From NCBI GenBank assembly GCA_028284625.1, contig JANQRH010000028.1, positions 79,289 through 143,288 of the forward strand: 64,000 bases of DNA, written 5' to 3'. This DNA comes from Afifellaceae bacterium (GTDB lineage: Bacteria > Pseudomonadota > Alphaproteobacteria > Rhizobiales > Afifellaceae). The stretch's first letter is position 1. Each line of letters starts with the position of its first letter. Made by a program: the position numbers and the translations under genes. Positions 1-64,000 of the stretch are shown in pieces. Below the pieces are notes generated by a model. It was not told the origin of the DNA. It saw only the letters and a program-made list of their open reading frames with translations, and made no database searches.

Positions 1-172
1 CGCCGACAAAGTGCGCTTTGTTGTCCACGGTTGAGACGGTGGCTGGGAGGTCTATAGGGCTGCTGTATTCGTCGCCGCGAAGCGGAGCCTCGCAACAACG
101 AGCACAACGTTATCGCCGACCATGAATCGCAGCGAATGCCGCGATGTCATGATCGGCGCTTTGTGCTGCGGC

Positions 173-1282
173 TCAGATCCGCGCCTGATAGCCCTCCGGC
201 GGCCACCAGGATTCGAAATCGGCCGGTGCGGGGAGCCCAAGATCAGCGGCCGATTTTACCTCGGCGCCGATCTGATCGGCGAACTTGTTGAAGGTGTCGA
301 CCGTGATCACCTCAAGCTGTGCCGCCCGCTTGTCGGCCTCTTCGCCGGTTCGAATGTCGGTTTGGAAGAATTTCGACTTCACCATCTCCTGAAAGCCGTC
401 AGAGTTGGCGGCAGCCACAAATGCTTCCTTCACCACTTCCAACACCTCGGTCGGTGTGTCGCGGCGCATGATGAAGTTGTAAGTCCCACCAATCGGCAGG
501 AACGGCTTGATCTCCGGGATCAGCCCGCCGACCGACGGCATGATTGTGCCGTTCTCCAGCGTGATGTCTTCTGTGCCCGTCTGCTGAAGGTTGCGCAGCT
601 CGCCCGCCCGGACCAGATCGACGTGCTCATGAACACCGCCGCCTGCGATATCGACTTCGCCCTGCAGGCCGGCCAACGTGGCGGCCTTGCCGCCCTTGTA
701 CGGCACGTATTTCAGATTGATGCCGGCGAACGATCCAACGATCAGAGCCAGCTCGTGCCACAATCCGCCGGTGCCCGAAGTGGAGATTGAGACCTTTCCG
801 GGGTCGGCCTTGGCCGCCTGCACAACGTCATCGAATGTTTGGAAGGGAGAGTCCGGCCGAACCGACCAGCTGGCGATGGCATTGGCGGCCTGGAAGAACA
901 CCCATTCCTCCCACGGCACAAAGTCGACGTGGCCCATCACGCGGACGAACTTGTTGTAGTTCGCACCGCCCAGAATGGTGTAGCCGTCAGGCGTCTGGCC
1001 ATGGACATATTGCGTCGCAACGCCTCCGACGGCGCCAGGCTTGTTGATGACGTTGATCTGCCAGCCTTTGGCCTTGCCCATTTCCTCGGCAAGCTTGCGC
1101 ATGATGGTGTCGGTGCCGCCGCCTGCGCCGTACATGACCACGACCGTGATCGGACGCGCCGGAAAATCCTGTGCAAGGGCGCTACCGGCGGGGATTGTGA
1201 TCGCCAACGCGGTCATACCGGCGGCCCCCGCAAGCAACTCGCGGCGGTTTAGACCCGAGCTCGGCGTCTTCTTGTCGCTCAT
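173..1282 (-). CDS. TctC/Bug-family periplasmic solute-binding protein (tripartite tricarboxylate transporter type)
   Basis: This 369-residue protein is a binding protein of the Bug/TctC family, which capture carboxylates and other small acids in the periplasm for TctAB-type permeases. The N-terminus has a twin-arginine-like signal (NRRELLAGAAG) followed by a hydrophobic stretch ending near ALAQDFPARPI. The family hallmark opening 'FPARPITVVVMYGAGGGTD' and the later 'YVPYKGG' segment are both present. The start is set by GGAGGAAACG just before the ATG. It lies 37 bases downstream of the AhpD-like gene on the same strand. No tctA or tctB lies in the window, so its permease is elsewhere or it is an orphan sensor or binding protein; orphan Bug proteins are common. 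Ligand unknown. Confidence 0.9.
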   Translation of the reverse strand: MSDKKTPSSGLNRRELLAGAAGMTALAITIPAGSALAQDFPARPITVVVMYGAGGGTDTIMRKLAEEMGKAKGWQINVINKPGAVGGVATQYVHGQTPDGYTILGGANYNKFVRVMGHVDFVPWEEWVFFQAANAIASWSVRPDSPFQTFDDVVQAAKADPGKVSISTSGTGGLWHELALIVGSFAGINLKYVPYKGGKAATLAGLQGEVDIAGGGVHEHVDLVRAGELRNLQQTGTEDITLENGTIMPSVGGLIPEIKPFLPIGGTYNFIMRRDTPTEVLEVVKEAFVAAANSDGFQEMVKSKFFQTDIRTGEEADKRAAQLEVITVDTFNKFADQIGAEVKSAADLGLPAPADFESWWPPEGYQARI

Positions 1283-1295
1283 CGTTTCCTCCGTT

Positions 1296-1333
1296 TCAGT
1301 TCAGTCTTTCTTCGTCAGTTCAGTCTTGTTTCG
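1296..1333. repeat. 19-bp tandem duplication at the AhpD-like stop codon
   Basis: Two adjacent 19-base units, TCAGTTCAGTCTTTCTTCG and TCAGTTCAGTCTTGTTTCG, differ at two positions. The second unit contains the stop codon of the AhpD-like gene (reverse strand) and the first lies in the short leader of the TctC gene. It looks like a local slippage duplication that lengthened the spacer between the two genes. Confidence 0.8.
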
Positions 1334-1919
1334 GCGCCAGCTTATGGTCTGGCTTGGTGTAAGAGTTTTGTTCCAGGAACGAGAGAACCTCCGGTTCAAT
1401 GTCGGTTCCCATGAACGCATTCCAACGATTGTTGAAGCCGAAGAGCGCGATCACCGAGCCGATCTCCACGACCTGCTCTTCGGTGAAATGCCGACGCAGC
1501 TCCGTCATGTCTTGCTCGGTCGCGTACGCAGGACACTGACCGCCGGTAATGGCGACCCGAAGCGCGGCTCGCTCGGCGTGCGTAAAGACGGGACTGGTTT
1601 CGAAATCCCAAATCGCGTCGAGTTTTTCCTGTGGCACACCATTGTCGGCACCGTTCTTGAACGTGTGCGCGGAGCAATACTGACAGCCATTCGCCAAGCT
1701 TGTGACGTGAGCCACCATCCACCGAAGCGCCGGGTCGACTTTGCCGTCAGGATTGCGCACCACGGCGCGGATCAGCTGCAGCACGGCTCGGGCGATCTCG
1801 GGCCGGTACGCCAATGTCAGCATTGAGTTTGCGACAAAACCGGTGGCAGAGGCGAGCCATTCGATGTCGGCCTTCGCCGCATCCGACTCCTCTACCGACA
1901 ACGGTTTGATGTGCGGCAT
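1320..1919 (-). CDS. Carboxymuconolactone decarboxylase / AhpD-like protein
   Basis: A 199-residue all-helical protein of the carboxymuconolactone decarboxylase/AhpD superfamily. The signature redox motif is visible as NGCQYCSAHT, a CxxC followed by His, which in AhpD-like proteins carries peroxidase or disulfide chemistry. The ORF track begins 69 codons upstream, but GAGGAA sits eight bases before the ATG at 1919 and the family homology begins there, so I use the internal start. It precedes the TctC-type gene in a probable two-gene operon. The exact reaction cannot be assigned; ring-cleavage decarboxylation and alkylhydroperoxidase-type redox activity are both possible. Confidence 0.85.
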   Translation of the reverse strand: MPHIKPLSVEESDAAKADIEWLASATGFVANSMLTLAYRPEIARAVLQLIRAVVRNPDGKVDPALRWMVAHVTSLANGCQYCSAHTFKNGADNGVPQEKLDAIWDFETSPVFTHAERAALRVAITGGQCPAYATEQDMTELRRHFTEEQVVEIGSVIALFGFNNRWNAFMGTDIEPEVLSFLEQNSYTKPDHKLAPKQD

Positions 1920-2157
1920 TACACTTCCTCGGGCTCTGGCCGCATTGCGCGACCTAGCTTCGGGTATCCACGGCGCGAAGTCGTGAAATATAGGTAAGTC
2001 GTTTGTTGAAGACGACGCGGTTTCGCCTCCGCTCCCATAATATTCCGCAATACGCGACATCATCATTCCTGATCGCGGCGCGTAGTCGATTTCTGTATGT
2101 GAACTGAGAGCCAACCACGCAATCACGCTGGCGAACGCGCGTAGCCGTGCCGCCTTC

Positions 2158-3084
2158 TTGTCTTCACAAGCCTCGGATCAGCCTGTGTACAGCGAAATCT
2201 TCACCGTCATCGCGCCGATCTTCATCATCACCGGAGTTGGCTTCGTCCTTGGCCGGTTCAACACCGGAATCGACACGCGCAGCATCAGCACTCTGGTGCT
2301 TTTGGTGGCCACTCCGTGTCTGGTGTTCTCGACGCTCACCTCTTTGGAGATTGAGCTGACCACCTTGGGCCGAATGGCCTTAGCGGCGACATGCTGCATC
2401 CTTGTCGCCGGCGTGTTCGCCTTCGCGTTATTGCGGCTCGTCGGTCTGCCGATACGAACCTTCCTGACCAGCTTGGCGCTTCCCAATTCGGGGAACATCG
2501 GACTGCCGCTGGTCCTTCTCGCCTTCGGCGGTACCGGGCTGGTGCTCGGTATCTCGTACTTCTTTGTCGTGGCGCTTTTTCAGTACACCGTTGGTGCGTC
2601 GATCATCTCCGGCCAGTACAAATACGCCGAAGTGATCCGCCAGCCTTTGGTGTGGTCCATCGTCTTGGTGCTTGTCGTCGTGTCGACGGGCGTCGAGGTT
2701 CCAGTGGTGATCGCCAGATCCACCGAAATCATGGGCGGTCTGATGATCCCGGCGATGCTCATCATGCTGGGAATTTCGCTGGCCCAGCTCACGGTCTCCG
2801 ACCTTGGGCCCGCTCTATTCGTGGCGATATCACGCCTTCTCATTGGCGTCGCCGCCGGGTTCATCGTGATCTTTGCTCTGTCCCTGTCGGGGGTTGAAGC
2901 GGGTGTGGTGTTTCTCCTCGCCACGATGCCGACGGCCATCGTCAACTACGTTTTCGTTGAGCGTTACCAACCGGATTCGCAAAAGGTCGCCGGTGCGGTG
3001 GTTGTTTCGACTTTGTTTACATTTGCGCTCCTCCCGGGACTTCTGTTGCTGACCTATTTTATTGCTGGGTCGGCTCAACAATAG
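2158..3084 (+). CDS. AEC-family transporter (auxin efflux carrier / malonate-type permease)
   Basis: An inner-membrane protein of about 300 residues with roughly ten hydrophobic helices, of the auxin efflux carrier (AEC) family that moves organic acids. The conserved N-terminal helix 'IAPIFIITGVGFVLGRF' and the mid-protein 'LALPNSGNIGLPL' segment are typical; the latter is the most conserved motif of the family. The ORF-track start is TTG at 2158; a GTG at 2185 is an alternative and neither has a strong ribosome-binding site. About 240 bases separate it from the divergent AhpD-like gene, so this space should hold both promoters. The LysR gene follows 97 bases downstream. Substrate unknown. 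Confidence 0.88.
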   Translation: MSSQASDQPVYSEIFTVIAPIFIITGVGFVLGRFNTGIDTRSISTLVLLVATPCLVFSTLTSLEIELTTLGRMALAATCCILVAGVFAFALLRLVGLPIRTFLTSLALPNSGNIGLPLVLLAFGGTGLVLGISYFFVVALFQYTVGASIISGQYKYAEVIRQPLVWSIVLVLVVVSTGVEVPVVIARSTEIMGGLMIPAMLIMLGISLAQLTVSDLGPALFVAISRLLIGVAAGFIVIFALSLSGVEAGVVFLLATMPTAIVNYVFVERYQPDSQKVAGAVVVSTLFTFALLPGLLLLTYFIAGSAQQ

Positions 3085-3181
3085 CCGGTTCATTTGGGCC
3101 CGTCGCTTTGGGCTTGACGACTGCCGCTACTATCAACGATCCTGATGCCGACGCTCGCGGCCCATCAGGGGTTTTGATGCA

Positions 3182-4153
3182 ATGAAGCTCTCGCAGCTCC
3201 GATTTCTGATCGCGGTCTACGAAGAACGCTCCTTCACGGCCGCGGCGCGCCGTGTGCACGCGACCCAATCCGGATTGAGTATGCAGATCAAGGATCTGGA
3301 GGCGCAGCTTGGCGTCAAGCTGTTCGAGCGGGGATCGACGGGCGTGACGCCTACCAACGTCGGCGAGCAGCTTTATCGCCGGGCCACGCGAATCATGCGC
3401 GAGGTAAGCGCAATCGAAAACGACGTGGAGGCCATGGCGGGCGAGGTGACGGGGACGGTGAATGTCGGCGTGATGCCCACATTTGCGCGCGCTGTCCTCG
3501 CGCCGGTACTTGAACGCTTCGATGTCCAGCATTCTCAGATAAATGTCTGTGTGATCGAGGCCTATAGCGCCGTTTTGTCGTCCGCCGTCGCGGGTGGTGA
3601 GATGGATTTCGCCATTGTCCCGTCAAGCCGAGATATGGCCGGCGTTCGGGGCACTCATATCGACCGCGATGTCGAGGTTTTCGTCTCCGGGCCGGACTCG
3701 CCTTGGGATCATCTGGCTCCGGTCGATCTCAGCCGATCCGGTCCACTGAAACTAGTGCTGCCGGAGCCGGCAAATGGGAGGCGCAGCAAGATCGATAATT
3801 ACATTGCGACCTACAACGTCCCGACCAAGGCGATCATGGAGCTCGATTCGATGATGGGCACCATGGATCTGGTGGCACGGAGCGACTGGACGACCATTTT
3901 GCCTGGATGCCTTTCGTTTCCTGATCTTGATGGCCAGGTTCGGAAGCTCCATCCGATCATCAACCCTCCGCTGATGGTGGACTACATTCTTATTGAACCG
4001 ATATCGCAAACGACCTCAGCGGCAGCCCAGCTCTTCGCAGGCGACCTGCTAAAGCGGATTCAGGAAACCTGCGCTTTCTGCAGGGAAAGACTGGGTCCGG
4101 ATGCAGCGAAGGACGGCGTTGAGGAGGGACTGGCCGCAGCCGGCGCCATCTAA
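3182..4153 (+). CDS. LysR-family transcriptional regulator
   Basis: A 323-residue LysR-type regulator. Residues 1-60 form the winged helix-turn-helix (LRFLIAVYEERSFTAAARRVHATQSGLSMQIKDLE), followed by the linker helix and a periplasmic-binding-protein-like effector domain from about residue 90 (GTVNVGVMPTFARAVLAP). It is downstream of the AEC transporter on the same strand and near the divergent AhpD/TctC pair, so it plausibly controls these transport genes in response to an organic acid. This is inference from position. The C-terminal 30 residues extend a little beyond the usual family end. Confidence 0.93.
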   Translation: MKLSQLRFLIAVYEERSFTAAARRVHATQSGLSMQIKDLEAQLGVKLFERGSTGVTPTNVGEQLYRRATRIMREVSAIENDVEAMAGEVTGTVNVGVMPTFARAVLAPVLERFDVQHSQINVCVIEAYSAVLSSAVAGGEMDFAIVPSSRDMAGVRGTHIDRDVEVFVSGPDSPWDHLAPVDLSRSGPLKLVLPEPANGRRSKIDNYIATYNVPTKAIMELDSMMGTMDLVARSDWTTILPGCLSFPDLDGQVRKLHPIINPPLMVDYILIEPISQTTSAAAQLFAGDLLKRIQETCAFCRERLGPDAAKDGVEEGLAAAGAI

Positions 4154-4191
4154 CGCGGGTGTCCAAGCAGGTCTCAGTCTCCCGGCGACCG

Positions 4192-4992
4192 TCAGGCCTC
4201 TAACCAACCAAGAAGCGCGGCGTTGAAAGCATCGGGCTGTTCCAAATTGGCAAGGTGCGCCGCATTTTCGATGACGGTGAAACTGCTCCCGGGGGTCGTG
4301 GCGGACATGTCCTTCATCACGGCCACAGGCGCGGCCGGATCGTGTTCTCCGACGATAAAGAGGCTCGGCACAGAGATCGTGTGAAGCCGCGGCAGGAAGT
4401 CGAGAGACATGAGAGCATTGGCGCACCCAGCATAGCCCTCGACAGATGTCCGGCTGATCATGGTCGCTGCGTCGGACAACACCTGGTGAGAGCTGGGATC
4501 GGCACGGAATCCTTCGCTGAACCAGCGCTGCAAGGTCGGCTCAACCAGCGCCGCCATTCCCTTTGCGCGCGCCGTGTCGATGTTGGGGGGCCATATCTGT
4601 TTATACGCGTCAGGCGCGTCGGCCCTCGCATCCGCGCAAACAAAGCGGTCAAACCGGTTCGGATGGTCGAGGGCCAAACCAAGTGCTGTCATGCCCCCGA
4701 GAGAGATGCCCACAAAGGTGCTCTGCGCGATGCCCAGATGGTCCATCAGAGCGACGACATCACCGGCGAGGTCACCAAATCCGTATGGGCCGGGCGGAGC
4801 GGAACTTGCGCCGTGTCCACGCGTGTCATAGCGCACCACCCGGAACGACCTGGCCAGGGCTTCAATCTGCGGGGCCCACACGCCGTGGTCGGTGGCGATC
4901 GAGTTGGAGAGGATAAGCCAGGGTTTTTCCGCCTCACCGTCGATCCGGTAGGCGAGATCCACGCCGTTCAGGCGGGCTTTCTGCAGGGTCAC
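4192..4992 (-). CDS. Alpha/beta hydrolase, 3-oxoadipate enol-lactonase-like
   Basis: A 266-residue alpha/beta-hydrolase resembling PcaD-type enol-lactonases. The nucleophile elbow is GISLGG (Ser), the acid is in VGEHDPAAP (Asp) and the base in ENAAHLANLEQP (His). The 'DTRGHGASSAPPGPY' loop is the usual oxyanion-side motif of this subfamily. Translation starts at a GTG that directly abuts the TAA of the upstream monooxygenase, so the two are translationally coupled. PcaD opens a lactone ring in the beta-ketoadipate pathway, but no other pca gene is present, so hydrolysis of a lactone or ester made by the neighbouring monooxygenase is more likely than protocatechuate metabolism. Confidence 0.85.
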   Translation of the reverse strand: MTLQKARLNGVDLAYRIDGEAEKPWLILSNSIATDHGVWAPQIEALARSFRVVRYDTRGHGASSAPPGPYGFGDLAGDVVALMDHLGIAQSTFVGISLGGMTALGLALDHPNRFDRFVCADARADAPDAYKQIWPPNIDTARAKGMAALVEPTLQRWFSEGFRADPSSHQVLSDAATMISRTSVEGYAGCANALMSLDFLPRLHTISVPSLFIVGEHDPAAPVAVMKDMSATTPGSSFTVIENAAHLANLEQPDAFNAALLGWLEA

Positions 4993-6099
4993 TTATTCGG
5001 CCGCCTTCATGGAGGATTTGATCGCGTCGTTGAGGCGCGGGCGTACCTGCTCCGCCATCAGAATCATGGAGCGACGCCCAAGTTCGCGGTCCGCCCAGTC
5101 ATGGCCGGCATAGACCAGCTTGCCGAAATCGCCGACCTCTTCGCGAAACGCTAGGATTTTGTCGGTCACGCTGTCCGGAGTGCCGTAGATGATCAGCGCG
5201 TCGCAGACGTCCTCAAGTGTGACTGCGTCGTCGTCCATCGCCTGGTCCTGCTTGAACAGGTTCATGCGACCGGCGCGCTTCATCTTTGTCACGATGGATT
5301 GGTAGTACGACACATAGGGTCCGTTCGGATCAGTGGCGTACCGCCGGGCTGTGTCCTCGTCTTCGGCGACGAAAACGCTCTTGGCGACGCTCCAATTGGC
5401 ACCCTCCGCCGGTCGACCGCCCTGTTCGCATCCCTCCGCGTAGTTGGGCCAGTGCGTCGCGACCCATTTCGGCAAGAGGAAGTTTGCCGAAATCGGGTCC
5501 CAGCCGCGCGCCGCCATCGCGGTCACACCCTTGGAGAATGGCGCCACGGCGGTTCCGACGATGGGAGGATGCGGGTCCTGGTAGGGCTTGATGATGATGC
5601 CCTGGCCGATCTCCGGCATCTTGGTTTTCTCAGTCGTGAGCGTCCAGAACTGGCCGTTCAGGTTGTACGGTGCTTCCCCGGCCCAGATGTCCAGGATCAT
5701 ATTGATGCCCTCAAGGAACATCGCGCCGCGATCCCTGTCGAGATTGCCAAATATCTCGGCATCCGACATCAGGCCCCCCGGGCTGATCCCAAAATTGAAG
5801 CGGCCCTCAAGCATGTGATCGAGCATCGCGACCTGTCCCGCCACAGCCGCCGGATGGCTGTTCGGCAGGTTGACGGTCCCGGTGCCGAGGCGAATGTTCT
5901 TGGTCTCGTAGGCAAGGCTTGCGAGGAAGGCGACGCAGGAAGTGATGTTCTCCGCGAGGTCAGTGGTGTGTTCGCCCACATAGCCTTCAACGAAACCAAG
6001 TTCATCCGCTAGCATGAACGCTTCGCGGTCTTCGCGGAGTGACTGCGCGATGGGCTTGTTCAGCGGATGAATAGGCATCGTGAAGAACGACAGTTCCAT
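4993..6099 (-). CDS. LLM-class flavin-dependent monooxygenase (luciferase-like, LimB-like)
   Basis: A 368-residue luciferase-like (LLM) TIM-barrel monooxygenase that would use reduced flavin and O2 to oxidise an organic substrate. The N-terminal strand MELSFFTMPIHP, the 'DELGFVEGYVGEHTTD' loop, 'RLGTGTVNLPNSHPAAVAGQVAMLDHM' and 'RFNFGISPGG' are family signatures, and overall it resembles enzymes annotated as limonene 1,2-monooxygenase. I use the ATG at 6099 with AGGA about nine bases upstream rather than the track start. The flavin reductase it needs is encoded divergently at 6328, and a lactonase-like hydrolase follows directly. A Baeyer-Villiger-like oxidation followed by ester or lactone hydrolysis is an attractive but unproven reading. 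Confidence 0.88.
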   Translation of the reverse strand: MELSFFTMPIHPLNKPIAQSLREDREAFMLADELGFVEGYVGEHTTDLAENITSCVAFLASLAYETKNIRLGTGTVNLPNSHPAAVAGQVAMLDHMLEGRFNFGISPGGLMSDAEIFGNLDRDRGAMFLEGINMILDIWAGEAPYNLNGQFWTLTTEKTKMPEIGQGIIIKPYQDPHPPIVGTAVAPFSKGVTAMAARGWDPISANFLLPKWVATHWPNYAEGCEQGGRPAEGANWSVAKSVFVAEDEDTARRYATDPNGPYVSYYQSIVTKMKRAGRMNLFKQDQAMDDDAVTLEDVCDALIIYGTPDSVTDKILAFREEVGDFGKLVYAGHDWADRELGRRSMILMAEQVRPRLNDAIKSSMKAAE

Positions 6100-6158
6100 G
6101 GCGCGATATCCTGAGAAGCACTGCTCGGCTGGAGCACCGACCATAAGAACGTGCCGCG

Positions 6159-6178
6159 CCAAAACCCAATGATTTTGG
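6159..6178. promoter_or_regulatory. Inverted repeat in the monooxygenase/flavin-reductase divergent promoter
   Basis: CCAAAA and TTTTGG arms are separated by eight bases within the 228-base divergent region between the LLM gene and the flavin reductase. Size and position fit an operator that could serve both promoters. No regulator gene adjoins this spacer, so this is a weak call. Confidence 0.3.
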
Positions 6179-6327
6179 CTGATCGGCTCCTTCAGGTTTC
6201 ATGATGATCCAGGCGCCTGCGAGCGGCGTCTTCACCCGTGCTGATGCGCTCCATCAAGCCTTTTTATTTGAACGGCCAAGGCGTGCCCCCTAGTTTCCCG
6301 CGCATTCTTCGTGGCGAGGAGCCGGAA

Positions 6328-6855
6328 ATGTCCCAGGTCATCGCGTTCGACTCCCGACAGGAGCAAAGGCCCATGTTCGATCCCATGGACTTTCGCGATG
6401 CGCTGGGACAGTTCGCCACCGGCGTGGCTGTCGTGACGACGATCGGCGATGGCGGAGCGCCGGTTGGCCTCACTATCAATTCGTTCAACTCAGTGTCGAT
6501 CGACCCGCCGCTGGTGCTCTGGAGCCTGGCGGTCAAAGCGCCGAGCCTGAAGGCGTTCCGCACCCATGGCGCGTTCGCCATCAACATCCTGGCGCAGGAT
6601 CAAATCGATATCTGCCGACAGTTCGCCACGCCATCGCCCGACAAGTTCGACGGCGTCGACTTCCGGCCGGGATATTTTGACGTTCCGCTGATCGCGGGGG
6701 CCACGGCGCGGTTCGAATGCCGGACCTATGCACGCTATCCGGGCGGAGACCACGAGATCTATCTCGGCGAGGTCATGAACCTTTCGAAATTCGACCGCCC
6801 GCCGCTTGTCTTTCATCGTGGCGAGTTCAAAGCCGTCGAAGACCTGCTAGCCTGA
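6328..6855 (+). CDS. Flavin reductase-like FMN-binding protein (monooxygenase partner)
   Basis: A 175-residue flavin reductase of the FMN-binding split-barrel family (HpaC/NtaB/DIM6 type), which supplies reduced flavin to a two-component monooxygenase. Motifs: DFRDALGQFATGVAVVTT, VGLTINSFNSVSIDPPLVLWSL (flavin binding) and FAINILAQDQ. The ORF track starts 30 codons earlier, but GAGGAGCCGGAA directly precedes the ATG at 6328. It is divergent from the LLM monooxygenase and 39 bases upstream of the Gfo/Idh/MocA gene on the same strand, so it is probably cotranscribed with the latter. Confidence 0.9.
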   Translation: MSQVIAFDSRQEQRPMFDPMDFRDALGQFATGVAVVTTIGDGGAPVGLTINSFNSVSIDPPLVLWSLAVKAPSLKAFRTHGAFAINILAQDQIDICRQFATPSPDKFDGVDFRPGYFDVPLIAGATARFECRTYARYPGGDHEIYLGEVMNLSKFDRPPLVFHRGEFKAVEDLLA

Positions 6856-6894
6856 AGCGGGCGTCGGAGCGGAAGCAGCGAAGTCACGGCGTAG

Positions 6895-7887
6895 ATGATC
6901 AAAGTTGCGATTGCAGGCTTCGGCTGGTGGGGGCAGCTCATGCTGCGCCGGCTCCAAGGCCATCCTGGGATCCGTGTAGCGCTGGTGGTCGAGCCCGATG
7001 TCGAGCGCCAGGTTCTGATCCGCGATCAAGGTGTCGCGGCCGCCGCTGATCTGGACGCCGCACTCGGCGATCCGACCATCGATGCGGTCATCTTGACGAC
7101 GCCGAACCGGCTTCACGAAGCGCAAGTGATTGCGGCCGCAGCCGCCGGCAAGCACGTCTTCTGCGAAAAGCCCCTGGGCCTCACCGGCGCCAGCGCTAAG
7201 CGTTCTGTAGACGCCTGCAAAGATGCCGGCGTCGTATTAGGGATCGGCCACGAACGCCGCTTCGAGCCGGCGCTGGTGGAGGTGCGGCGGCTTGTCGAAA
7301 CCGGCGAGCTTGGCACACTCATGCACGCGGAGGCCGCGTGGTCCCACGACAAACTCGCCGGTGTCCCTGCCGGCGACTGGCGAACCTCCAAAGAGGTGTC
7401 TCCAGCGGCGGGTATGACTGCCACGGGCATCCACTTGAGCGATCTCTACATTTCGCTGTTCGGCCGGGTGAAGGCCGTGCAGGCCATCACAGCGGACAGG
7501 GTTCTTAACTGGGAGACCGGCGACGTGGTGACTGTGCAGATGCAGTTCGAAAGCGGCATGACCGGAACCCTCAGCGCCGTCCTTGCAACGCCACACTTCA
7601 TGCGTTTTCACGTCTTTGGCTCCGACAAATGGGCCGAGGTACGCAACGACACGCACCCCGACACGCCCGGTGGGAAAGCTGATCTGGTTCTGTCGCAATC
7701 CGGGCAGAACGATCGCCGGACGGTCTACGATTGGACCGACACCGTGCTCGCGAATCTGGAAGCATTCGCGGCCGCCGTGGAGGGCAGGGCAGCCTACCCC
7801 TATACGGCGGAGGAACTGGTCCACAACATTGAGATTCTGGAAGCGGTGGCGCGCTCCGCCGAAACGGGGCAGACAGTTCGTCTCTAA
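6895..7887 (+). CDS. Gfo/Idh/MocA-family NAD(P)-dependent oxidoreductase
   Basis: A 330-residue oxidoreductase of the Gfo/Idh/MocA family. The N-terminal Rossmann fold starts VAIAGFGWWGQLMLRRL; the 'FCEKPLG' motif near residue 90 carries the conserved Lys of the active site; the C-terminal alpha/beta domain follows. Members oxidise hydroxyl groups of sugars, inositols and related polyols with NAD(P). It lies downstream of the flavin reductase and converges on the FadR-type regulator. Together with the nearby alcohol dehydrogenase and DapA-like lyase it suggests breakdown of a hydroxylated carbon compound. Confidence 0.9.
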   Translation: MIKVAIAGFGWWGQLMLRRLQGHPGIRVALVVEPDVERQVLIRDQGVAAAADLDAALGDPTIDAVILTTPNRLHEAQVIAAAAAGKHVFCEKPLGLTGASAKRSVDACKDAGVVLGIGHERRFEPALVEVRRLVETGELGTLMHAEAAWSHDKLAGVPAGDWRTSKEVSPAAGMTATGIHLSDLYISLFGRVKAVQAITADRVLNWETGDVVTVQMQFESGMTGTLSAVLATPHFMRFHVFGSDKWAEVRNDTHPDTPGGKADLVLSQSGQNDRRTVYDWTDTVLANLEAFAAAVEGRAAYPYTAEELVHNIEILEAVARSAETGQTVRL

Positions 7888-7900
7888 TCGCCAGGCGGCC

Positions 7901-8581
7901 TTACGCCTTGAAGATCATTGCCGCCATGATCGCTTCAATATGCGAGCGCATGGCTGCGCGCGCCCCGGCGCGGTCGCGCGCCTCCAGAGCGCCGACGATC
8001 GCTTCATGTTCCCGGAAGGAATGATAATCGGGCGGCGGTCCGTCGGGTGGAACATCAAGCCGCTTCCAGACCACCGCCACCCGCACCGCGTTGACGATGC
8101 CGTGCAGCTCAGTCAGCAACCGGTTGCCGGCAGCCCGCGATATCAGGCCATGGAACTCTGAGTCCAACCGCTCATAAGTCGGCCAGTCGGGCGCGGACCG
8201 CATCGCCTCGCAAAGCGAGCGCGCATGCGCAAGATCGCGCGGAGCGGCGTGAATAGCGGCAAGGCTCGCCAGCTCCGGCTCCAGAGACAGCCGCGCCACC
8301 ATAGCCTCGTGCGGACTGGTCTTGTTAGCCAGGCGATCCAGTTCCCCGCGGGACACAGGAACCGGGTCCGGTTCGGCGGTCAGAAATGTCCCCCGTCCGA
8401 CATGACGCTCAATCGCGCCTTTGAACTCCAGAACCGAAAGCGCCTTGCGCAGGTCGGTGCGTGATACGCCGATCTTGCCGCATAGGCTGCGTTCCGGCGG
8501 AAGACGGCTTCCCTCGCCCAAATCGGACTTTGCGATCCACGCTTCGAGACGCTTGAGGGCGACGGATTGGCTCGGGTGCAT
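7901..8581 (-). CDS. GntR/FadR-family transcriptional repressor (FCD domain)
   Basis: A 226-residue regulator with an N-terminal winged helix of the GntR family (residues ~10-75, containing RLPPERSLCGKIGVSRTDLRKAL) and a C-terminal all-helical FCD ligand-binding domain (ARLSLEPELASLAA... SEFHGLISRAAGNRLL... HEAIVGALEARDRAGA). FCD regulators bind carboxylates or sugar acids, often via a metal. It is divergent from the alcohol dehydrogenase/DapA/TRAP operon and is flanked by two matching palindromes (8593 and 8740), one just upstream of its own start, which fits autoregulated repression of the catabolic operon. Confidence 0.92.
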   Translation of the reverse strand: MHPSQSVALKRLEAWIAKSDLGEGSRLPPERSLCGKIGVSRTDLRKALSVLEFKGAIERHVGRGTFLTAEPDPVPVSRGELDRLANKTSPHEAMVARLSLEPELASLAAIHAAPRDLAHARSLCEAMRSAPDWPTYERLDSEFHGLISRAAGNRLLTELHGIVNAVRVAVVWKRLDVPPDGPPPDYHSFREHEAIVGALEARDRAGARAAMRSHIEAIMAAMIFKA

Positions 8582-8592
8582 TTCCGGACCTT

Positions 8593-8606
8593 ATTGGTGG
8601 ACCAAT
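8593..8606. promoter_or_regulatory. Putative FadR-type operator 1
   Basis: ATTGGTGGACCAAT is an inverted repeat 12 bases upstream of the regulator start. GntR/FCD regulators typically bind TGGTNNNACCA-like palindromes. It shares the extended form TATTGGTNNNCCAATTT with operator 2 at 8740. Confidence 0.6.
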
Positions 8607-8671
8607 TTGAGATCAAGCGACCACCAGCTCGGTTGTACCTGGCACCTTAGCCTAAATAAAATCGATTTTCT

Positions 8672-8699
8672 TTGCATGACACACGATATGTGGTCTAAT
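8672..8699 (+). promoter_or_regulatory. Possible promoter of the dehydrogenase/lyase/TRAP operon
   Basis: TTGCAT and TCTAAT hexamers are separated by 16 bases in an AT-rich patch between the two operator-like palindromes. A transcript from here would begin near 8706, placing operator 2 just downstream of the start site. Pattern recognition only. Confidence 0.35.
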
Positions 8700-8739
8700 G
8701 GTGGGCGATGAGAACACGCGCAAAGCATCCAGTCTTCGT

Positions 8740-8753
8740 ATTGGTCAGCCAAT
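8740..8753. promoter_or_regulatory. Putative FadR-type operator 2
   Basis: ATTGGTCAGCCAAT, an inverted repeat matching operator 1 in the extended form TATTGGTNNNCCAATTT. It lies at the head of the dehydrogenase operon, 147 bases from operator 1, close to 14 helical turns, which would place both sites on one DNA face. Confidence 0.6.
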
Positions 8754-8762
8754 TTCGAGTGC

Positions 8763-10001
8763 GTGGCGAGGGCACGAAGTCCGCTTCTGAGCCCGGTTCA
8801 TATGGGAGCGCGCGTCGTGTCGCGTGCTGAGACCCAATCGGTGGAAAGCTGGTCTCGCGTCACGACATCGCTCGACATGCCGGTGCCGGAGGCGATGCGT
8901 GCCTGGGTGCTTGGCGATCCCGAAGACCTCAGACTGATCAACAAACCGGTGCCTATACCTGGCAAGGCCGAGGCCCTGGTCCGCATCGACGCCGTGGCCA
9001 TTTGTGCGACGGATCTTGAGGTCATCAAATACGGCACGCCGGCGCTCATTGAGGGCGGACCTCCCTTCAACAAGAACTTCACGCCCGGCCACGAGTATAT
9101 GGGAACTGTTGCCGCGCTGGGTCCGGGGGTCGATGAGTTTGCCGTTGGGGACCGGGTGACTGTGGAGATTCATGCCGGATGCGGACAGTGCAAGCGCTGC
9201 CGCATGGGCATGTATACGAGCTGCCACAATTACGGCTTGAATTACGGTGACCGCGACAAGGGGCACCGCGCGAACGGCTTCACCACGGACGGCGGGTTCG
9301 CCGAGTACGCCGTCAACAATATCAACACCATGATCAAGGTTCCCGACGACATGTCGGACGAGGAGGCTACGCTCGTCGTCACCGCCGGAACTTCGATGTA
9401 TGGACTGACCGAACTGGGCGGCCTGGTGGCTGGCGAAAGCGTCGTGGTGATCGGCCCGGGACCGATCGGCCTCCTGGCTGCAGCGGTAGCGAAATCGCTC
9501 GGCGCAGACCCGGTGATCCTGATCGGAACGCGCGAGAACCGGCTCGCGATCGGACGCGCGCTTGGCGCCGATGTCACGATAAATGCCCGCGAGGAGGACG
9601 TCGTCGCCCGTGTCAAAGCGCACTGCGCCAAGGGTGCCGACTACGTCATCGACTGCGCGGGAACCGAGGAAACGGTCAATCAGTCCGTCCACATGACCAA
9701 CCGCGGCGGGCGCGTGTGTCTGGCAGCGTTTCCCAAGGAGCCGGTCAACTTCGACATCGGTTACCTCGCCGTCAACAACATCTACCTCTACGGCATCCGG
9801 GGCGAGGGCCGGTCAGCAACCCACCGGGCGATGGCCTTCATGGCCGAGAAGCGTTTCGACGCCAGCAAGATCCATACCCACACATTCCCGATGGAAGACC
9901 TGCCGACCGCTCTGCGCTACGCGCGCGACCGAGTGGACGATGCCATCAAGGTGGTCGTGGCCATCGGCGGTCAGGCCGGTGAGAAGTCCGATGCGGCGTG
10001 A
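8763..10001 (+). CDS. Zinc-dependent alcohol dehydrogenase (MDR family)
   Basis: A medium-chain zinc alcohol dehydrogenase. The catalytic-zinc region reads ICATDLEVIKYG and GHEYMGTVAALG; the structural zinc site is the four-cysteine cluster in GCGQCKRCRMGMYTSC; the nucleotide fold is VIGPGPIGLLAAA. Core homology begins at MRAWVL, near residue 44 of the track ORF. The start is uncertain: GTG 8763 (track), GTG 8817 with GGGAG upstream, or ATG 8877 just before the domain. It heads the plus-strand catabolic operon controlled by the FadR-type regulator and is followed by the DapA-like lyase. It would oxidise a polyol or hydroxy acid with NAD(P); the substrate is unknown. Confidence 0.9.
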   Translation: MARARSPLLSPVHMGARVVSRAETQSVESWSRVTTSLDMPVPEAMRAWVLGDPEDLRLINKPVPIPGKAEALVRIDAVAICATDLEVIKYGTPALIEGGPPFNKNFTPGHEYMGTVAALGPGVDEFAVGDRVTVEIHAGCGQCKRCRMGMYTSCHNYGLNYGDRDKGHRANGFTTDGGFAEYAVNNINTMIKVPDDMSDEEATLVVTAGTSMYGLTELGGLVAGESVVVIGPGPIGLLAAAVAKSLGADPVILIGTRENRLAIGRALGADVTINAREEDVVARVKAHCAKGADYVIDCAGTEETVNQSVHMTNRGGRVCLAAFPKEPVNFDIGYLAVNNIYLYGIRGEGRSATHRAMAFMAEKRFDASKIHTHTFPMEDLPTALRYARDRVDDAIKVVVAIGGQAGEKSDAA

Positions 10002-10037
10002 GCGAGAGGCAGGCCTAGTAATGGAAGCGACCTCCCG

Positions 10038-10964
10038 ATGACAAAGGCACAGCGAGGCATCTATGCCGCCGCTATTTCACCGTTCGGACCGGGCGGCGGC
10101 CTCGATGCGGCCAAGCTGATCGCCTATTGCCAATACCTCCTTTCCGACGGCGGTTGCGACGGCGTCGCGCCCACGGGCACCACCGGCGAAGGCACATCCA
10201 TCTCAATGCAAGCTCGCCTGGCGTTGCCGGCGGCTTTCTCCGCGGCCGGAATCGCACGAGACCGAGTTATCCCTGGAACCGGCAGTTGCTCGGCCGACGA
10301 CACCGTGGCTCTCACGCGAGCCTGCGTCGACGAAGGATATTTCAATGTCCTGGTGCTGCCGCCGTTTTACTACAAGAACGCCGGCGATGACGGCCTCTAC
10401 GACTATTATGCCCGGCTGATCGACCGCGTCGGCGACGACCGTTTGCGCATCTACCTCTATCACTTCCCGCAAATGTCGATGACGCCGCTATCCACCGACC
10501 TGGTGAAGCGTCTCAAGGCGGACTTCGGCCCAGTCATCGCCGGCGTGAAGGATTCCAGCGGCGACTTCGAGCAAACAAGGGCTTTCGCCGAAGCCACAGG
10601 CGGGGTGGACGCAGACTTCGATATTTATCCTTCGAGCGAAGCGTTTCTGTTCGACGGCTTGGCGGTCGGATGCGCTGGAGTGATTTCCGGTTCCACCAAC
10701 GCGTTCGCAAACGGCGTTCAGGCGGCGCTTGCTGCAAGCGGCCCCGCTCGAGAGACGGCGTTTGAGAGGGTCAAGGCCGCACGGGCGATCGCTCAAAAAT
10801 ACCCGCTCATGGCGGCGATGAAACGCATTGAGGCGTGGCGTAGCGGTGACGATGGCTGGCTGCGGATGGCGCCGCCACTTCGGCCGCTCACGCCCGACCA
10901 GGAATCCACACTCCGCGCCGATCTAAAGACTTTGGAAAGCGAAGCTGACATGGCCGCGGAGTGA
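10038..10964 (+). CDS. DapA-family aldolase/lyase (dihydrodipicolinate synthase-like)
   Basis: A 308-residue TIM-barrel class I aldolase of the DapA/NanA family. Visible motifs: VAPTGTTGEGTSIS (pyruvate carboxylate loop), VLPPFYYKNAGDDG, YLYHFPQ (catalytic Tyr region) and VIAGVKDSSGD (Schiff-base Lys). Because it sits between a dehydrogenase and a TRAP importer under a FadR-type regulator, it is more likely a catabolic aldolase or dehydratase for a 2-keto acid than the lysine-biosynthetic enzyme. The YHFPQ variant of the usual YN(V)P region supports a non-lysine role. The stop is followed by a small GC hairpin before the TRAP genes. Confidence 0.88.
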   Translation: MTKAQRGIYAAAISPFGPGGGLDAAKLIAYCQYLLSDGGCDGVAPTGTTGEGTSISMQARLALPAAFSAAGIARDRVIPGTGSCSADDTVALTRACVDEGYFNVLVLPPFYYKNAGDDGLYDYYARLIDRVGDDRLRIYLYHFPQMSMTPLSTDLVKRLKADFGPVIAGVKDSSGDFEQTRAFAEATGGVDADFDIYPSSEAFLFDGLAVGCAGVISGSTNAFANGVQAALAASGPARETAFERVKAARAIAQKYPLMAAMKRIEAWRSGDDGWLRMAPPLRPLTPDQESTLRADLKTLESEADMAAE

Positions 10965-10968
10965 CCCG

Positions 10969-10984
10969 CCGGCCAAACGGCCGG
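10969..10984 (+). other. Small intercistronic stem-loop between DapA-like and TRAP genes
   Basis: CCGGCC and GGCCGG arms with a four-base AAAC loop lie just after the DapA-like stop codon. No T-run follows, so it is more likely an mRNA-processing or stability element than a full terminator. Confidence 0.45.
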
Positions 10985-11061
10985 ATACGAGCCGCCTGAC
11001 GATCTTCCGCTCGGCGCCAAAATCGCCCCGGGTGCAACAGAAACTGAAGGGAGGATACGCG

Positions 11062-12123
11062 ATGAAACACAAACTCAAGATGCTGACCGTGTCGGCAGCC
11101 ATCACGGCCTTTGGCGCCACAGCCATGGCCGACGAGATCACCTTGCGCATTGGTTCCGGCCATCCGCCGGGCGTCGTCTATGCCGGGCTGATGATCGACT
11201 ACTTCCAGCCGGAGCTGAAGAAGCGTGTCGAGGAACGCACCGACCACACCATCAACTTTGTCGAGGGTTACTCAGGCTCAATCGTCAAGGTGACGGAGGT
11301 TCTTGAAGGCGTACAAGACGGCATCATCGATATCGGCGGCTTTTGCTATTGCTTCGAGCCGTCGAACTTGCCGCTGCATGCCTTCCAGGTGATGCTACCA
11401 TTTGGCACCATGGACCCGGTGCAAAGCCTGAAGGTCGCGCAGGATGTCTACGCGGAGGTGCCGTATCTGACGGACGTCTTTGAGGATAAGTTCAATCAGA
11501 TACTGCTCTCTCGAATCGCCGATGGTGGATACAATCTCGGCACGAGCTTCCCGTGGGAAGATCTATCGGACCTTAAGGACCAGAAGATTGCCGGCGCGGG
11601 CTTGAACCTGAACTGGCTTGAATATGCCGGTGTCTCCCCCGTGCAGAGCTCGCTGGCGACCGCCTACACAGAGATGAACACGAACGTGTACGAAGGCTGG
11701 ATCATGTTCCCCTCCGCTTGGGTGAACCTGAAGCTCTATGAGCCGGGCCCTTACTACACGTTGATCGGCTTTGGTTCGATGACCTGGCATGGCCTGACCA
11801 TCAACAAGGAGACGTATGACGGCTTGCCGGACGACGTGAAGGAGATCTTGCACGAGGTCGCCGCCGACTACGAAGAGCAGACGGGCATCGTCAACCAGAA
11901 GGAATATGACCGCCTTGTCGAAGAGCTTCGCGGGCTGATCACGGTCAGCGAAATCGATCCGGACGTGCGGAAGGCGTGGGCGGAGTCGCTGGCGAACTGG
12001 CCGCAATCGCTGGCGGACGATCTCAATGGTCAGGGCTTGCCGGCGAGCGAGGTTCTGAACCTCGTGCTGGATAAGGCCGAAGAGCGCGGCTACACTTGGC
12101 CGGTTCGTTACGAGATCAACTGA
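11062..12123 (+). CDS. TRAP transporter substrate-binding protein (DctP family)
   Basis: A 353-residue periplasmic binding protein of a TRAP transporter. The signal peptide ends near ALA-type ATAMADEI; the mature domain opens with TLRIGSGHPPGVVYAG. GGGAGGATACGCG just before ATG 11062 fixes the start, ten codons into the track ORF. DctP-type proteins bind organic acids through a conserved Arg and pass them to the DctQM permease, encoded directly downstream. A 13-pair stem-loop (12135-12164) follows the stop codon and probably raises binding-protein expression relative to the permease. Confidence 0.92.
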   Translation: MKHKLKMLTVSAAITAFGATAMADEITLRIGSGHPPGVVYAGLMIDYFQPELKKRVEERTDHTINFVEGYSGSIVKVTEVLEGVQDGIIDIGGFCYCFEPSNLPLHAFQVMLPFGTMDPVQSLKVAQDVYAEVPYLTDVFEDKFNQILLSRIADGGYNLGTSFPWEDLSDLKDQKIAGAGLNLNWLEYAGVSPVQSSLATAYTEMNTNVYEGWIMFPSAWVNLKLYEPGPYYTLIGFGSMTWHGLTINKETYDGLPDDVKEILHEVAADYEEQTGIVNQKEYDRLVEELRGLITVSEIDPDVRKAWAESLANWPQSLADDLNGQGLPASEVLNLVLDKAEERGYTWPVRYEIN

Positions 12124-12134
12124 CGGTTTCCACC

Positions 12135-12164
12135 TTGCGTGTCGCGCCGTCGCGCGGCACGTAA
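12135..12164 (+). other. Stem-loop between TRAP binding-protein and permease genes
   Basis: The arms TTGCGTGTCGCGC and GCGCGGCACGTAA pair over 13 positions (two G-T wobbles) around a CGTC tetraloop, starting 11 bases after the DctP stop codon. No T-run follows. The position between binding-protein and permease genes matches known mRNA-stabilising or attenuating hairpins such as that between malE and malF. Confidence 0.7.
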
Positions 12165-12193
12165 TCTCACCGGACGAAGAGGCCCGTGCATCT

Positions 12194-12703
12194 GTGGCCC
12201 TGATACGCCTCAGCGACTTCATCACCAAGACCCTGATGATCTTGGCCGCAATCTGGGCGTTCGTCCTCTGCTTCTTCATTTTGGCGGATATCATTTTCCG
12301 CGCGGCCAACATGCCGCTGCAGGGCACCAAGGAAATCGTGGCCAACTCGGTCGTGATGATCGTCTTCCTGCAGGTGGGATTTGCGGTGCGCAGCCGCTCC
12401 ATGTTGCAGGCCGACTTTCTGATCCAGACGTTTAACCCTCAGGTGCGCAGAATCTTCGTCGTGCTCGGATACCTGCTTGGCGCCGCGTTCTTCTTGTTTT
12501 TGCTTAAAGCTGGGATCACACCGGCGCTCAGGTCCTTCGCCAATGGCGAGTTCGACGGCGAGGGCGCCTTGCGGGTACCGGTTTGGCCAGCGCGCTTCAT
12601 GATTATTTTCGGCGGCGGGCTCGCGGGGCTCAACTACCTCATCTTGTGCGTCATAGAGCTTTTTGGCCTCAAGTCCCAAGAGCTCGACTTGGTTGCGGAC
12701 TGA
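12194..12703 (+). CDS. TRAP transporter small permease (DctQ family)
   Basis: A 169-residue membrane protein with about four transmembrane helices, the small DctQ subunit of a TRAP importer. The helix-2 region FILADIIFRAANMPLQGTKEIV and the following VFLQVGFAVRSRSMLQADFL are typical. It starts with GTG at 12194. It lies between the DctP and DctM genes and pairs with DctM in the inner membrane. The C-terminal tail is soluble and unremarkable. Confidence 0.88.
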   Translation: MALIRLSDFITKTLMILAAIWAFVLCFFILADIIFRAANMPLQGTKEIVANSVVMIVFLQVGFAVRSRSMLQADFLIQTFNPQVRRIFVVLGYLLGAAFFLFLLKAGITPALRSFANGEFDGEGALRVPVWPARFMIIFGGGLAGLNYLILCVIELFGLKSQELDLVAD

Positions 12704-12708
12704 GCCCC

Positions 12709-14058
12709 GTGTTCGACGTCGGCACCGCAACGATCATTATCGCCATGTTGCTGGGGCTGGTACTGCTTGGCGTGCACGTCGCTGTGGCGCTGGGCGTGAC
12801 GAGCGCCGTCGGCATATATGCGGTCACCGGCAAGGTGCGGATTGTCGAGGCGACCCTGGCCAGCACGGCGGCGGAAGCGCTGCGCGACTTCACCTTCGCG
12901 GTCATTCCGCTCTTCATGCTCATGGGCGAGTTCATCGCCCGGTCAGGCGCCATTACCAACATCTACGCCGCGATCAATCGAGGCCTGAAACGCGTGCCCG
13001 CGCGACTTGCCATCGCCACAGTGCTCGGCAACACGATGTTCTCCTTCGTCACCGGCGTCAGCATCGCTTCGGCGGCGGCGTTCTCGCGGATCGCCTATCC
13101 GGAGATGAGGGCATACCAGTACCATCGCGGCTTTGCGCTCGGGTCCATCGCCGGGTCGAGCGTGCTTGGCATGCTGATTCCGCCAAGCGTCCTCATGATC
13201 GTGTGGGGCATCCTGACGGAGCAATCGATCGGCGCACTGTTTCTGGCCGGTGTCCTGCCGGGCCTCATGCTGGCCAGCATGTTTTTGATCTACATTGTCG
13301 GGATCGCGATCCTGCGGCCCGAGATGGTCGGCGAAGAGGGGTTCGGCAAAGCTGCAGAAAAGGTCAAGCCGGTGGCTCATGACGATGGTGCACCGCTGGA
13401 CCCCGTAACGGTCGTGACCAGCATATTGGGAGTTGGCTTCATTATCGCCGCAGTGCTCGGCGGGATCTGGTTTGGTGTGTTCACGCCCACCGAAGGGGCG
13501 GGGGCAGGGGCGGCTCTTGCGCTGCTCTTCGCAATGGCAAACGGCATGCGCTTCAAGATGTTCGTTTCGGCCATCTATGCCGTCGGCAAAACCGCCGCCC
13601 CAATCCTGATCCTGCTTTTCGCCGCCGCACTTTATTCCCGGACCCTCGCCATGACCGGCGTAACCACAGCCATTCGGGAATATTTCATCCAGTCGGGACT
13701 AGAGCCCTGGATGGTGCTGGCGATCATCGTCTTGATCTGGTTCATCCTGGGCATGCTGATCGACAGCATCTCGATCATGCTGTTGACCGTGCCGATCGTT
13801 GAGCCGATCGCGACCGCTTTTGGCTACGACCGTCTCGCCTTCGCGATGATTGGTATCCTGGCCATCGAAGCGGGTCTGCTCACGCCGCCCTTCGGACTCC
13901 TGATCTATACGGTCAAGGCCGCCATTCGGGACCCAGACGTCGGTGTGCAGCAGATATTCAAGAGCTCAGTGCCATATTGGTGCATCATGCTTCTGGCCGT
14001 GGCGCTGATCCTGTTGTTCCCCGGAATCGCCAACTATCTGCCGTCCGTTCTGATGTGA
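12709..14058 (+). CDS. TRAP transporter large permease (DctM family)
   Basis: A 449-residue polytopic membrane protein, the DctM transport subunit of the TRAP importer. The track ORF starts 42 codons earlier, inside DctQ, but the DctM N-terminus (FDVGTATIIIAMLLGLVLLG) begins at the GTG at 12709, five bases after the DctQ stop. Conserved elements include the FTFAVIPLFMLMGEF segment, GSSVLGMLIPPSVLMIVWG and GMLIDSISIMLLTVPI. It imports substrate with a sodium gradient in this family. It completes the DctPQM set of the catabolic island. Confidence 0.92.
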   Translation: MFDVGTATIIIAMLLGLVLLGVHVAVALGVTSAVGIYAVTGKVRIVEATLASTAAEALRDFTFAVIPLFMLMGEFIARSGAITNIYAAINRGLKRVPARLAIATVLGNTMFSFVTGVSIASAAAFSRIAYPEMRAYQYHRGFALGSIAGSSVLGMLIPPSVLMIVWGILTEQSIGALFLAGVLPGLMLASMFLIYIVGIAILRPEMVGEEGFGKAAEKVKPVAHDDGAPLDPVTVVTSILGVGFIIAAVLGGIWFGVFTPTEGAGAGAALALLFAMANGMRFKMFVSAIYAVGKTAAPILILLFAAALYSRTLAMTGVTTAIREYFIQSGLEPWMVLAIIVLIWFILGMLIDSISIMLLTVPIVEPIATAFGYDRLAFAMIGILAIEAGLLTPPFGLLIYTVKAAIRDPDVGVQQIFKSSVPYWCIMLLAVALILLFPGIANYLPSVLM

Positions 14059-14095
14059 GCGGGCGGGTCTGTCCGAATTTCCAGGAGTGCCACGA

Positions 14096-14401
14096 ATGCC
14101 AGCCTATTGGGTCGCACGTGCCAGGATCGACGATCCGGTCGAGTACAAGAAATACACCGATCTCGTGCCGGCTATCGTCGCCAGATACGGCGGCAAGGTG
14201 CTCGCTCGTGGCGGCCGTTTTCAGATCATGGAGGGGCCGGACACCTTCCACCGTTTCGTCGTCATCGAGTTTCCCGACCTGGAGACCGGCGCTGCGTGCT
14301 TTCAGTCTGACGAGTACGAGGCGGCGGCGCGCTATCGGCGTGCCGATGGCGTGGGGCGGGTGGAAACCATCATGGTGGAAGGCGGCGACGCCACAAAGTG
14401 A
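14096..14401 (+). CDS. DUF1330 family protein
   Basis: A 101-residue protein of the DUF1330 family, small ferredoxin-like-fold proteins of unknown activity. Typical features are the opening AYWVARARIDDPVEYKKYTD, the GGKVLARGG loop and the VVIEFPDLETGAACFQSDEY segment. CAGGAGTGCCACGA precedes the ATG at 14096, three codons into the track ORF. It lies in the plus-strand operon between DctM and the quinone-oxidoreductase-like gene. By resemblance to dimeric alpha-beta barrel enzymes it might act on a pathway intermediate; no function is established. Confidence 0.88.
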   Translation: MPAYWVARARIDDPVEYKKYTDLVPAIVARYGGKVLARGGRFQIMEGPDTFHRFVVIEFPDLETGAACFQSDEYEAAARYRRADGVGRVETIMVEGGDATK

Positions 14402-14446
14402 CCGCGGGGTCCCGTACCCGAAACTCAAGCTCTCGGAGCAGCATAG

Positions 14447-15421
14447 ATGAAGATCCAGCGAGTGGTCGTGCACGCGCAAGGCGGACCGGAAGTCATGGTC
14501 CTTGAAGAGGCGGAACTCGCGCCGCCCGGTCCCGGAGAGGTTCAGCTCCAGCAAACGGCGATCGGCCTCAACTATATGGATGTCTATCAGCGCTCCGGCG
14601 CCTATCCGTTGACGCTGCCGAGTGGGCTCGGGCTGGAAGCCGCCGGTGTCGTCACGGCGGTTGGCGAGGGGGTCGAGGATATCGGTGTTGGCGCTCGCGT
14701 GGCCTACGGCCCGGTCCTCGGGGCTTATGCCAGCCACCGCAATGCTCCTGCGGGACGTGTCGTCAAGATTCCCGATGGCGTTTCCGATGAAACCGCAGCA
14801 GCTGCGCTGATGAAGGGCCTCACGGTGGAGTATCTGCTGACCCGCACGCACAAGGTGTCTGCGGGCGAGGACGTGCTGTTCTACGCCGCCTCGGGGGGCG
14901 TCGGACAGATCGCCGGCCAGTGGGGCAAACATCTCGGCGCGCGCATGATTGGCGTGACCTCCGGCGCGGAGAACTGCAAGAACATCCTTCAAGTGGGTTA
15001 TGCCGAGGCGATCGATCGCAAAGCCGAGGATATCGCCGAACGCGTCCGGGAGCTGACCGGCGGCAAGGGCGTTCCGGTGGTCTACGACAGCATCGGGGCG
15101 GCGACGTTCGATGCTTCCATCAAGAGCCTTGCGACATACGGTCTGTTCGTCTCCTTCGGCGCTACCACAGGAGAAGCCCCTCCGGTCCCACCCAGCCTAT
15201 TGCAGCACAGCGGGTCGCTCTATTTCACCCGGCCAACGCTTGCCGACTACATGAAGGCGCGGGAGGACCTTGAGCGAGCGTCAAGCGAACTCTTCCGGCT
15301 GATCGGCGAGGGCGCCATCGCTATCAACATCGGCCAGCGGTGGCCCCTGTCGGATGTCGCCGAAGCCCACCGAGCACTGGAAGCTGGCGAAACCACCGGC
15401 TCGACAATCTTCACGCCGTAG
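14447..15421 (+). CDS. NADPH:quinone oxidoreductase-like MDR protein (Qor type)
   Basis: A 324-residue zinc-free medium-chain reductase of the quinone oxidoreductase type. The QOR signature is seen in AIGLNYMDVYQRSGAYP near residue 40, LPSGLGLEAAGVV, and the NADPH fold YAASGGVGQIAGQWGKHLGA around residue 150. The zinc-binding cysteines of alcohol dehydrogenases are absent. GGAG precedes the ATG. It is the last gene of the apparent operon that begins with the alcohol dehydrogenase. It may reduce an enone or quinone intermediate of the pathway. Confidence 0.9.
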   Translation: MKIQRVVVHAQGGPEVMVLEEAELAPPGPGEVQLQQTAIGLNYMDVYQRSGAYPLTLPSGLGLEAAGVVTAVGEGVEDIGVGARVAYGPVLGAYASHRNAPAGRVVKIPDGVSDETAAAALMKGLTVEYLLTRTHKVSAGEDVLFYAASGGVGQIAGQWGKHLGARMIGVTSGAENCKNILQVGYAEAIDRKAEDIAERVRELTGGKGVPVVYDSIGAATFDASIKSLATYGLFVSFGATTGEAPPVPPSLLQHSGSLYFTRPTLADYMKAREDLERASSELFRLIGEGAIAINIGQRWPLSDVAEAHRALEAGETTGSTIFTP

Positions 15422-15578
15422 GCGAGGAACCCGCAACACCGCCAGAAGTCACTTCGCTGACGTGATCGGGCTGCACGATCCGGGCAGTTTCGGCCGAGTT
15501 CGAGCTGAGTTGACACCAATCAATTTGCCCTCGGCGCACTCCCGTAAAGTGGCAAAAACGCTGAACAGGAGAGCGGCC

Positions 15579-15995
15579 ATGGCAATGCTGCGGGTCAGTG
15601 ATCTGATGAGCGGTGCGCCGGAGGTGGTGTCGTCGGACACCCCTCTTCATCAGGTCTTGCAGAAGATGAACCGGGCCGGATATCGACATTTGCCGGTCGT
15701 TGACGATGGCCAATTGGTTGGCATTGTCACGGATCGCGACGTCCGTCTGGCGGTCAACTCTCCGGTTCTCGGCGAGGCGGTGGAGACCGCACGCGAAGAC
15801 GTCTTAGATGGAATCCAAGTCATCGACTGCATGACCCCAAATCCGCAATGCGTGACGTCAGACACGCCGCTTCATGAAGCAGCCGACCTTCTCTCTCTCA
15901 ACAAGTTTGGCGCTATGCCGGTCGTAGACGACCAGAAACTCGTTGGCATCATCAGCTATATCGACTTTCTTCGGCACTACGCCGCGCAACGCTGA
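15579..15995 (+). CDS. CBS-domain protein
   Basis: A 138-residue protein made of two CBS motifs, each with the pattern D-T-P-L-H ... V-VDD--LVGI. The first spans about residues 5-60 (VSDLMSGAPEVVSSDTPL) and the second about 75-135 (VIDCMTPNPQCVTSDTPL). Such stand-alone CBS pairs bind adenine nucleotides and sense energy status. ACAGGAGAGCGGCC precedes ATG 15579, 75 codons inside the track ORF. It is 157 bases past the Qor-like gene and probably has its own promoter. Its target cannot be inferred. Confidence 0.9.
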   Translation: MAMLRVSDLMSGAPEVVSSDTPLHQVLQKMNRAGYRHLPVVDDGQLVGIVTDRDVRLAVNSPVLGEAVETAREDVLDGIQVIDCMTPNPQCVTSDTPLHEAADLLSLNKFGAMPVVDDQKLVGIISYIDFLRHYAAQR

Positions 15996-16032
15996 TTGTG
16001 TACGATTTTGCGGCTGTCCTGAGTCCGTCCGA

Positions 16033-17619
16033 TCATGATCGTGCGGCCTGCCAGCCGCCGCCATTCGCCGTCGACACGACAATCTCGTCACCGTGATTAA
16101 CCTCCAAGCCTGAGACGAAGGCGTAGTCTTCACGCGCGCCGGCTCTGCGCACGATGGCGATGCCGTTCGTCCCGCCATCGTCGCCGCCCTTCAGGCCCCA
16201 GACGGGTTGTTTGTAGCGGCTGTAGCCGGCGGAAAGCACGGCGCGTCCGCGCGGCCGGTAGCTGATCTCCAAGCCTTTACCGCCGGAATGCAGGCCGCGG
16301 CCTTCGTCCGTCTCGTTCAGGCGCTTGTAGCCGACATCGATGCCGTAGCGGGCTTCGCAGATCTCCACGGGGCAGTTGAAGGTCTCGCCATGGCTGGCGG
16401 AATACATGGCGTCGAGCCCGTCGCGCTTTGACGTTGCGCCCCAGCCGCCCATCTGCGGCTCCACCATAGTGTAGCGGCGGCCGGTGTCGGGGTGCCGGCC
16501 GGCGATCACCGTGCCGCAGATGGAGGCGAAGTGGCCGGCGGGCAGGCGTTCGGGCATGGCGCGCGCCATACACTGCCACAGCATGTCGTAGAGCCGGATG
16601 CGGGTCTCAAAGTAATAGCCGTGCGGCGCGGTTCCGGTGGCGTGGAAGATCGTGCCGGGTTCGGTGATCACGTGAAGCGGGCGGAACGAGCCGGCATTGG
16701 TGAACAAGGTCGGATCGGTCAGCGCCTTGAAGATCATCTGCGAGGAGATGACGGCGCCGTCGCGGCTGGTGTTATAGGGCGCGTTGCGCTGTGCCGGATT
16801 GTCTCTGAGGTCGACAATGAAGCGGTCGGGCGTCACGCTGATCGTGGCACGCCACAGGGCGCCGTCGTCCTGCTCCTCCTCGATTTCGTAGGTGCCATCC
16901 GGGAGCGAGGAGAGGCCGGCGAGGCCACGCTGCTCGCCTTCCTCAAAGAGCGCCGACAAGGCCGCTCGATATGCCGCCAAACCGTAGGTCTCCACTAGCT
17001 GGCGGATGCGCGCCTCCGCTTTGCGGGAGGCGGCGACTTGCGCCCACAGATCGCCGTTGACGAAATCGGGGAGGCGCGAATTGACCGCGATGATGTCGAA
17101 GACGGAGCGCACCGGTTCGCCGTTTTCAAACAGCTTGATCGCTGGCAGGCGCAGGCCTTCCTGAAAAATCTCGCTGACATCGACCGCCATGGAACCCGGC
17201 GTCTTGCCACCGACATCGTTCCAATGCGCGATAGAGGCGGTCCAGGCGACGAGCGTGTCGCCGGCGAAGACCGGCTGGGCGATCACCACGTCGTTCAGAT
17301 GCGTGACGCCGCCGAAATAGGGGTCGTTGGTGACGAACATGTCGCCCGGCCGGATAGCATCGGCGCCGTTCAGCTCGATGATGCGCTTGACCGCCTTATC
17401 GAGCACACCGACGAAAGTTGGGATGCCGGCGCCGGAGGAGACGAGATTGCCTTCCGCATCCGTGATACCGGTGCCTACGTCGAGCACCTCGTAGATGATC
17501 GGGCTCATCGCGGTCTTCTTCAGAACCGCGAACATCTCGTCGGCGGCGGCGATCAAGCTCGCCTGGATGACGGAGATCGTGAACGTGTCGAATTCGTCTT
17601 GTGGCACGGATGGTCTCAA
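16033..17619 (-). CDS. Hydantoinase B / 5-oxoprolinase beta-subunit family protein (second copy)
   Basis: A 528-residue HyuB-family protein, the catalytic partner of HyuA in ATP-dependent hydrolysis of hydantoins, oxoproline or related cyclic amides. Family motifs: AADEMFAVLKKTAMSPIIYE, GIPTFVGVLDKAV, MFVTNDPYFGGVTHLND, PGSMAVDVSEIFQEGLRLPA and FNCPVEICEARYGID. It closely resembles the HyuB at 20649, so the operon carries two paralogous B subunits for one A subunit. It is the last gene of the minus-strand operon and overlaps the M24 peptidase by four bases. The N-terminus matches its paralogue from QASLIAAADEMF. Confidence 0.93.
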   Translation of the reverse strand: MRPSVPQDEFDTFTISVIQASLIAAADEMFAVLKKTAMSPIIYEVLDVGTGITDAEGNLVSSGAGIPTFVGVLDKAVKRIIELNGADAIRPGDMFVTNDPYFGGVTHLNDVVIAQPVFAGDTLVAWTASIAHWNDVGGKTPGSMAVDVSEIFQEGLRLPAIKLFENGEPVRSVFDIIAVNSRLPDFVNGDLWAQVAASRKAEARIRQLVETYGLAAYRAALSALFEEGEQRGLAGLSSLPDGTYEIEEEQDDGALWRATISVTPDRFIVDLRDNPAQRNAPYNTSRDGAVISSQMIFKALTDPTLFTNAGSFRPLHVITEPGTIFHATGTAPHGYYFETRIRLYDMLWQCMARAMPERLPAGHFASICGTVIAGRHPDTGRRYTMVEPQMGGWGATSKRDGLDAMYSASHGETFNCPVEICEARYGIDVGYKRLNETDEGRGLHSGGKGLEISYRPRGRAVLSAGYSRYKQPVWGLKGGDDGGTNGIAIVRRAGAREDYAFVSGLEVNHGDEIVVSTANGGGWQAARS

Positions 17620-18701
17620 GCATCCGCAACATGAAGCGCGCGCGGCAATTCGGAGAAGATTTCCGGGCCGTCGGAACGCAGGATGACGATCTCCTCCAGC
17701 CTTAGGCCGAAGCGCCCCGGCAGATAGATGCCCGGCTCGATGGAGAACACCATGCCCTCGTCGAGCACGGTCTCAGACGTTGCGGTGATGTAAGGCGGTT
17801 CATGCACCTCAATGCCGAGACCGTGGCCGGTGCGGTGCACGAAATATTCGCCGTAGCCGGCCTCTGTGATGAGGTCGCGGGCGGCGGCGTCGACTGACTT
17901 TGCCTCGACCCCGGGCTTCGCGGCCGCGAGCCCCGCTTGGACGGCGGCCTCCACGATGGCGTGGATTTCGGCGTAGCCTTCCGGCGCGTGGCCGAGCGCT
18001 GCCATCCTCGTCATGTCGGAGGGAAAGCCATCCTTGCGGCCGCCGATGTCGATGACGATGGCGTCGCCGGCTTCAAGTTTGCGCTCGCCGGTGGCGTGGT
18101 GGGGAAACGCGCCGTTGGGCCCGGAGCCGACGATGGAGAATTGCGGCTGGGCGCCTTCGCTTGCGAAATGCGCGCGAATGGCCGCCGCGACCTCAAGCTC
18201 CGTAACGCCTGGCTTCAAAGCGGCAAAGCCGGCTTGCATGGCGCGGTCGTTGATGAGGGCGTTCTCCTTCAGGAGCCGGTATTCGGTGTCGTCCTTCCGC
18301 ATGCGGAGCGCGCCCACGGTATCCTCCGTGAAGCTCCGCCGAGCGTTGGGCAGGTTATCGAGCAGGAGCAGGGCGAAATCGGCGCGCATTGTCTCGTCGA
18401 CCGCAACGGCGCGCGCACGATCTGCACTCGTGGCGGCAAGGGCTGCGTTCAGCGCATCCACCGGTCCGTCCGCGTCGGCCCATTCGTGAAAGGCGATGTC
18501 GGTTCGCTCGCGCGATCCTTCGGCGTTGAGCGCCGGCATGAGGAACGCTTCTTTCTCCACGCCGACAAGCAAGAGGCAGGGGCGCTCGTCGGGATGTGGA
18601 TGGAAGCCGAGCAGCCAGTCGACATGCGGGCCGGGGCCGAGCGCGACGAGGTCGGTGCCGGTTTCACGCATCTTCGCGCGGAGTTTCTCCAGACGATCCA
18701 T
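17616..18701 (-). CDS. M24-family metallopeptidase (Xaa-Pro aminopeptidase-like)
   Basis: A 361-residue M24 'pita-bread' metallopeptidase with a creatinase-like N-terminal domain (residues 1-~125). The five expected metal ligands are visible: the two Asp in DIGGRKDGFPSDMTR, His in HRTGHGLGIEVHE, Glu in SIEPGIYLPG and Glu in RLEEIVIL; FPHHATG carries the substrate-side His. Family members cleave Xaa-Pro bonds or related amides such as creatine. In this operon it may hydrolyse the linear product released by HyuAB ring opening. It is 12 bases after the MDR gene stop and overlaps the second HyuB. Confidence 0.92.
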   Translation of the reverse strand: MDRLEKLRAKMRETGTDLVALGPGPHVDWLLGFHPHPDERPCLLLVGVEKEAFLMPALNAEGSRERTDIAFHEWADADGPVDALNAALAATSADRARAVAVDETMRADFALLLLDNLPNARRSFTEDTVGALRMRKDDTEYRLLKENALINDRAMQAGFAALKPGVTELEVAAAIRAHFASEGAQPQFSIVGSGPNGAFPHHATGERKLEAGDAIVIDIGGRKDGFPSDMTRMAALGHAPEGYAEIHAIVEAAVQAGLAAAKPGVEAKSVDAAARDLITEAGYGEYFVHRTGHGLGIEVHEPPYITATSETVLDEGMVFSIEPGIYLPGRFGLRLEEIVILRSDGPEIFSELPRALHVADA

Positions 18702-18713
18702 GAACCTCTCCCG

Positions 18714-19712
18714 CTAGAGCCCGGTTTCCACGACCACTTTGCCGTGGCTGGTCCTGGTGCCCCTCAAGTAGCGCCATGCGTCTTTGTAACCTTCCATCGG
18801 ATACACGCGGTCGACGTTCGGCTTGAGCGAGCCATCGGCGATCGTCTTGTAGACATAGGCCTTGCCCCGCGCGTTCGCCGCATCGTCCTCGACGTAATTG
18901 AAGATCGAATAGGTGTGGAACCAGAGGCTTCGCTGGATCATGGGCAGGAAGGGGGGAACCGCATATTGCCCCGTCAAGCCGCCATAGAGGAACAGGATGC
19001 CCCCTTTGGCCATGGCATTGGCGTAGCGGTCCATAAAGTCGGAGCCGACGGGGTCGAACGAGGCGTGCACGCCGACGCCATCGGTCACGTCGCGCAGGAA
19101 GCCCTCGATGTCTCCGCCGTCGTCGACAAAGACATGATGGGCGCCGCTGTCGAGGAGGTATTGCCTGTTCGCCTCCGACCGTGTGGTAGCGATCATGGTC
19201 GCGCCGCAGAGCCGCCCGATATGCAACGCCGCGTTCCCGGAGGTGCTGGTGCCGGCGGGAATGAGAATGTTCTTGCCGGGCGCCGCCTTTGCCAGCTCCA
19301 CAATCGGGAAGTAGGCGGTCATGAACTGTATCCAGATGGACGCAGCCTCGGTCTTCGTCAGACCATCCGGCGCCTTGGTGATGTAGGCCTGGTCGATGAG
19401 CATCGTGTCAGCGCTGGTGCCACGCCGATCGTAGAAATAGGGCAAGGTGCAATAGCGCTCGCCGACCTCGATCCCCTCGACCTTTTCGCCGACGGCTTCC
19501 ACGATGCCGGCTGCCTCACAGCCGATGCGCGCGGGGAAGGCGGAGAAGCTGAAGGAATAGCGATCGTTCATCAGGTCCTCGTCGCCCCAGTTGAGCGCAA
19601 AGGCCTCCACCCGAAGGCGCACGTCGGTCGGGCCGGGCTCCTCCATCGTGCACTCGACCAGCTCGAGCCCCTCATACCCGCCATAAGCGTTAATCACCCA
19701 TTCCCTCGGCAT
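18714..19712 (-). CDS. Zinc-free MDR oxidoreductase (quinone-oxidoreductase-like)
   Basis: A 332-residue medium-chain dehydrogenase/reductase. The N-terminal GroES-like fold contains RVEAFALNWGDEDLMNDRY and IGCEAAGIVEAVG, and the nucleotide-binding region is ILIPAGTSTSGNAALHIGRLCGATMIAT. No structural zinc cysteine cluster is seen. It sits between the racemase-like gene and the M24 peptidase in the hydantoinase operon, 69 bases after the racemase gene. Its redox role is unclear; reduction of an unsaturated side chain or carbonyl on the imported compound would fit. Confidence 0.85.
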   Translation of the reverse strand: MPREWVINAYGGYEGLELVECTMEEPGPTDVRLRVEAFALNWGDEDLMNDRYSFSFSAFPARIGCEAAGIVEAVGEKVEGIEVGERYCTLPYFYDRRGTSADTMLIDQAYITKAPDGLTKTEAASIWIQFMTAYFPIVELAKAAPGKNILIPAGTSTSGNAALHIGRLCGATMIATTRSEANRQYLLDSGAHHVFVDDGGDIEGFLRDVTDGVGVHASFDPVGSDFMDRYANAMAKGGILFLYGGLTGQYAVPPFLPMIQRSLWFHTYSIFNYVEDDAANARGKAYVYKTIADGSLKPNVDRVYPMEGYKDAWRYLRGTRTSHGKVVVETGL

Positions 19713-19781
19713 GGCTTCCTGTCCTTTCTTCTCGTCCTTGGCGTTGTTGACGGCTTTGAACTGCGTCAGTGCGGTGCAGCG

Positions 19782-20612
19782 TCAGGCCGCCAATGATGTT
19801 GCGCCGGGTTCGGCCTCAACGATGACGCGGTTGCCGAACGCCTCGCCGTCGTCGAAGCCGCCGAAGCGAGCGATTTCCTCTTCCGAGGGCGCTTCACACG
19901 ACCATTTGCGGCTCGGCACCCAGCCGCATTGGCGCTTGAGGATGGCGGCGTATTCGGCGCGTTTCAGCGCGGCGATCGAGGGGTCGATCACCGGCACGCC
20001 GAGCGTCTGTGACAATTCGCGATAGAAGCCGACCTCCAGCGTGCAGCCGAGGATGAGCGCCTCGGCGTAATCCTCTTCCACGGCCTTGCGGCCGGCTTCA
20101 GTGAGCCGCCGATTGGTCTCGGCGTGATCGCGCTGAAAATCGTTCACGCCGAGCTCGACATGGTAGAAGCCGGCCAGCCGGTCGCGATGGCCATGCTCGT
20201 GAACGGTCGCCTGCATCTGGTTCACCCATTTGCGCCGGCCGACGATCACGCCGAAACGGTTGGCGAGGCTGGCGGCGATCTCGCAGGACGCCGCGCAGGG
20301 CGCGGTGACGATCATGTCGCCGGAGATCTCGCGCGCGTCGTGTAGCGCGGTGTCATAGAAGCAGCCGATCGCAAAGCCGTCGAAGCCCTCGCGCGCGGCC
20401 GCCCTGACGGCGCGGATGATGCCGCGGGTAACGATCGCCTCATAGGAACGGAACTCGATGTGTGTGAATGCGCCGTCGTGATCGGGCAGGGAGGTGACGT
20501 GCACTTCCGTGCCGGGCAGCTTGTGGTCGGCGGCCATCTTGGCGAAGATGCCGTCATCCGCGCCGCGGTTGCCCACCGGGCTCAAATACATGATCTTTAG
20601 CGGTGCGTTCAT
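19782..20612 (-). CDS. Asp/Glu/hydantoin racemase-family protein
   Basis: A 276-residue protein of the aspartate/glutamate/hydantoin racemase superfamily. The two catalytic cysteines of this two-base racemase fold are visible in FAIGCFYDTAL and LILGCTLEVG. AAGGAGGATGAC directly before ATG 20612 fixes the start, six codons inside the track ORF. In hydantoin-utilising operons this gene (hyuE) interconverts D- and L-5-substituted hydantoins so that a stereospecific hydrolase can use both. It lies just after the first HyuB gene. Related family members also include maleate isomerases, so racemase activity is probable but not certain. Confidence 0.85.
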   Translation of the reverse strand: MNAPLKIMYLSPVGNRGADDGIFAKMAADHKLPGTEVHVTSLPDHDGAFTHIEFRSYEAIVTRGIIRAVRAAAREGFDGFAIGCFYDTALHDAREISGDMIVTAPCAASCEIAASLANRFGVIVGRRKWVNQMQATVHEHGHRDRLAGFYHVELGVNDFQRDHAETNRRLTEAGRKAVEEDYAEALILGCTLEVGFYRELSQTLGVPVIDPSIAALKRAEYAAILKRQCGWVPSRKWSCEAPSEEEIARFGGFDDGEAFGNRVIVEAEPGATSLAA

Positions 20613-20648
20613 GTCATCCTCCTTGTGCATGAGCCGGTATGTCGTCGG

Positions 20649-22310
20649 TCACACCGGGCCGTAAATCTCCTCGGCGCGTGCTTTCGTGATCAATCCATTC
20701 TTGATGTCGTCGCGGACGGCGTCGCGGTCGCGCTCCTTGGGGTCGCCCTGGCCACCGCCATTGCCGGTGACGACACGGATGACGTCGTCGACATGCGTGA
20801 CCTTTCCGGAGATGAAGGCGAACGTCTCCGGATCGCCATCCTTGGGGCGGAACTCGACGTAATTGGGCGAGCCATCCGCGCCGCCATCCACGCCCCAGGC
20901 CGGAAACTTCGACCGCGTGTAGCCGACGGTAAGGAAGCCGTTGTCGGTGCGGATGCGGTAATCCATGACGATGCCGCGCCCGCCGGTATGCTTGCCTTCG
21001 CCGCCGGGCTCCATGTTGAGTTCCATGCGGTCGACATAAAGGCCGTTACGGGCCTCGTTGATCTCGGCGGGACAGTTGAAGGTCTCGCCGTGGAAGCCGC
21101 AGAACATGGCGGAATTGCCGTCGCGAACGCGGCTCGCGCCCCAGCCGCCAAGCTGCGGCTCGATGATGGTGTATTGCCGACCCGTGTCGGGGTGGATGCC
21201 GCCGATAAACGTGCCGCACACGGATGCGAAATGGCCGGCAGCGAGGCGGTCGGGCATATGCGGCGCGAGGCAGCGCCACATGATGTCATAGACGCGCAAT
21301 TCGATCTCGTAATAGAAGCCGATCGGGGCCGGCTCCTTGGCGTGAAAGACGGAGCCCTCGCGGGTCAAGAGATTGATGGGGCGGAACGAGCCGCCATTGG
21401 CCGGCGAATAGGGATCGGTCAGCGACTTGAAGATCATCTGTGCCGCGACCATCACGCCGTCGCGGCTGGTGTTGACGGGATTGTCCGCCTGGTCGGGATT
21501 GTCGCGCAGGTCGACCGTGAACTGATCGTCGGCGATGGTGATCTTGACGTTGAAGATGCGTCCGTCGTCCTGCTCCTCCGATAGATCGAACGTGCCCTTG
21601 GGCAAGCCGGAGAGCGCCTTCAGCGACGCCTCTTCGCCATAGTCCATGAACGCGACCATGGCGTTATCAAAGGTGGCGACGCCGTATTTCTCCGCCAGCT
21701 CGCGCAGACGCCGATCGCCGACACGCACCGAAGCGATTGCTGCCCAGACGTCGCCTTCAAGCACGTCGGGCATGCGAGAATTGACCTTGATGATCTCCAT
21801 CACCGGCTTGATCGGCTCGCCCTTGGAGATGATTTTGATAGCCGGCAGGCGCAGGCCTTCTTGGAAGATCTCCGTGGCCTCGCCGGTCAGCGAGCCGGGG
21901 GCCATGCCGCCGACATCCGAATTGTGGGCGATGTTGGCGGTCCAGGCGATGATACGGCCGCCGGCAAAGACCGGCATGGCGACGACGATGTCGTTGAGAT
22001 GCGTGACGCCGCCATAATAGGGATCGTTGGTGGCGAACACATCGCCGGGCTCGATGCCGCCCGGCTTGTCGAACTTGGCGATGATCACCTTCACCGCCTT
22101 GTCGAGCACGCCGATGAAGGCGGGGATGCCGGCGCCGGAGGAGGCGAGTTCGCCCTTGGCGTCCATGATGCCGGTGCCCATGTCGAGTACCTCATAGATG
22201 ATGGAGCTCATCGCGGTCTTCTTCATCGCCGCGAACATCTCGTCGGCGGCCGCCTGCAGTGAGTTCTGGATGATTTCCAGCGTGATCGGGTCGTTGGAGA
22301 TTGCGCTCAT
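20649..22310 (-). CDS. hyuB: Hydantoinase B / 5-oxoprolinase beta-subunit
   Basis: A 553-residue HyuB protein that would form a complex with the HyuA encoded immediately upstream to open a cyclic amide at the cost of ATP. Motifs: QAAADEMFAAMKKTAMSSIIYE, GVFATNDPYYGGVTHLND-like segment, PGSLTGEATEIFQEGLRLPA and FNCPAEINEARNGLY. GAGGAT eight bases before ATG 22310 sets the start, 11 bases beyond the HyuA stop. The C-terminal tail (KNGLITKARAEEIYGPV) is typical of hydantoinase B proteins and is missing from the shorter paralogue at 16033. Substrate may be hydantoin, oxoproline or another lactam. Confidence 0.93.
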   Translation of the reverse strand: MSAISNDPITLEIIQNSLQAAADEMFAAMKKTAMSSIIYEVLDMGTGIMDAKGELASSGAGIPAFIGVLDKAVKVIIAKFDKPGGIEPGDVFATNDPYYGGVTHLNDIVVAMPVFAGGRIIAWTANIAHNSDVGGMAPGSLTGEATEIFQEGLRLPAIKIISKGEPIKPVMEIIKVNSRMPDVLEGDVWAAIASVRVGDRRLRELAEKYGVATFDNAMVAFMDYGEEASLKALSGLPKGTFDLSEEQDDGRIFNVKITIADDQFTVDLRDNPDQADNPVNTSRDGVMVAAQMIFKSLTDPYSPANGGSFRPINLLTREGSVFHAKEPAPIGFYYEIELRVYDIMWRCLAPHMPDRLAAGHFASVCGTFIGGIHPDTGRQYTIIEPQLGGWGASRVRDGNSAMFCGFHGETFNCPAEINEARNGLYVDRMELNMEPGGEGKHTGGRGIVMDYRIRTDNGFLTVGYTRSKFPAWGVDGGADGSPNYVEFRPKDGDPETFAFISGKVTHVDDVIRVVTGNGGGQGDPKERDRDAVRDDIKNGLITKARAEEIYGPV

Positions 22311-22321
22311 GGGTCCGATCC

Positions 22322-24394
22322 TCAATTCGCCATGTCGATATGGATGTTGCCGTAGCCGTCGACCTCGGCGCGGTTGCCGGGATGCAGCACGACGGTCATG
22401 CCGGGGTCCTCAACGATCGCCGGGCCGCTCAGCACCATGCCCGGCGTCAGCTTCGTACCATCGTAGATGTCGGCTTCGTGAATGCCTTCAAGCGCGTAAT
22501 CGACCGCGCGTTTGCCCTTCAGCGCCGGCGCGGGATCGGCATCGCCGCGCGGCGCTTCCGTCATGGTGAGCTTGCCGACCTCCGCTGACGCGATGAGGTG
22601 TATGCCCACCATCTCAACGGGCGCGTCGAGCCGGTATGTGTATTCGCGCTCGTAGGTCTCGTGGAAATCGGCCTCGATCTTAGCGAGGTTCTCCGCGGTG
22701 ACGGCGCCGTCGAGCAGCACTTCGGTGGTGTGCTCCTGGTTCTGATAGCGGAACTTGCCGAAGCGCACGAATTTTATCCGCTCCGGCTCGACGCCCTCAT
22801 CGCCGAATTGCTGTCTGGCGACGGCTTCGGTGTCGGCGAAGGTCTGCTCGATCGTCGCCTCTGAGCCCTTCTGCAGATCGACCAGCCTGGTGACGAAATA
22901 GTCGCGCCTGAGGTCCGACATCATCATGCCCCAGGCGGAGAAGACCGGCGCGCCTGCAGGCACGACCACCTTCTTCACGCCAAGCTCCGCGGCAAGCGCC
23001 ATCGCGTGCATCGCGCCGCCGCCGCCAAAGGCGACGAGCACGAAGTCGCGCGGATCGAAGCCGCGATTGAGCGACACAAGCTTCAGCGCGTTGACCATGT
23101 TGTTGTTGGCAATGCGGATGATGCCACGCGCCGCCTCGTCGGCGTCGACGCCGAGCTTCTGGCCGACATTATTGATCGCGGTCTCGGCGGCCGCCATGTC
23201 GGCGTCGATCTCGCCGCCGCAGAAATAGTCGCGGTTGATGCGACCGAGCCAGAGATTGGCGTCGGTGGTGGTGGCTTCGGTGCCGCCTTTGCCGTAGGCG
23301 GCGGGGCCGGGCAGCGCGCCGGCCGATTGCGGTCCGACATGCAGCTTGCCGAAATCGTCGACCCAGGCGATGGAGCCGCCACCATTGCCGATCTCCACAA
23401 GATCGACCACCGGAACCATGATCGGATAGCCGGCGGAGGTGCGGTCGCGCTCGATCCAGTAATCCGTCATGATGCGGACTTGGCCGTTCTCAATCAGCGA
23501 GCACTTTGCCGTGGTGCCGCCGATGTCGAGGGCGAGCACATTCGGCTCGCCTATCAGCCGACCAAGTTCCGCTGCACCCCAGAAGCCTGACGCGGGTCCG
23601 GACTCCACCATGGTGATCGGGATGCGCGCCACGGACTCAAGTGAATCCACGCCGCAATTGGACTGCATGATGTAAGGGCTGCCCGTGAAACCCTTGGCCT
23701 TTAGGCCATCGTTGAGGCGGCGCAGATAGCGCTCCGCAGTGGGCTGCACATAGGCGGAGAGCACCGCCGTGTTGGTGCGCTCATATTCGCGCCATTCGCG
23801 GGTGATCTGGTGCGAGGACACCACCGAAGCCTCCGGCCACAGCTCGTGCACTTTCGCCAGCGTTGCCTGCTCGTGCGACGGGTTGGCGTAGGAATGCAGG
23901 AAGCAGACGGCGATCGCCTCCACGCCTTCGGAACGAAAGTCCTCCAAAATGCCCGGCAATGGTGAAAGATCGAGCGGCGCCATCTCCTCGCCGCGATAGC
24001 TCATCCGCCCCGGCAGCTCGCGGCGGAGATAGCGCGGCACAAATGGCTTCGGCTTCTCATAGTGCAGATTGAAGAAGTCGGGCCGGTTGCCGCGTGCGAT
24101 CTCCAGCGTGTCGCGAAAGCCTTCGGTCGTGATCAGGCCGACGGTGCCGCCCTTGCGTTCCGTCAGCGCGTTAATGACGACGGTGGTGCCGTGCGCCAGA
24201 AAATCGACGGTCGCCGGGTCGACGCCGCCTTTCTCAAGGACGTTCAGCACGCCGCGTTCGAAATCGGGCGGTGTGGTGTCGGATTTCGCCGTGACGACGG
24301 TCGAGCGACCGTTATCGGGATCGGTTTCAAAGCAGACCAGATCGGTGAACGTGCCGCCGACATCGGTTGCCACACGTATTGTCTTGCCAGCCAC
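22322..24394 (-). CDS. hyuA: Hydantoinase A / 5-oxoprolinase alpha-subunit (ATP-dependent)
   Basis: A 690-residue HyuA protein of the acetone carboxylase/hydantoinase/oxoprolinase ATPase group. Residues 1-~180 form the hydantoinase/oxoprolinase N-terminal domain with the phosphate loop ATDVGGTFTDLVCFE; the central hydantoinase A domain has ALDIGGTTAKCSLI and VAFGGGGAMHAMALAAELGV. It starts with GTG within a TAGTG overlap with the GAF gene stop. It pairs with HyuB (20649) and possibly with the second HyuB (16033). The ATPase subunit activates the cyclic amide by phosphorylation before hydrolysis. Confidence 0.95.
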   Translation of the reverse strand: MAGKTIRVATDVGGTFTDLVCFETDPDNGRSTVVTAKSDTTPPDFERGVLNVLEKGGVDPATVDFLAHGTTVVINALTERKGGTVGLITTEGFRDTLEIARGNRPDFFNLHYEKPKPFVPRYLRRELPGRMSYRGEEMAPLDLSPLPGILEDFRSEGVEAIAVCFLHSYANPSHEQATLAKVHELWPEASVVSSHQITREWREYERTNTAVLSAYVQPTAERYLRRLNDGLKAKGFTGSPYIMQSNCGVDSLESVARIPITMVESGPASGFWGAAELGRLIGEPNVLALDIGGTTAKCSLIENGQVRIMTDYWIERDRTSAGYPIMVPVVDLVEIGNGGGSIAWVDDFGKLHVGPQSAGALPGPAAYGKGGTEATTTDANLWLGRINRDYFCGGEIDADMAAAETAINNVGQKLGVDADEAARGIIRIANNNMVNALKLVSLNRGFDPRDFVLVAFGGGGAMHAMALAAELGVKKVVVPAGAPVFSAWGMMMSDLRRDYFVTRLVDLQKGSEATIEQTFADTEAVARQQFGDEGVEPERIKFVRFGKFRYQNQEHTTEVLLDGAVTAENLAKIEADFHETYEREYTYRLDAPVEMVGIHLIASAEVGKLTMTEAPRGDADPAPALKGKRAVDYALEGIHEADIYDGTKLTPGMVLSGPAIVEDPGMTVVLHPGNRAEVDGYGNIHIDMAN

Positions 24395-24897
24395 TAGAGG
24401 CCTCCCTGGTCGATCGTGCGTTGCAGAAGAAAACAGGCCGCGCCGGGAAGTTTCAGCGCCTCCGATGCGGTGATCCGCTCCGTCGTATAGTGCCCGGCGG
24501 CGTCAAGGCAGTTGATGGTGCCGAGAAACCGGCCGGCGACGACGATCGGAACGTTAATGACGGATTCGCAACCGAGCGAACGGATCAGTTCGTAGTCGGG
24601 AAACACGTTGGCAATCGCCTCGATCGTATTGGCCGTAAATGTCCTGCCTTCGCCGATGACCTGGCGGGTCCAATCGTTCTCCTCGACCTGCTTGCGGCCG
24701 GAAACCGGATAGGCATCCGGCATGTTGGAGAAGGTACGGCAGGCCTCGTGCGTCGCCATGTCAAAAATCATCAGCGTGAACAGCCGGTGGCCGATGAGGG
24801 CGCGCGAGTGATTGCAGAGCGCCTCGAATGCGGTCTCTGGCTGGCCGTCGGGTGCGGCGAGCGCCGCCGCCATGCCGGAGAGGTCGCTGTCAGCCAT
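24394..24897 (-). CDS. Small GAF-domain protein in the hydantoinase operon
   Basis: A 167-residue protein that is essentially one GAF domain (residues ~20-155), a small-molecule sensing fold. Recognisable are the first strand/helix LCNHSRALIGHRLFTLMIFD, the variable loop, and CESVINVPIVVAGRFLGTINCLD. There is no DNA-binding or enzymatic domain attached. I use ATG 24897, which overlaps the ABC gene stop by eight bases; the track start is far inside the transporter gene. It is translationally coupled to both neighbours, between the importer and HyuA. It may bind the imported compound or act as a free-standing effector or enzyme; no function is established. Confidence 0.8.
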   Translation of the reverse strand: MADSDLSGMAAALAAPDGQPETAFEALCNHSRALIGHRLFTLMIFDMATHEACRTFSNMPDAYPVSGRKQVEENDWTRQVIGEGRTFTANTIEAIANVFPDYELIRSLGCESVINVPIVVAGRFLGTINCLDAAGHYTTERITASEALKLPGAACFLLQRTIDQGGL

Positions 24898-25696
24898 GAT
24901 CAATTCCCGCAAGTTGCTCGCGCAGACGCACCTCGTCGTTGCCGACGACCGGGACGGCGGAGATGAGGCTTCGCGTATATTCAGCCGACGGTTCGGCGAA
25001 GAGCCGTTGGGGTGTGTCCAATTCCACAAGCTTGCCCTTCTCGAAGACGGCGACGCGGTCGGCGATGTTGCGCACCACGGCCAGATCGTGGGTGATGAAG
25101 ATGTAGGTCAGGCTGCGCTGCGCGCGCAGCTGCTGCAGCAGCTTCAGGATGCGCGCCTGCACCAGAACGTCCAAAGCCGAGGTCGGCTCGTCGAGAACGA
25201 CGAGCTCCGACTCGCAGGCTAGCGCGCGGGCGATTGCGACGCGCTGGCGCTGACCTCCCGACAATGCAGCCGGTGAGCGCCCGGCGAAGTCGTCGGGCAG
25301 TCCGACTTCCTCCAACAGCGCGCCGATGCGGTCGCGGCGATCTCCAGCCGCGCCGATCTTGTGGACGTCGAGCGGAAGGCGAAGCGATGCGCCGATGGAG
25401 CGCTTCGGGTTGAGCGAAGAAAGCGGGTTCTGCTGGACGAGCTGGATGGCCCGGCGATGCGACAGGTCACGCCTGGCCGGCAGCTCTGCGCCGCGATAGG
25501 TGAGCGTGCCGTCGGAGGGGGGATAGATGCCGAGCACCATGTTGGCGATGGTGCTCTTGCCCGATCCGGACTCGCCGACGATGGCCAGGCACTCGCCTTC
25601 GGCAACGTCGAATGACACATCATCGACGGCCCGGATTTCGTGGTTGCCGAGGCGGAAGGTCTTCGAGACATGGCTGACGGAGAGGAGCGGGTTCAT
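24890..25696 (-). CDS. ABC transporter ATP-binding protein (peptide/opine type, DppF-like)
   Basis: A 268-residue ATPase of the Opp/Dpp family. Walker [12 protein letters not shown]-loop LVQQNPLSSLNP, ABC signature LSGGQRQRVAIARAL, Walker B ELVVLDEPTSALD and H-loop ITHDLAVV are all intact. It overlaps DppD by an ATGA junction and the GAF gene by eight bases. It forms a heterodimeric ATPase with the adjacent DppD-like protein on the cytoplasmic face of the importer. Confidence 0.94.
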   Translation of the reverse strand: MNPLLSVSHVSKTFRLGNHEIRAVDDVSFDVAEGECLAIVGESGSGKSTIANMVLGIYPPSDGTLTYRGAELPARRDLSHRRAIQLVQQNPLSSLNPKRSIGASLRLPLDVHKIGAAGDRRDRIGALLEEVGLPDDFAGRSPAALSGGQRQRVAIARALACESELVVLDEPTSALDVLVQARILKLLQQLRAQRSLTYIFITHDLAVVRNIADRVAVFEKGKLVELDTPQRLFAEPSAEYTRSLISAVPVVGNDEVRLREQLAGIDHG

Positions 25697-26571
25697 GCGA
25701 CGGCCTGCCTGTCGTGATCGACCATCGGCTCGGCGAAGGCTTCCGATGCTTCCTCCACATCGGCGACGCCGCCACCGGTGATTTTTGGCACCGCCGCCAT
25801 CAGCGCGCGAGTATAGGGGTGGCCGGGATTGCCGAAGAGCGCCTGCGTGCGCCCTTTCTCCACGATGCGGCCTTTGTAGATGACGTAGACCCGGTCGGCG
25901 AATTCGCGCACGACGCCGAGATTGTGCGAGATGAAAAGCACCGAGGTTTCGTGCTCGGCCACCAGATCGTGCATCAGCGTCAGCGTCTGCGCCTGCACGG
26001 TGACGTCGAGCGCGGTGCCCGGCTCATCGGCAATCAGCAAAGACGGCTCGTTGGCGAGCGCCATTGCGATCATCACGCGCTGGTTCATGCCGCCGGAGAG
26101 CTGGAAGGGATAGGAATCGAGCACGCGGTCCGGCTCAGTGATTGAGACATCGCCCAGCATCTTGGCGGCCATGGCGCGCGATTCCGCCGCGCCGAGCGTG
26201 GGGAGCGCGCGTTTTTGCACTTCATGGAACTGCGTGGCGATCGTGTAGACCGGGTTCAGCGACGAGGTCGGGTCCTGGAAAATCATCGACATCTTCGTGC
26301 CGCGCAGGTCGTGGCGCGCCGCGGCCGAAAGCGTCGTCAGGTCGGTTCCTTCAAAGAGCAACTCGCCTGAGACATGCGCGCTGCGAAGCTCCTGCAACAG
26401 GCCGAGCACGATGCGGGCGGTGACCGATTTGCCGGAGCCGGACTCGCCGACCAGCGCCACGCGTTCGCCGCGGTCAATGTGCAGCGAGATGCCGTGCAGC
26501 ACTTCAACCGTGCCGACATAGCCCCTGAAGGAGAGGTAGAGGTCGCGGATGTCGAGGGTCGCGACGCTCAT
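25693..26571 (-). CDS. ABC transporter ATP-binding protein (peptide/opine type, DppD-like)
   Basis: A 292-residue Opp/Dpp-family ATPase. Walker [12 protein letters not shown]-loop [11 protein letters not shown], signature [15 protein letters not shown] (one position off the usual LSGGQ, common in DppD), Walker [14 protein letters not shown] and H-loop ISHNLGVV are visible. The C-terminal oligopeptide-binding extension follows [13 protein letters not shown] but lacks the cysteine-rich iron-sulfur motif of many DppD proteins. Overlaps its neighbours by ATGA junctions. Confidence 0.94.
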
Positions 26572-27401
26572 TGATCCGCCCCCAGAATTTCACGGAGCGC
26601 ATCGCCGACCAGATTGAAGCCGAAAACGGCGGCCAGGATCGCGAGCCCGGGAAACACCGTCAGCCACCAGGAATCGGGCAAATACTTCGCGCCGTCGGCG
26701 ACCATGGAGCCGAGGTCGGGCGTCGGCGGCTGCACGCCGAGGCCGAGGAAAGACAAGGACGACGCGATGATGATGACGAAGCCGAGGTCCAGCGTCATCT
26801 TGGTGATGATCGCCGGCACGCAGTTCGGCAGGATCTCGCGGAAGATGACGTGGAGCTTCGAGGCGCCGATGACCTCCGCGGCAAGGACGTAGCCTTCTTC
26901 CTTCTCCGCGCGCGTGATGTTGTAGACGAGGCGCGTATACCAGGGCCACCACATGGCGGTGACGGCCATCATGCCGTTAAGCAATGTCGGCTCCAGCACG
27001 CCCATGATCGACATCGCGAGCACTAGAGGCGGGACCGACAGGAAGACATCGGTGACGCGCATCAGCGCATATTCGGTCCAGCCGCCAAGATAGCCGGCGA
27101 CCAGCCCGACGGTGACGCCGATCGGCACGGCGATCGCCAGGACGACGATCCCGAGGATCAAAGAGATCCGGTAGGCGTAGACAATGCGCGAGAACATGTC
27201 GCGGCCGACGAGATCGGTGCCGAAGATGTAGGGCCATTCCGGCGCCTTGTTGAAATTGGCGAAATCGACGACCGCACCCTTGTGATCGGGGAAGGGCACG
27301 ATGAAATCGGCGAAGATGGCCGACAGCACGACGATCGTCACCAGCGTGACGCCGAGCAGCGACAATGGGTTCTGCAGCAATATGGCGATGGTGCGCCTCA
27401 T
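26568..27401 (-). CDS. ABC transporter permease (DppC-like)
   Basis: A 277-residue inner-membrane permease of the peptide/nickel importer family. The N-terminal helix LLQNPLSLLGVTLVTIVVLSAIFADFI and the EAA-type cytoplasmic loop (AAEVIGASKLHVIFREILPN) are visible. The track ORF extends 140 codons upstream over DppB in a different frame; the family N-terminus and an ATGA overlap with DppB put the start at 27401. Partner of DppB in the transmembrane channel. Confidence 0.93.
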   Translation of the reverse strand: MRRTIAILLQNPLSLLGVTLVTIVVLSAIFADFIVPFPDHKGAVVDFANFNKAPEWPYIFGTDLVGRDMFSRIVYAYRISLILGIVVLAIAVPIGVTVGLVAGYLGGWTEYALMRVTDVFLSVPPLVLAMSIMGVLEPTLLNGMMAVTAMWWPWYTRLVYNITRAEKEEGYVLAAEVIGASKLHVIFREILPNCVPAIITKMTLDLGFVIIIASSLSFLGLGVQPPTPDLGSMVADGAKYLPDSWWLTVFPGLAILAAVFGFNLVGDALREILGADQ

Positions 27402-28423
27402 GCCGGCCTCTGCGAATGTCGGATGCGCGGATTGATGAAGGCGATCAGCAGGTCGACGATGATGTTCATGATAAGGAACGTCGCCGAGATGATCAGCACC
27501 GTGCCGACGATGGCGTTCAGGTCTTTGCGCAGAATGACCGCGACGCCGTAGCGCGACAGGCCGGGCCATGCGAACACGGCTTCGACAAGAAACGCATTGC
27601 CGAGCATGGCCGCGAAGTCGAGGCCGATGATGGTGAGCGCCGGGATGAGCGAGGGGCGGAAGGCGAAGCGATTGGCGATGCGGCGGTCGGGAAAGCCATA
27701 GGACCGCGCCATCTCGATATAGGGCTTGTCGTAGGTCTCCACCATGTTGGCGCGGGTGAGGCGGGCCGCTTGGCCGATCCCCGATACCGCGAGCGCAAAG
27801 GCGGGCAGGACGATGTGCCATGCGGCGTCGCCGAAGGCGGCGACATTGCCGGCGATGAGCGTGTCGATGAGAAGGAAGCCGGTGACCGCCTCAATGGAAT
27901 AGATGTCGGATATGCGTCCGGCGATCGGAAAGATCGGCAGAAAAAACGCGAACAGCAGCATCAGGATCACGGCCCAGACGAAGCTCGGCGCGGACACGCC
28001 GAGCAACGAGACGAGCCGCACCAGATTGTCGGGCCATCGTCCACGGTAGCGTGCCGAGATGATCCCCAGAGGCAGGCCGATGCCGATCATCATGATGCCG
28101 GCGGCGAGCACCAGTTCCAGCGTCGCGGGCAGGAACTGGGCAATGTCGGCAATGACCGGGCGGTTCGTATAAAGCGATACGCCAAGGTCGCCGCGCAGCA
28201 GATCGGCGACGAAGAAGCCGTATTGAACGACGATCGACTGATCGAGGTGCAGCGCCTGGCGCAGGTTCTCGACCTGCTCCGGTGTGGCGTTCGGCCCAAG
28301 CGCGATGCGAGCCGGATCGCCGGGAATGATCCGGGCAATCGCGAAGATCAGCATGGACACGCCGACCAGCACGATCAGCGACATGCCCAGCCGGTGGGCC
28401 AAGAGGCGGACGACGGGCGACAT
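27398..28423 (-). CDS. ABC transporter permease (DppB-like)
   Basis: A 341-residue inner-membrane permease of the peptide/nickel importer family. The family N-terminus LLAHRLGMSLIVLVGVSMLIFAIARIIPGDPARIALGP and the EAA loop (EMARSYGFPDRRIANRFAFRPSLIP) are present, with about six transmembrane helices. It follows the binding-protein gene after a 111-base spacer that contains a perfect nine-pair stem-loop, and overlaps DppC by four bases. Confidence 0.93.
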   Translation of the reverse strand: MSPVVRLLAHRLGMSLIVLVGVSMLIFAIARIIPGDPARIALGPNATPEQVENLRQALHLDQSIVVQYGFFVADLLRGDLGVSLYTNRPVIADIAQFLPATLELVLAAGIMMIGIGLPLGIISARYRGRWPDNLVRLVSLLGVSAPSFVWAVILMLLFAFFLPIFPIAGRISDIYSIEAVTGFLLIDTLIAGNVAAFGDAAWHIVLPAFALAVSGIGQAARLTRANMVETYDKPYIEMARSYGFPDRRIANRFAFRPSLIPALTIIGLDFAAMLGNAFLVEAVFAWPGLSRYGVAVILRKDLNAIVGTVLIISATFLIMNIIVDLLIAFINPRIRHSQRPA

Positions 28424-28445
28424 GGCTCTCAGTTTTGCCCGGTCA

Positions 28446-28470
28446 GCGGGCCGCCGGAAGAGCGGCCCGC
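28446..28470 (-). other. Stem-loop between peptide-type binding-protein and permease genes
   Basis: The arms GCGGGCCGC and GCGGCCCGC form a perfect nine-pair stem with a seven-base loop in the spacer between the solute-binding protein and DppB. No T-run follows on either strand. It probably protects the binding-protein mRNA or attenuates read-through into the permease genes. Confidence 0.7.
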
Positions 28471-28534
28471 GAGGGGAGGCGGTCGTCAGGTGCTTGGTGT
28501 TGGCACCGGACGACCGATGCTCCGGTGTTGCGAC

Positions 28535-30133
28535 CTACTCGGTCATCTCCATCAGACGGAACGAGAAGCCCATGCCGTCCAGTCCGAAAGCCTTTTCCGG
28601 ATCGGAGAGGGCCGGGACGCGGACGCGGTTGCTCGCGGCGAAGACGGAGTTGCGGTCGTAGCCGTAGATCGACGGCGCGATCTCCATCAGCCGAGCGTTG
28701 AGCGCGGCATAGGCGGCCTCGCGGTCCGCGTCGCTGGTCGAAGTCTTGCCGGCATCGAGATGCTTATCGACCTCCGCGTCATTCAGATATTCCGGCGACT
28801 GCCAGGTGCCAGCGGCGCTGGAATGATACTGGCCATAAAGCAGCGTATCGGGATCGCCAGTGACGGCGTTGACGAAAAGCTGCGAAATGTGCGGCGTGTT
28901 CTCAGGCTTGGAGACCTGCTCGGAGAACAGGGCCCACGGTAGCTTCTTGATCTCCGACTTGATGCCGAGCTCGGCGAAGTTGGCCTGCATCAACAGCGCG
29001 AAGCGCTCCTCCAGCGGAACTTCGGCGATCCAGGAGAGCTCTAGCGTGAAGTCGTCCGGGCTGTGCTGGCAATCGGCAAGGTGCTGCTTGGCCGCGTCCA
29101 TGTCGCGCGCGAGGATCGCATCGGCGGGATTGGCCCCGAACATGCCGACCGGAATGCCGCCGGTCGACGGGCTTCCCTGCGAAATCTCGTCGGTGATGGC
29201 GATCATCTTGATGGCGGCCTCATAGTCAAAGGCCTTCGACAAAGCGAGGCGACAATTGACGTCGTCCATCGGCGGCTTGGTCGTGTTCATCTTCACGTAG
29301 AAGGCACCGGTGCCCGATTCCGACAGCAACTGCGCGCCGTCGGCGGCAAGCGCCTTGATCACCTCAGGCGGTAGCCATTGTGAGGAGATGTCGTGCTCCT
29401 CCTGTGCGATCAGCGTGCGCACGGTTGCCGCTTCCAGACCATAGCGCAGACGCACCGTATCCGGCGCCACATCGGCAACGCCGAGGAAGTAGTCCGCGTT
29501 CTTCTCCATCACGGTCTCTTCCTGCGGATTGTGCGACGTCACCTTGTAGGCGCCCGTGCCGGCTCCGTTGGCGGAAAGATAGGCCTGGCCCCAATCCTTC
29601 ATGTCGCCGTCGCCGTCGCCGAGATTGGCCATGATTGTTGCCTTGTCGACGATTGGAAGGCGCACGAGCGACGCGACAAAAGCCGCTGAGGGCTGCGACA
29701 GATTGAACTTGACCGTGTTGGCGTCCACGGCCTCCGCACTTTCGACAATGCCGAACAGATAAGAGAGGCCCTGGCCGAGCGTCTTCATGCGGTCGAGGGA
29801 GAAGACCACATCGTCGGCCGTCATCGTGTTGCCGGACTGGAACTTGACGTCGGTACGCAGTGTGAAGGTGTAGCTGTTGCCGTCGCTCTCCCAGCTTTCC
29901 GCCAAATGCGGCACGTGACCGGGGCCGCCTTGCTTGGGCAGCACCAGCGTGTCGTAGACGTTGAACATCAGGATGGAATCGGCGTAGTCGGACGCCTTGC
30001 CCGGATCGAGTTCGCCGACGGCCACCTCATCGAGCCGCAAGACTCCGCCAGCCGATGCGTCCGTCGGGAGGACGGCGCTGAGTGCCGTCGCCGACAAGGC
30101 CGCCGCGGCGACTGTCGTGAAGATACTTCTCAT
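28535..30133 (-). CDS. ABC transporter solute-binding protein (peptide/opine/nickel family 5)
   Basis: A 532-residue periplasmic binding protein of family 5 (DppA/OppA/NikA-like). The signal peptide spans residues 1-~29 (TVAAAALSATALSAVLPTDASA). The mature part contains HLAESWESDGNSYTFTLRTDVKFQSGN and TADDVVFSLDRM, hallmarks of the family. GGGAGTTGAGCT precedes the ATG. It lies 29 bases after the XRE-cupin gene and heads the importer genes. Since the operon continues with hydantoinase genes, its ligand is more likely a cyclic amide, modified dipeptide or opine than a general peptide; this is inference. Confidence 0.93.
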   Translation of the reverse strand: MRSIFTTVAAAALSATALSAVLPTDASAGGVLRLDEVAVGELDPGKASDYADSILMFNVYDTLVLPKQGGPGHVPHLAESWESDGNSYTFTLRTDVKFQSGNTMTADDVVFSLDRMKTLGQGLSYLFGIVESAEAVDANTVKFNLSQPSAAFVASLVRLPIVDKATIMANLGDGDGDMKDWGQAYLSANGAGTGAYKVTSHNPQEETVMEKNADYFLGVADVAPDTVRLRYGLEAATVRTLIAQEEHDISSQWLPPEVIKALAADGAQLLSESGTGAFYVKMNTTKPPMDDVNCRLALSKAFDYEAAIKMIAITDEISQGSPSTGGIPVGMFGANPADAILARDMDAAKQHLADCQHSPDDFTLELSWIAEVPLEERFALLMQANFAELGIKSEIKKLPWALFSEQVSKPENTPHISQLFVNAVTGDPDTLLYGQYHSSAAGTWQSPEYLNDAEVDKHLDAGKTSTSDADREAAYAALNARLMEIAPSIYGYDRNSVFAASNRVRVPALSDPEKAFGLDGMGFSFRLMEMTE

Positions 30134-30162
30134 AGCTCAACTCCCTGTTTGATATCTGCCGG

Positions 30163-30810
30163 TTACTTTGGTGAATTGCCCGCACCGCGTTGCCGCGCGC
30201 GGTCGGTCTCGTCCTCGCCGAACACATCCATCGTGCCCGCCCATAAAATGGTCGCCGGTCGGTCGGAATGGTTCCAGGTGGAATGGACCTTAGTTGAGGG
30301 GAAGTGGATGGAATCGCCCGCCTGCAGGACGGAGCGTTCCCCATCGACCTCAACGGTCACGGCCCCCTCAAGCACGAACATCATCTCCTCGCCGTCATGG
30401 GCGATGGGCTCGCTGCGATGGCCGGGCGGTTCATGCATGATGACGCTGCGCAGGACGCTTCCGGGAAACGAGGAGGAGATGCGCTCATAAGCGAGCGCGC
30501 TTTCGCTGATGGCGTAAACCGGCCGTTCATTGCGGCGTGTCTGAGGGACGCGCGCCGGCGGCTGCACCAGGAATTCCGAGACATGAAGGCCGAGCACGCG
30601 TGACACGGAGACTAAGGATGACAGCGATGGGGATGTGATGCCGCGCTCGATCTGGGAGATGAAGCCGACCGACAATCCCGCCTGGTCGGCGACCTGCTGC
30701 ATCGTCAGCCCGATGTCCTTGCGACGCGCACGCAGGCGTTCGCCCAGGAGATGCATTTCACCTGTGTCATCGACGGGCGCGGCCTGGCTCAACGACACCT
30801 CACAAGCCAT
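30163..30810 (-). CDS. XRE-family regulator with C-terminal cupin domain
   Basis: A 215-residue transcription regulator. Residues ~25-85 are an XRE helix-turn-helix (RRKDIGLTMQQVADQAGLSVGFISQIERG), and residues ~125-205 a cupin barrel (HDGEEMMFVLEGAVTVEVDGE... LQAGDSIHFPSTKVHSTWN) that would bind a small ligand. This architecture (PuuR/SutR-like) controls catabolic operons for amines and amino acids. It is the first gene of the operon ending with the second HyuB, and a palindrome TTTTAG-N5-CTAAAA lies immediately before its start codon, so autoregulation of the whole operon is likely. Confidence 0.93.
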   Translation of the reverse strand: MACEVSLSQAAPVDDTGEMHLLGERLRARRKDIGLTMQQVADQAGLSVGFISQIERGITSPSLSSLVSVSRVLGLHVSEFLVQPPARVPQTRRNERPVYAISESALAYERISSSFPGSVLRSVIMHEPPGHRSEPIAHDGEEMMFVLEGAVTVEVDGERSVLQAGDSIHFPSTKVHSTWNHSDRPATILWAGTMDVFGEDETDRARQRGAGNSPK

Positions 30811-30812
30811 GA

Positions 30813-30829
30813 TTTTAGTACTGCTAAAA
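30813..30829. promoter_or_regulatory. Putative operator of the XRE-cupin regulator
   Basis: Perfect inverted repeat TTTTAG-TACTG-CTAAAA, beginning two bases before the regulator's start codon. A further copy of its right half, GCTAAAAC, lies 50 bases upstream at 30873-30880. Position and symmetry fit an autoregulatory XRE operator. Confidence 0.6.
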
Positions 30830-30933
30830 CAGTGCGTTGACGCGCAGGGAATGTCAACGACGTCTTGGCCCGGCTAAAACCATGCCAAATGCGGGCAGTT
30901 GGCCGACAGCGCGCCGGAAAAGCGCAGCTTCAT

Positions 30934-31713
30934 TCAGCGCTCCGTTGCGGTGGGCATGTTGCCGAAGCCCAGGAGTCGTTGGCCGGAATCGATGACCAGG
31001 GTGTGGCCCGTGACGTGCCGCGCGCCGATCAGATAAAGCACGCCGGCTGCGATATCGTCCGTGCCGAGACCCTCGCCGAGCGGTGTCAGTTTCTGGCGGC
31101 TTCGGAACGTCGTCTCGCTCTGCCCGCTCGGCAGGACAAGCCCGGGCGCGATCGCATTGACGGTGATCCCCTTGGGCGCAAGCGATGTGGCGGCGAGCCT
31201 TGTGGCGCCTTCCAGCCCGAACTTGCCGCAGAAGTAACTAAAACGCTCCGGCGATGCAGAGGTCATCTGAGTGTCGAGCAGATTGATAATGGCGGCGGGT
31301 GCGGGGAGGGGATCTTGGCGCGCGAAGACCTGCATCAGGAAGACGGGTGCTGCAAGGTTCACGTTGATCAGTCGTGACCAGCTTTCAGCGTCGAGGTCGT
31401 GGAGATTGTCCTTGTCGAACAAGGACGCGGAGTTGACGAGAACGTTGACCGGCCCAAGCGCGTCGCGCGTGCGCTCAATCAGGTTGCCGCTCGTTTCCGC
31501 CGTCGTGAGATCAAAGCGCAGGGTCGCCGCACGCCGACCCAGATCGGCGATCTTTTGGGCGGTTTCGTCGGCGCCCTTTGCCGAACTGTTGTAATGCACG
31601 GCCACGTCGTAGCCCTGCTCGGCGAGCCCGATTGCAATGGCGCGCCCGATGCGTTGCCCCGCGCCGGTCACCAGCGCCACGCCCGCGCCGTTAGTGCTTG
31701 GCGGGTTCGTCAT
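30934..31713 (-). CDS. SDR-family reductase of the pteridine reductase (FolM/PTR1) type
   Basis: A short-chain dehydrogenase of about 259 residues. The nucleotide motif is TGAGQRIG, the TGxxxRxG form that marks pteridine reductases (PTR1) and FolM, rather than the usual TGxxxGxG. NVLVNSASLF and the catalytic Y-x3-K in FSYFCGKFGL are present. ATG 31713 overlaps the upstream DHPS-like stop by one base (TGATG); a GTG six bases earlier is an alternative. As last gene of the FolB-FolK-DHPS-like operon it very plausibly reduces a dihydropterin or dihydrofolate-like product with NADPH. General SDR function would be the fallback. Confidence 0.87.
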   Translation of the reverse strand: MTNPPSTNGAGVALVTGAGQRIGRAIAIGLAEQGYDVAVHYNSSAKGADETAQKIADLGRRAATLRFDLTTAETSGNLIERTRDALGPVNVLVNSASLFDKDNLHDLDAESWSRLINVNLAAPVFLMQVFARQDPLPAPAAIINLLDTQMTSASPERFSYFCGKFGLEGATRLAATSLAPKGITVNAIAPGLVLPSGQSETTFRSRQKLTPLGEGLGTDDIAAGVLYLIGARHVTGHTLVIDSGQRLLGFGNMPTATER

Positions 31714-32597
31714 CAGCACATCTCAAGCAGGTTGAGTACGGGTTGGACGCGCGCGGCCTCATGGCTGCGCAAGAGGTTCGCCTTGGCAAGCAAAGCAAGC
31801 GTTGCCATCGCGGTTTCCGCGCAGCGCACCTCGTCCTGGAACAGATAGACCGACGAGGGCATCGTGACACAGACCGGCCAGCCGAGCACACGGAACCGGA
31901 AGGATTGCAGCAGGCTTTCGGTCTGATAGCGCACGCGCTCCGGCCCGTCGGGGAGATTGAGCGCAAAGCCGAAACCGGGATCGACCCAGATGCGCTCAAT
32001 CCCGGCTTCGGTCGCAATGGCCAGCCGCTCGCGGAAAAATGCCATCTGCTGGTCGATGATCGCGTCCGCGCCGGGGAGCCTGTCGATGGAACGCGCCGTC
32101 TCGCCGGGCGTATAGCAGAGGATCAGGCCGGCCTCATGCCGCGCGATCGCTTCGTAGAACGCCGGGTCGTCGATGCGTCCCGTGAGGTTGATGATACCGG
32201 CCCCGGCTTCAAGCGCGGCAGCGGCGACGGGCGCGTGATAGGTCTCGGCGGAGACCAGAATCCCGTCATCGGCCAACGCCTTCACGACCGGGACAAGCGT
32301 TGCGATCTGATGGTCAATGTCGACCCGGTCCGCCGCCTCGCCGGTCGATTCCGCGCCGACATCGATGATCGCGGCACCCTCGATCGTCATGCGTCGGCCG
32401 CGATAGAGCGCGGACTCGACATTGTGGCAGATGCTCTCGCGATAGGAGGAATCGCGCGAGAGGTTGATGACGCCGAGCTGGTAGGGCTTGTCGTCAAAGC
32501 GCCGGCCGAAGTTCGGAAAGGCGAAGCTCTTCACGGGATGGCGAAGAGCGTTCTGATGCGCCGTCCACAGCGGCAGCAATCGGTCCGGCGTGATCAT
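31713..32597 (-). CDS. Degenerate dihydropteroate synthase homologue (pterin-binding family)
   Basis: A 294-residue TIM-barrel protein of the pterin-binding family, clearly related to dihydropteroate synthase (FolP) but altered at key sites. Conserved: IIDVGAEST (residues 77-85), the Asn of the second pterin-side motif (IIN, 135-137), VDPGFGF (205-211) and the Arg and His in RSHE (277-280). Changed: loop 1 reads GVINLSRDSSYRES instead of GxxNxTPDSFSDGG; the Arg after EST is Gly; SVDT is SAET; the GxSRKS lysine region is TMPSSVY. FolP joins p-aminobenzoate to the pterin, and the lost positions serve pABA and pyrophosphate binding. It overlaps FolK by ATGA. It may use another acceptor or only bind pterin. 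Confidence 0.85.
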   Translation of the reverse strand: MITPDRLLPLWTAHQNALRHPVKSFAFPNFGRRFDDKPYQLGVINLSRDSSYRESICHNVESALYRGRRMTIEGAAIIDVGAESTGEAADRVDIDHQIATLVPVVKALADDGILVSAETYHAPVAAAALEAGAGIINLTGRIDDPAFYEAIARHEAGLILCYTPGETARSIDRLPGADAIIDQQMAFFRERLAIATEAGIERIWVDPGFGFALNLPDGPERVRYQTESLLQSFRFRVLGWPVCVTMPSSVYLFQDEVRCAETAMATLALLAKANLLRSHEAARVQPVLNLLEMC

Positions 32598-33118
32598 GCG
32601 CGCTCCTCTCGCGGCTCGGTCCAGTCTGAGGCGACCCGACTCAGCTCGCCGGCTTCTTCGGGCAGCATGTCGAGATGCTGCTTCATCGTATAGCCCGTCC
32701 GAGGATGTTTGAGGTCGACGGCGAGATCACAGAGCGGCGCCATCACGAACCGGCGCTGATGCATCCGCGGATGCGGCAGCGTCAACTCGGCTTCATCGCT
32801 CACGATGTCGCCATATAGCAGGAGATCGAGGTCCATTGTTCGCGGCCCCCAAGGGATCACGCGCTCCCGGCCGTGTTCGGCCTCGATGCGATGCAATGTG
32901 CGGAGCAGTTCTCCGGGCTTGAGCGTCGTTTCAATCTCCATTGCGGCATTGAGAAACGGGCCTTGATCCTCTGGGCCGCCGACGGGTGCTGTTTCGTAGA
33001 GTGCTGATACGGCGCTCACCGCGCAGCTCGGTTCTTTGCCGATCGCCGTCACCGCGTCCTTCATGTGCTGAAGCCGGTCGCCGAGATTCGATCCAAGGGC
33101 AACGAAGCATCTAACCAT
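32594..33118 (-). CDS. folK: 2-amino-4-hydroxy-6-hydroxymethyldihydropteridine pyrophosphokinase
   Basis: A 174-residue HPPK that pyrophosphorylates 6-hydroxymethyl-dihydropterin with ATP. All family motifs look intact: FVALGSNLGD, LYETAPVGGPEDQGPFLNA, the ATP loop RVIPWGPRTMDLDLLLYGD with its two metal-binding Asp, and LPHPRMHQRRFVMAPL. It overlaps FolB (eight bases) and the DHPS-like gene (ATGA), so the three are translationally coupled. Its sequence is ordinary, in contrast to the neighbouring DHPS homologue. Confidence 0.96.
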   Translation of the reverse strand: MVRCFVALGSNLGDRLQHMKDAVTAIGKEPSCAVSAVSALYETAPVGGPEDQGPFLNAAMEIETTLKPGELLRTLHRIEAEHGRERVIPWGPRTMDLDLLLYGDIVSDEAELTLPHPRMHQRRFVMAPLCDLAVDLKHPRTGYTMKQHLDMLPEEAGELSRVASDWTEPREERA

Positions 33119-33536
33119 GGTCGCGGCGGCGATGGATCACGACGCCGACGCCATCGGCATTGTCGAAGATGTCGGGTTTTTGAACGGTCACTTTGACGGC
33201 TGCGACCAAAGTGTTGGAGAGCACGAACGCAGCAACGGATTCCGCCAGGGTTTCGAGGAGCTCGACGTGCTCGTCCGATGCGGCGAGCGCCTCAATGTGC
33301 TGAACGATATCGGCGTAGGACACATAGGTTCCGGTCGAGCGGACGATCTCCGCATATCCGGAAACGGTCTCCGCTTCGACATCGAAGACGACGGTCTGTC
33401 GCGCCGATCGTTCAAATTCGTGCACACCCACAAAGGCCTGCACACGAAGCCCGCGGATGATGATGCGGTCGGGTTCGCCTTCAATGAGCTCCGGCGAGAC
33501 GATTGCCGGCTGAGCGGCGTCGGGATCATTTTTCAC
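33111..33536 (-). CDS. folB: Dihydroneopterin aldolase
   Basis: A 141-residue FolB that converts dihydroneopterin to hydroxymethyl-dihydropterin and glycolaldehyde. The core opens DRIIIRGLRVQAFVGVHEFERSARQTVVFDVEAE; the pterin-anchoring Glu lies in LLETLAESVA; the catalytic Lys is in VKVTVQKPDIF. About 20 extra residues precede the domain, so a slightly later start is possible. It lies 36 bases after the DUF393 gene and overlaps FolK. Confidence 0.93.
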   Translation of the reverse strand: MKNDPDAAQPAIVSPELIEGEPDRIIIRGLRVQAFVGVHEFERSARQTVVFDVEAETVSGYAEIVRSTGTYVSYADIVQHIEALAASDEHVELLETLAESVAAFVLSNTLVAAVKVTVQKPDIFDNADGVGVVIHRRRDHG

Positions 33537-33572
33537 GGCGGCTTCGTGTGCCCAAGTGCGTGCGAGCGGCTC

Positions 33573-33980
33573 TTATCGTTCGGCCGATAGCTCCTTACCG
33601 CGCTTTTGGCTACGGCCAACAAGGCCGGCCAACATCGGACGCGCGGGCAGGAAGAGCCGGTAGCCGAACTCAAGAAGAGCCATCATACCCGGAAATGCCG
33701 CAATCCGTGCAGCCCAGCGCCATTTCGGCAGCACGTCCCAGATGCTGACGAAAGCGGCGGCGCCCGAAACGAGTGCGCCGTTGGCGCGCCGGACGTGGAA
33801 GCGCGCCATCGCCGCTTCAACTGAAAGGCCACTTTCGAGCGCCTGGCCCGGCCGCGAGACGTCCTTGAAATCGAGCCGGTCGGCTCCTGTCTGCCTGCGA
33901 TAGTGATCGATCTCGGCGCGGCACAGGGGGCAGGATCCGTCGAAATAGACGACGAGGCTTGGGCCTTTAGGCGACGCCAT
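33573..33980 (-). CDS. DUF393 (DCC) thioredoxin-like protein
   Basis: A 135-residue protein of the DUF393 family, putative thiol-disulfide oxidoreductases. The naming motif DxxCPxC is seen in YFDGSCPLCRAEIDHYRR, near the N-terminus. The ORF track begins inside the DUF3095 gene; I use ATG 33980, 13 bases after that gene's stop. It is followed by folB after 36 bases, so it appears to belong to the pterin operon. Whether it has a redox role in pterin metabolism or is a passenger cannot be told. Confidence 0.85.
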   Translation of the reverse strand: MASPKGPSLVVYFDGSCPLCRAEIDHYRRQTGADRLDFKDVSRPGQALESGLSVEAAMARFHVRRANGALVSGAAAFVSIWDVLPKWRWAARIAAFPGMMALLEFGYRLFLPARPMLAGLVGRSQKRGKELSAER

Positions 33981-33993
33981 CGCGGTCGGGGCC

Positions 33994-35139
33994 TCAGGTG
34001 TGTAGGGCTTTTGCCGCGCTTGCATATCCGCCGTCTGCGCCGTCGACGAAGTGCATGTGCTTGGAGCTTGTCACGACCGGCGCGACGCAGGTCACCAAGG
34101 CCTCGTCCTGAACGTGAAGACCGTAGCGCAAGACGCCGGCATCGACCGCCTGGCCCAATACCGATTGAAGATGAGCGATCGTTGCATCGGAACAGTCGAT
34201 GGTCATCAAGAGGCCATCGTCGTATTTCCGGAAGTCGGTGTTTCCGGCCATTTCGCGCTTATACCTGACCGGATCAAATCCGCCGATGCGCACGCGCGTC
34301 TTGAAAAGGAGCCATGCAATGGCCGTGTTGGCGATGAGCTGCAGGCGGCGCCGCGTCGCGCCGCCGCGCAGAGCGCGCGACTGCAGAGACAGGGATTGCC
34401 GCGGCCAGCGCAGGTCCGGCCCCTCCACCGGCACTGGGTTCAGGCCGTCGGCGCCCTCAAGATACGCCATTATCCGTGCCGCAACCTCGGTGAACTCCGC
34501 CTCCGACGCGTTCGGCGCTCGCTTCACGATCAGCGACACGATCTTGCCGTTCTTTGGCTGCACCGGACCCCACTGGCATGAGAGGCCGGTCAGATCGGGC
34601 ATCTCATCGGGGGCGGCGTGGGGAAGCGCGAACAGCCCGCGTCTGAGGCGTTCGTCGATCCAATCGAGTCCGCCGCCGGTGAACATCGCATAGCGAACGT
34701 GATCCGACGCGCGCCAAAAGGCGACTTTCACATCGACACCGGCGTCGCGCACGTCTTTGACACGCGCAATGCCGACGCGCAGTTCAAGACCCAGGTCCTT
34801 CTTGGCCCATATGCCGACGCGCGAAAGGGCATTTGCAGCTCTCTCGGCTTGGGCAGGCGGAACGGCAAATCGCGCGCCGTCGCCGGCGAATGCGAAGAGC
34901 GGAAGATCGCCGCCGAGCGCGTTGGCAACGCCACAGATCGTTGCGGCGCCGGCGAAGTTGACGGCTTTATAGTGACCGGCTGCGATCTTGCTTTTCGAAT
35001 CGACGATGTCGGAGACGCCGACAAACCAATTGTCCGGTAAAGGCCTGTAGAGGGCCGCGTCAGCGACTTTCTCGAATTGGTCGAGCTCCGGGATCGAGTC
35101 TTCGAACGGAACGTTGTTCCTTGCTTGCTTGGCGACCAT
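33994..35139 (-). CDS. DUF3095 family protein
   Basis: A protein of about 381 residues matching DUF3095, a family whose N-terminal half resembles nucleotide-cyclase folds. Characteristic pieces are YRPLPDNWFVGVSDIVDSKSKIAAGHYKAVNFAGA near the start (an Asp-containing metal-site-like strand), LPLFAFAGDGARFAVP, and the C-terminal SKHMHFVDGADGGYASAAK. ATG 35139 is my preferred start; the track start 30 codons earlier is possible. It heads the apparent DUF3095-DUF393-folB-folK-DHPS-like-SDR operon. Enzymatic activity has not, to my knowledge, been established. Confidence 0.82.
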   Translation of the reverse strand: MVAKQARNNVPFEDSIPELDQFEKVADAALYRPLPDNWFVGVSDIVDSKSKIAAGHYKAVNFAGAATICGVANALGGDLPLFAFAGDGARFAVPPAQAERAANALSRVGIWAKKDLGLELRVGIARVKDVRDAGVDVKVAFWRASDHVRYAMFTGGGLDWIDERLRRGLFALPHAAPDEMPDLTGLSCQWGPVQPKNGKIVSLIVKRAPNASEAEFTEVAARIMAYLEGADGLNPVPVEGPDLRWPRQSLSLQSRALRGGATRRRLQLIANTAIAWLLFKTRVRIGGFDPVRYKREMAGNTDFRKYDDGLLMTIDCSDATIAHLQSVLGQAVDAGVLRYGLHVQDEALVTCVAPVVTSSKHMHFVDGADGGYASAAKALHT

Positions 35140-35393
35140 GACAATTGTGTTTCGGCGGGCCTCGTTTTGGCGGGTATGCGCACCCGGCGAGGCGACTGAA
35201 CTTTTGCCAGATTGAGTGGGCGCATACATTTTTCGCCGTCAGCTCCGTTTTCGTGCTTCGATCAGGCACCGGAAGTGCCCGGTGTCTCTACGCTTACATA
35301 CGCAGCCGAGGCCCCGGCGGATCACCGGCGGCAGGCGCGTCTGACGCATTGGCCGATATGGTTCCGGAGCGGTTGATCGACCTCTGAGCGGCC

Positions 35394-36236
35394 TCAAAGC
35401 CGCATCAGCGCCAGGCCGCAAAGCACGGTGACCACCGAGGCGGCGCGTATCCATGTGACCCGCTCGCCGAGCCACACGACGCCGATCAGCAACGCAAAAA
35501 GGATGCTCGTCTCACGCAGGGCCGCGACGACCGGGATCGGCGCCACGGTCATGGCCCAGATCACGATCCAATAGGCGGCAAGCTGCAGCACGCCTCCGAA
35601 CAATCCGGCCGGCCAGCTGGCGTTGATCGCATCAAAGAGCGCGCGCCGTTTGAAGAGGAGCACGCCGGCCGCGAGCGGCAGCATGTCGAGCAAGAACAGC
35701 CAGGCGACATATTGGTGGGCGCTGTCGGCAAGGCGCGCGCCGAGCCCGTCGGCGAGCGTGTACCCGGTGATGCAGAGCGAGGTCACGGCCGCGTAGCCGA
35801 CCGCCTGCGGCGAGGCGAGCAGCACGCGCCAGCCGCCATCCAGCATCAGTGCCAAGATACCGATCGCGATGACGACGATGCCGACGATTTCTCCGGTGGT
35901 GACGCCTTCGTTGAGAAACACCAGCGCAACGATGAGCGTCGTGAGCGGTGCGGCGCCGCGCAGGAGCGGATAGACCTTGGTCAGCTCGCCGTGATGGTAG
36001 GCCATCGCCAAGGCGATGTTGTAGCCGACGTGGATGATGGCGGAGGCGATCACGTAGGGCCATGCCGGGCCGGGCAGTATGGGAAACAAGAACAGCAACG
36101 GAATGGCCAACAGCCCGGCCGCTCCGACGACCATCGTCATGGCGACGATCTTGTCGCCGGGCATGCGGATGATGGCGTTCCACGACGCGTGGAGGAGCGC
36201 CGACAGGAGCACCGCAAGCGCGACGAATGTGCTCAT
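35394..36236 (-). CDS. EamA-family (DMT) transporter
   Basis: A 280-residue ten-helix membrane protein of the drug/metabolite transporter superfamily with two EamA repeats (residues ~1-135 and ~145-280). Typical segments are LLSALLHASWNAIIRM and the closing ALRETSILFALLIGVVWLGERVTWIRAAS. It overlaps the AAG gene by four bases and is the last gene of the methyltransferase-AAG-EamA operon. Substrate unknown; the 250 bases beyond its stop, up to DUF3095, show no gene. Confidence 0.88.
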   Translation of the reverse strand: MSTFVALAVLLSALLHASWNAIIRMPGDKIVAMTMVVGAAGLLAIPLLFLFPILPGPAWPYVIASAIIHVGYNIALAMAYHHGELTKVYPLLRGAAPLTTLIVALVFLNEGVTTGEIVGIVVIAIGILALMLDGGWRVLLASPQAVGYAAVTSLCITGYTLADGLGARLADSAHQYVAWLFLLDMLPLAAGVLLFKRRALFDAINASWPAGLFGGVLQLAAYWIVIWAMTVAPIPVVAALRETSILFALLIGVVWLGERVTWIRAASVVTVLCGLALMRL

Positions 36237-36877
36237 GTGCGGCGGCGATCTGGTAGGCCAATCAGGCGTCGCGGGCCGCTGACAAAGCGGTTGCCGCGCT
36301 CGAAGAAGCGCAGCGGACGCTCCGCGTCCTTGGTGATGCCGATGCGGGTGGTGGTGGCGACGGCGCCAGTGGGCCCGTGCTCGGCAGCGAGATAGAGCGG
36401 GCCGCCGCCGACGAGGTCCACGCCGTCATGTTTGAGCGAGACCTGCATGGCGCCGGCCAGCCGGCCGGGTCCGCGCGCCAGATCCAGGTCGCGGTTCGTT
36501 CCGCGGTGTCGGCGCATCGCGGCGTGGCCTTCCAGCGGCTCCAGCGCGCGCAAGAGAACCGCCGCGCCGACGCTTTCCTCCTCGCTGGCGACATTAAGCG
36601 CTGGCCAGGTGCCGTAAGCGATGTAGACGTAAGCGTGGCCGCGACGCAGGAACATAGCGCGGTTGCGCTTGGTCACGCCGCGGAAGGCATGGCTCGCCGC
36701 GTCGCCGACAAGATAGGCCTCCGTCTCGACGATGCGACCGGCAAGCCGCGCGCCGGGTGTCTCGTGCACCAGCGTCTTGCCGATCAGGAAGCGCGCCAGC
36801 GCCACGGTGTCGCGCGGCAGCGCCCGGCGGGAGAGCCGCGGCCAGTCGTCCGACAAAGCAGGCGCGGCGGTCAGCAC
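36233..36877 (-). CDS. 3-methyladenine DNA glycosylase (AAG/MPG family)
   Basis: A 214-residue DNA-3-methyladenine glycosylase of the mammalian MPG/AAG type, removing alkylated purines in base-excision repair. Motifs: FLIGKTLVHE, GRIVETEAYLVGDAASHAFRGVTKRNRAMF (catalytic Glu in ETEAY), AYVYIAYGTWPALNV and ARGPGRLAGAM. It overlaps the upstream methyltransferase stop by seven bases and the EamA start by four, so it is translated as part of a three-gene unit. Confidence 0.94.
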   Translation of the reverse strand: MLTAAPALSDDWPRLSRRALPRDTVALARFLIGKTLVHETPGARLAGRIVETEAYLVGDAASHAFRGVTKRNRAMFLRRGHAYVYIAYGTWPALNVASEEESVGAAVLLRALEPLEGHAAMRRHRGTNRDLDLARGPGRLAGAMQVSLKHDGVDLVGGGPLYLAAEHGPTGAVATTTRIGITKDAERPLRFFERGNRFVSGPRRLIGLPDRRRT

Positions 36878-37587
36878 TGATGCCTTGCGACCGGCCGAAG
36901 CATGCCGGCTTTTTCCAGCCGCTCAAGCAAGGTCTCCATCGAAGCAGAGGCGACAAAGCCGGTGCCGCGCTGGCTGCCGGTCTCCCTGTCACCGGACGCA
37001 GACGGGACCCATAGCCGGCTCGGCCGCTCGATTGAGTCAAAGACCAGCCGCGGACCGATGACCAGGCCCCGGGCGCGGTCGAAACCGTAACCGTCGTCGC
37101 CGGGCACCTCGAAATCATCGATTGCGGCAATGTAGTCGAGGCCGGACTCCTCAAAAATTCCGAGTTCCTTGCCGAGCGGTTGGCTGCCCCAGTGGGCGTC
37201 CAGGTAAGCGAAGACCGGCGGTGCGATATCCTCGCGCCGAAGCGCTGCCTGCAGCTCGGCTGTGCTGTCGCCTTCGACGATTGTCACGTTGGTGCGTTTG
37301 CGAAGCCGAAGCCGTGAGAAGGTCGCGAAACGTGGATTGATTTCGATGGACAGGACTTGAGGAAACCGCTCCGCCAGAAATCGTGTCGTCGTGCCACGAT
37401 ATGTGCCGGTTTCGATGGCGCATCCAAATCCAGCGGACGAGCAGAGCGCTTCGATGATCGCGATGCGCTCGCGCTGTCCGTTGAATGGGCCATAGAAGCC
37501 GTGCCTCAGCCGAGCGCGGTGGCGCAACAGATCGATTGCTCCGACCAGCCGCGCAATTGGCGGATTGCTTTGCAGGACGCCCGGCAT
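36871..37587 (-). CDS. Class I SAM-dependent methyltransferase-like protein
   Basis: A 238-residue Rossmann-fold methyltransferase-like protein. The SAM motif I region is CAIETGTYRGTTTRFLAE, followed by VLSIEINPRF (acidic residue for the ribose) and VFAYLDAHWG, an arrangement seen in macrocin-O-methyltransferase/CmcI-like proteins and related sugar or surface-polymer enzymes. AGGGAG before ATG 37587 supports a start 35 codons into the track ORF. It is divergent, across 97 bases, from the unrecognised 443-aa protein, and overlaps the AAG gene. Substrate unknown. Confidence 0.75.
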   Translation of the reverse strand: MPGVLQSNPPIARLVGAIDLLRHRARLRHGFYGPFNGQRERIAIIEALCSSAGFGCAIETGTYRGTTTRFLAERFPQVLSIEINPRFATFSRLRLRKRTNVTIVEGDSTAELQAALRREDIAPPVFAYLDAHWGSQPLGKELGIFEESGLDYIAAIDDFEVPGDDGYGFDRARGLVIGPRLVFDSIERPSRLWVPSASGDRETGSQRGTGFVASASMETLLERLEKAGMLRPVARHQC

Positions 37588-37684
37588 GCCCACTTGTCTC
37601 CCTTCCGACGAGCAGATACCGCTCGTTGCTGAGAGCATAGGCCGCGGTTCCGTTGCGGCAAGGCATAGGAGCGGGAGGTGGGAT

Positions 37685-39016
37685 TTGCGCACGCGCGGCA
37701 GAAGCGGTGTGCACGAGCGAGCGCGGAATTTCGTCCGCCGTCACCGACCGACTGTTTCGTTGCGACCGCTTCGCCGCACCGATCCCGCAGCGCGGCTGAT
37801 CGTTCGGCCGATCGCGTACCGCCGCTCGGCGTTCGATCTGATCGAGTCGCACGACGTCGACTATCGACCCTATTCGGCGGCTGAGGACTTCCGCTCGGCG
37901 AACGTTGCCGTTATCCCGATGCACACCAGCCACTTGGGCTGGGTGCGCGCGCGCGTGCCATGGGTCGTATGGAAGCTGGCGTCGGCCGGCCGGTTGGCGC
38001 TCGTCTTCGACAGTTCCGGAGAAGGTGCGAGCCATCGGCCGAGATTCTCAGCGGATCTGCATGCACTGCTGACGGAAAAGCGCGTTGCCTTTGAGCGATG
38101 TCTTCTACTCACCCAAAACCGCACATACGGCGCCGACTATCGGGCCTATTGCGAAGCGTCCGGTATTGGGCACGGCATGCATATCCATGAATACGACTAT
38201 TTCATCAGTCGGTTCTTTCGGGATTTCGCCGAGCGCGGTGGCGGGGTCTTTCAGCGTCGCCTGATGCAGTTTGAATCTCGGGCGGCAGAGCGCGAGCGCT
38301 GTTTCTTCTCGCTGAACCGCATCCCGCGGCCGCATCGGCTGTTCTTCCTACTCAGTCTGATACGCGATGGTCTGTTTGAACGTGGTTTCGTTTCGTTTGC
38401 CGGGTTCGGCAATCCATCGGTCCCGCAGCAACTTCGCTTCAGTAAAAAGGACGCGGCAGGGCTATTGGCGCGGGAGCAGGGCTTCGAAGACCTCGCGCAT
38501 GCACTTCGCGGCCTGCTTCCGCAGCTCGCTGCAATGGGCGAGGTATTTGTGGGCGACGGCAACTTTGAGACCGCCCAGCGATTGGCGGCCGATCTCGACA
38601 CCGATCTCTACGACAGGACGTGGATGTCCGTGGTGACGGAGACGGAGATGACGGAGCGGCCGATCCGCATCACCGAAAAGCCGCTGAGGCCACTGGTGAA
38701 CTTCCACCCCATGCTCGTCTTCGGAAATCCCGGCGCGCTGGCGGAGCTTCGCGCGTTCGGCTTCGAAACGTTCGGCGCGGCCATCGACGAGAGCTATGAC
38801 GAAGAGACCGATCCACGCCGGCGCTTCGACTTGGCCTATCGGGAAGTGCGGCGGTTGTGCGGACTGGAACCGGCGGAGCTTTGCAAACTGGAATCACGCC
38901 TGCGCGACGTTCTGATTGGCAACGCGCGTCACGGCCTTCTGGAAATGCCGACCATTTACCGTGATCGGTTGAACCGAGTGCTCATCGACAAGGTGAAAGC
39001 GGTGGCGGCCGGCTGA
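37685..39016 (+). CDS. Uncharacterised protein with glycosyltransferase-like C-terminus
   Basis: A 443-residue protein I cannot assign with confidence. The C-terminal third (SVVTETEMTERPIRITEKPLRPL ... FGFETFGAAIDESYDEETD) resembles the region of exostosin-like and viral/marine glycosyltransferases that carry 'SEKTxKP...PF...G...GF.TF..iDEsYD'. No signal peptide or membrane segment is evident. TTG 37685 is preceded by GGGAGGTGGGAT, a strong ribosome-binding site, so I prefer it to the track start at 37565. Its divergent neighbour is a SAM methyltransferase, which would fit glycan or surface-polymer modification. It converges on betA. Confidence 0.7.
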   Translation: MRTRGRSGVHERARNFVRRHRPTVSLRPLRRTDPAARLIVRPIAYRRSAFDLIESHDVDYRPYSAAEDFRSANVAVIPMHTSHLGWVRARVPWVVWKLASAGRLALVFDSSGEGASHRPRFSADLHALLTEKRVAFERCLLLTQNRTYGADYRAYCEASGIGHGMHIHEYDYFISRFFRDFAERGGGVFQRRLMQFESRAAERERCFFSLNRIPRPHRLFFLLSLIRDGLFERGFVSFAGFGNPSVPQQLRFSKKDAAGLLAREQGFEDLAHALRGLLPQLAAMGEVFVGDGNFETAQRLAADLDTDLYDRTWMSVVTETEMTERPIRITEKPLRPLVNFHPMLVFGNPGALAELRAFGFETFGAAIDESYDEETDPRRRFDLAYREVRRLCGLEPAELCKLESRLRDVLIGNARHGLLEMPTIYRDRLNRVLIDKVKAVAAG

Positions 39017-39018
39017 GG

Positions 39019-40713
39019 TCAGCGTTGCGCCGCCTCCCAGGCGGGATTGATCCAAGGTTGAAGATTGGAGGCGGGAAGGGGCGGCCGTTCCAGGATGAGA
39101 TCGGCGGCGCGCTCACCGACCATGATGGAGGGGGCGTTGGTGTTGCCGTTGGTGATTGTCGGGAAGATGGAGGAATCCACGACCCGCAGGCCATGTGTGC
39201 CGATCACCCGGCAGTTCGGGTCGACCACCGAACTCACGTCGTCGACGGCGCCCATGCGGCACGTGCCGCAGGGGTGATAAGCGCTTTCCACATGGTCGCG
39301 AACGAAGTCGTCGAGTGCGGCGTCGGACTGCGCGTCCTCGCCCGGCGCGATCTCCTCGCCGCCAAAGTCGGCAAGCGCCGGCTGCGCAAAGATCTCGCGG
39401 GTCAGCCGGATGGCGCGGCGGAAGTCGCTCCAATCCTCCACGTCGGCCATGTAGTTGAAACGGATGGCGGGTGCCGCTCGCGGATCATTTGACTTGAGCC
39501 TCACGGCGCCGCGCGAAGCGGAGCGCATGGGGCCGACATGCACCTGAAAGCCGTGAGCGCTTGCCGCCGCGCGGCCGTCATAGCGCACCGCCGCGGGCAG
39601 GAAGTGAAGCTGCAAATCGGGGTAGGAGATTCCGGCGCGCGAGCGGATGAAGGCACAGGCTTCGAAGTGATTGGAGGCGCCGAGGCCGCTTCGCCAGGCC
39701 ATCCATTCCAGCCCGATCCTCACCCGCGCGCGCAGCCCGAGATGGGCGTTCAGCGTAATCGGATGGCGGCAGGTCTGCTGAACATAGACCTCCAGGTGGT
39801 CCTGCAGATTGCCGCCGACGCCGGGCCGGTTGGCGATGACCTCGATCCCGTGGTCGCTGAGATGCTCCGCCGGGCCGATGCCGGACAGCATGAGAAGTTG
39901 CGGCGAGTTGAAGGCGGATGCGGCGACGATCACCTCCTTATGCGCCCGCACGGTTTCTTGGCGGCCGCGCCGCCTGACCGACACCCCGATCGCGCGCCGT
40001 CCCTCAAAGAGAATGCGTTCGGCGCGCGCGCCGGTGATCAATCGCACGTTCTGGCGCTTCAGGGCTGGGCGAAGATAGGCGTTGGCGGCCGACCATCGGC
40101 GGCCCTTCCACACATTCATCTCCATCGGGCCGAAACCTTCCTGCTGCGCGCCGTTGTAATCGGCAGTGAAGGGATAGCCGGCCTCAAGGCCGGCTTCGGT
40201 GAAGGCCTGGTAGAGCGGGTTCTTCATGGAGCCGCGGGTGACGTGCAGCGGGCCGTCCGTGCCGCGCCAGCCAAGCGCGCCGTTCGCGGCACCATTGCCG
40301 TTCGTGGCCTCGTGTCCGTTGAGATGCGCCTTTTCCATGCGCTTGAAATAGGGAAGCACGTTGCGGAAGCCCCAGCCCTTGGCGCCTTGCTCCTCCCAAC
40401 GATCGAAATCGGCGGAATGGCCGCGCACATAGACCATGCCGTTGATGGAGGAGGAGCCGCCGACGACTTTGCCGCGCGGTGCGTGGAGGCGCCGCCCGCC
40501 CAGATGCGGCTCAGGCTCGGTCGCATAGCCCCAATCGTAGGTGCGCATGTTCATCGGAATGGAGAACGCCGCCGGCATCTGAATCAGCGGACCGAAATCG
40601 CTGCCGCCATATTCAAGCACGAGCACGGAGTGTCGCCCGTCCTCCGACAAGCGATACGCCAACGCGCAGCCGGCGGAGCCTGCGCCCACGATGACGTAAT
40701 CGGCTTCAGGCAT
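39019..40713 (-). CDS. betA: Choline dehydrogenase (GMC oxidoreductase)
   Basis: A 564-residue FAD-dependent GMC oxidoreductase that oxidises choline to betaine aldehyde. N-terminal FAD fold: [22 protein letters not shown] signatures: [28 protein letters not shown] and the second motif [17 protein letters not shown]; catalytic region [12 protein letters not shown] with the active-site His, and the Asn-containing [15 protein letters not shown] use ATG 40713, which overlaps betI by eight bases. Next to betI and the choline importer the betA assignment is strong, although GMC family members also act on other alcohols. No betB is in the window. Confidence 0.92.
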
Positions 40714-41293
40714 CTTTGCGTTTGAGTGCGTCGTTGATGGCGCGCTCAACCAGATCGGCCGCGCCCTCCGCATCGGGCCCGCTCTCCGCAAGCGAGCGTC
40801 TGATCCACAGCCCGTCGATAAGGGAGGCGGCCATCTCCGCCACGCGCTCCGCCTGGGCGCGTGATGTCAGGTCGCGCAGCGCATGCAGGAGATTACTCTC
40901 CAGGCGGCGCGTGTAGATGCGGAGCAGCCGGCGCGCTTCCGGATCGGTCTGCGCCTGCACATAGAAGGCGAGCCAGGCGGAGATCACGGCCGGACGGAAC
41001 TGGCAGGCGGAGAAGTTGCCGCGGATCACGGCCGATATCCGCTCCTGCGGCGTGTTCGCTTTGGCGAGTTCGGCCTGAACCTCGTCGCCGAGCTCGGCCA
41101 GGAGATGGCGCATCGTCGCCAGCAGCAACTGGTCCTTGCCGCCGAAATAATGGTGCGCCAGCGCCGCTGACACACCGGCGCGGCGGGCGATCTCGCCCAT
41201 CGTGACGTGGCCCATGCCGCGATCGTGGATGGCGTCGATCGCGGCGACGATCAGCGCCTTACGACGCAGCGGCTCCATCCCGATCCGCGGCAT
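40706..41293 (-). CDS. betI: Transcriptional repressor BetI (TetR family)
   Basis: A 195-residue TetR-family regulator, the choline-responsive repressor of betaine synthesis genes. The helix-turn-helix is [37 protein letters not shown] near residues 25-65, a typical BetI N-terminus ([24 protein letters not shown]). It is cotranscribed with betA and divergent from choXWV; a perfect TTTTGATTGA / TCAATCAAAA palindrome lies in the shared promoter. Confidence 0.94.
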
Positions 41294-41339
41294 CTCCGCT
41301 CCTCATTTCCCTTGGTTTTCAAAGCCAGCGCATAGAGGT

Positions 41340-41363
41340 TTTTGATTGACTGATCAATCAAAA
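41340..41363. promoter_or_regulatory. BetI operator in the betI/choX divergent promoter
   Basis: Ten-base arms TTTTGATTGA and TCAATCAAAA, perfectly complementary, flank CTGA. This matches the TTGATTGA-TCAATCAA core of known BetI sites. TTGATT at 41342 and TAAACT at 41364 could form an overlapping choX promoter with a 16-base spacer, so bound BetI would block RNA polymerase in both directions. Confidence 0.85.
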
Positions 41364-41462
41364 TAAACTTGCCAATCCGCCGCCCTTGGTGTTTCGATGA
41401 GGCGAGGCGGTGCCGGCGGCAAGCGGGCGAACGCGCCAGAATACAAGCCCAGGGAGACTTCG

Positions 41463-42407
41463 ATGCGAGTATGTCTGAAGGCAACGGCAGGCGCCGTCGC
41501 CATCCTTGCCTTATCCGCCGCAAATGCCGCCGCGCAGGATCCGGAGAGCTGCTCGCCGGTGCGTTTCTCCGACGTCGGCTGGACCGACATCACGGCGACG
41601 ACGGCCGCAACGACGACCGTGCTTGAGGCGCTCGGCTACGAGACCGACGTGAAGGTGCTGTCGGTGCCCGTCACTTATGCGTCGCTGAAGAACGGCGATA
41701 TCGATGTGTTCCTCGGCAATTGGATGCCAACCATGGAGGCCGACATTGCGCCTTATCGCGAGGACGGGTCGGTTGAGACGATCGCCACCAATCTGGAGGG
41801 CGCCAAATACACGCTCGCGGTGCCGCAGTACACGTTCGACGCTGGCCTGCAGAGCTTTCAGGACATCGCCAATTTCAAGGACCAACTCGACGGCGAGATT
41901 TACGGCATCGAGCCCGGCAATGACGGTAACCGCCTGATCCTCGACATGATCGAAGGCGACACGTTCGGGCTGGCCGGCTTCGAGCTCGTTGAATCCTCCG
42001 AGCAGGGCATGCTGGCACAGGTGCAGCGCGCCGTTGCCCGCGATCAGCATATCGTCTTCCTCGGTTGGGAGCCGCATCCCATGAACGCCAATTTCGACAT
42101 GGCGTATCTGGCCGGCGGCGACGACATCTTCGGCCCGGATTATGGCGGCGCGACCGTCTTCACCAATGTCCGCCAGGGCTATGTCGGCGAATGCCCCAAT
42201 GTCGGAAAGCTCCTCACCAATCTCGTCTTCTCGCTGCAGATGGAGAACGAGATCATGGGCGCCATTTTGAACGACGGAGCAGATCCCGGGGACGCCGCCG
42301 CGGCTTGGCTCAAGGCCAATATGGGTGTGCTCGACGGTTGGCTCGATGGGGTCACCACAGCCGGCGGCGAGCCGGGCCTCGCGGCGGTTCAGGCCGGCCT
42401 GCAGTAA
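41463..42407 (+). CDS. choX: Choline ABC transporter substrate-binding protein ChoX
   Basis: A 314-residue periplasmic choline-binding protein. The signal peptide is residues 1-~24 (TAGAVAILALSAANAAAQ). Residues known to form the choline aromatic box in rhizobial ChoX are visible: Trp and Asp in VGWTDITA, Trp in LGNWMP, Tyr in the KYTLAVPQYTF region, Asn in PGNDGNR and Trp in LGWEPHPM. Two cysteines (ESCSPV and GECPNV) match the family disulfide. GGGAGACTTCG sets the start at 41463. A strong stem-loop follows the stop codon. Confidence 0.95.
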   Translation: MRVCLKATAGAVAILALSAANAAAQDPESCSPVRFSDVGWTDITATTAATTTVLEALGYETDVKVLSVPVTYASLKNGDIDVFLGNWMPTMEADIAPYREDGSVETIATNLEGAKYTLAVPQYTFDAGLQSFQDIANFKDQLDGEIYGIEPGNDGNRLILDMIEGDTFGLAGFELVESSEQGMLAQVQRAVARDQHIVFLGWEPHPMNANFDMAYLAGGDDIFGPDYGGATVFTNVRQGYVGECPNVGKLLTNLVFSLQMENEIMGAILNDGADPGDAAAAWLKANMGVLDGWLDGVTTAGGEPGLAAVQAGLQ

Positions 42408-42412
42408 AAGCT

Positions 42413-42454
42413 GACGGGGGGCGGTGTCGTCACTCAAGGTGACGCCTCCCCGTC
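42413..42454 (+). other. Stem-loop between choX and choW
   Basis: An outer stem GACGGGG/CCCCGTC and an inner stem CGTCAC/GTGACG with a five-base loop fold the region beginning five bases after the choX stop. There is no T-run. It is the third binding-protein/permease stem-loop in this window and probably raises ChoX over ChoWV expression. Confidence 0.75.
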
Positions 42455-42472
42455 CTTCAGGGGGCGGCCCAC

Positions 42473-43330
42473 ATGGAGTGGCTGACGAATTACGACTGGC
42501 TGACGAGCTACAAGATACCCGTCGGCCGCACGGCCAAGGCCGGCGTCGATTGGCTGCAGGCGCATGGCGGGGCGGTGTTTGACGCGATCTCCGAAGGCCT
42601 GCAGGCGGGGATCGATGCGATCTTATGGGTGCTGCAAGCGCCCAATCCGCTCATCGTCATCGCAATCATCGTGGCCATTGCCTATGCGCTTCGCCGCTCG
42701 ATCCTGTTCGCGGTGCTGATCGCCGTCGGGCTCCTCTTCATCGTCAATCAGGGCTACTGGGAGGCGACGACCGAGACGCTGGCGCTTGTCGTGTCGTCGG
42801 CGCTGATCTGCATGGCGGTCGGGGTGCCTATCGGCATCGCCGCTGCGCATCGGCCAAGGCTCTACGCGGCGCTCAGGCCCATTCTCGACCTCATGCAGAC
42901 GCTGCCGAGCTTCGTCTACTTGATCCCGGCGATCGTGTTTTTCGGCATCGGCATGGTGCCCGGCCTCATCGCCACGGCGATCTTCGTGGTCCCGGCACCC
43001 ATCCGCCTGACGCATCTCGGCATCTCGACCACGCCACGCCATCTGCTCGAAGCGGCGGAAGCGTTCGGCGCGACGCGGCGGCAATTGCTGTGGAAGGTGG
43101 AGCTGCCCTTCGCCACGCCGCAGATCATGGCGGGCCTCACGCAGACCATCATGCTGTCGCTCTCCATGGTGGTGATCGCGGCACTCGTCGGCGCCGACGG
43201 GCTCGGTGTGCCTGTGGTGCGCGCCCTCAACTCGGTCAATATCGGCATGGGCTTTGAGGCGGGGCTGGTCATCGTGCTGGTGGCGATCATTCTCGACAGG
43301 CTTCTGCGCGCCCGCGAGAAGGCCGAGTGA
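42473..43330 (+). CDS. choW: Choline ABC transporter permease ChoW
   Basis: A 285-residue inner-membrane permease of the proline/glycine betaine (ProW) type. The soluble N-terminus (KAGVDWLQAHGGAVFDAISEGL) and helices such as ALVVSSALICMAVGVPIGIAAA are followed by the EAA loop (LEAAEAFGATRRQLLWKVELPFATPQIMAGL). It ends in TGATG overlapping the choV start. Pairs with ChoV for choline import. Confidence 0.94.
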   Translation: MEWLTNYDWLTSYKIPVGRTAKAGVDWLQAHGGAVFDAISEGLQAGIDAILWVLQAPNPLIVIAIIVAIAYALRRSILFAVLIAVGLLFIVNQGYWEATTETLALVVSSALICMAVGVPIGIAAAHRPRLYAALRPILDLMQTLPSFVYLIPAIVFFGIGMVPGLIATAIFVVPAPIRLTHLGISTTPRHLLEAAEAFGATRRQLLWKVELPFATPQIMAGLTQTIMLSLSMVVIAALVGADGLGVPVVRALNSVNIGMGFEAGLVIVLVAIILDRLLRAREKAE

Positions 43331-44532
43331 TGGGGTCAGCGGAGGCGGAACGACGCGAAGTCGTCGCTTTCCGCGACGTTGACATCGTCTTCGGTAGCGA
43401 TCCGGCGCGCGCCTTGCCGCTCATAGATGCCGGCAAGAGCCGCGCGGAAATCGTCGAGCAAACCGGGCAGATCGTTGGCGTCAAGCACGCGACGCTGTCG
43501 GTCTATGAAGGCGAGATTGTTGTGCTGATGGGCTTGTCGGGATCGGGCAAGTCGACGCTCATTCGCGCCGTCAACGCGCTCAACAGAATCGCGCGGGGCA
43601 GCGTAACTGTGTTTGATGGCAACGAGGACGTGGATGTCCAGACCTGCTCGGCGAACCGTCTTCGCGCGCTCCGTCGACATCGGGTCGCGATGGTGTTTCA
43701 GCAGTTCGGGCTGCTTCCCTGGCGAACGGTGAACGATAACGTCGCGCTCGGCTTGGAGCTTGACGGCATTTCGCGGCGTAAGCGTATGGAGCATGTCACC
43801 GCGCAGCTTGAGCTCGTCGGGCTTTCAGGCTGGGGCGACAAGCGCGTGCACGAGCTCTCCGGCGGCATGCAGCAGCGCGTGGGGCTCGCCCGTGCGTTTG
43901 CGACCGAGGCGCCGATCTTGTTGATGGACGAGCCGTTTTCCGCGCTCGATCCGCTTATTCGTGTGCGCCTGCAAGACGAGCTGCTGGAGCTGCAGCGTAA
44001 GCTCAACCGCACCATCATTTTCGTCAGCCACGATCTTGATGAGGCGCTGAAGATCGGCTCGCGCATCGCCATCATGGAGGGTGGAGAGATCGTGCAGGTC
44101 GGCACGCCGCAGGACATCGTGCTCAGCCCGTCGAGCGATTATGTGCGTGATTTCGTGGCGCATATGAATCCGCTCAACGTGCTGCGCGCGCAGGAAGTCA
44201 TGACGCCGATCAAATCGTTTCCGCGCGCCGGCACAAATGGCGCGCTGCAGGTCGATGACGAGCTGACGCTGACGCTTGACGGCGAGGTGTGGCGCGACGA
44301 TGCGCCGGTCTATGTCGTTTCGCTGGAGCGGCTGGAGGCGGCGCCGCGGCGGGCCTGTATCGCCGTTGACGGCGAGACGCCGCTGAGAGCGCTCATCGAC
44401 GCGCGCCTCAGGCATACCGGGCCGTTCCTGGTCCACCAGGATGGCATGGTGGGCGGGCTGATCCGCGATGAGGACCTGTTTCGCTGCCTCACCAATCAGC
44501 GCTCTGCGGAGGCGTCGGCTGCATCGGGCTGA
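43330..44532 (+). CDS. choV: Choline ABC transporter ATP-binding protein ChoV
   Basis: A 400-residue ATPase of the ProV/ChoV family. Walker [14 protein letters not shown]-loop [13 protein letters not shown], signature [16 protein letters not shown], Walker [15 protein letters not shown] and H-loop VSHDLDEAL are intact. The C-terminal ~120 residues form a regulatory region typical of osmoprotectant ATPases, though a clear pair of CBS domains is not obvious. ATG 43330 overlaps the choW stop; a GTG one codon earlier is an alternative. Confidence 0.94.
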
Positions 44533-44555
44533 GACGAGAATCACGCGCCTTGGCA

Positions 44556-44585
44556 TTGACATAGGCGGTCAGGCACACCTAAGTG
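44556..44585 (+). promoter_or_regulatory. Possible rpmJ promoter
   Basis: TTGACA and TAAGTG hexamers with an 18-base spacer lie about 50 bases upstream of the rpmJ start, after the choV stop. The -35 is consensus; the -10 is poor. Confidence 0.45.
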
Positions 44586-44635
44586 CGGCGCGACATTTTT
44601 GGCGCGCGATTTCTCGGCGCGCAGGACGGTATCGG

Positions 44636-44761
44636 ATGAAGATCAGAAATTCCCTCAGGTCGCTGAAGAAGCGGCACCGCGAAAACCGCGTTGTGCGGCG
44701 TAAGGGGCGTGTCTACGTCATCAACAAGTCGCAGAAGCGCTTCAAGGCACGTCAGGGCTGA
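44636..44761 (+). CDS. rpmJ: 50S ribosomal protein L36 (cysteine-free type)
   Basis: A 41-residue, strongly basic protein, [17 protein letters not shown] onward, ending in [11 protein letters not shown]. It is ribosomal protein L36 of the form without the zinc-binding cysteines (C-minus, YkgO-like), which is usual in alphaproteobacteria. The track ORF starts far upstream; length and homology fix ATG 44636. It stands alone, away from ribosomal operons, as is common for this gene in the group. Confidence 0.95.
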
Positions 44762-44848
44762 GCGGCGGCGCACACGCGCAGGCCCAAGCCACAAAAACCC
44801 AAGCGAACGTGTTTTGACCGCGCGGCCGGCGCGCATTAGCGTTCGGGC

Positions 44849-45436
44849 ATGATCCGTTTCGTCGCGATTCTCGCGCTTTCATTAACGATGGCCGTGGCCG
44901 AGGTGCGGGCCGAGGTTGAAGCCGATCCGGACATTCTCACGCCGCGCGCGATCGGCGAGTTGTCGCTCGATGCGCTGTTTGAGAGGCTGCCGGAGAACGC
45001 CGATACGCACACCGGCAAACGGATCGAGCGCGAAATCCTCAGCCGCTTCAACACGTCCGGGAGCGCCACGGCCGATCTGCTTCTGGCCTGGGCAACGGAA
45101 GCGACCGATGAGAAGAAATATACTGAGGCGCTCGATCTGCTCGATCAGATCATTGTGCTGAAGCCCGATTTCGCCGAGGCCTGGAACAAGCGCGCGACCG
45201 TCTATTATCTGCTTGACGATTACGGCGCCTCGCTTGCGGATATTCGCGAGACGTTGGCGCTTGAGCCGCGCCATTTCGGCGCCCTGTCGGGGCTCGGCGT
45301 CATCCTCCAAGCGCTCGACCGCGACGCGGAGGCGATTGCCGTCTTTCGGCGGACGCTGAAGATCAATCCGCAGCTGAAGAAGATCCAGGAATCACTGGAG
45401 CGGCTGGAGAAGAAGGCCACCGCCCGCGAGATTTGA
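44849..45436 (+). CDS. Secreted/periplasmic tetratricopeptide-repeat protein
   Basis: A 195-residue protein with a signal peptide (residues 1-~23, VAILALSLTMAVAEVRA) and two to three TPR units: EKKYTEALDLLDQIIVLKPDFAEAWNKRATVYYLLDDY, ASLADIRETLALEPRHFGALSGLGVILQALDRD and AEAIAVFRRTLKINP. TPR proteins are protein-interaction scaffolds. Its partner is not evident from the neighbours (rpmJ, convergent pyk). Confidence 0.88.
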   Translation: MIRFVAILALSLTMAVAEVRAEVEADPDILTPRAIGELSLDALFERLPENADTHTGKRIEREILSRFNTSGSATADLLLAWATEATDEKKYTEALDLLDQIIVLKPDFAEAWNKRATVYYLLDDYGASLADIRETLALEPRHFGALSGLGVILQALDRDAEAIAVFRRTLKINPQLKKIQESLERLEKKATAREI

Positions 45437-45460
45437 GCGCGCGGTCTGAAGCCGACCTCG

Positions 45461-46897
45461 CTAAATCCCTGATTTGCCGTCCGGCCCGATGAACGCGACG
45501 CGCAGAAGGTTGGTGGCGCCCGGCGTTCCGAAGGGCACGCCCGCTGTGATGATGACGCGCTGGCCGGGCGTGGCGAAGCCCTCATTGTAGGCGATTGCGC
45601 AGGCACGATTGACCATCTCGTCAATGTCGCGGGCGTCCTCGGTGACCACGCAATGCAGCCCCCAGATCACCGACAACCGCCGTGCCGTTCGGCGCACCGG
45701 CGACAGCGCGATGACCGGGACGCCCGGTCGCTCACGCGATGCGCGGATGCCGGTGGAGCCCGATGATGTGTAGCTGACGATCGCCGCAAGCCCTAACGCC
45801 TCGGCGATCTGGCGGGCGGCGGAGGTGATGGTGTCGGCGCCGGTTGTTTCTGGTTCCGGCCGCTGGGCCTGCAGGATGGACGTAAAGACCCGGTCCTGCT
45901 CCACCGCCTCGGCTATGCGGCTCATGGTTTCCACCGCTTCGACCGGATATTCGCCGGCCGCCGATTCCGCCGACAGCATCACGGCATCGGCGCCCTCAAA
46001 GACCGCCGTTGCGACGTCGGAGACTTCAGCGCGGGTGGGAACGGGGGCAGTGATCATGCTTTCCAGCATTTGCGTCGCCACAACGACCGGCTTACCGGCG
46101 CGCCGGCCGAGACGCGTGATCTGCTTTTGAACGCCGGGCACCGACTCAAGCGGCATTTCCACCCCGAGATCGCCGCGCGCGACCATGATGCCGTCGGAAA
46201 TGTCGATGATCTCGCTCAGCCGTTGGAGAGCCTGCGGTTTCTCGATCTTCGACATCACGCCGGCGCGGCCCTGGACGATCTTGCGCGCCTCCGCCACGTC
46301 ATCCGGCCGTTGGATGAACGACAGCGCCACCCAGTCGACCTCAGCCGCCAGAACGGCATCGAGGTCGCTGCGATCCTTGGGCGTCAACGCGCCGGAACGC
46401 AGCGTCGTGTCGGGCAGGCTCACGCCTTTCCGATCGGAGAGCTTCCGTCCTTGAATCACTTCCGTCACGGCACGGTCGGATTCCGACTCCTTGACGCGAA
46501 GCCGCACGCGGCCGTCGTCGAGAAGGATCGTGTGGCCGTTCTCCAGCGCTTCGAAAATCTCCGGATGGGGAAGGCAGACCCGCTGGTCGTTGCCTGGCCG
46601 ATCGTCGCAGTCGAGGGTAAAGCTTTGCCCGCGCTCCAACTCAACGGTGCCGCCGGCAAAGGCGCCGACTCTCAGCTTCGGCCCTTGCAGGTCGGCGAGG
46701 ATGCCGAGCGGCCTATTGAACTTCGTCTCCACGTGTCGGATTGCCGAAACCAGGTCGCGCATGGCGTCCTGCGACGTATGGCTCATGTTGATGCGAAAGA
46801 TGTCCGCACCAGCGTCAAAGAGCTTCTCGATTGTTTCGGCTGTGTTTGATGAGGGTCCGAGCGTGGCGAGAATCTTGGTTTTTCGCCGCCGTCTCAT
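45461..46897 (-). CDS. pyk: Pyruvate kinase
   Basis: A 478-residue pyruvate kinase, converting phosphoenolpyruvate and ADP to pyruvate and ATP. Visible: KILATLGPSS N-terminus, RINMSHTS (substrate Arg), GILADLQGPKLRVG, MSKIEKPQAL (catalytic Lys), MVARGDLGVEMPLESVPGVQKQI and ATQMLESMITAPVPTRAEVSDVATAVFEGADAVMLSAESAAG (the classic signature). It overlaps the DUF1036 gene by four bases on the minus strand, a conserved alphaproteobacterial pairing. Confidence 0.97.
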   Translation of the reverse strand: MRRRRKTKILATLGPSSNTAETIEKLFDAGADIFRINMSHTSQDAMRDLVSAIRHVETKFNRPLGILADLQGPKLRVGAFAGGTVELERGQSFTLDCDDRPGNDQRVCLPHPEIFEALENGHTILLDDGRVRLRVKESESDRAVTEVIQGRKLSDRKGVSLPDTTLRSGALTPKDRSDLDAVLAAEVDWVALSFIQRPDDVAEARKIVQGRAGVMSKIEKPQALQRLSEIIDISDGIMVARGDLGVEMPLESVPGVQKQITRLGRRAGKPVVVATQMLESMITAPVPTRAEVSDVATAVFEGADAVMLSAESAAGEYPVEAVETMSRIAEAVEQDRVFTSILQAQRPEPETTGADTITSAARQIAEALGLAAIVSYTSSGSTGIRASRERPGVPVIALSPVRRTARRLSVIWGLHCVVTEDARDIDEMVNRACAIAYNEGFATPGQRVIITAGVPFGTPGATNLLRVAFIGPDGKSGI

Positions 46898-47340
46898 CGG
46901 CCTCCAATTCCCCGGCTGGTCGGCTCGGTGAGTTGAACGGTCCAGCTTTCCTGAGTTCCGGTGTCCACCTCATAAAACCCGGTCCGTTGGAAACCGCGGG
47001 CAACGCAATCGGTCACGCCTTCAATGGTGAATTCTTTCTCCCGGGTGCACAGGAAAGCTGAGCTGCCGCCCCATTCGCCGCCTTGGTCATAGTCGACGGC
47101 ATACATGTAGTAGTATCGGCCGGAGAGGGGGCCTGCGAGGATCGTCGCGCAATTTTCGGATTCGATGGTCCACCAGCCTTCGGTGGTCCAGTCGCGGTCG
47201 GCCTTGTAGCCTATGGCGATCCCGACGCGGCTGTTGGTTTTATTGCAGACTCGAAAATCTGCCGCGGCGGCACTCACAAATACGTAGGAAAAAACGGCGC
47301 TCAGGAGTACGAGAAGCGTGCTCCGGCGGAGAAGCCACAT
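46894..47340 (-). CDS. DUF1036 family secreted protein
   Basis: A 148-residue exported protein of the DUF1036 family. A signal peptide (LLRRSTLLVLLSAVFSYVFVSAAAA) is followed by the domain start DFRVCNKTNSRVGIAIGYKADRDWTTEGWWTI; four cysteines (VCNK, ENCATI, FLCTRE, TDCVAR) suggest two disulfides. The internal ATG at 47340 is chosen because the signal peptide begins there. It is upstream of and overlaps pyk; the family regularly neighbours pyk in alphaproteobacteria but has no known function. Confidence 0.9.
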   Translation of the reverse strand: MWLLRRSTLLVLLSAVFSYVFVSAAAADFRVCNKTNSRVGIAIGYKADRDWTTEGWWTIESENCATILAGPLSGRYYYMYAVDYDQGGEWGGSSAFLCTREKEFTIEGVTDCVARGFQRTGFYEVDTGTQESWTVQLTEPTSRGIGGR

Positions 47341-47380
47341 AGCCCCACCCTTCTCCGTTGGGCCCATACCTACCAGGCAG

Positions 47381-48688
47381 TTAATTGTATTGCCCATCGA
47401 TATTTCGGTTGTCAACGACGACACAGCGGAAGTCGTTGACATTTGTGCCCGTCGGACCGGTCACCAGAAGGTCGCCGGTCCGCTCAAAGAATCGCGTAGC
47501 ATCATTTGTTTTCAAGAAGTTGGCGGCAATGAGGCCTTTTCCTTGAGCCTTCGTTAACGACGTGGCGTCGGCAAAGGCGCCGGCCGGATCCGTGGGGTTT
47601 CCGCCGCCGCCGTCGGTGCCGTCGGTGTCGGCGGCAAGCACCGTGAGGCCTCGCCCGTCGGCCGCCGATGAGACGAAACCGAGAACATATTCCTGATTTG
47701 GCCCGCCGCGGCCCTTTCCCGTCACGGTGACGGTCAGTTCGCCGCCGGAAAGCAGGATTGTCGGCCGGTCCTCTTGAAGCCGCTCCAGCGCCAGGCGCGC
47801 GTGGGCTGCGCCGATTTCGCGGGCTTCGCCTTCCACGGCGTCACCGAGCATCTCCACGTTGAATCCGGCGGCACGGCCGATCGCCGCCGCTTCAATGAGC
47901 GAATCGGCGGGGCGGGCGATGACGCGCATCTCTGCCCTGTCGAAGACCGGGTCGCCGGGCTTGGGCGTCTCGCCGGCGGGTCCGGTCAGGACGGTTCTCA
48001 CCGTCGATGGGATGGCAATGTCCCACTTCTCCAGCACCGCAAGGGCGTCGGCCGCATTGGTCGGGTCTGGCACGGTCGGGCCGGATGCGATCAGCGAAGG
48101 ATCGTCGCCGGGCACGTCGGAAATCGCAAGGGACAGCGAGGGTGCGGGATGGAGACGGGCGGCCAGACGTCCGCCTTTGATGCGCGACAGATGCTTGCGC
48201 ACAGCATTGATGTCGGAGATCGGCGCGCCGGAGGCGAGCAGCGCCTTGGTGAGTGCCTGCTTGTCGTCGATGCTCAGACCCTCGGCCGGCGCCGCCCAGT
48301 TGGCCGAACCGCCGCCGGAGATGAGGATCAACGCCAAGTCTTGCGCGCCTGCGGCGCCCGCGAGTTCAAGCACCTCGGCGGTGCCGTTCAGACCGGCGGC
48401 ATCCGGCACGGGGTGACCGGCCTCCACGCAGCGGATCTGCTGCAGCGGCCGGCCATAGCCGCGGCGGGTGACGCAGATGCCCACCAGCCGCTCCGCATCG
48501 ATCAAGCCGCCGCCGAGATAGTGCTGCTCGCAAATCTCGGCCATGTGCGCGCCCGACTTGCCACAAGCGAGCACGATCAGGCGGCCGCGCTCCGGTGGCG
48601 CGGGGAGATGCGGCGGCAGGCATATTGCCGGCTGCGCGCGCGCCACGGCGGCGTCGAACATTGCCCGGCAGAGTTCGCGCGGCGTCAT
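47381..48688 (-). CDS. Glycerate 2-kinase (MOFRL/GckA-TtuD family)
   Basis: A 435-residue glycerate 2-kinase of the DUF4147/MOFRL family, phosphorylating D-glycerate to 2-phosphoglycerate in serine-cycle, tartrate or glyoxylate metabolism. Motifs: VLACGKSGAHMAEICEQ, LALILISGGGSANWAAPAEGLS, DKQALTKALLASGAPISDINAVRKHLSRIKGGRLA and, in the C-terminal MOFRL domain, LLSGGELTVTVTGKGRGGPNQEYVL and DTDGTDGGGG. The track ORF starts upstream; ATG 48688 overlaps the EamA stop (ATGA). It feeds 2-phosphoglycerate towards pyruvate kinase, encoded nearby. Confidence 0.93.
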   Translation of the reverse strand: MTPRELCRAMFDAAVARAQPAICLPPHLPAPPERGRLIVLACGKSGAHMAEICEQHYLGGGLIDAERLVGICVTRRGYGRPLQQIRCVEAGHPVPDAAGLNGTAEVLELAGAAGAQDLALILISGGGSANWAAPAEGLSIDDKQALTKALLASGAPISDINAVRKHLSRIKGGRLAARLHPAPSLSLAISDVPGDDPSLIASGPTVPDPTNAADALAVLEKWDIAIPSTVRTVLTGPAGETPKPGDPVFDRAEMRVIARPADSLIEAAAIGRAAGFNVEMLGDAVEGEAREIGAAHARLALERLQEDRPTILLSGGELTVTVTGKGRGGPNQEYVLGFVSSAADGRGLTVLAADTDGTDGGGGNPTDPAGAFADATSLTKAQGKGLIAANFLKTNDATRFFERTGDLLVTGPTGTNVNDFRCVVVDNRNIDGQYN

Positions 48689-49611
48689 GCCGGCTGCCGC
48701 TTCTTGCTGCGCGGGCGCGCGACCCAGATGCCGGCGAAGATGGCGATTGCGCCGAGAAGCTGAATGGCGCCCACGTTTTCTCCCAGGATGATCCAACCGA
48801 AGAATGCTGCTGCGATCGCCTCAAGGAAGATCACGAGCGAAGAGAAGGCGGCGGGTAGGTGGCCGAGCGCGAAAGCGAGTAGGCCTTGGCCGCCGGCATG
48901 GCTGATCAGCGCCAGTGCAACGAGCGCGGCGACGCCGAACAATGTCAGCGGCCACATCATGTCTTCAAGCAAAAGCGCTTGCACGCCGAGGACAACAGCA
49001 GTCACCAGGGTCGACAGGAACAGCGTCTGCCCGGTGCCGTAGGCGCGGCGCGCGCGGCGTATCGCCAGCACATAGGCGCCGAAGAAGAAGGACGTCACCA
49101 AGCCATAGAAATCGCCGTGGAGGTTCTCCGGCCGCACCGACCATGTGTCGCCGATCAGCGCCGCCGCGCCGATCAGGCAAAGCGCCAGCCCGGCGAACAC
49201 CTTGCGCTCCACCGGCTCGCCGAGAAAAAGGCCGGAGCCGAGCACGACCCAGACCGGCATCAAGGTGGCGAGGAATGTCGCGTTGGCGACCGATGTGTGG
49301 ACGATCGCAAGGTGCCAGAACGTCAGGTCACCGGCGAAAAACAGTCCGGCAACGACAATCGACAGCCGTGCGGACCGATCGGCAGGGACGGATGGCGTTT
49401 GGCGGCGCGGCCGTTCCAGCTCCGCCCAAATCCAAAGCGCCGGCAATGCCAGCGCCACGCGCCAAAAGGCGCTGGTGAACGGTCCGACCTCAGCGAAGCG
49501 CACGAAGATCGGCGAGATGCCCATGGCCAGCGCACCGCAGACGAGCGCAACGAACGCGGCGGGTGCAAAATCGACGGCGGAGGCGGGAAGACGGGAGGAC
49601 GGCGAGGCCAT
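48685..49611 (-). CDS. EamA-family (DMT) transporter
   Basis: A 308-residue membrane protein with ten predicted helices and two EamA repeats (residues ~15-150 and ~160-295). Characteristic segments are LAMGISPIFVRFAEVGPFTSAFWRVALALPALW and SLVIFLEAIAAAFFGWIILGENVGAIQLLGA. It is translationally coupled to the glycerate kinase, so it might export or import a related acid, but DMT substrates cannot be predicted from sequence alone. Confidence 0.9.
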   Translation of the reverse strand: MASPSSRLPASAVDFAPAAFVALVCGALAMGISPIFVRFAEVGPFTSAFWRVALALPALWIWAELERPRRQTPSVPADRSARLSIVVAGLFFAGDLTFWHLAIVHTSVANATFLATLMPVWVVLGSGLFLGEPVERKVFAGLALCLIGAAALIGDTWSVRPENLHGDFYGLVTSFFFGAYVLAIRRARRAYGTGQTLFLSTLVTAVVLGVQALLLEDMMWPLTLFGVAALVALALISHAGGQGLLAFALGHLPAAFSSLVIFLEAIAAAFFGWIILGENVGAIQLLGAIAIFAGIWVARPRSKKRQPA

Positions 49612-49731
49612 GCGGCAATGACACGAACAGGGGAGGCGGCAGCTTTTATCATAGCGAAGCGACGCCGCGCGACGCCAGGCGCATCGAGCGCGTCGCTTTT
49701 TGCTTGTCAGGACGTTCGGTCTATGCCGACC

Positions 49732-50628
49732 TTAGATTTGATCCAGCGCCAGCCGCGTCACCTCGGCCTTCGGGCCGCCCGGCCTGACATCGTCGGTCAC
49801 GGTGATCGCCAGCGATCCATTGCCGGAATTGCGGATGACCATCGTCGCCTTGGTGTCGCCGTTGACGGGCTTCGGCCAGGTGATGGTCAGCACGACGGAA
49901 TCGCCGCGGCGCTTGCCCCACAGCTTGGCCGGGCCGACGCGTGAGCCGATATAGGTGCCAGTATAGGCATTGGACGACGGGTCGAAGCGGATGTTGGCTT
50001 CCACCGCTCGGGAGATAAACGACACGCCGCACTTGCCGGTGATGGCGATGCCGCTGTTGGACGGCTTGCCTGTCAGCTTGCAGTTTACGCGGTTGGCGCG
50101 CGCCTCCGCGTTGCGTTTCACTTCGCCTGAGCCTTCGAACGACCCAGCGAAGCGTTTGAAGTAATCCGTCTCAAGCGTTTCGCGCGGAATGCTGCCGGTG
50201 ATGATCGCGCGCTCCGGCCGAGGCTTGGGCAGTCGCGCGAGCTGCAAGGGCTGGGCGGCAAAGACCCGCCCGATTATCCCGGCTGCGGGATTGGCGGGGC
50301 GGCCCGGCTGAAACGCCGCCACGCCCGCCTCCACCTGACGATAAGCCAGGGCGGGGAAGCCGGTGCCCTGCACCATTGCGCGGTGCTCCTCGGCGCGGCG
50401 CGTGAGGTCTGCCGGCGGCTCGGCCGGGTTGCGCAGGACGAGGTCGAAAACCGACTGGATGCGATCGGTGATGGCGCCGTCGTTCTGCGCCGCGGCCGGC
50501 GAAGCGACCAACAACAAACTCGCCGTCACAAGGGCCATTGCGGTAGGGCTGCGGCGTTCCGGCCGCGGGGTCGATAGGGTACGCGCCACGCAAGCTGCCT
50601 TTCGTCTACGCCGGTTCAAGCAACTCAT
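49732..50628 (-). CDS. Putative exported protein of unknown function
   Basis: A 298-residue protein with a signal peptide around residues 31-48 (MALVTASLLLVASPAAAQ); a start at Met31 would place it at the N-terminus, though no ribosome-binding site decides this. The middle is proline-rich and low in complexity; the C-terminal half (from about residue 155) is beta-rich, with VNCKLTGKPSNSGIAITGKCGVSFISRAVEANIRFD and two cysteines that could pair. It resembles hypothetical proteins common in Hyphomicrobiales. Divergent from the N-formylglutamate amidohydrolase gene; function unknown. Confidence 0.75.
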   Translation of the reverse strand: MSCLNRRRRKAACVARTLSTPRPERRSPTAMALVTASLLLVASPAAAQNDGAITDRIQSVFDLVLRNPAEPPADLTRRAEEHRAMVQGTGFPALAYRQVEAGVAAFQPGRPANPAAGIIGRVFAAQPLQLARLPKPRPERAIITGSIPRETLETDYFKRFAGSFEGSGEVKRNAEARANRVNCKLTGKPSNSGIAITGKCGVSFISRAVEANIRFDPSSNAYTGTYIGSRVGPAKLWGKRRGDSVVLTITWPKPVNGDTKATMVIRNSGNGSLAITVTDDVRPGGPKAEVTRLALDQI

Positions 50629-50767
50629 CGTTCACCATAGTCGTTACGATTTGGACAAAATACGGCAAAGGGGGCGCTTTCTTGGCACTGGAAGGCGAGG
50701 GCGCCAGCGCTTATCATGTCGTCAATGGCTCGTTACGGGCCGTTTCTCTTGTCTTTTTGGGGCTTGA

Positions 50768-51640
50768 ATGACGAAACAAAGCCCGGTTCTGGCCGTGGCG
50801 GATGAGGAGCTTTGCGCCGCAGAAAGCGTCGCCCACGCCGATTCCTACGAAGCGATTGAGGGCAGACTTGATTGCGGCCTCCTTATCCTGGCCGATCACG
50901 CCACCAATGTTATTCCGCCCGAATATGGCGATCTCGGTATGCCGGAAGCGGAGCTTGGCCGGCACATTGCCTGCGATATCGGCGTGGGCCCGTTGTCGCG
51001 GGACCTGGCGGATCGTTTGCAGGCTCCGGCTCTTCTCACCACCTTCTCGCGGCTCCTGATCGATCCCAACCGGGGGGAGGACGATCCGACCCTCGTCATG
51101 CGCCTGTCCGATGGCGCGGTGGTGGCCGGCAATGCGCATGTCGATGCCGCCGAGCGGGAGCGGCGGCTCAATCGCTTCTACCGGCCCTACCATGCCGCGA
51201 TCGAGGAAATGATCGACGCGATGCTCGCCACCGGGCGCGCGCCGGCGCTTCTCTCCATCCATTCCTACACGCCGGTCTGGAAGGGCGATCATCGGCCCTG
51301 GCATGCCGGTATTCTGTGGGACCGCGATCCGCGCCTCGCGCTGCCGCTTTTGGACGGCCTTCGCGCCGAGCACGGGCTGAGGGTGGGGAACAACGAACCC
51401 TATGCCGGCTCGCTGAAGCACGACACGATGTATCGCCACGGCACCAAGCGCGGGCTTGCCCATGCGCTTCTTGAAGTGCGTCACGATTTGATCGAGAGCC
51501 CGCCGGGCGTGCTTGAATGGGCGGACCGGCTGGAGCCGCTGATCGGTGATGCGCTTCAGGATCCGACGCTGGGTGAGGTGCAGTTCTACGGATCGACGAC
51601 GGACGACGAAGAGGAATTAGAAGATGCCGCCAATGGATGA
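50768..51640 (+). CDS. N-formylglutamate amidohydrolase
   Basis: A 290-residue member of the N-formylglutamate amidohydrolase (HutG-type) family, which releases formate from formylglutamate in histidine breakdown. Motifs: CGLLILADHATNVIPPEYGDLGMP (metal-site His), RLLIDPNRGEDDPTLVM, RFYRPYHAAIEEMIDAM, LLSIHSYTPVWKG and ALLEVRHDLI. No hut genes are nearby; in alphaproteobacteria this gene travels with DUF1244 and the GapR gene, as here, so a role in general formyl-amino-acid turnover is possible. Confidence 0.92.
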   Translation: MTKQSPVLAVADEELCAAESVAHADSYEAIEGRLDCGLLILADHATNVIPPEYGDLGMPEAELGRHIACDIGVGPLSRDLADRLQAPALLTTFSRLLIDPNRGEDDPTLVMRLSDGAVVAGNAHVDAAERERRLNRFYRPYHAAIEEMIDAMLATGRAPALLSIHSYTPVWKGDHRPWHAGILWDRDPRLALPLLDGLRAEHGLRVGNNEPYAGSLKHDTMYRHGTKRGLAHALLEVRHDLIESPPGVLEWADRLEPLIGDALQDPTLGEVQFYGSTTDDEEELEDAANG

Positions 51641-51932
51641 CGCAACGCGGACGGCGCTGGAGGCGACGGCCTTTCGCCGCCTTGTGGCGCATCTGCGCGA
51701 ACGCAGCGACGTGCAGAATATCGACATGATGAATCTCGCCGGCTTCTGCCGCAACTGCCTGTCGAACTGGTATCGCGAAGCGGCAGAGGCTGAGGGCCTT
51801 GCCCTGAGCAAGGAGGAAAGCCGCGAGATCGTCTACGGCATGCCTTACGAGGTGTGGCGCAAGACCTACCAGACGGAAGCGTCTCCGGAACAGAAGGCAG
51901 CGTTTGAGAAGAGCCATCCGGGCCACAGCTGA
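51624..51932 (+). CDS. DUF1244 family protein
   Basis: A 102-residue DUF1244 protein, helical, with the conserved core AFRRLVAHLRERSDVQNIDMMNLAGFCRNCLSNWYREAAE and VYGMPYEVWRKTYQ. The invariant CxxC (CRNC) may bind metal. It overlaps the amidohydrolase gene by 17 bases and has GAGGAATTAGAAG before its ATG. Structures of relatives exist, but the biological role is unknown. Confidence 0.93.
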   Translation: MPPMDDATRTALEATAFRRLVAHLRERSDVQNIDMMNLAGFCRNCLSNWYREAAEAEGLALSKEESREIVYGMPYEVWRKTYQTEASPEQKAAFEKSHPGHS

Positions 51933-52036
51933 CCTCTGGATATCGAGGATTGTTGGCGGCAGCGTGTTGACGTTTGCCGCGCTCGGAGCGCACCTCGCAG
52001 CAGCCAATGGGGCATCAGTCAGCGAGGAGTGTCGGT

Positions 52037-52306
52037 ATGGCGGAAACGGGCGGCGTAGCCTCAGGTCAGCTCAAATCCTTTGTTGAGCGCATCGAGCGCC
52101 TAGAGGAGGAGAAGAAGGGGATCGCGGACGATATCCGCGACGTCTTTGCGGAAGCCAAGTCGCAGGGCTTCGACACAAAGATCATGCGGCAGGTGATCCG
52201 GCTCAGAAAGAAAGACACAGCCGAGCGGCAGGAAGAAGAAGCGCTGCTGGACCTCTACATGCATGCGCTGGGCATGGTGCCGGAGAGCGCCGCGGAGGCC
52301 GCTTAG
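52037..52306 (+). CDS. gapR: GapR-family DNA-binding protein (DUF2312)
   Basis: An 89-residue protein of the DUF2312 family, whose Caulobacter member GapR is a nucleoid-associated protein that binds overtwisted AT-rich DNA and helps topoisomerases ahead of replication forks and transcription. Core: [50 protein letters not shown], a coiled-coil plus basic helices. GAGGAG upstream of ATG 52037 fixes the start, 21 codons inside the track ORF. Confidence 0.95.
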
Positions 52307-52307
52307 G

Positions 52308-53159
52308 TCAAGAGAGCCCTGAAGCGCCGGGACGGCTGATCAGGCGCCCCTCGTCATCGAAGCCGAAAATGAGACGCCGGCGCGCAAGCGTGCGCGCCAG
52401 GAGCCAGGCGATCAAGCCGCCGAGCAGACAGCCGGCGAGCATGTCGGAGGCGTAATGCGCGCCGACGAACGGGCGGCTCGCAGCGATCCAAAATCCCAGG
52501 CACAGGAAGATCCACCTCAGCCGCGGAAACAGAAGCGCCAACGCAACGCCGAGCGCCATGCCGGTGGTGGCGTGGCCGGACGGGAAGCTTGCCCAGTCGG
52601 GATCCCAAGCCCAGAAGTCGAAGGCCGTGCTGCCGTGCTCCTCAAAGAGCTTGGGGCGCGCGCGCCCAAGCGCGTATTTGGTGAGGTTGGCAGTGATGCC
52701 CGATATCGCCACGGTGACGAAGACATAAGAAGCGGCCGTCACGCGGACGGCGCGGGTGGCGCGCTCGCGCTTCGGCATGGCGCCGGTATCGAGGAGATGC
52801 GCGATGATCGTCGCTACGCCGGTTGCGATCAGTATCCAGTCGGCCTTGCCGAACTGCGTGAAGAAGCTGAAGAACGCGACGACCGATGGGGGCAGCGTTT
52901 CGCGCCACGCCGGCACAAAGGGATCGGCGACAAGAACAAGCAGCACAAGCGCCGTGGCCGTCAGCGCCAAAGCGCCGGCGGTCTGGAACCGGTCATAGGG
53001 TTGCACGGCAAACCGCAGGTCGCGCCGCCGCTCCGTGAAGAAGCGCCAGGAGCCGGCGATATTGCGCCGTATCGTTTCAAGGCGCGGCTTCGCAAAGGCG
53101 AGCGCGTGCTGAGGATCGGCGGCCGGCCGCGCCGGGGGTCTGTGGAGATCGGTGGACAT
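52308..53159 (-). CDS. PAP2-family phosphatase (lipid phosphatase)
   Basis: A 283-residue integral-membrane PAP2 phosphatase. The three catalytic motifs are intact: KYALGRARP, PSGHATT and SRPFVGAHYASDML, near residues 165-235, between hydrophobic helices. Such enzymes dephosphorylate undecaprenyl pyrophosphate, phosphatidate or lipid A phosphates at the outer face of the inner membrane. The N-terminal 60 residues are soluble and basic. It lies next to two peptidoglycan genes, which leans toward an envelope-lipid role such as undecaprenyl phosphate recycling. Confidence 0.9.
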   Translation of the reverse strand: MSTDLHRPPARPAADPQHALAFAKPRLETIRRNIAGSWRFFTERRRDLRFAVQPYDRFQTAGALALTATALVLLVLVADPFVPAWRETLPPSVVAFFSFFTQFGKADWILIATGVATIIAHLLDTGAMPKRERATRAVRVTAASYVFVTVAISGITANLTKYALGRARPKLFEEHGSTAFDFWAWDPDWASFPSGHATTGMALGVALALLFPRLRWIFLCLGFWIAASRPFVGAHYASDMLAGCLLGGLIAWLLARTLARRRLIFGFDDEGRLISRPGASGLS

Positions 53160-53213
53160 GACCGCTGCTGGAGATAGCAGGCGTGGCAGGGCCCGGTCGA
53201 CCCGGCTGGGGCG

Positions 53214-54890
53214 CTATTCGATCAGCCCAGCGAAGAGGCGGAGGAAGAAGCCGCGCTCATCGTTCGCCTTCCCGCGCTCAGCAACCTCGAAATGGTCGAT
53301 GGGCAGGTCAGGTGCATCGCCGAGCACGGAAGCCTCGCTGGTGACCGTTGGTGCTTTGTAGATGTCCGACGCATCGTGCGCCGGCACGGGCATGGCCAGG
53401 CTTGCGAATTGCGGATCGTGGGTCTCGTAGGTCGCCGGCGTCGCGATGAGGCCGCGCATGGCGTCCTGATCGGCGCTGTAGCTCGGCACGCCATCCGGGG
53501 CGATAACAACGCCTGACGTGGAGGCTGCGGTCAGTTGTTGCGGTGCGGGCTTGCCACCACGCATCGCAGCAAAGGCGGCGATCACGGCGCGGTCCTCTTC
53601 AGACGGCAGCTCCTCAAGTGCCGCAAAGGCGCGCGCGATCGGATCATCGGTTGCAGCTTGCGAAGGCGTGGCTTGCTGCGGCTCATCCGTGAGGGCGGCG
53701 AAGCTGCCAACGGGAAGCGGCTCATCGGTCGTGCCGCCGGCGACGAGGCTGGCGGCCAGGAAGACCGGGTCGGGGCGCGCCTTTGGTTTGGGCGGCGCGT
53801 AGGCCAGCGTCGCCATCATGCGGGCGTCCGCCGGGGTAACGGTGGTCGGCGCCGGGAGGCTTTCCGATACGGGCGCAGGCGCGACTTCGGCGATCGCAAG
53901 CTCCGCCTCTGTGCTGGGCCGTGCGCGGGGACGGCGCGGCTCCAGACCGTCATCGGTTGCGGCGATCAGCGGCTCACCGGCCGGCTGCGCCGGGATCGGC
54001 GCCTCGGCTTCGCCGGTCGCTCCACTTTCGCCGTCACCCGGGAACACGCGCTTCAGCCAAGCGCGCATGCCGCCGCGTTGTTTCTCGGTCGCCGCCGTTT
54101 CGGCGCCCGTGCGGTCGACATTCTCCGGCTCGCTTGTGTCCAGGTAGGCAAGTGTGGTGCTGCTGGAGGATGCCCGGCGCAGCTTGGCCACCGCCCGCTC
54201 ATAGCCCGGTAGCGGATTGCCGTCGGAGGGCAGATGCAGTGTTTCGCCGTTCGGGAAAAGGGCCAGCAATTGCTTGCGCGACATGCGCGGCCAGGCGCGG
54301 ACGCTGCCGGTATCGAGATGCACGAAGGGCGAGCCGGAACTCGGGTAATAACCGACGCCGCCGCCCTGTTTCTTCATGGCGATGCGGCGCAGCTTCTTGA
54401 TGGGAACATCGGGGATGTAGAAATCCAACGCCTTGCCGCGCGTGTGCTGGCTGTTCTTGGCGACGCCGCGGCCACGCTTGCGCAACATGGCGTTGGTCTT
54501 TGGCGAGCGGTAAGCGGAGACGACGTGGATGTAGTCTTTGGCGCGCGCCTCCTTGTAAACCTCCCACACGAGATCAAGGAGCTCGGGGTCGATGCGAGTC
54601 GATTCCTCTTTGCGCCAGTCGCGCAGAAAATGGTTGATCCGCTCCAGTTCCCTGCGGTCGTAGCGGCCGTTGCGCTTGAAAGTGAATTCGCCGCGCTCGC
54701 CGGTATGGCCGAAATAGAGCTTGAGTGTGCGGTTGCCCTCGCGAGCGTCAGCCGGGCCAAACGGCATTGCCACCAAAATGGAAAGCACCAATCCGGTCGC
54801 CAAACCGACGCAAGAGCCGATCGACAATGGCGCGGCGGATGGTTTCAAAATGCAGTCGCCCTTCTTCCAGGTGTCGCCCGGCCCTGGCAC
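53214..54890 (-). CDS. DUF882 / M15-like peptidase with long disordered tail
   Basis: A 558-residue envelope protein. After an N-terminal hydrophobic segment (GLATGLVLSILVAMPFGPADA) comes a DUF882/M15-type domain (residues ~55-230) with zinc-ligand motifs SQHTRGKALD and FVHLDTG, as in YcbK and D,D-carboxypeptidase-like proteins. The remaining ~320 residues are proline-, alanine- and acid-rich and look disordered. The exact start is open: the track Met or a downstream TTG before KPSAAP. Adjacent to the L,D-transpeptidase, so probably in peptidoglycan trimming. Confidence 0.87.
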   Translation of the reverse strand: MPGPGDTWKKGDCILKPSAAPLSIGSCVGLATGLVLSILVAMPFGPADAREGNRTLKLYFGHTGERGEFTFKRNGRYDRRELERINHFLRDWRKEESTRIDPELLDLVWEVYKEARAKDYIHVVSAYRSPKTNAMLRKRGRGVAKNSQHTRGKALDFYIPDVPIKKLRRIAMKKQGGGVGYYPSSGSPFVHLDTGSVRAWPRMSRKQLLALFPNGETLHLPSDGNPLPGYERAVAKLRRASSSSTTLAYLDTSEPENVDRTGAETAATEKQRGGMRAWLKRVFPGDGESGATGEAEAPIPAQPAGEPLIAATDDGLEPRRPRARPSTEAELAIAEVAPAPVSESLPAPTTVTPADARMMATLAYAPPKPKARPDPVFLAASLVAGGTTDEPLPVGSFAALTDEPQQATPSQAATDDPIARAFAALEELPSEEDRAVIAAFAAMRGGKPAPQQLTAASTSGVVIAPDGVPSYSADQDAMRGLIATPATYETHDPQFASLAMPVPAHDASDIYKAPTVTSEASVLGDAPDLPIDHFEVAERGKANDERGFFLRLFAGLIE

Positions 54891-55003
54891 CCGCAGCGCA
54901 AATCGTGGCGTAGTTTGCTTAACCCGGACTTAAGAAGTGGGTTATGGCAGAAATGCGGCGTTTTCAATGGCGCGGACGGGCGAATCGGACCCCGGCTATC
55001 GAC

Positions 55004-56671
55004 CTAGGAACCTAGGAATTCCGTCATTTTGCGGTCGTAGCCGTAAATATCCTCAAAGCGGCTGAGCTCTCCGTCCGCCGCCACGGCGGTGGTGAAGTAG
55101 CTCAAATGCACGGGAACCGGGCTGTCGAGGTTCACGCGGCGCTCCTTGCCGCCATAGAGGCGCTCAATGCGCGACGCATTCCACTCAGGGGCGGCCACCG
55201 GCAGGATGGCGGCGGCGAAATCCAAAGGATTCTGCACTCTGACGCAGCCATGGGAGTAGGCACGCCGGTCACGCTTGAAGAGCGATTTGGACGGCGTGTC
55301 ATGCAGGTAGACGGAATGCTGGTTGGGGAACATGAACTTGATGCGCCCCAGCGCGTTGTGGGAACCGGGCGTCTGCCGCACGCGCACCGAGCGCGGATTG
55401 ACCGCGTGCCAGTTGACGCTTCCCGGATGGACCAACCGCATGCGGCCCTTGATGTTGGCCAGCACCTGGTAACCATGCCGTGCGAAATAGCCGTGGGGAT
55501 TGGCGCGGATCGACGGCATCATCTCGTTCTTTAGGATCGACACCGGCACGTTCCAGTACGGATTGACCACGATATGGTCGATGGCGTGGGAGAAGGTCGG
55601 GGTCGGATTGCGCGGCTTGCCGACGACCACGCGGGTCTCGTGGACGACGTCGCCATCGTCGAACACCCGCGTCTTGAATTCCGGCACATTCACCAGGACG
55701 TGGAACGCGCCGAGGTCGCTCGGCATCCAACGCCAGCGCTCCATGTTGGCAAGGATGGAGGCGATGTCCTCTTCGCGGCTGCGGCCATTGAGCGCTAGCA
55801 GCGTCTGCGGGCCGACAATGCCGTCGACGCTGAGCCCGTTCTCCTCCTGGAAGGCCCTGACGGCTTCCTCGAGCGTTTCGTCGTAAAGTGTCGCGGCGGT
55901 ATCTGCCGGTAGGGCGACATCGAGGCGCTCGCGCAGCAGCGCGACGCGCTCGTCGCTTCTGCCGGGCTTCAACATCTTGCCGTCCGGCACGACGATCCGG
56001 TTGTCCTCTTCACCAAGCGCGCGCAGGTCGGCGAGCTTCGCCTTCAGCGCCCGGTACTGCGGATGCTGCGGCTCGTAGCGGTGGAGCGCCATGTCCACCG
56101 ACGGCGCTTGTGACAGTTCGGTCAGTATGGCGGCGATCTCGGGGCGCTGCGGCTCAAGCGTGATCAGGCGGCTGATATCGGTGGGCTTGATGCGGCCAGA
56201 CGAGAGGTGCGTGACGAACCGCGCAACCGCGAGGCTGAACTCCACATCGGCATGGCCGAGGCGCTTGGAATTGTAGTAGCGCCGGTCCGCAACATGCGGC
56301 GTTGCGTATTCATCGGGGTCGAGGCCGAGGCTCGCAGCGCCGGCGATGCGGCGCTTGAGGGCGATCAGTTGCGCGGAGACGTCGCTGCCGTTGAACCAGA
56401 GCGGGCGGTAGCCGCGCGCTTCGTAGAAGGACGAGACGTCTGCCAGGATCGCCTGCTCAAGGGCGTTGCGGCTCTTGTCGGTTGCCTCTAGCGCCGCTTC
56501 AATAGCGCCAAGCTTCGCGGCGGAGGCGCGGGCGAACTGGCTCCCCGTGCTGCCCATCTCCAATGCAGCAGCCGGCAAGGCCGCCATCGAAAAAGCACCA
56601 AGCAGAAGTGCGACTCGCAGCACCTTCATCCGTCTTATCATCCCTGCTTTGACCAGCCCGCAGCCCCGCAT
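55004..56671 (-). CDS. L,D-transpeptidase (YcbB/LdtD-like) with peptidoglycan-binding domain
   Basis: A 555-residue periplasmic L,D-transpeptidase that makes 3-3 peptidoglycan cross-links. Signal peptide near residues 15-37 (VLRVALLLGAFSMAALPAAA); scaffold domain to ~250; PG-binding motif ETLEEAVRAFQEENGLSVDGIVGPQT near 280; YkuD catalytic domain 310-500 with HAIDHIVVNPYWNVP and the active site YSHGCVRVQNP (catalytic His, Cys, Arg). Length and order match YcbB. The start could also be Met11 or Met15. Upstream of and co-directional with the DUF882 gene. Confidence 0.94.
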   Translation of the reverse strand: MRGCGLVKAGMIRRMKVLRVALLLGAFSMAALPAAALEMGSTGSQFARASAAKLGAIEAALEATDKSRNALEQAILADVSSFYEARGYRPLWFNGSDVSAQLIALKRRIAGAASLGLDPDEYATPHVADRRYYNSKRLGHADVEFSLAVARFVTHLSSGRIKPTDISRLITLEPQRPEIAAILTELSQAPSVDMALHRYEPQHPQYRALKAKLADLRALGEEDNRIVVPDGKMLKPGRSDERVALLRERLDVALPADTAATLYDETLEEAVRAFQEENGLSVDGIVGPQTLLALNGRSREEDIASILANMERWRWMPSDLGAFHVLVNVPEFKTRVFDDGDVVHETRVVVGKPRNPTPTFSHAIDHIVVNPYWNVPVSILKNEMMPSIRANPHGYFARHGYQVLANIKGRMRLVHPGSVNWHAVNPRSVRVRQTPGSHNALGRIKFMFPNQHSVYLHDTPSKSLFKRDRRAYSHGCVRVQNPLDFAAAILPVAAPEWNASRIERLYGGKERRVNLDSPVPVHLSYFTTAVAADGELSRFEDIYGYDRKMTEFLGS

Positions 56672-56686
56672 CGGGGTCTCTCAACG

Positions 56687-58165
56687 CTACGATGCGGCCG
56701 GCTCGCCCACGGCGATTCCGTAGTCTCGGACCTTCCGATACAAAGTCGATCGCCCAATACCCAGGCGTCGAGCGACTTCGCTCATTCGCCCGCTGTAATG
56801 GTCGATCGCGAAGCGAATGACTTCCTCTTCCAGCTTCTGGATCGACCGCATTTCACCGCAATCGTCCAAAAGCTGGGTGAGACCATATCGCGCCGCGGCC
56901 GGGGAGTCAGCGAGCGGAGCGGCGGCGGTGGGATATTCGCCGGGAAACTGTCCCTGAACTGCAACACCGGCGGGTGCCGATGGAGCCTCGGCCTGATCCG
57001 TGGCTGTGGAAAGATCGTCGGCACCGGGATTGCGGGCAGCGATCAACGGAAATTCACGAACCGTGATTTCCGCGCCTTGGCAAAGCATGATCGCGCGGAA
57101 GACGGCGTGCTCCAGCTCGCGGATGTTGCCGGGCCAGGCGTCGGCGGCCAGCAGCGCCATGGCTGTCGGGGAGAGGCCGGTTACGAAGGAGCGGCCGGCT
57201 TCCGGCGCCAGCCGCGCGAGGAAACTCCGGGCGAGGTCGGGGATATCCGACCGGCGCTCGCGGAGTGGCGGCAGCCAGATCGGCAGGACATTGAGGTGAT
57301 AGAAGAGCGCCTCGTCGAAGGCCCCTTCGGAGACGAGGTCGATCAGGCGGCGGCTGGTCGCGGCGATCAGCCGAATGTCGCTGAGATGCCGGCGGCCGGA
57401 GGATGCTGCACCGGCCTCCTGCTCGTTGAGGAGTTCCGCGAGGCGGCGCTGCATGTCCGCCGGCAGCGCGCCGATCTCGTCCAGGAAGAGCGTGCCGCCG
57501 CCGGCCTCAGAAGACGCCGAGAGGATGTGCTCCAATGCGCTTTGGTCCGCCTGGCTGCAGTCGATCCTTACGAAGGAGCGGCCGCGGCGGGCGCTTGAGC
57601 CGTGAATGGCGCGCGCCAATAGCGCCTTGCCGGTGCCGTGCTCGCCCTCGATCAGCACGGGGGTACGGGAGCGCGCGGCGCGCTCCGCCAGCCGCTGAAC
57701 GCGCTCCATGGACGATGATTGCATGACGATGTCGCTGAGGCCGAGCGCGCCGGAGCGACTTAGGCGCATGCGCAGAACCTCGCTTTCCAGCGCGCCGATC
57801 CTCAGAGCATTGGTCAGAGAGGCACGCAGGCGATCGGGCGCAGCCGGCTTGAGGAGAAAGTCGAAGGCGCCGGCACGCATGGCAGCGACGCCGGCATCGG
57901 CACCGCCGGGCGCGGCTTGGACGATGACCGGCGGGGCGGAGGACCGGCGCGTCAGACGATCCAGCACCGCCATGCCGTCAAGGTCAGGCATGACGAGATC
58001 GACGATCATTGCGGCGATGGGCGGTGCGTCGGCGCGGGCGAAGCGGGCAAGCGCGGCTTCGCCGCTCGTCACGGTCTCCGTGTGGTGTCCCAAGCTTCGG
58101 ACGATGTCTTCAACATGACGGCATTCGGAAGGATCGTCATCGACGACCAGGACATGAACTGCCAT
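56687..58165 (-). CDS. NtrC-type response regulator lacking the GAFTGA motif
   Basis: A 492-residue response regulator with three domains: receiver (1-~115, phospho-acceptor D56 in MIVDLVMPD, switch K106), AAA+ domain (~135-370, Walker A EGEHGTGKA, Walker B GGTLFLDEIGALP, R-finger-side LPPLRERRSDIPDLARSFL) and a Fis-type helix-turn-helix (MSEVARRLGIGRSTLYRKVRDYG). Where sigma-54 activators have GAFTGA, this protein has only IDCSQADQSALEHILSASSE, so it probably cannot contact sigma-54 and acts as a sigma-70 regulator or repressor. No histidine kinase is adjacent. It is divergent from pepF across 130 bases. Confidence 0.92.
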   Translation of the reverse strand: MAVHVLVVDDDPSECRHVEDIVRSLGHHTETVTSGEAALARFARADAPPIAAMIVDLVMPDLDGMAVLDRLTRRSSAPPVIVQAAPGGADAGVAAMRAGAFDFLLKPAAPDRLRASLTNALRIGALESEVLRMRLSRSGALGLSDIVMQSSSMERVQRLAERAARSRTPVLIEGEHGTGKALLARAIHGSSARRGRSFVRIDCSQADQSALEHILSASSEAGGGTLFLDEIGALPADMQRRLAELLNEQEAGAASSGRRHLSDIRLIAATSRRLIDLVSEGAFDEALFYHLNVLPIWLPPLRERRSDIPDLARSFLARLAPEAGRSFVTGLSPTAMALLAADAWPGNIRELEHAVFRAIMLCQGAEITVREFPLIAARNPGADDLSTATDQAEAPSAPAGVAVQGQFPGEYPTAAAPLADSPAAARYGLTQLLDDCGEMRSIQKLEEEVIRFAIDHYSGRMSEVARRLGIGRSTLYRKVRDYGIAVGEPAAS

Positions 58166-58295
58166 ATCACCTTCCGAGAGAATCCGCTGGGCGACGCCGG
58201 AGCCGCGTGAAGTGCTGCTTGTCTTTCGAAAGCACTTTCGGTCGTTGCGGTTAAGATCGTGTTAGCGCTGGCAAAAGTGTCTGGCGCGGCAGGCG

Positions 58296-60149
58296 GTGCG
58301 GATGTGTGACGAGGAGGCAGGTTTGGCCGGCACGGCAGAACGCATGAGCGAGCAATCGGGAGAGCTGGGTGCTCTGCCGGAATGGGATCTGTCGGACCTC
58401 TATCCGGCGATGGATGCGCCGGAGGTGGAGCGCGACCTCAAGGCGATTGCCTCAAAGAGCACCGCTTTCCAGGACCGCTACAAGGGTAAGCTTTCGGCGT
58501 TGACCAATGACGCCGGAGGCGGCGACGCGCTTGGCGAGGCGATTGCCGAATACGAAGACATCCAGGAGCGCCTCGGCCGGCTCGCGAGCTTTGCTCACCT
58601 TGTCTATGTCGGCGATACGACCGACGCGGCGCGCGCCAAGTTCTTCGGCGACGTGCGGGAGCGGCTGACCACAATCTCCACCGATCTTCTGTTCTTCGAG
58701 CTGGAGCTCAATCGGCTTGATGAGGACGTGATCGAGAAGGCGATGGGCGCGGCGAAGCTCGCCGCCTATCGCCCATGGATCGACGACCTTCGGCTGGAGC
58801 GTCCGCATCAGCTCGATGATACGATCGAGCGGCTCTTCCACGAAAAGTCCGTCACCGGCCGGGCGGCCTGGAACCGGCTTTTTGACGAGACGCTGGCGGA
58901 GCTCCGCTTCGACATCGACGGTGAGAGCCTGGCGCTGGAGCCGACGCTCAACCGTCTGGTCGACCCGGACGAAGCGACCCGCAAAAAGGCGGCCGAAGCG
59001 CTGGTGGCGACATTCAGCGACAATCTGCGCCTCTTCACCCACATCACCAACGTGCTCGCCAAAGACAAGGCGATTTCCGATGAATGGCGCAGCTTCACGG
59101 ACGTGGCGGGTTCGCGTCACCTCGCCAACCGCGTCGAGCCGGAGGTGGTCGACGCGCTGGTGGAGGCGGTGCGCGACGCCTATCCGCGGCTTTCGCATCG
59201 CTATTACGCGTTGAAGGCGCGCTGGATGGGCAAGTCGCAGCTTGAGTTCTGGGATCGCAACGCGCCGCTGCCGGAGACCATCGACCGGCGAATCGGATGG
59301 GACGAGGCGCGCGATACCGTGCTCACCGCCTATGGCGGATTCGCGCCGGAGATGGCCGACATTGCCAAGCGCTTCTTCGACGAAAGCTGGATCGACGCGC
59401 CGACGCGTCCGGGAAAGGCGCCGGGCGCGTTCGCGCATCCCACCGTCCCGTCGGCACATCCCTATGTGCTGCTCAACTATCAGGGCAAGCCGCGCGACGT
59501 CATGACGTTGGCGCATGAGCTTGGGCACGGCGTGCATCAGACGCTCGCCGCCGATCAGGGCCTGCTTCTGTCACAGACGCCGCTGACGCTGGCGGAAACA
59601 GCGAGCGTCTTCGGCGAGATGCTGACCTTCCGCGCATTGCTCGCCCGTGCATCGGACCCGACGGAGCGCAAGGTCATGCTGGCCTCCAAGGTGGAGGACA
59701 TGATCAACACGGTCGTGCGGCAGATCGCGTTCTACGTCTTTGAGCGCAAGGTGCATCTGGAGCGGCGTAACGGCGAACTCACCGCGGACCGGCTCGGTGA
59801 GATATGGACGGAGGTGCAGGCGGAGAGCCTCGGTCCCGCGATCCGTCTCGGCCCCGGCTACGAGACGTTCTGGACCTACATCCCGCACTTCATCCACGCA
59901 CCGTTTTATGTCTACGCCTATGCCTTCGGCGATTGTCTGGTGAACTCGCTCTACGCCGTCTACGAGGAGGCGGAGAGCGGTTTTCAGGACAAGTATTTCG
60001 CCATGCTGAAAGCCGGCGGCTCCAAGAGACACAAGGAGCTTCTGGCGCCCTTTGGTCTGGACGCGAGCGATCCCGGCTTCTGGCAGATGGGGCTGGCGGT
60101 GATCGAAGAGCTGATCACCGAGCTGGAGGCGATGGAGCAAGCGTCGTAG
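58296..60149 (+). CDS. pepF: Oligoendopeptidase F (M3 metallopeptidase)
   Basis: A ~610-residue cytoplasmic zinc peptidase of family M3. The HExxH zinc motif is TLAHELGHGVHQTLAA, with the third ligand in TLAETASVFGEML; the N-terminal PepF domain begins LPEWDLSDLYPAMDAPEVERDL. Start choice is open: GTG 58296 (track), ATG 58302, or TTG 58323, which alone has a strong GAGGAGG five bases upstream. It degrades short peptides from protein turnover. Downstream ABC1 kinase and hydrolase genes follow on the same strand. Confidence 0.95.
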   Translation: MRMCDEEAGLAGTAERMSEQSGELGALPEWDLSDLYPAMDAPEVERDLKAIASKSTAFQDRYKGKLSALTNDAGGGDALGEAIAEYEDIQERLGRLASFAHLVYVGDTTDAARAKFFGDVRERLTTISTDLLFFELELNRLDEDVIEKAMGAAKLAAYRPWIDDLRLERPHQLDDTIERLFHEKSVTGRAAWNRLFDETLAELRFDIDGESLALEPTLNRLVDPDEATRKKAAEALVATFSDNLRLFTHITNVLAKDKAISDEWRSFTDVAGSRHLANRVEPEVVDALVEAVRDAYPRLSHRYYALKARWMGKSQLEFWDRNAPLPETIDRRIGWDEARDTVLTAYGGFAPEMADIAKRFFDESWIDAPTRPGKAPGAFAHPTVPSAHPYVLLNYQGKPRDVMTLAHELGHGVHQTLAADQGLLLSQTPLTLAETASVFGEMLTFRALLARASDPTERKVMLASKVEDMINTVVRQIAFYVFERKVHLERRNGELTADRLGEIWTEVQAESLGPAIRLGPGYETFWTYIPHFIHAPFYVYAYAFGDCLVNSLYAVYEEAESGFQDKYFAMLKAGGSKRHKELLAPFGLDASDPGFWQMGLAVIEELITELEAMEQAS

Positions 60150-60204
60150 CGGGCTGAGCCCGGCGGCAAGCCGCCCGGTTGCTTTTGTCCTCCAGCAGGC
60201 CCAA

Positions 60205-61596
60205 GTGAGCGTCGCCATGTCTTCCGCGCGTGACGACGAAGCCAATCGCCTGTCCGGCCGTCTTTCCCGCTATGCGCGGGTCGGCACCGGCGTTGGCGGT
60301 TTGGCGGCTCGGGTCATCGGCGCAAGGGCGTTGGGGCGCGGCTCGGACGCCGCAGCTCTTGCCGCAGAGTTTGCGCGGACGTTCGGTGGGCTCAAGGGCC
60401 CGCTGATGAAGGCGGCGCAGTTCGCCTCGCACATCCCCGACGTGCTGCCGCCGGAATACGCCGCGGAACTACAGAAGCTGCAGGCGGAAGCGCCGCCAAT
60501 GGGCTGGGCGTTCGTCCGCCGCCGCATGCGCGCGGAGCTTGGTGGCGATTGGGAAAAGCGGTTCGCCTCATTCGAGCATGAGCCGTCCGCCGCGGCGTCG
60601 CTGGGGCAAGTGCATCGCGCGATTGTGCCGGATGGAGGGGAGGTGGCCTGCAAGCTGCAATACCCCGACATGGATTCCGCCGTGGAAGCGGATCTGTCTC
60701 AGCTCGGCATGGTCTTCGCCGTGCAGCGACGCTTCAACCCGGAGGTCGATACGCGCGAGGTGGCGAAGGAGCTGAGCGCGCGGCTGCGCGAAGAGCTCGA
60801 TTACGACAGGGAGGCGCGGCATCTTCGCCTTTACGGCACGATCCTCGGCGACGCGCCGCATGTCCGGGTGCCGGAGCCTGTGTCTGAACTCTCCACCCGG
60901 CGGCTCCTCACGATGACTTGGCTTGAGGGGAAGCCGCTGCTTGCTTTCGCCGACCGGCCTTTGGAGGAGCGCAATTCGATCGCCCGCGCTTTGTTTTATG
61001 CATGGTGGCATCCGTTCGCGCATTTCGGTGTGATCCACGGCGACCCGCATCTAGGCAATTACACCGTCTTTGAAGAAGCCGGCGCGCCGCAGGGCGTCAA
61101 TCTTCTCGACTATGGATGCATTCGCATCTTTCCGCCGCGCTTCGTGGAAGGCGTCGTTGCGCTCTATCGTGGCTTCCAGGCCGACGACAAGGAGCGTGTG
61201 AAAGAAGCGTTCAGCAGCTGGGGTTTCGACGATCTGACGGAGGAGCGTGTCGACACGCTGAGCCTGTGGGCGCGCTTCATCTATGCGCCGTTGCTCGATG
61301 ATCGTGTGCGCACCATTGCCGATGGCGTAGAGCCGCACAAATACGGTCGCCGTGAAGTTTGGCAGGTCAAGCAGTCGCTGCAGGCGCAAGGGGCGGCGGT
61401 GACCATCCCGCGAGAATTCGTGCTGATGAACCGGGCCGCCGTCGGGCTTGGCGCCGTCTTCCTGCATCTCAGGGCGGAGCTGAACTTTCATCAGATGTTC
61501 GAAGCGGAGATTGAGGGATTTGAGCGCGCGATCGTCGCGGAGCGCCAAGCGGCGGCGCTTCGCGATGCGGGGCTTGAAGACGTAGCTCATGTTTGA
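60205..61596 (+). CDS. ABC1/UbiB-family atypical kinase (AarF-like)
   Basis: A 463-residue ABC1 (UbiB/AarF) protein. The family's KxGQ-type N-terminal motif appears as GPLMKAAQFASHIPDVLPPEY; the alanine-rich nucleotide loop is AAASLGQVHRA; the catalytic region has CKLQYPDM (Lys), HFGVIHGDPHLGNY and NLLDYGCIR (metal Asp). Members act in ubiquinone biosynthesis or lipid metabolism as ATPases or kinases. No membrane helix is clear at the C-terminus, so it is nearer the bacterial AarF-like soluble group than UbiB. Overlaps the next gene by eight bases. Confidence 0.9.
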   Translation: MSVAMSSARDDEANRLSGRLSRYARVGTGVGGLAARVIGARALGRGSDAAALAAEFARTFGGLKGPLMKAAQFASHIPDVLPPEYAAELQKLQAEAPPMGWAFVRRRMRAELGGDWEKRFASFEHEPSAAASLGQVHRAIVPDGGEVACKLQYPDMDSAVEADLSQLGMVFAVQRRFNPEVDTREVAKELSARLREELDYDREARHLRLYGTILGDAPHVRVPEPVSELSTRRLLTMTWLEGKPLLAFADRPLEERNSIARALFYAWWHPFAHFGVIHGDPHLGNYTVFEEAGAPQGVNLLDYGCIRIFPPRFVEGVVALYRGFQADDKERVKEAFSSWGFDDLTEERVDTLSLWARFIYAPLLDDRVRTIADGVEPHKYGRREVWQVKQSLQAQGAAVTIPREFVLMNRAAVGLGAVFLHLRAELNFHQMFEAEIEGFERAIVAERQAAALRDAGLEDVAHV

Positions 61597-62464
61597 GGGA
61601 TTTGAGCTCCGCAGAGTCGACACCGGCGAGGTGACGATCCGCGCGCGTGTCGGCGGCGACGGCCCGCCGCTGCTGCTGCTCCACGGCAATCCGCAGACAC
61701 ATGTCATGTGGCACAAAATCGCGCCGGCGCTGGCGGAGCATTTCACTGTCGTGGCCGCTGATCTTCGTGGCTATGGCGAAAGCTCAAAGCCGCCGTCGGC
61801 GCCCAGCCATGAGCCCTATTCCAAGCGCGTCATGGCGCGTGACCAGATGGCGGTGATGCGCCATTTCGGCTTCACGCGTTTTGCTCTTGTCGGCCACGAC
61901 CGCGGCGGACGCTGCGGCTATCGGATGGCACTTGATCACCCTGAATGCGTGGAGAGGCTCGCCGTCCTCGATATCCTGCCCACCTACGAGCATTACCGTC
62001 GCACCGACATGGGCTTCGCCATGGGCTACTGGCACTGGTTCTTCCTGCCGCAGCCTCATCCGCTGCCGGAGAACCTGATCGGCGGCGATCCGGAGACGTT
62101 CTTCAAGCGGACGTGGCCGGGCGGGGGCACCGTGCCGGCGTTCATGGCGGCGGAGGCCGTGGAAGATTACTGGCGCGCCTTTTCCGACCCGGCGACCGTG
62201 CATACCATCTGTGAGGATTATCGCGCCGGAGCCACCTGCGACACCCGCAACGACGAGGCGGATTTCGGCAAGCGGAAGATCGCCTGCCCGCTGCTCGTCC
62301 TATGGGGGAGCAAGGGCGTCGTCGGGCGGCTCTACGATCCGCTGGAGGTGTGGCGCGGCTGGGCCGACAACGTCTCCGGCGAGGCGATCGAGGCGGGGCA
62401 CTTTCTGGCGGAGGAGCGGCCTAAAGAGACGCTCGACGCGCTGCTGCGGTTTCTATTGTCGTAG
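61589..62464 (+). CDS. Alpha/beta hydrolase related to fluoroacetate/haloacetate dehalogenase
   Basis: A 291-residue alpha/beta-hydrolase closely similar to fluoroacetate dehalogenases. The nucleophile is Asp104 in GHDRGGR (Asp, not Ser), with Arg105 and Arg108 for carboxylate binding; Asp128 in VLDILPTYEHY; His149-Trp150 in the halide pocket (YWHWFF); Tyr211 in CEDYRAGA; His271 in EAGHFLAEE. One difference is Asn34 where characterised enzymes have Phe (HGNPQTH). It would cleave a C-halogen bond in a halo-acid. It overlaps the kinase gene by eight bases. An Asp nucleophile is also used by epoxide hydrolases, so the substrate is inferred from the pocket residues. Confidence 0.87.
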   Translation: MFEGFELRRVDTGEVTIRARVGGDGPPLLLLHGNPQTHVMWHKIAPALAEHFTVVAADLRGYGESSKPPSAPSHEPYSKRVMARDQMAVMRHFGFTRFALVGHDRGGRCGYRMALDHPECVERLAVLDILPTYEHYRRTDMGFAMGYWHWFFLPQPHPLPENLIGGDPETFFKRTWPGGGTVPAFMAAEAVEDYWRAFSDPATVHTICEDYRAGATCDTRNDEADFGKRKIACPLLVLWGSKGVVGRLYDPLEVWRGWADNVSGEAIEAGHFLAEERPKETLDALLRFLLS

Positions 62465-62503
62465 AGCCTTATCCGTTCTGACCCAATCAGAATGGAGGCT
62501 CTA
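62462..62503. repeat. Rhizobiales palindromic repeat, first element
   Basis: Imperfect inverted repeat with arms TAGAGCC-TATCC-GTTCTGA and TCAGAAT-GGA-GGCTCTA. The hydrolase stop codon lies in its first three bases. The TCCGTTCTG...CAATCAGAATGGA form recurs across Rhizobiales genomes beside the second element below. It may end or stabilise the upstream transcript. Confidence 0.7.
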
Positions 62504-62514
62504 TGTCTTTGCCG

Positions 62515-62563
62515 GAGCATGATCTTATCCGAAAACCGGTTCCCACTTTTCGGGATCATGCTC
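62515..62563. repeat. Rhizobiales palindromic repeat, second element
   Basis: Arms GAGCATGATC and GATCATGCTC flank the sequence CCGAAAACCGGTTCCCACTTTTCGG, itself an inverted repeat (CCGAAAA / TTTTCGG). This 49-base unit is a well-known dispersed intergenic repeat of Rhizobiales. With the first element it forms a composite 100-base repeat. Confidence 0.8.
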
Positions 62564-62601
62564 TGGCGGCGCGAAATTGCCGCGTGCGGCGGGTCGGCAC
62601 G

Positions 62602-62630
62602 TTGCTCCGATTTCGCTGCTTGTGTAAAAG
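62602..62630 (+). promoter_or_regulatory. Possible promoter for the cox subunit IV gene
   Basis: TTGCTC and TAAAAG hexamers separated by 17 bases, about 57 bases before ATG 62687, just after the composite repeat. Weak pattern-based call. Confidence 0.35.
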
Positions 62631-62686
62631 GCCGGCAACACCGTCAAACAGCCTCACCCGGCACTCAGCCTTCCCTGGGGGATTTC

Positions 62687-62986
62687 ATGGCCGAACACTC
62701 GCCCTCCGGACCCGTCCAGGTCGGCGCTTCAATGGATTATCCGGAGCACGAGCGGACCTACGGCGGCTTCGTCGCGCTCACCAAGGTCGGCACCGCCGCG
62801 ACCATCGCCATTCTCCAGGCGCTGGTGCTTTTTGGCCTCGCCAATAATGCCTTCTGGCTGGGCGTATTGATGATCGTGCTGACGACGATCGCCTCCATCA
62901 TCGGCGTCGTTGCCAAGGGCGACATCAAGGCGTTGGTCGGCGTCATCGTTATCGGTTTCGTCCTGATGGCCCTGACGCTCGGCTAG
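62687..62986 (+). CDS. aa3-type cytochrome c oxidase subunit IV
   Basis: A 99-residue small membrane protein of the bacterial aa3-oxidase subunit IV family. An N-terminal soluble stretch with the family motif YPEHERTYGGFVALTKVG is followed by two to three hydrophobic helices (TIAILQALVLFGLANNAFWLGVL and ASIIGVVAKGDIKALVGVIVIG). ATG 62687 is set by GGGGGATTTC upstream and by homology; the track start lies in the repeat. In Hyphomicrobiales it often precedes pntA, as here. Confidence 0.9.
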   Translation: MAEHSPSGPVQVGASMDYPEHERTYGGFVALTKVGTAATIAILQALVLFGLANNAFWLGVLMIVLTTIASIIGVVAKGDIKALVGVIVIGFVLMALTLG

Positions 62987-63154
62987 TGGAGCGAATTTGT
63001 CATTTGGGTCCCGCTCGCAGTGAGACTCTTGCTCAATATCAAATTCAAAGGCTCAGCTTGTCTCTATAGAGTTGCTCGTGGTCCTTGTGATTCCGATGTT
63101 GCTCGGGGTGAGGGCTGGCAAGGGTTGCAGATGTCGGAATTGGACCACTAGCGG

Positions 63155-64000
63155 ATGCGCATCACCGTTCTCAAAGAGGACGCGGCGGTCGAGCCGCGTG
63201 TCGCCGCCACGCCGGAATCGGTGCGCAAGTTCGCCGCTGCCGGCGCGACCGTCTGTGTGGAGGCCGGCGCGGGCGCCGCGTCCGGCATTCTTGACCAGGA
63301 TTACCGCGACGCCGGAGCGGAGGTCGCCGATACGCGGCAGGCCGCGCTCGGCGATGCCGATATGGTCTTGATGGTCCGCCGGCCGGAGAACGTAACCGGC
63401 TTCAAGAAGGGTGCCGCCGTCGTCGCGCTGATGGATCCCTACGACAACGAAGCGGCGCTGAAGAAACTCGCCGATGCAGGCGTTCAGGCCTTTTCGCTTG
63501 AGTTCATTCCCCGCATCACGCGCGCGCAGGTGATGGACGTGCTGTCCAGTCAGGCCAACCTGGCGGGCTATCAGGCGGTGATTGAGGCGTCGGCCGCGTT
63601 CGGTCGCGCCATGCCGATGATGATGACGGCGGCGGGCACCGTTCCGCCCGCGCGCGTCTTCGTCATGGGCGCCGGCGTTGCCGGTCTGCAGGCGGTGGCG
63701 ACGGCGCGACGGCTGGGAGCCGTGGTATCCGCCACCGACGTTCGCCCCGCCGCCAAGGAACAGGTTGCCTCGCTCGGCGCCAAGTTCATCGCGGTGGAGG
63801 ACGAGGAGTTCAAGGCGGCGGAGACGGCGGCTGGTTACGCCAAGGAGATGTCGGCGGAATACCAGGCGAAGCAGGCGGCTTTGGTGAAGGATCACATCGC
63901 CAAGCAGGACATCGTCATCACCACGGCGCTGATCCCCGGGCGGCCAGCGCCGAAGCTCGTCAACGCCGAGATGGTCGGCTCCATGTCGGAAGGCTCGGTG
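63155..64000 (+). CDS. pntA: NAD(P) transhydrogenase subunit alpha (partial)
   Basis: The first 282 codons of PntA, cut by the window end. This soluble subunit binds NAD(H) in the proton-pumping transhydrogenase that makes NADPH. Visible: MRITVLKEDAAVEPRVAATPESV, SLEFIPRITRAQVMDVLSSQANLAGYQAV (the RRITRAQ-like loop) and the Rossmann fold ARVFVMGAGVAGLQAVATARRLGAVVSATDVR. Typical full length is about 380-510 residues, so the rest and presumably pntB lie beyond. The 168-base spacer before it shows no gene. Confidence 0.95.
   Translation, partial: MRITVLKEDAAVEPRVAATPESVRKFAAAGATVCVEAGAGAASGILDQDYRDAGAEVADTRQAALGDADMVLMVRRPENVTGFKKGAAVVALMDPYDNEAALKKLADAGVQAFSLEFIPRITRAQVMDVLSSQANLAGYQAVIEASAAFGRAMPMMMTAAGTVPPARVFVMGAGVAGLQAVATARRLGAVVSATDVRPAAKEQVASLGAKFIAVEDEEFKAAETAAGYAKEMSAEYQAKQAALVKDHIAKQDIVITTALIPGRPAPKLVNAEMVGSMSEGSV

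Follow-up and report, generated by a model that had tools for sequence, protein, structure and literature searches.

A dihydropteroate synthase-fold paralogue with an altered active site in a folB-folK gene cluster of Alphaproteobacteria

An Afifellaceae bacterium carries, in a compact operon with folB, folK and a pteridine reductase-type SDR gene, a protein of the dihydropteroate synthase (DHPS) fold, here called DHPSp, in which residues conserved throughout FolP have been replaced. Because an ordinary folP lies elsewhere in the genome, DHPSp is a paralogue, and from its sequence we see about an even chance that it is a neofunctionalised one, a pterin enzyme with an acceptor other than pABA. 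It probably has a different pterin job, with folate left to the cell's ordinary enzyme. The features described below (Table 1) lie in the window, a stretch of 64,000 nucleotides from contig JANQRH010000028.1. Literature searches found no paper joining Roseibium, a genus in which the gene also occurs, with dihydropteroate synthase and pterin, and no description of a folB-folK-DHPSp-SDR cluster. A second, non-DHPS FolP (FolP2) has been described in actinobacteria, and folM-like genes have been seen next to pterin genes before; what appears new is the combination, together with this clade.

Table 1. Positions in the window of the cluster genes, the altered segments of DHPSp and the neighbouring genes
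Feature	Position	Strand	Basis
DCC1-like and DUF3095 genes, mutually overlapping, just upstream of folB	33573-35229	-	profile search
folB, dihydroneopterin aldolase; catalytic Glu/Tyr/Glu/Lys kept; sole genome copy	33111..33536	-	profile search, alignment
folK (HPPK); stop overlaps DHPSp start (ATGA); sole genome copy	32594..33118	-	profile search
DHPSp, DHPS-fold paralogue (PF00809) with altered active site	31713..32597	-	ORF, profile search, predicted structure, alignment
Remodelled loop 1, INLSRDSSYR (DHPSp codons 44-53)	32439..32468	-	alignment
Loop 2, ESTGEA replacing ESTRPG (DHPSp codons 83-88)	32334..32351	-	alignment
Clade-specific insert after DPGFGFAL, NLPDGPERVRYQ, with invariant R221/R223 (DHPSp codons 214-225)	31923..31958	-	alignment
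MPSSVY replacing xSRKSx, active-site Lys lost (DHPSp codons 246-251)	31845..31862	-	alignment
SDR of FolM/PTR1 (pteridine reductase) type; TGX3RXG and D...YxxxK	30934..31719	-	profile search, alignment

A DHPS barrel with a changed active site

The DHPSp reading frame begins with ATG and encodes a full-length protein of 294 residues, with the translation quoted in the initial annotation of this DNA. In profile searches it scores 117.7 bits against PF00809 (Pterin_bind) and 124.7 bits against TIGR01496, the latter below the equivalog cut-off of 162.6. Structure prediction, which the initial annotation had proposed as a check, gave a confident, full-length DHPS barrel (AlphaFold, mean pLDDT 85.6, pTM 0.89), and a Foldseek search with this model returned Sul2 as the top solved match (E 4e-19) and E. 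coli DHPS as the next (1.7e-18). By its PF00809 score and the Foldseek matches, DHPSp has the TIM-barrel fold of FolP.

Residues are numbered here as in E. coli K-12 FolP, by alignment, and conservation was compared between 62 FolPs and 13 sampled members of the DHPSp clade. DHPSp shares with FolP N22 (its own N45), D26, S27, E60-S61-T62, N115 (N137), D185-P-G-F-G-F (D185 being D206), R255 and H257. In loop 1, T24 is replaced by S, P25 by R, F28 by S and SDGG by YRES. The N, D and S of this loop are invariant in the clade and its proline is present in 8 of the 13 members, so that the loop, described initially as lost, has a changed consensus and is better called remodelled. Further along the protein R63 becomes G86, D96 becomes E118, D116 is absent or L, M139-H140 become C161-Y162, and S219-R220-K221-S222 reads P-S-S-V. 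R63, D96, H140 and S-R-K are 100% conserved in the 62 FolPs; R63 and H140 differ in every sampled clade member, Ser219 differs in 12, and D96 is retained by a single member (from genome G191) and replaced by E in the other 12. The active-site Arg and Lys of S-R-K-S, present in 62/62 FolPs, are missing from 13/13 members, which upholds the loss of the lysine noticed at the outset. The segment that replaces SRKS varies inside the clade (PSS, TGA or ASP), and where the window protein has SAET, Roseibium proteins have SVET and the G191 protein SVDT. All of the motif replacements first reported are present in the translation.

DHPSp also gains features relative to FolP: an N-terminal extension, the insert after DPGFGF, and a set of residues that are newly invariant in the clade (among them Y52-R53-E54, T139-G140-R141, R169, R221, R223, R234, R236 and W240), the polar ones lying in the barrel-loop segments that hold the DHPS active site. 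The insert falls in the beta6-alpha6 region, as would suit an acceptor site of altered shape. The new invariant residues from Y52 to R236 weakly suggest that the acceptor is anionic.

The sulfonamide-resistance enzymes Sul1, Sul2 and Sul3 are informative as to which changes matter. R63 is replaced in them as well (H in Sul1, N in Sul2), loop 1 of Sul1 is remodelled (TEDSFFDES), and an insertion lies in the same beta6-alpha6 region, yet pABA use is retained (PMC10328974). The losses at R63 and loop 1 alone are therefore no argument for a lost pABA site, and the loss of the EST-Arg emphasised in the initial annotation is real without being diagnostic. However, the Sul enzymes make dihydropteroate and keep F28, D96, D116, M139-H140 and S-R-K-S, whereas DHPSp loses nearly all of these; it is the joint change of F28, D96 to E, D116, M139-H140 to CY and S219-R220-K221-S222, each kept by the three Sul sequences, that argues for a new role. 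A simple Sul-type enzyme was considered for DHPSp and rejected: S-R-K-S is lost, the insert is different from and longer than the two-residue Phe-Gly alpha6 insertion, and in the tree Sul1-3 group with one another in a clade distant from DHPSp.

The kept residues N22, S27, N115, D185, R255 and H257 belong to the floor of the pterin pocket and to the Mg/pyrophosphate end of the site. The initial view that the pterin-pocket half is kept is not supported, because K221 is changed and so is D96, which we take to be a pterin-pocket position in DHPS. The equivalent of K221 in Sul1, Lys212, hydrogen-bonds the pterin together with Asn101 and Asp173 (PMC10328974); since the lost Lys contacts pterin too, this half of the site is not wholly kept. 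The pABA-contacting residues are gone, DHPSp belongs to a clade of its own and a normal folP coexists with it, so that the most likely interpretation is an altered acceptor or a role other than that of DHPS.

A second FolP that reportedly does not act as a DHPS has a precedent in FolP2, which DHPSp may resemble in this respect: folP2 of M. leprae fails to complement E. coli folP (PMC1971073) and M. tuberculosis FolP2 (Rv1207) is predicted to be defective (PMC7809127). FolP2 clusters with actinobacterial cell-wall genes, whereas DHPSp clusters with folB and the SDR gene in alphaproteobacteria. Compared by PDB score, FolP2 (2vp8) reached 81.5 bits against up to 114.5, below most FolPs; it was left out of the tree described below.

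Phylogeny, selection and spread

The DHPSp clade is monophyletic with 100/100 support and separate from FolP on a long branch, a point that the initial annotation had proposed to check, with a stem of ~2.4 substitutions per site and short internal branches, in a tree of uncertain root that gives no support for a sister group. The clade spans Afifellaceae, Roseibium/Labrenzia and two further alphaproteobacterial lineages. Within it dN/dS is 0.03-0.09, a sign of strong purifying selection, and none of 20 aligned homologues has a frameshift. A functionless, decaying duplicate of folP would account for the loss of universally conserved residues, but it is very improbable given this dN/dS and the lack of frameshifts; insertions have also become fixed, other residues have become invariant, and the gene has stayed with its operon through horizontal transfer. 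We rejected both a relic and a sequencing artefact on dN/dS and clade-wide conservation, which also exclude chance as the source of the motif replacements.

Close DHPSp loci (L004-L025, 63-94% identity) occur in public genomes of Afifellaceae, Roseibium, Labrenzia and Stappia, and in MAGs labelled Rhodospirillaceae and Alphaproteobacteria. The gene is present in only 8 of 398 sampled genomes of the order, separated by a wide score gap (at least 350 bits versus at most 114). Two loci, L023 and L014, have a Roseibium-like DHPSp, yet the ordinary FolPs of their genomes are distant in the tree, which points to movement of the cluster between lineages by horizontal transfer.

Two other groups of homologues were observed. 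DHPS homologues of Chloroflexota (L036 and L058) have an odd loop 1 (NVSVDSPVTHS and NVSPDSPVERS) with SRK kept, and constitute another variant group. Ordinary FolPs of one genus (L199-L204; family f18, genus g64) sit on a long branch, which a single quick tree grouped with the Sul clade at 99% SH-aLRT; this placement may reflect long-branch attraction.

The folB-folK-DHPSp-SDR cluster

The four genes overlap in the window, folB and folK by 8 bp, folK and DHPSp by 4 bp, and DHPSp and the SDR gene by 7 bp. The catalytic Lys, Tyr and Glu of FolB are kept in alignment with E. coli FolB and FolX, and FolB and FolK both retain their signature residues. Like FolP, DHPSp neighbours folB and folK. The TGX3RXG motif, aligned to E. 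coli FolM, occurs in all 11 operon SDRs, and the SDR also has the Asp-Tyr-Lys catalytic set, which together with this motif is the FolM/PTR1 signature (PMC1971073). It shares both, as well as the folB neighbour, with FolM/PruA/PTR1, but differs in having an adjacent DHPS-fold paralogue and a PRK09134 score (260) under the curated cut-off (281).

The same gene order is found at L004, L023 and L024 and in G191. The cluster includes folK in four lineages, in two of which it overlaps DHPSp, and most Roseibium clusters are without it (folB-DHPSp-SDR); there, where looked at, folK adjoins the ordinary folP. In Roseibium genomes with the cluster, the cluster FolB is the only FolB, whereas G262 and G279, of the same genus group and without the cluster, have a different, high-scoring FolB. 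From this comparison native folB (and folK) appears to have been displaced by the cluster. The DCC1-like and DUF3095 genes were considered as part of the module and rejected, since they are not beside the cluster in relatives, including the 94% identical L004.

In Roseibium porphyridii (L205, NZ_CP120864.1, positions 14507-22940) a 49-kb circular record designated a plasmid carries folB-DHPSp-SDR and, ~0.5 kb downstream of it, a complete rRNA operon (16S, tRNA-Ile, tRNA-Ala, 23S, 5S, tRNA-Met). With an rRNA repeat in this position, the fact that many Roseibium contigs stop right after the SDR gene would be accounted for.

Possible roles of DHPSp and their meaning

The operon order matches the order of a series of steps that can be proposed for it. 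The cluster FolB and the adjacent FolK would make an activated pterin; DHPSp would bind a ligand of the 6-(hydroxymethyl)dihydropterin type, probably the FolK-made pyrophosphate, through N22, S27, N115, D185, R255 and H257, and act on it with a partner other than pABA; and the SDR would reduce the dihydropterin product to a non-folate tetrahydropterin. The cluster might then be, quite tentatively, a dedicated path to an undescribed reduced pterin conjugate, which would give these alphaproteobacteria a further conjugated tetrahydropterin besides folate. The pyrophosphate substrate is not assured because most Roseibium clusters are without folK. Supply of cofactor to phenylalanine hydroxylase was rejected as a purpose, since a search of 15 genomes gave no PhhA; a tetrahydropterin made by the cluster would thus not serve that enzyme.

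DHPSp could instead carry out no transferase chemistry and serve as a pterin-binding accessory. Such a pseudo-enzyme would bind dihydro- or tetrahydromonapterin-type pterins and either pass them between FolB (aldolase/epimerase) and the FolM-like reductase or regulate them. This is somewhat unlikely, although several observations favour it: DHPSp has lost Lys221 together with its neighbouring Ser and Arg63, and the segment replacing SRKS has no conserved substitute, a pattern expected if this edge of the site had become functionless as much as if it had gained a new specificity; most Roseibium clusters have folB-DHPSp-SDR, without folK, as their constant part; and folM-like genes cluster with pterin-branch genes (PMC1971073), with PruA producing tetrahydromonapterin in Agrobacterium (PMC13259868). 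Standing against it are the Mg/pyrophosphate residues (the clade shows no variation at N22, S27, R255 or H257, and D185 is retained), the inclusion and overlap of folK in some lineages, and the position of the new invariant polar residues in segments of the DHPS active site.

The remaining alternative is a divergent working DHPS, perhaps a sulfa-insensitive second FolP, in which shifted residues replace K221, R63 and H140. Ordinary folP is present in every tested DHPSp carrier except G191. In the window genome (100% complete) it lies on a different contig, scores 254.9 bits and has all motifs; a third PF00809 protein there (L003), beside a methylenetetrahydrofolate-reductase-like ORF, looks from its sequence and this neighbour like a methyltransferase. 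G191, a 91% complete MAG of the same order and another family, has the cluster FolB and FolK, and its only PF00809 proteins are MetH and DHPSp; no canonical folP was detected in it, which also weighs against the neofunctionalised reading. Canonical FolP is found in 8 of the 10 genomes of its family, that is, in 8 of its 9 family mates. The G191 assembly may simply lack folP, the lineage may depend on folate from outside, or DHPSp may take over the DHPS function there. Retention of D96 in G191, the inserted R221 and R223, which could reach the site, and the function of Sul enzymes without R63 are also in keeping with a working DHPS. We nevertheless regard it as rather improbable: folate auxotrophy is an alternative for G191, whose 98% complete genus mate G108 (f18, g64) has neither folP nor folB detected, all other carriers keep canonical FolP, and the dihydropteroate-making Sul1-3 keep the residues that DHPSp has jointly lost.

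The SDR was likewise considered as sole dihydrofolate reductase and rejected, FolA being present in 13 of 14 genomes. The exception is G006, the DHPSp carrier that holds L023 and whose completeness is not given, in which no FolA-type DHFR (PF00186) was found; there the SDR could matter for folate reduction.

In a public Roseibium record (WP_152499760.1) DHPSp is annotated as 'dihydropteroate synthase', so that folate reconstructions of these genomes count a second DHPS where there probably is not one. The sulfonamide insensitivity raised in the initial annotation, if real, would be of little consequence to a cell with an ordinary folP. DHPSp offers a natural test of the residues that govern acceptor choice, with the pyrophosphate end of the site kept and the pABA end lost, and in this it complements the Sul enzymes, which lose R63 yet retain pABA use. 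If DHPSp does use another acceptor, the cluster would be a pointer to a new pterin metabolite.
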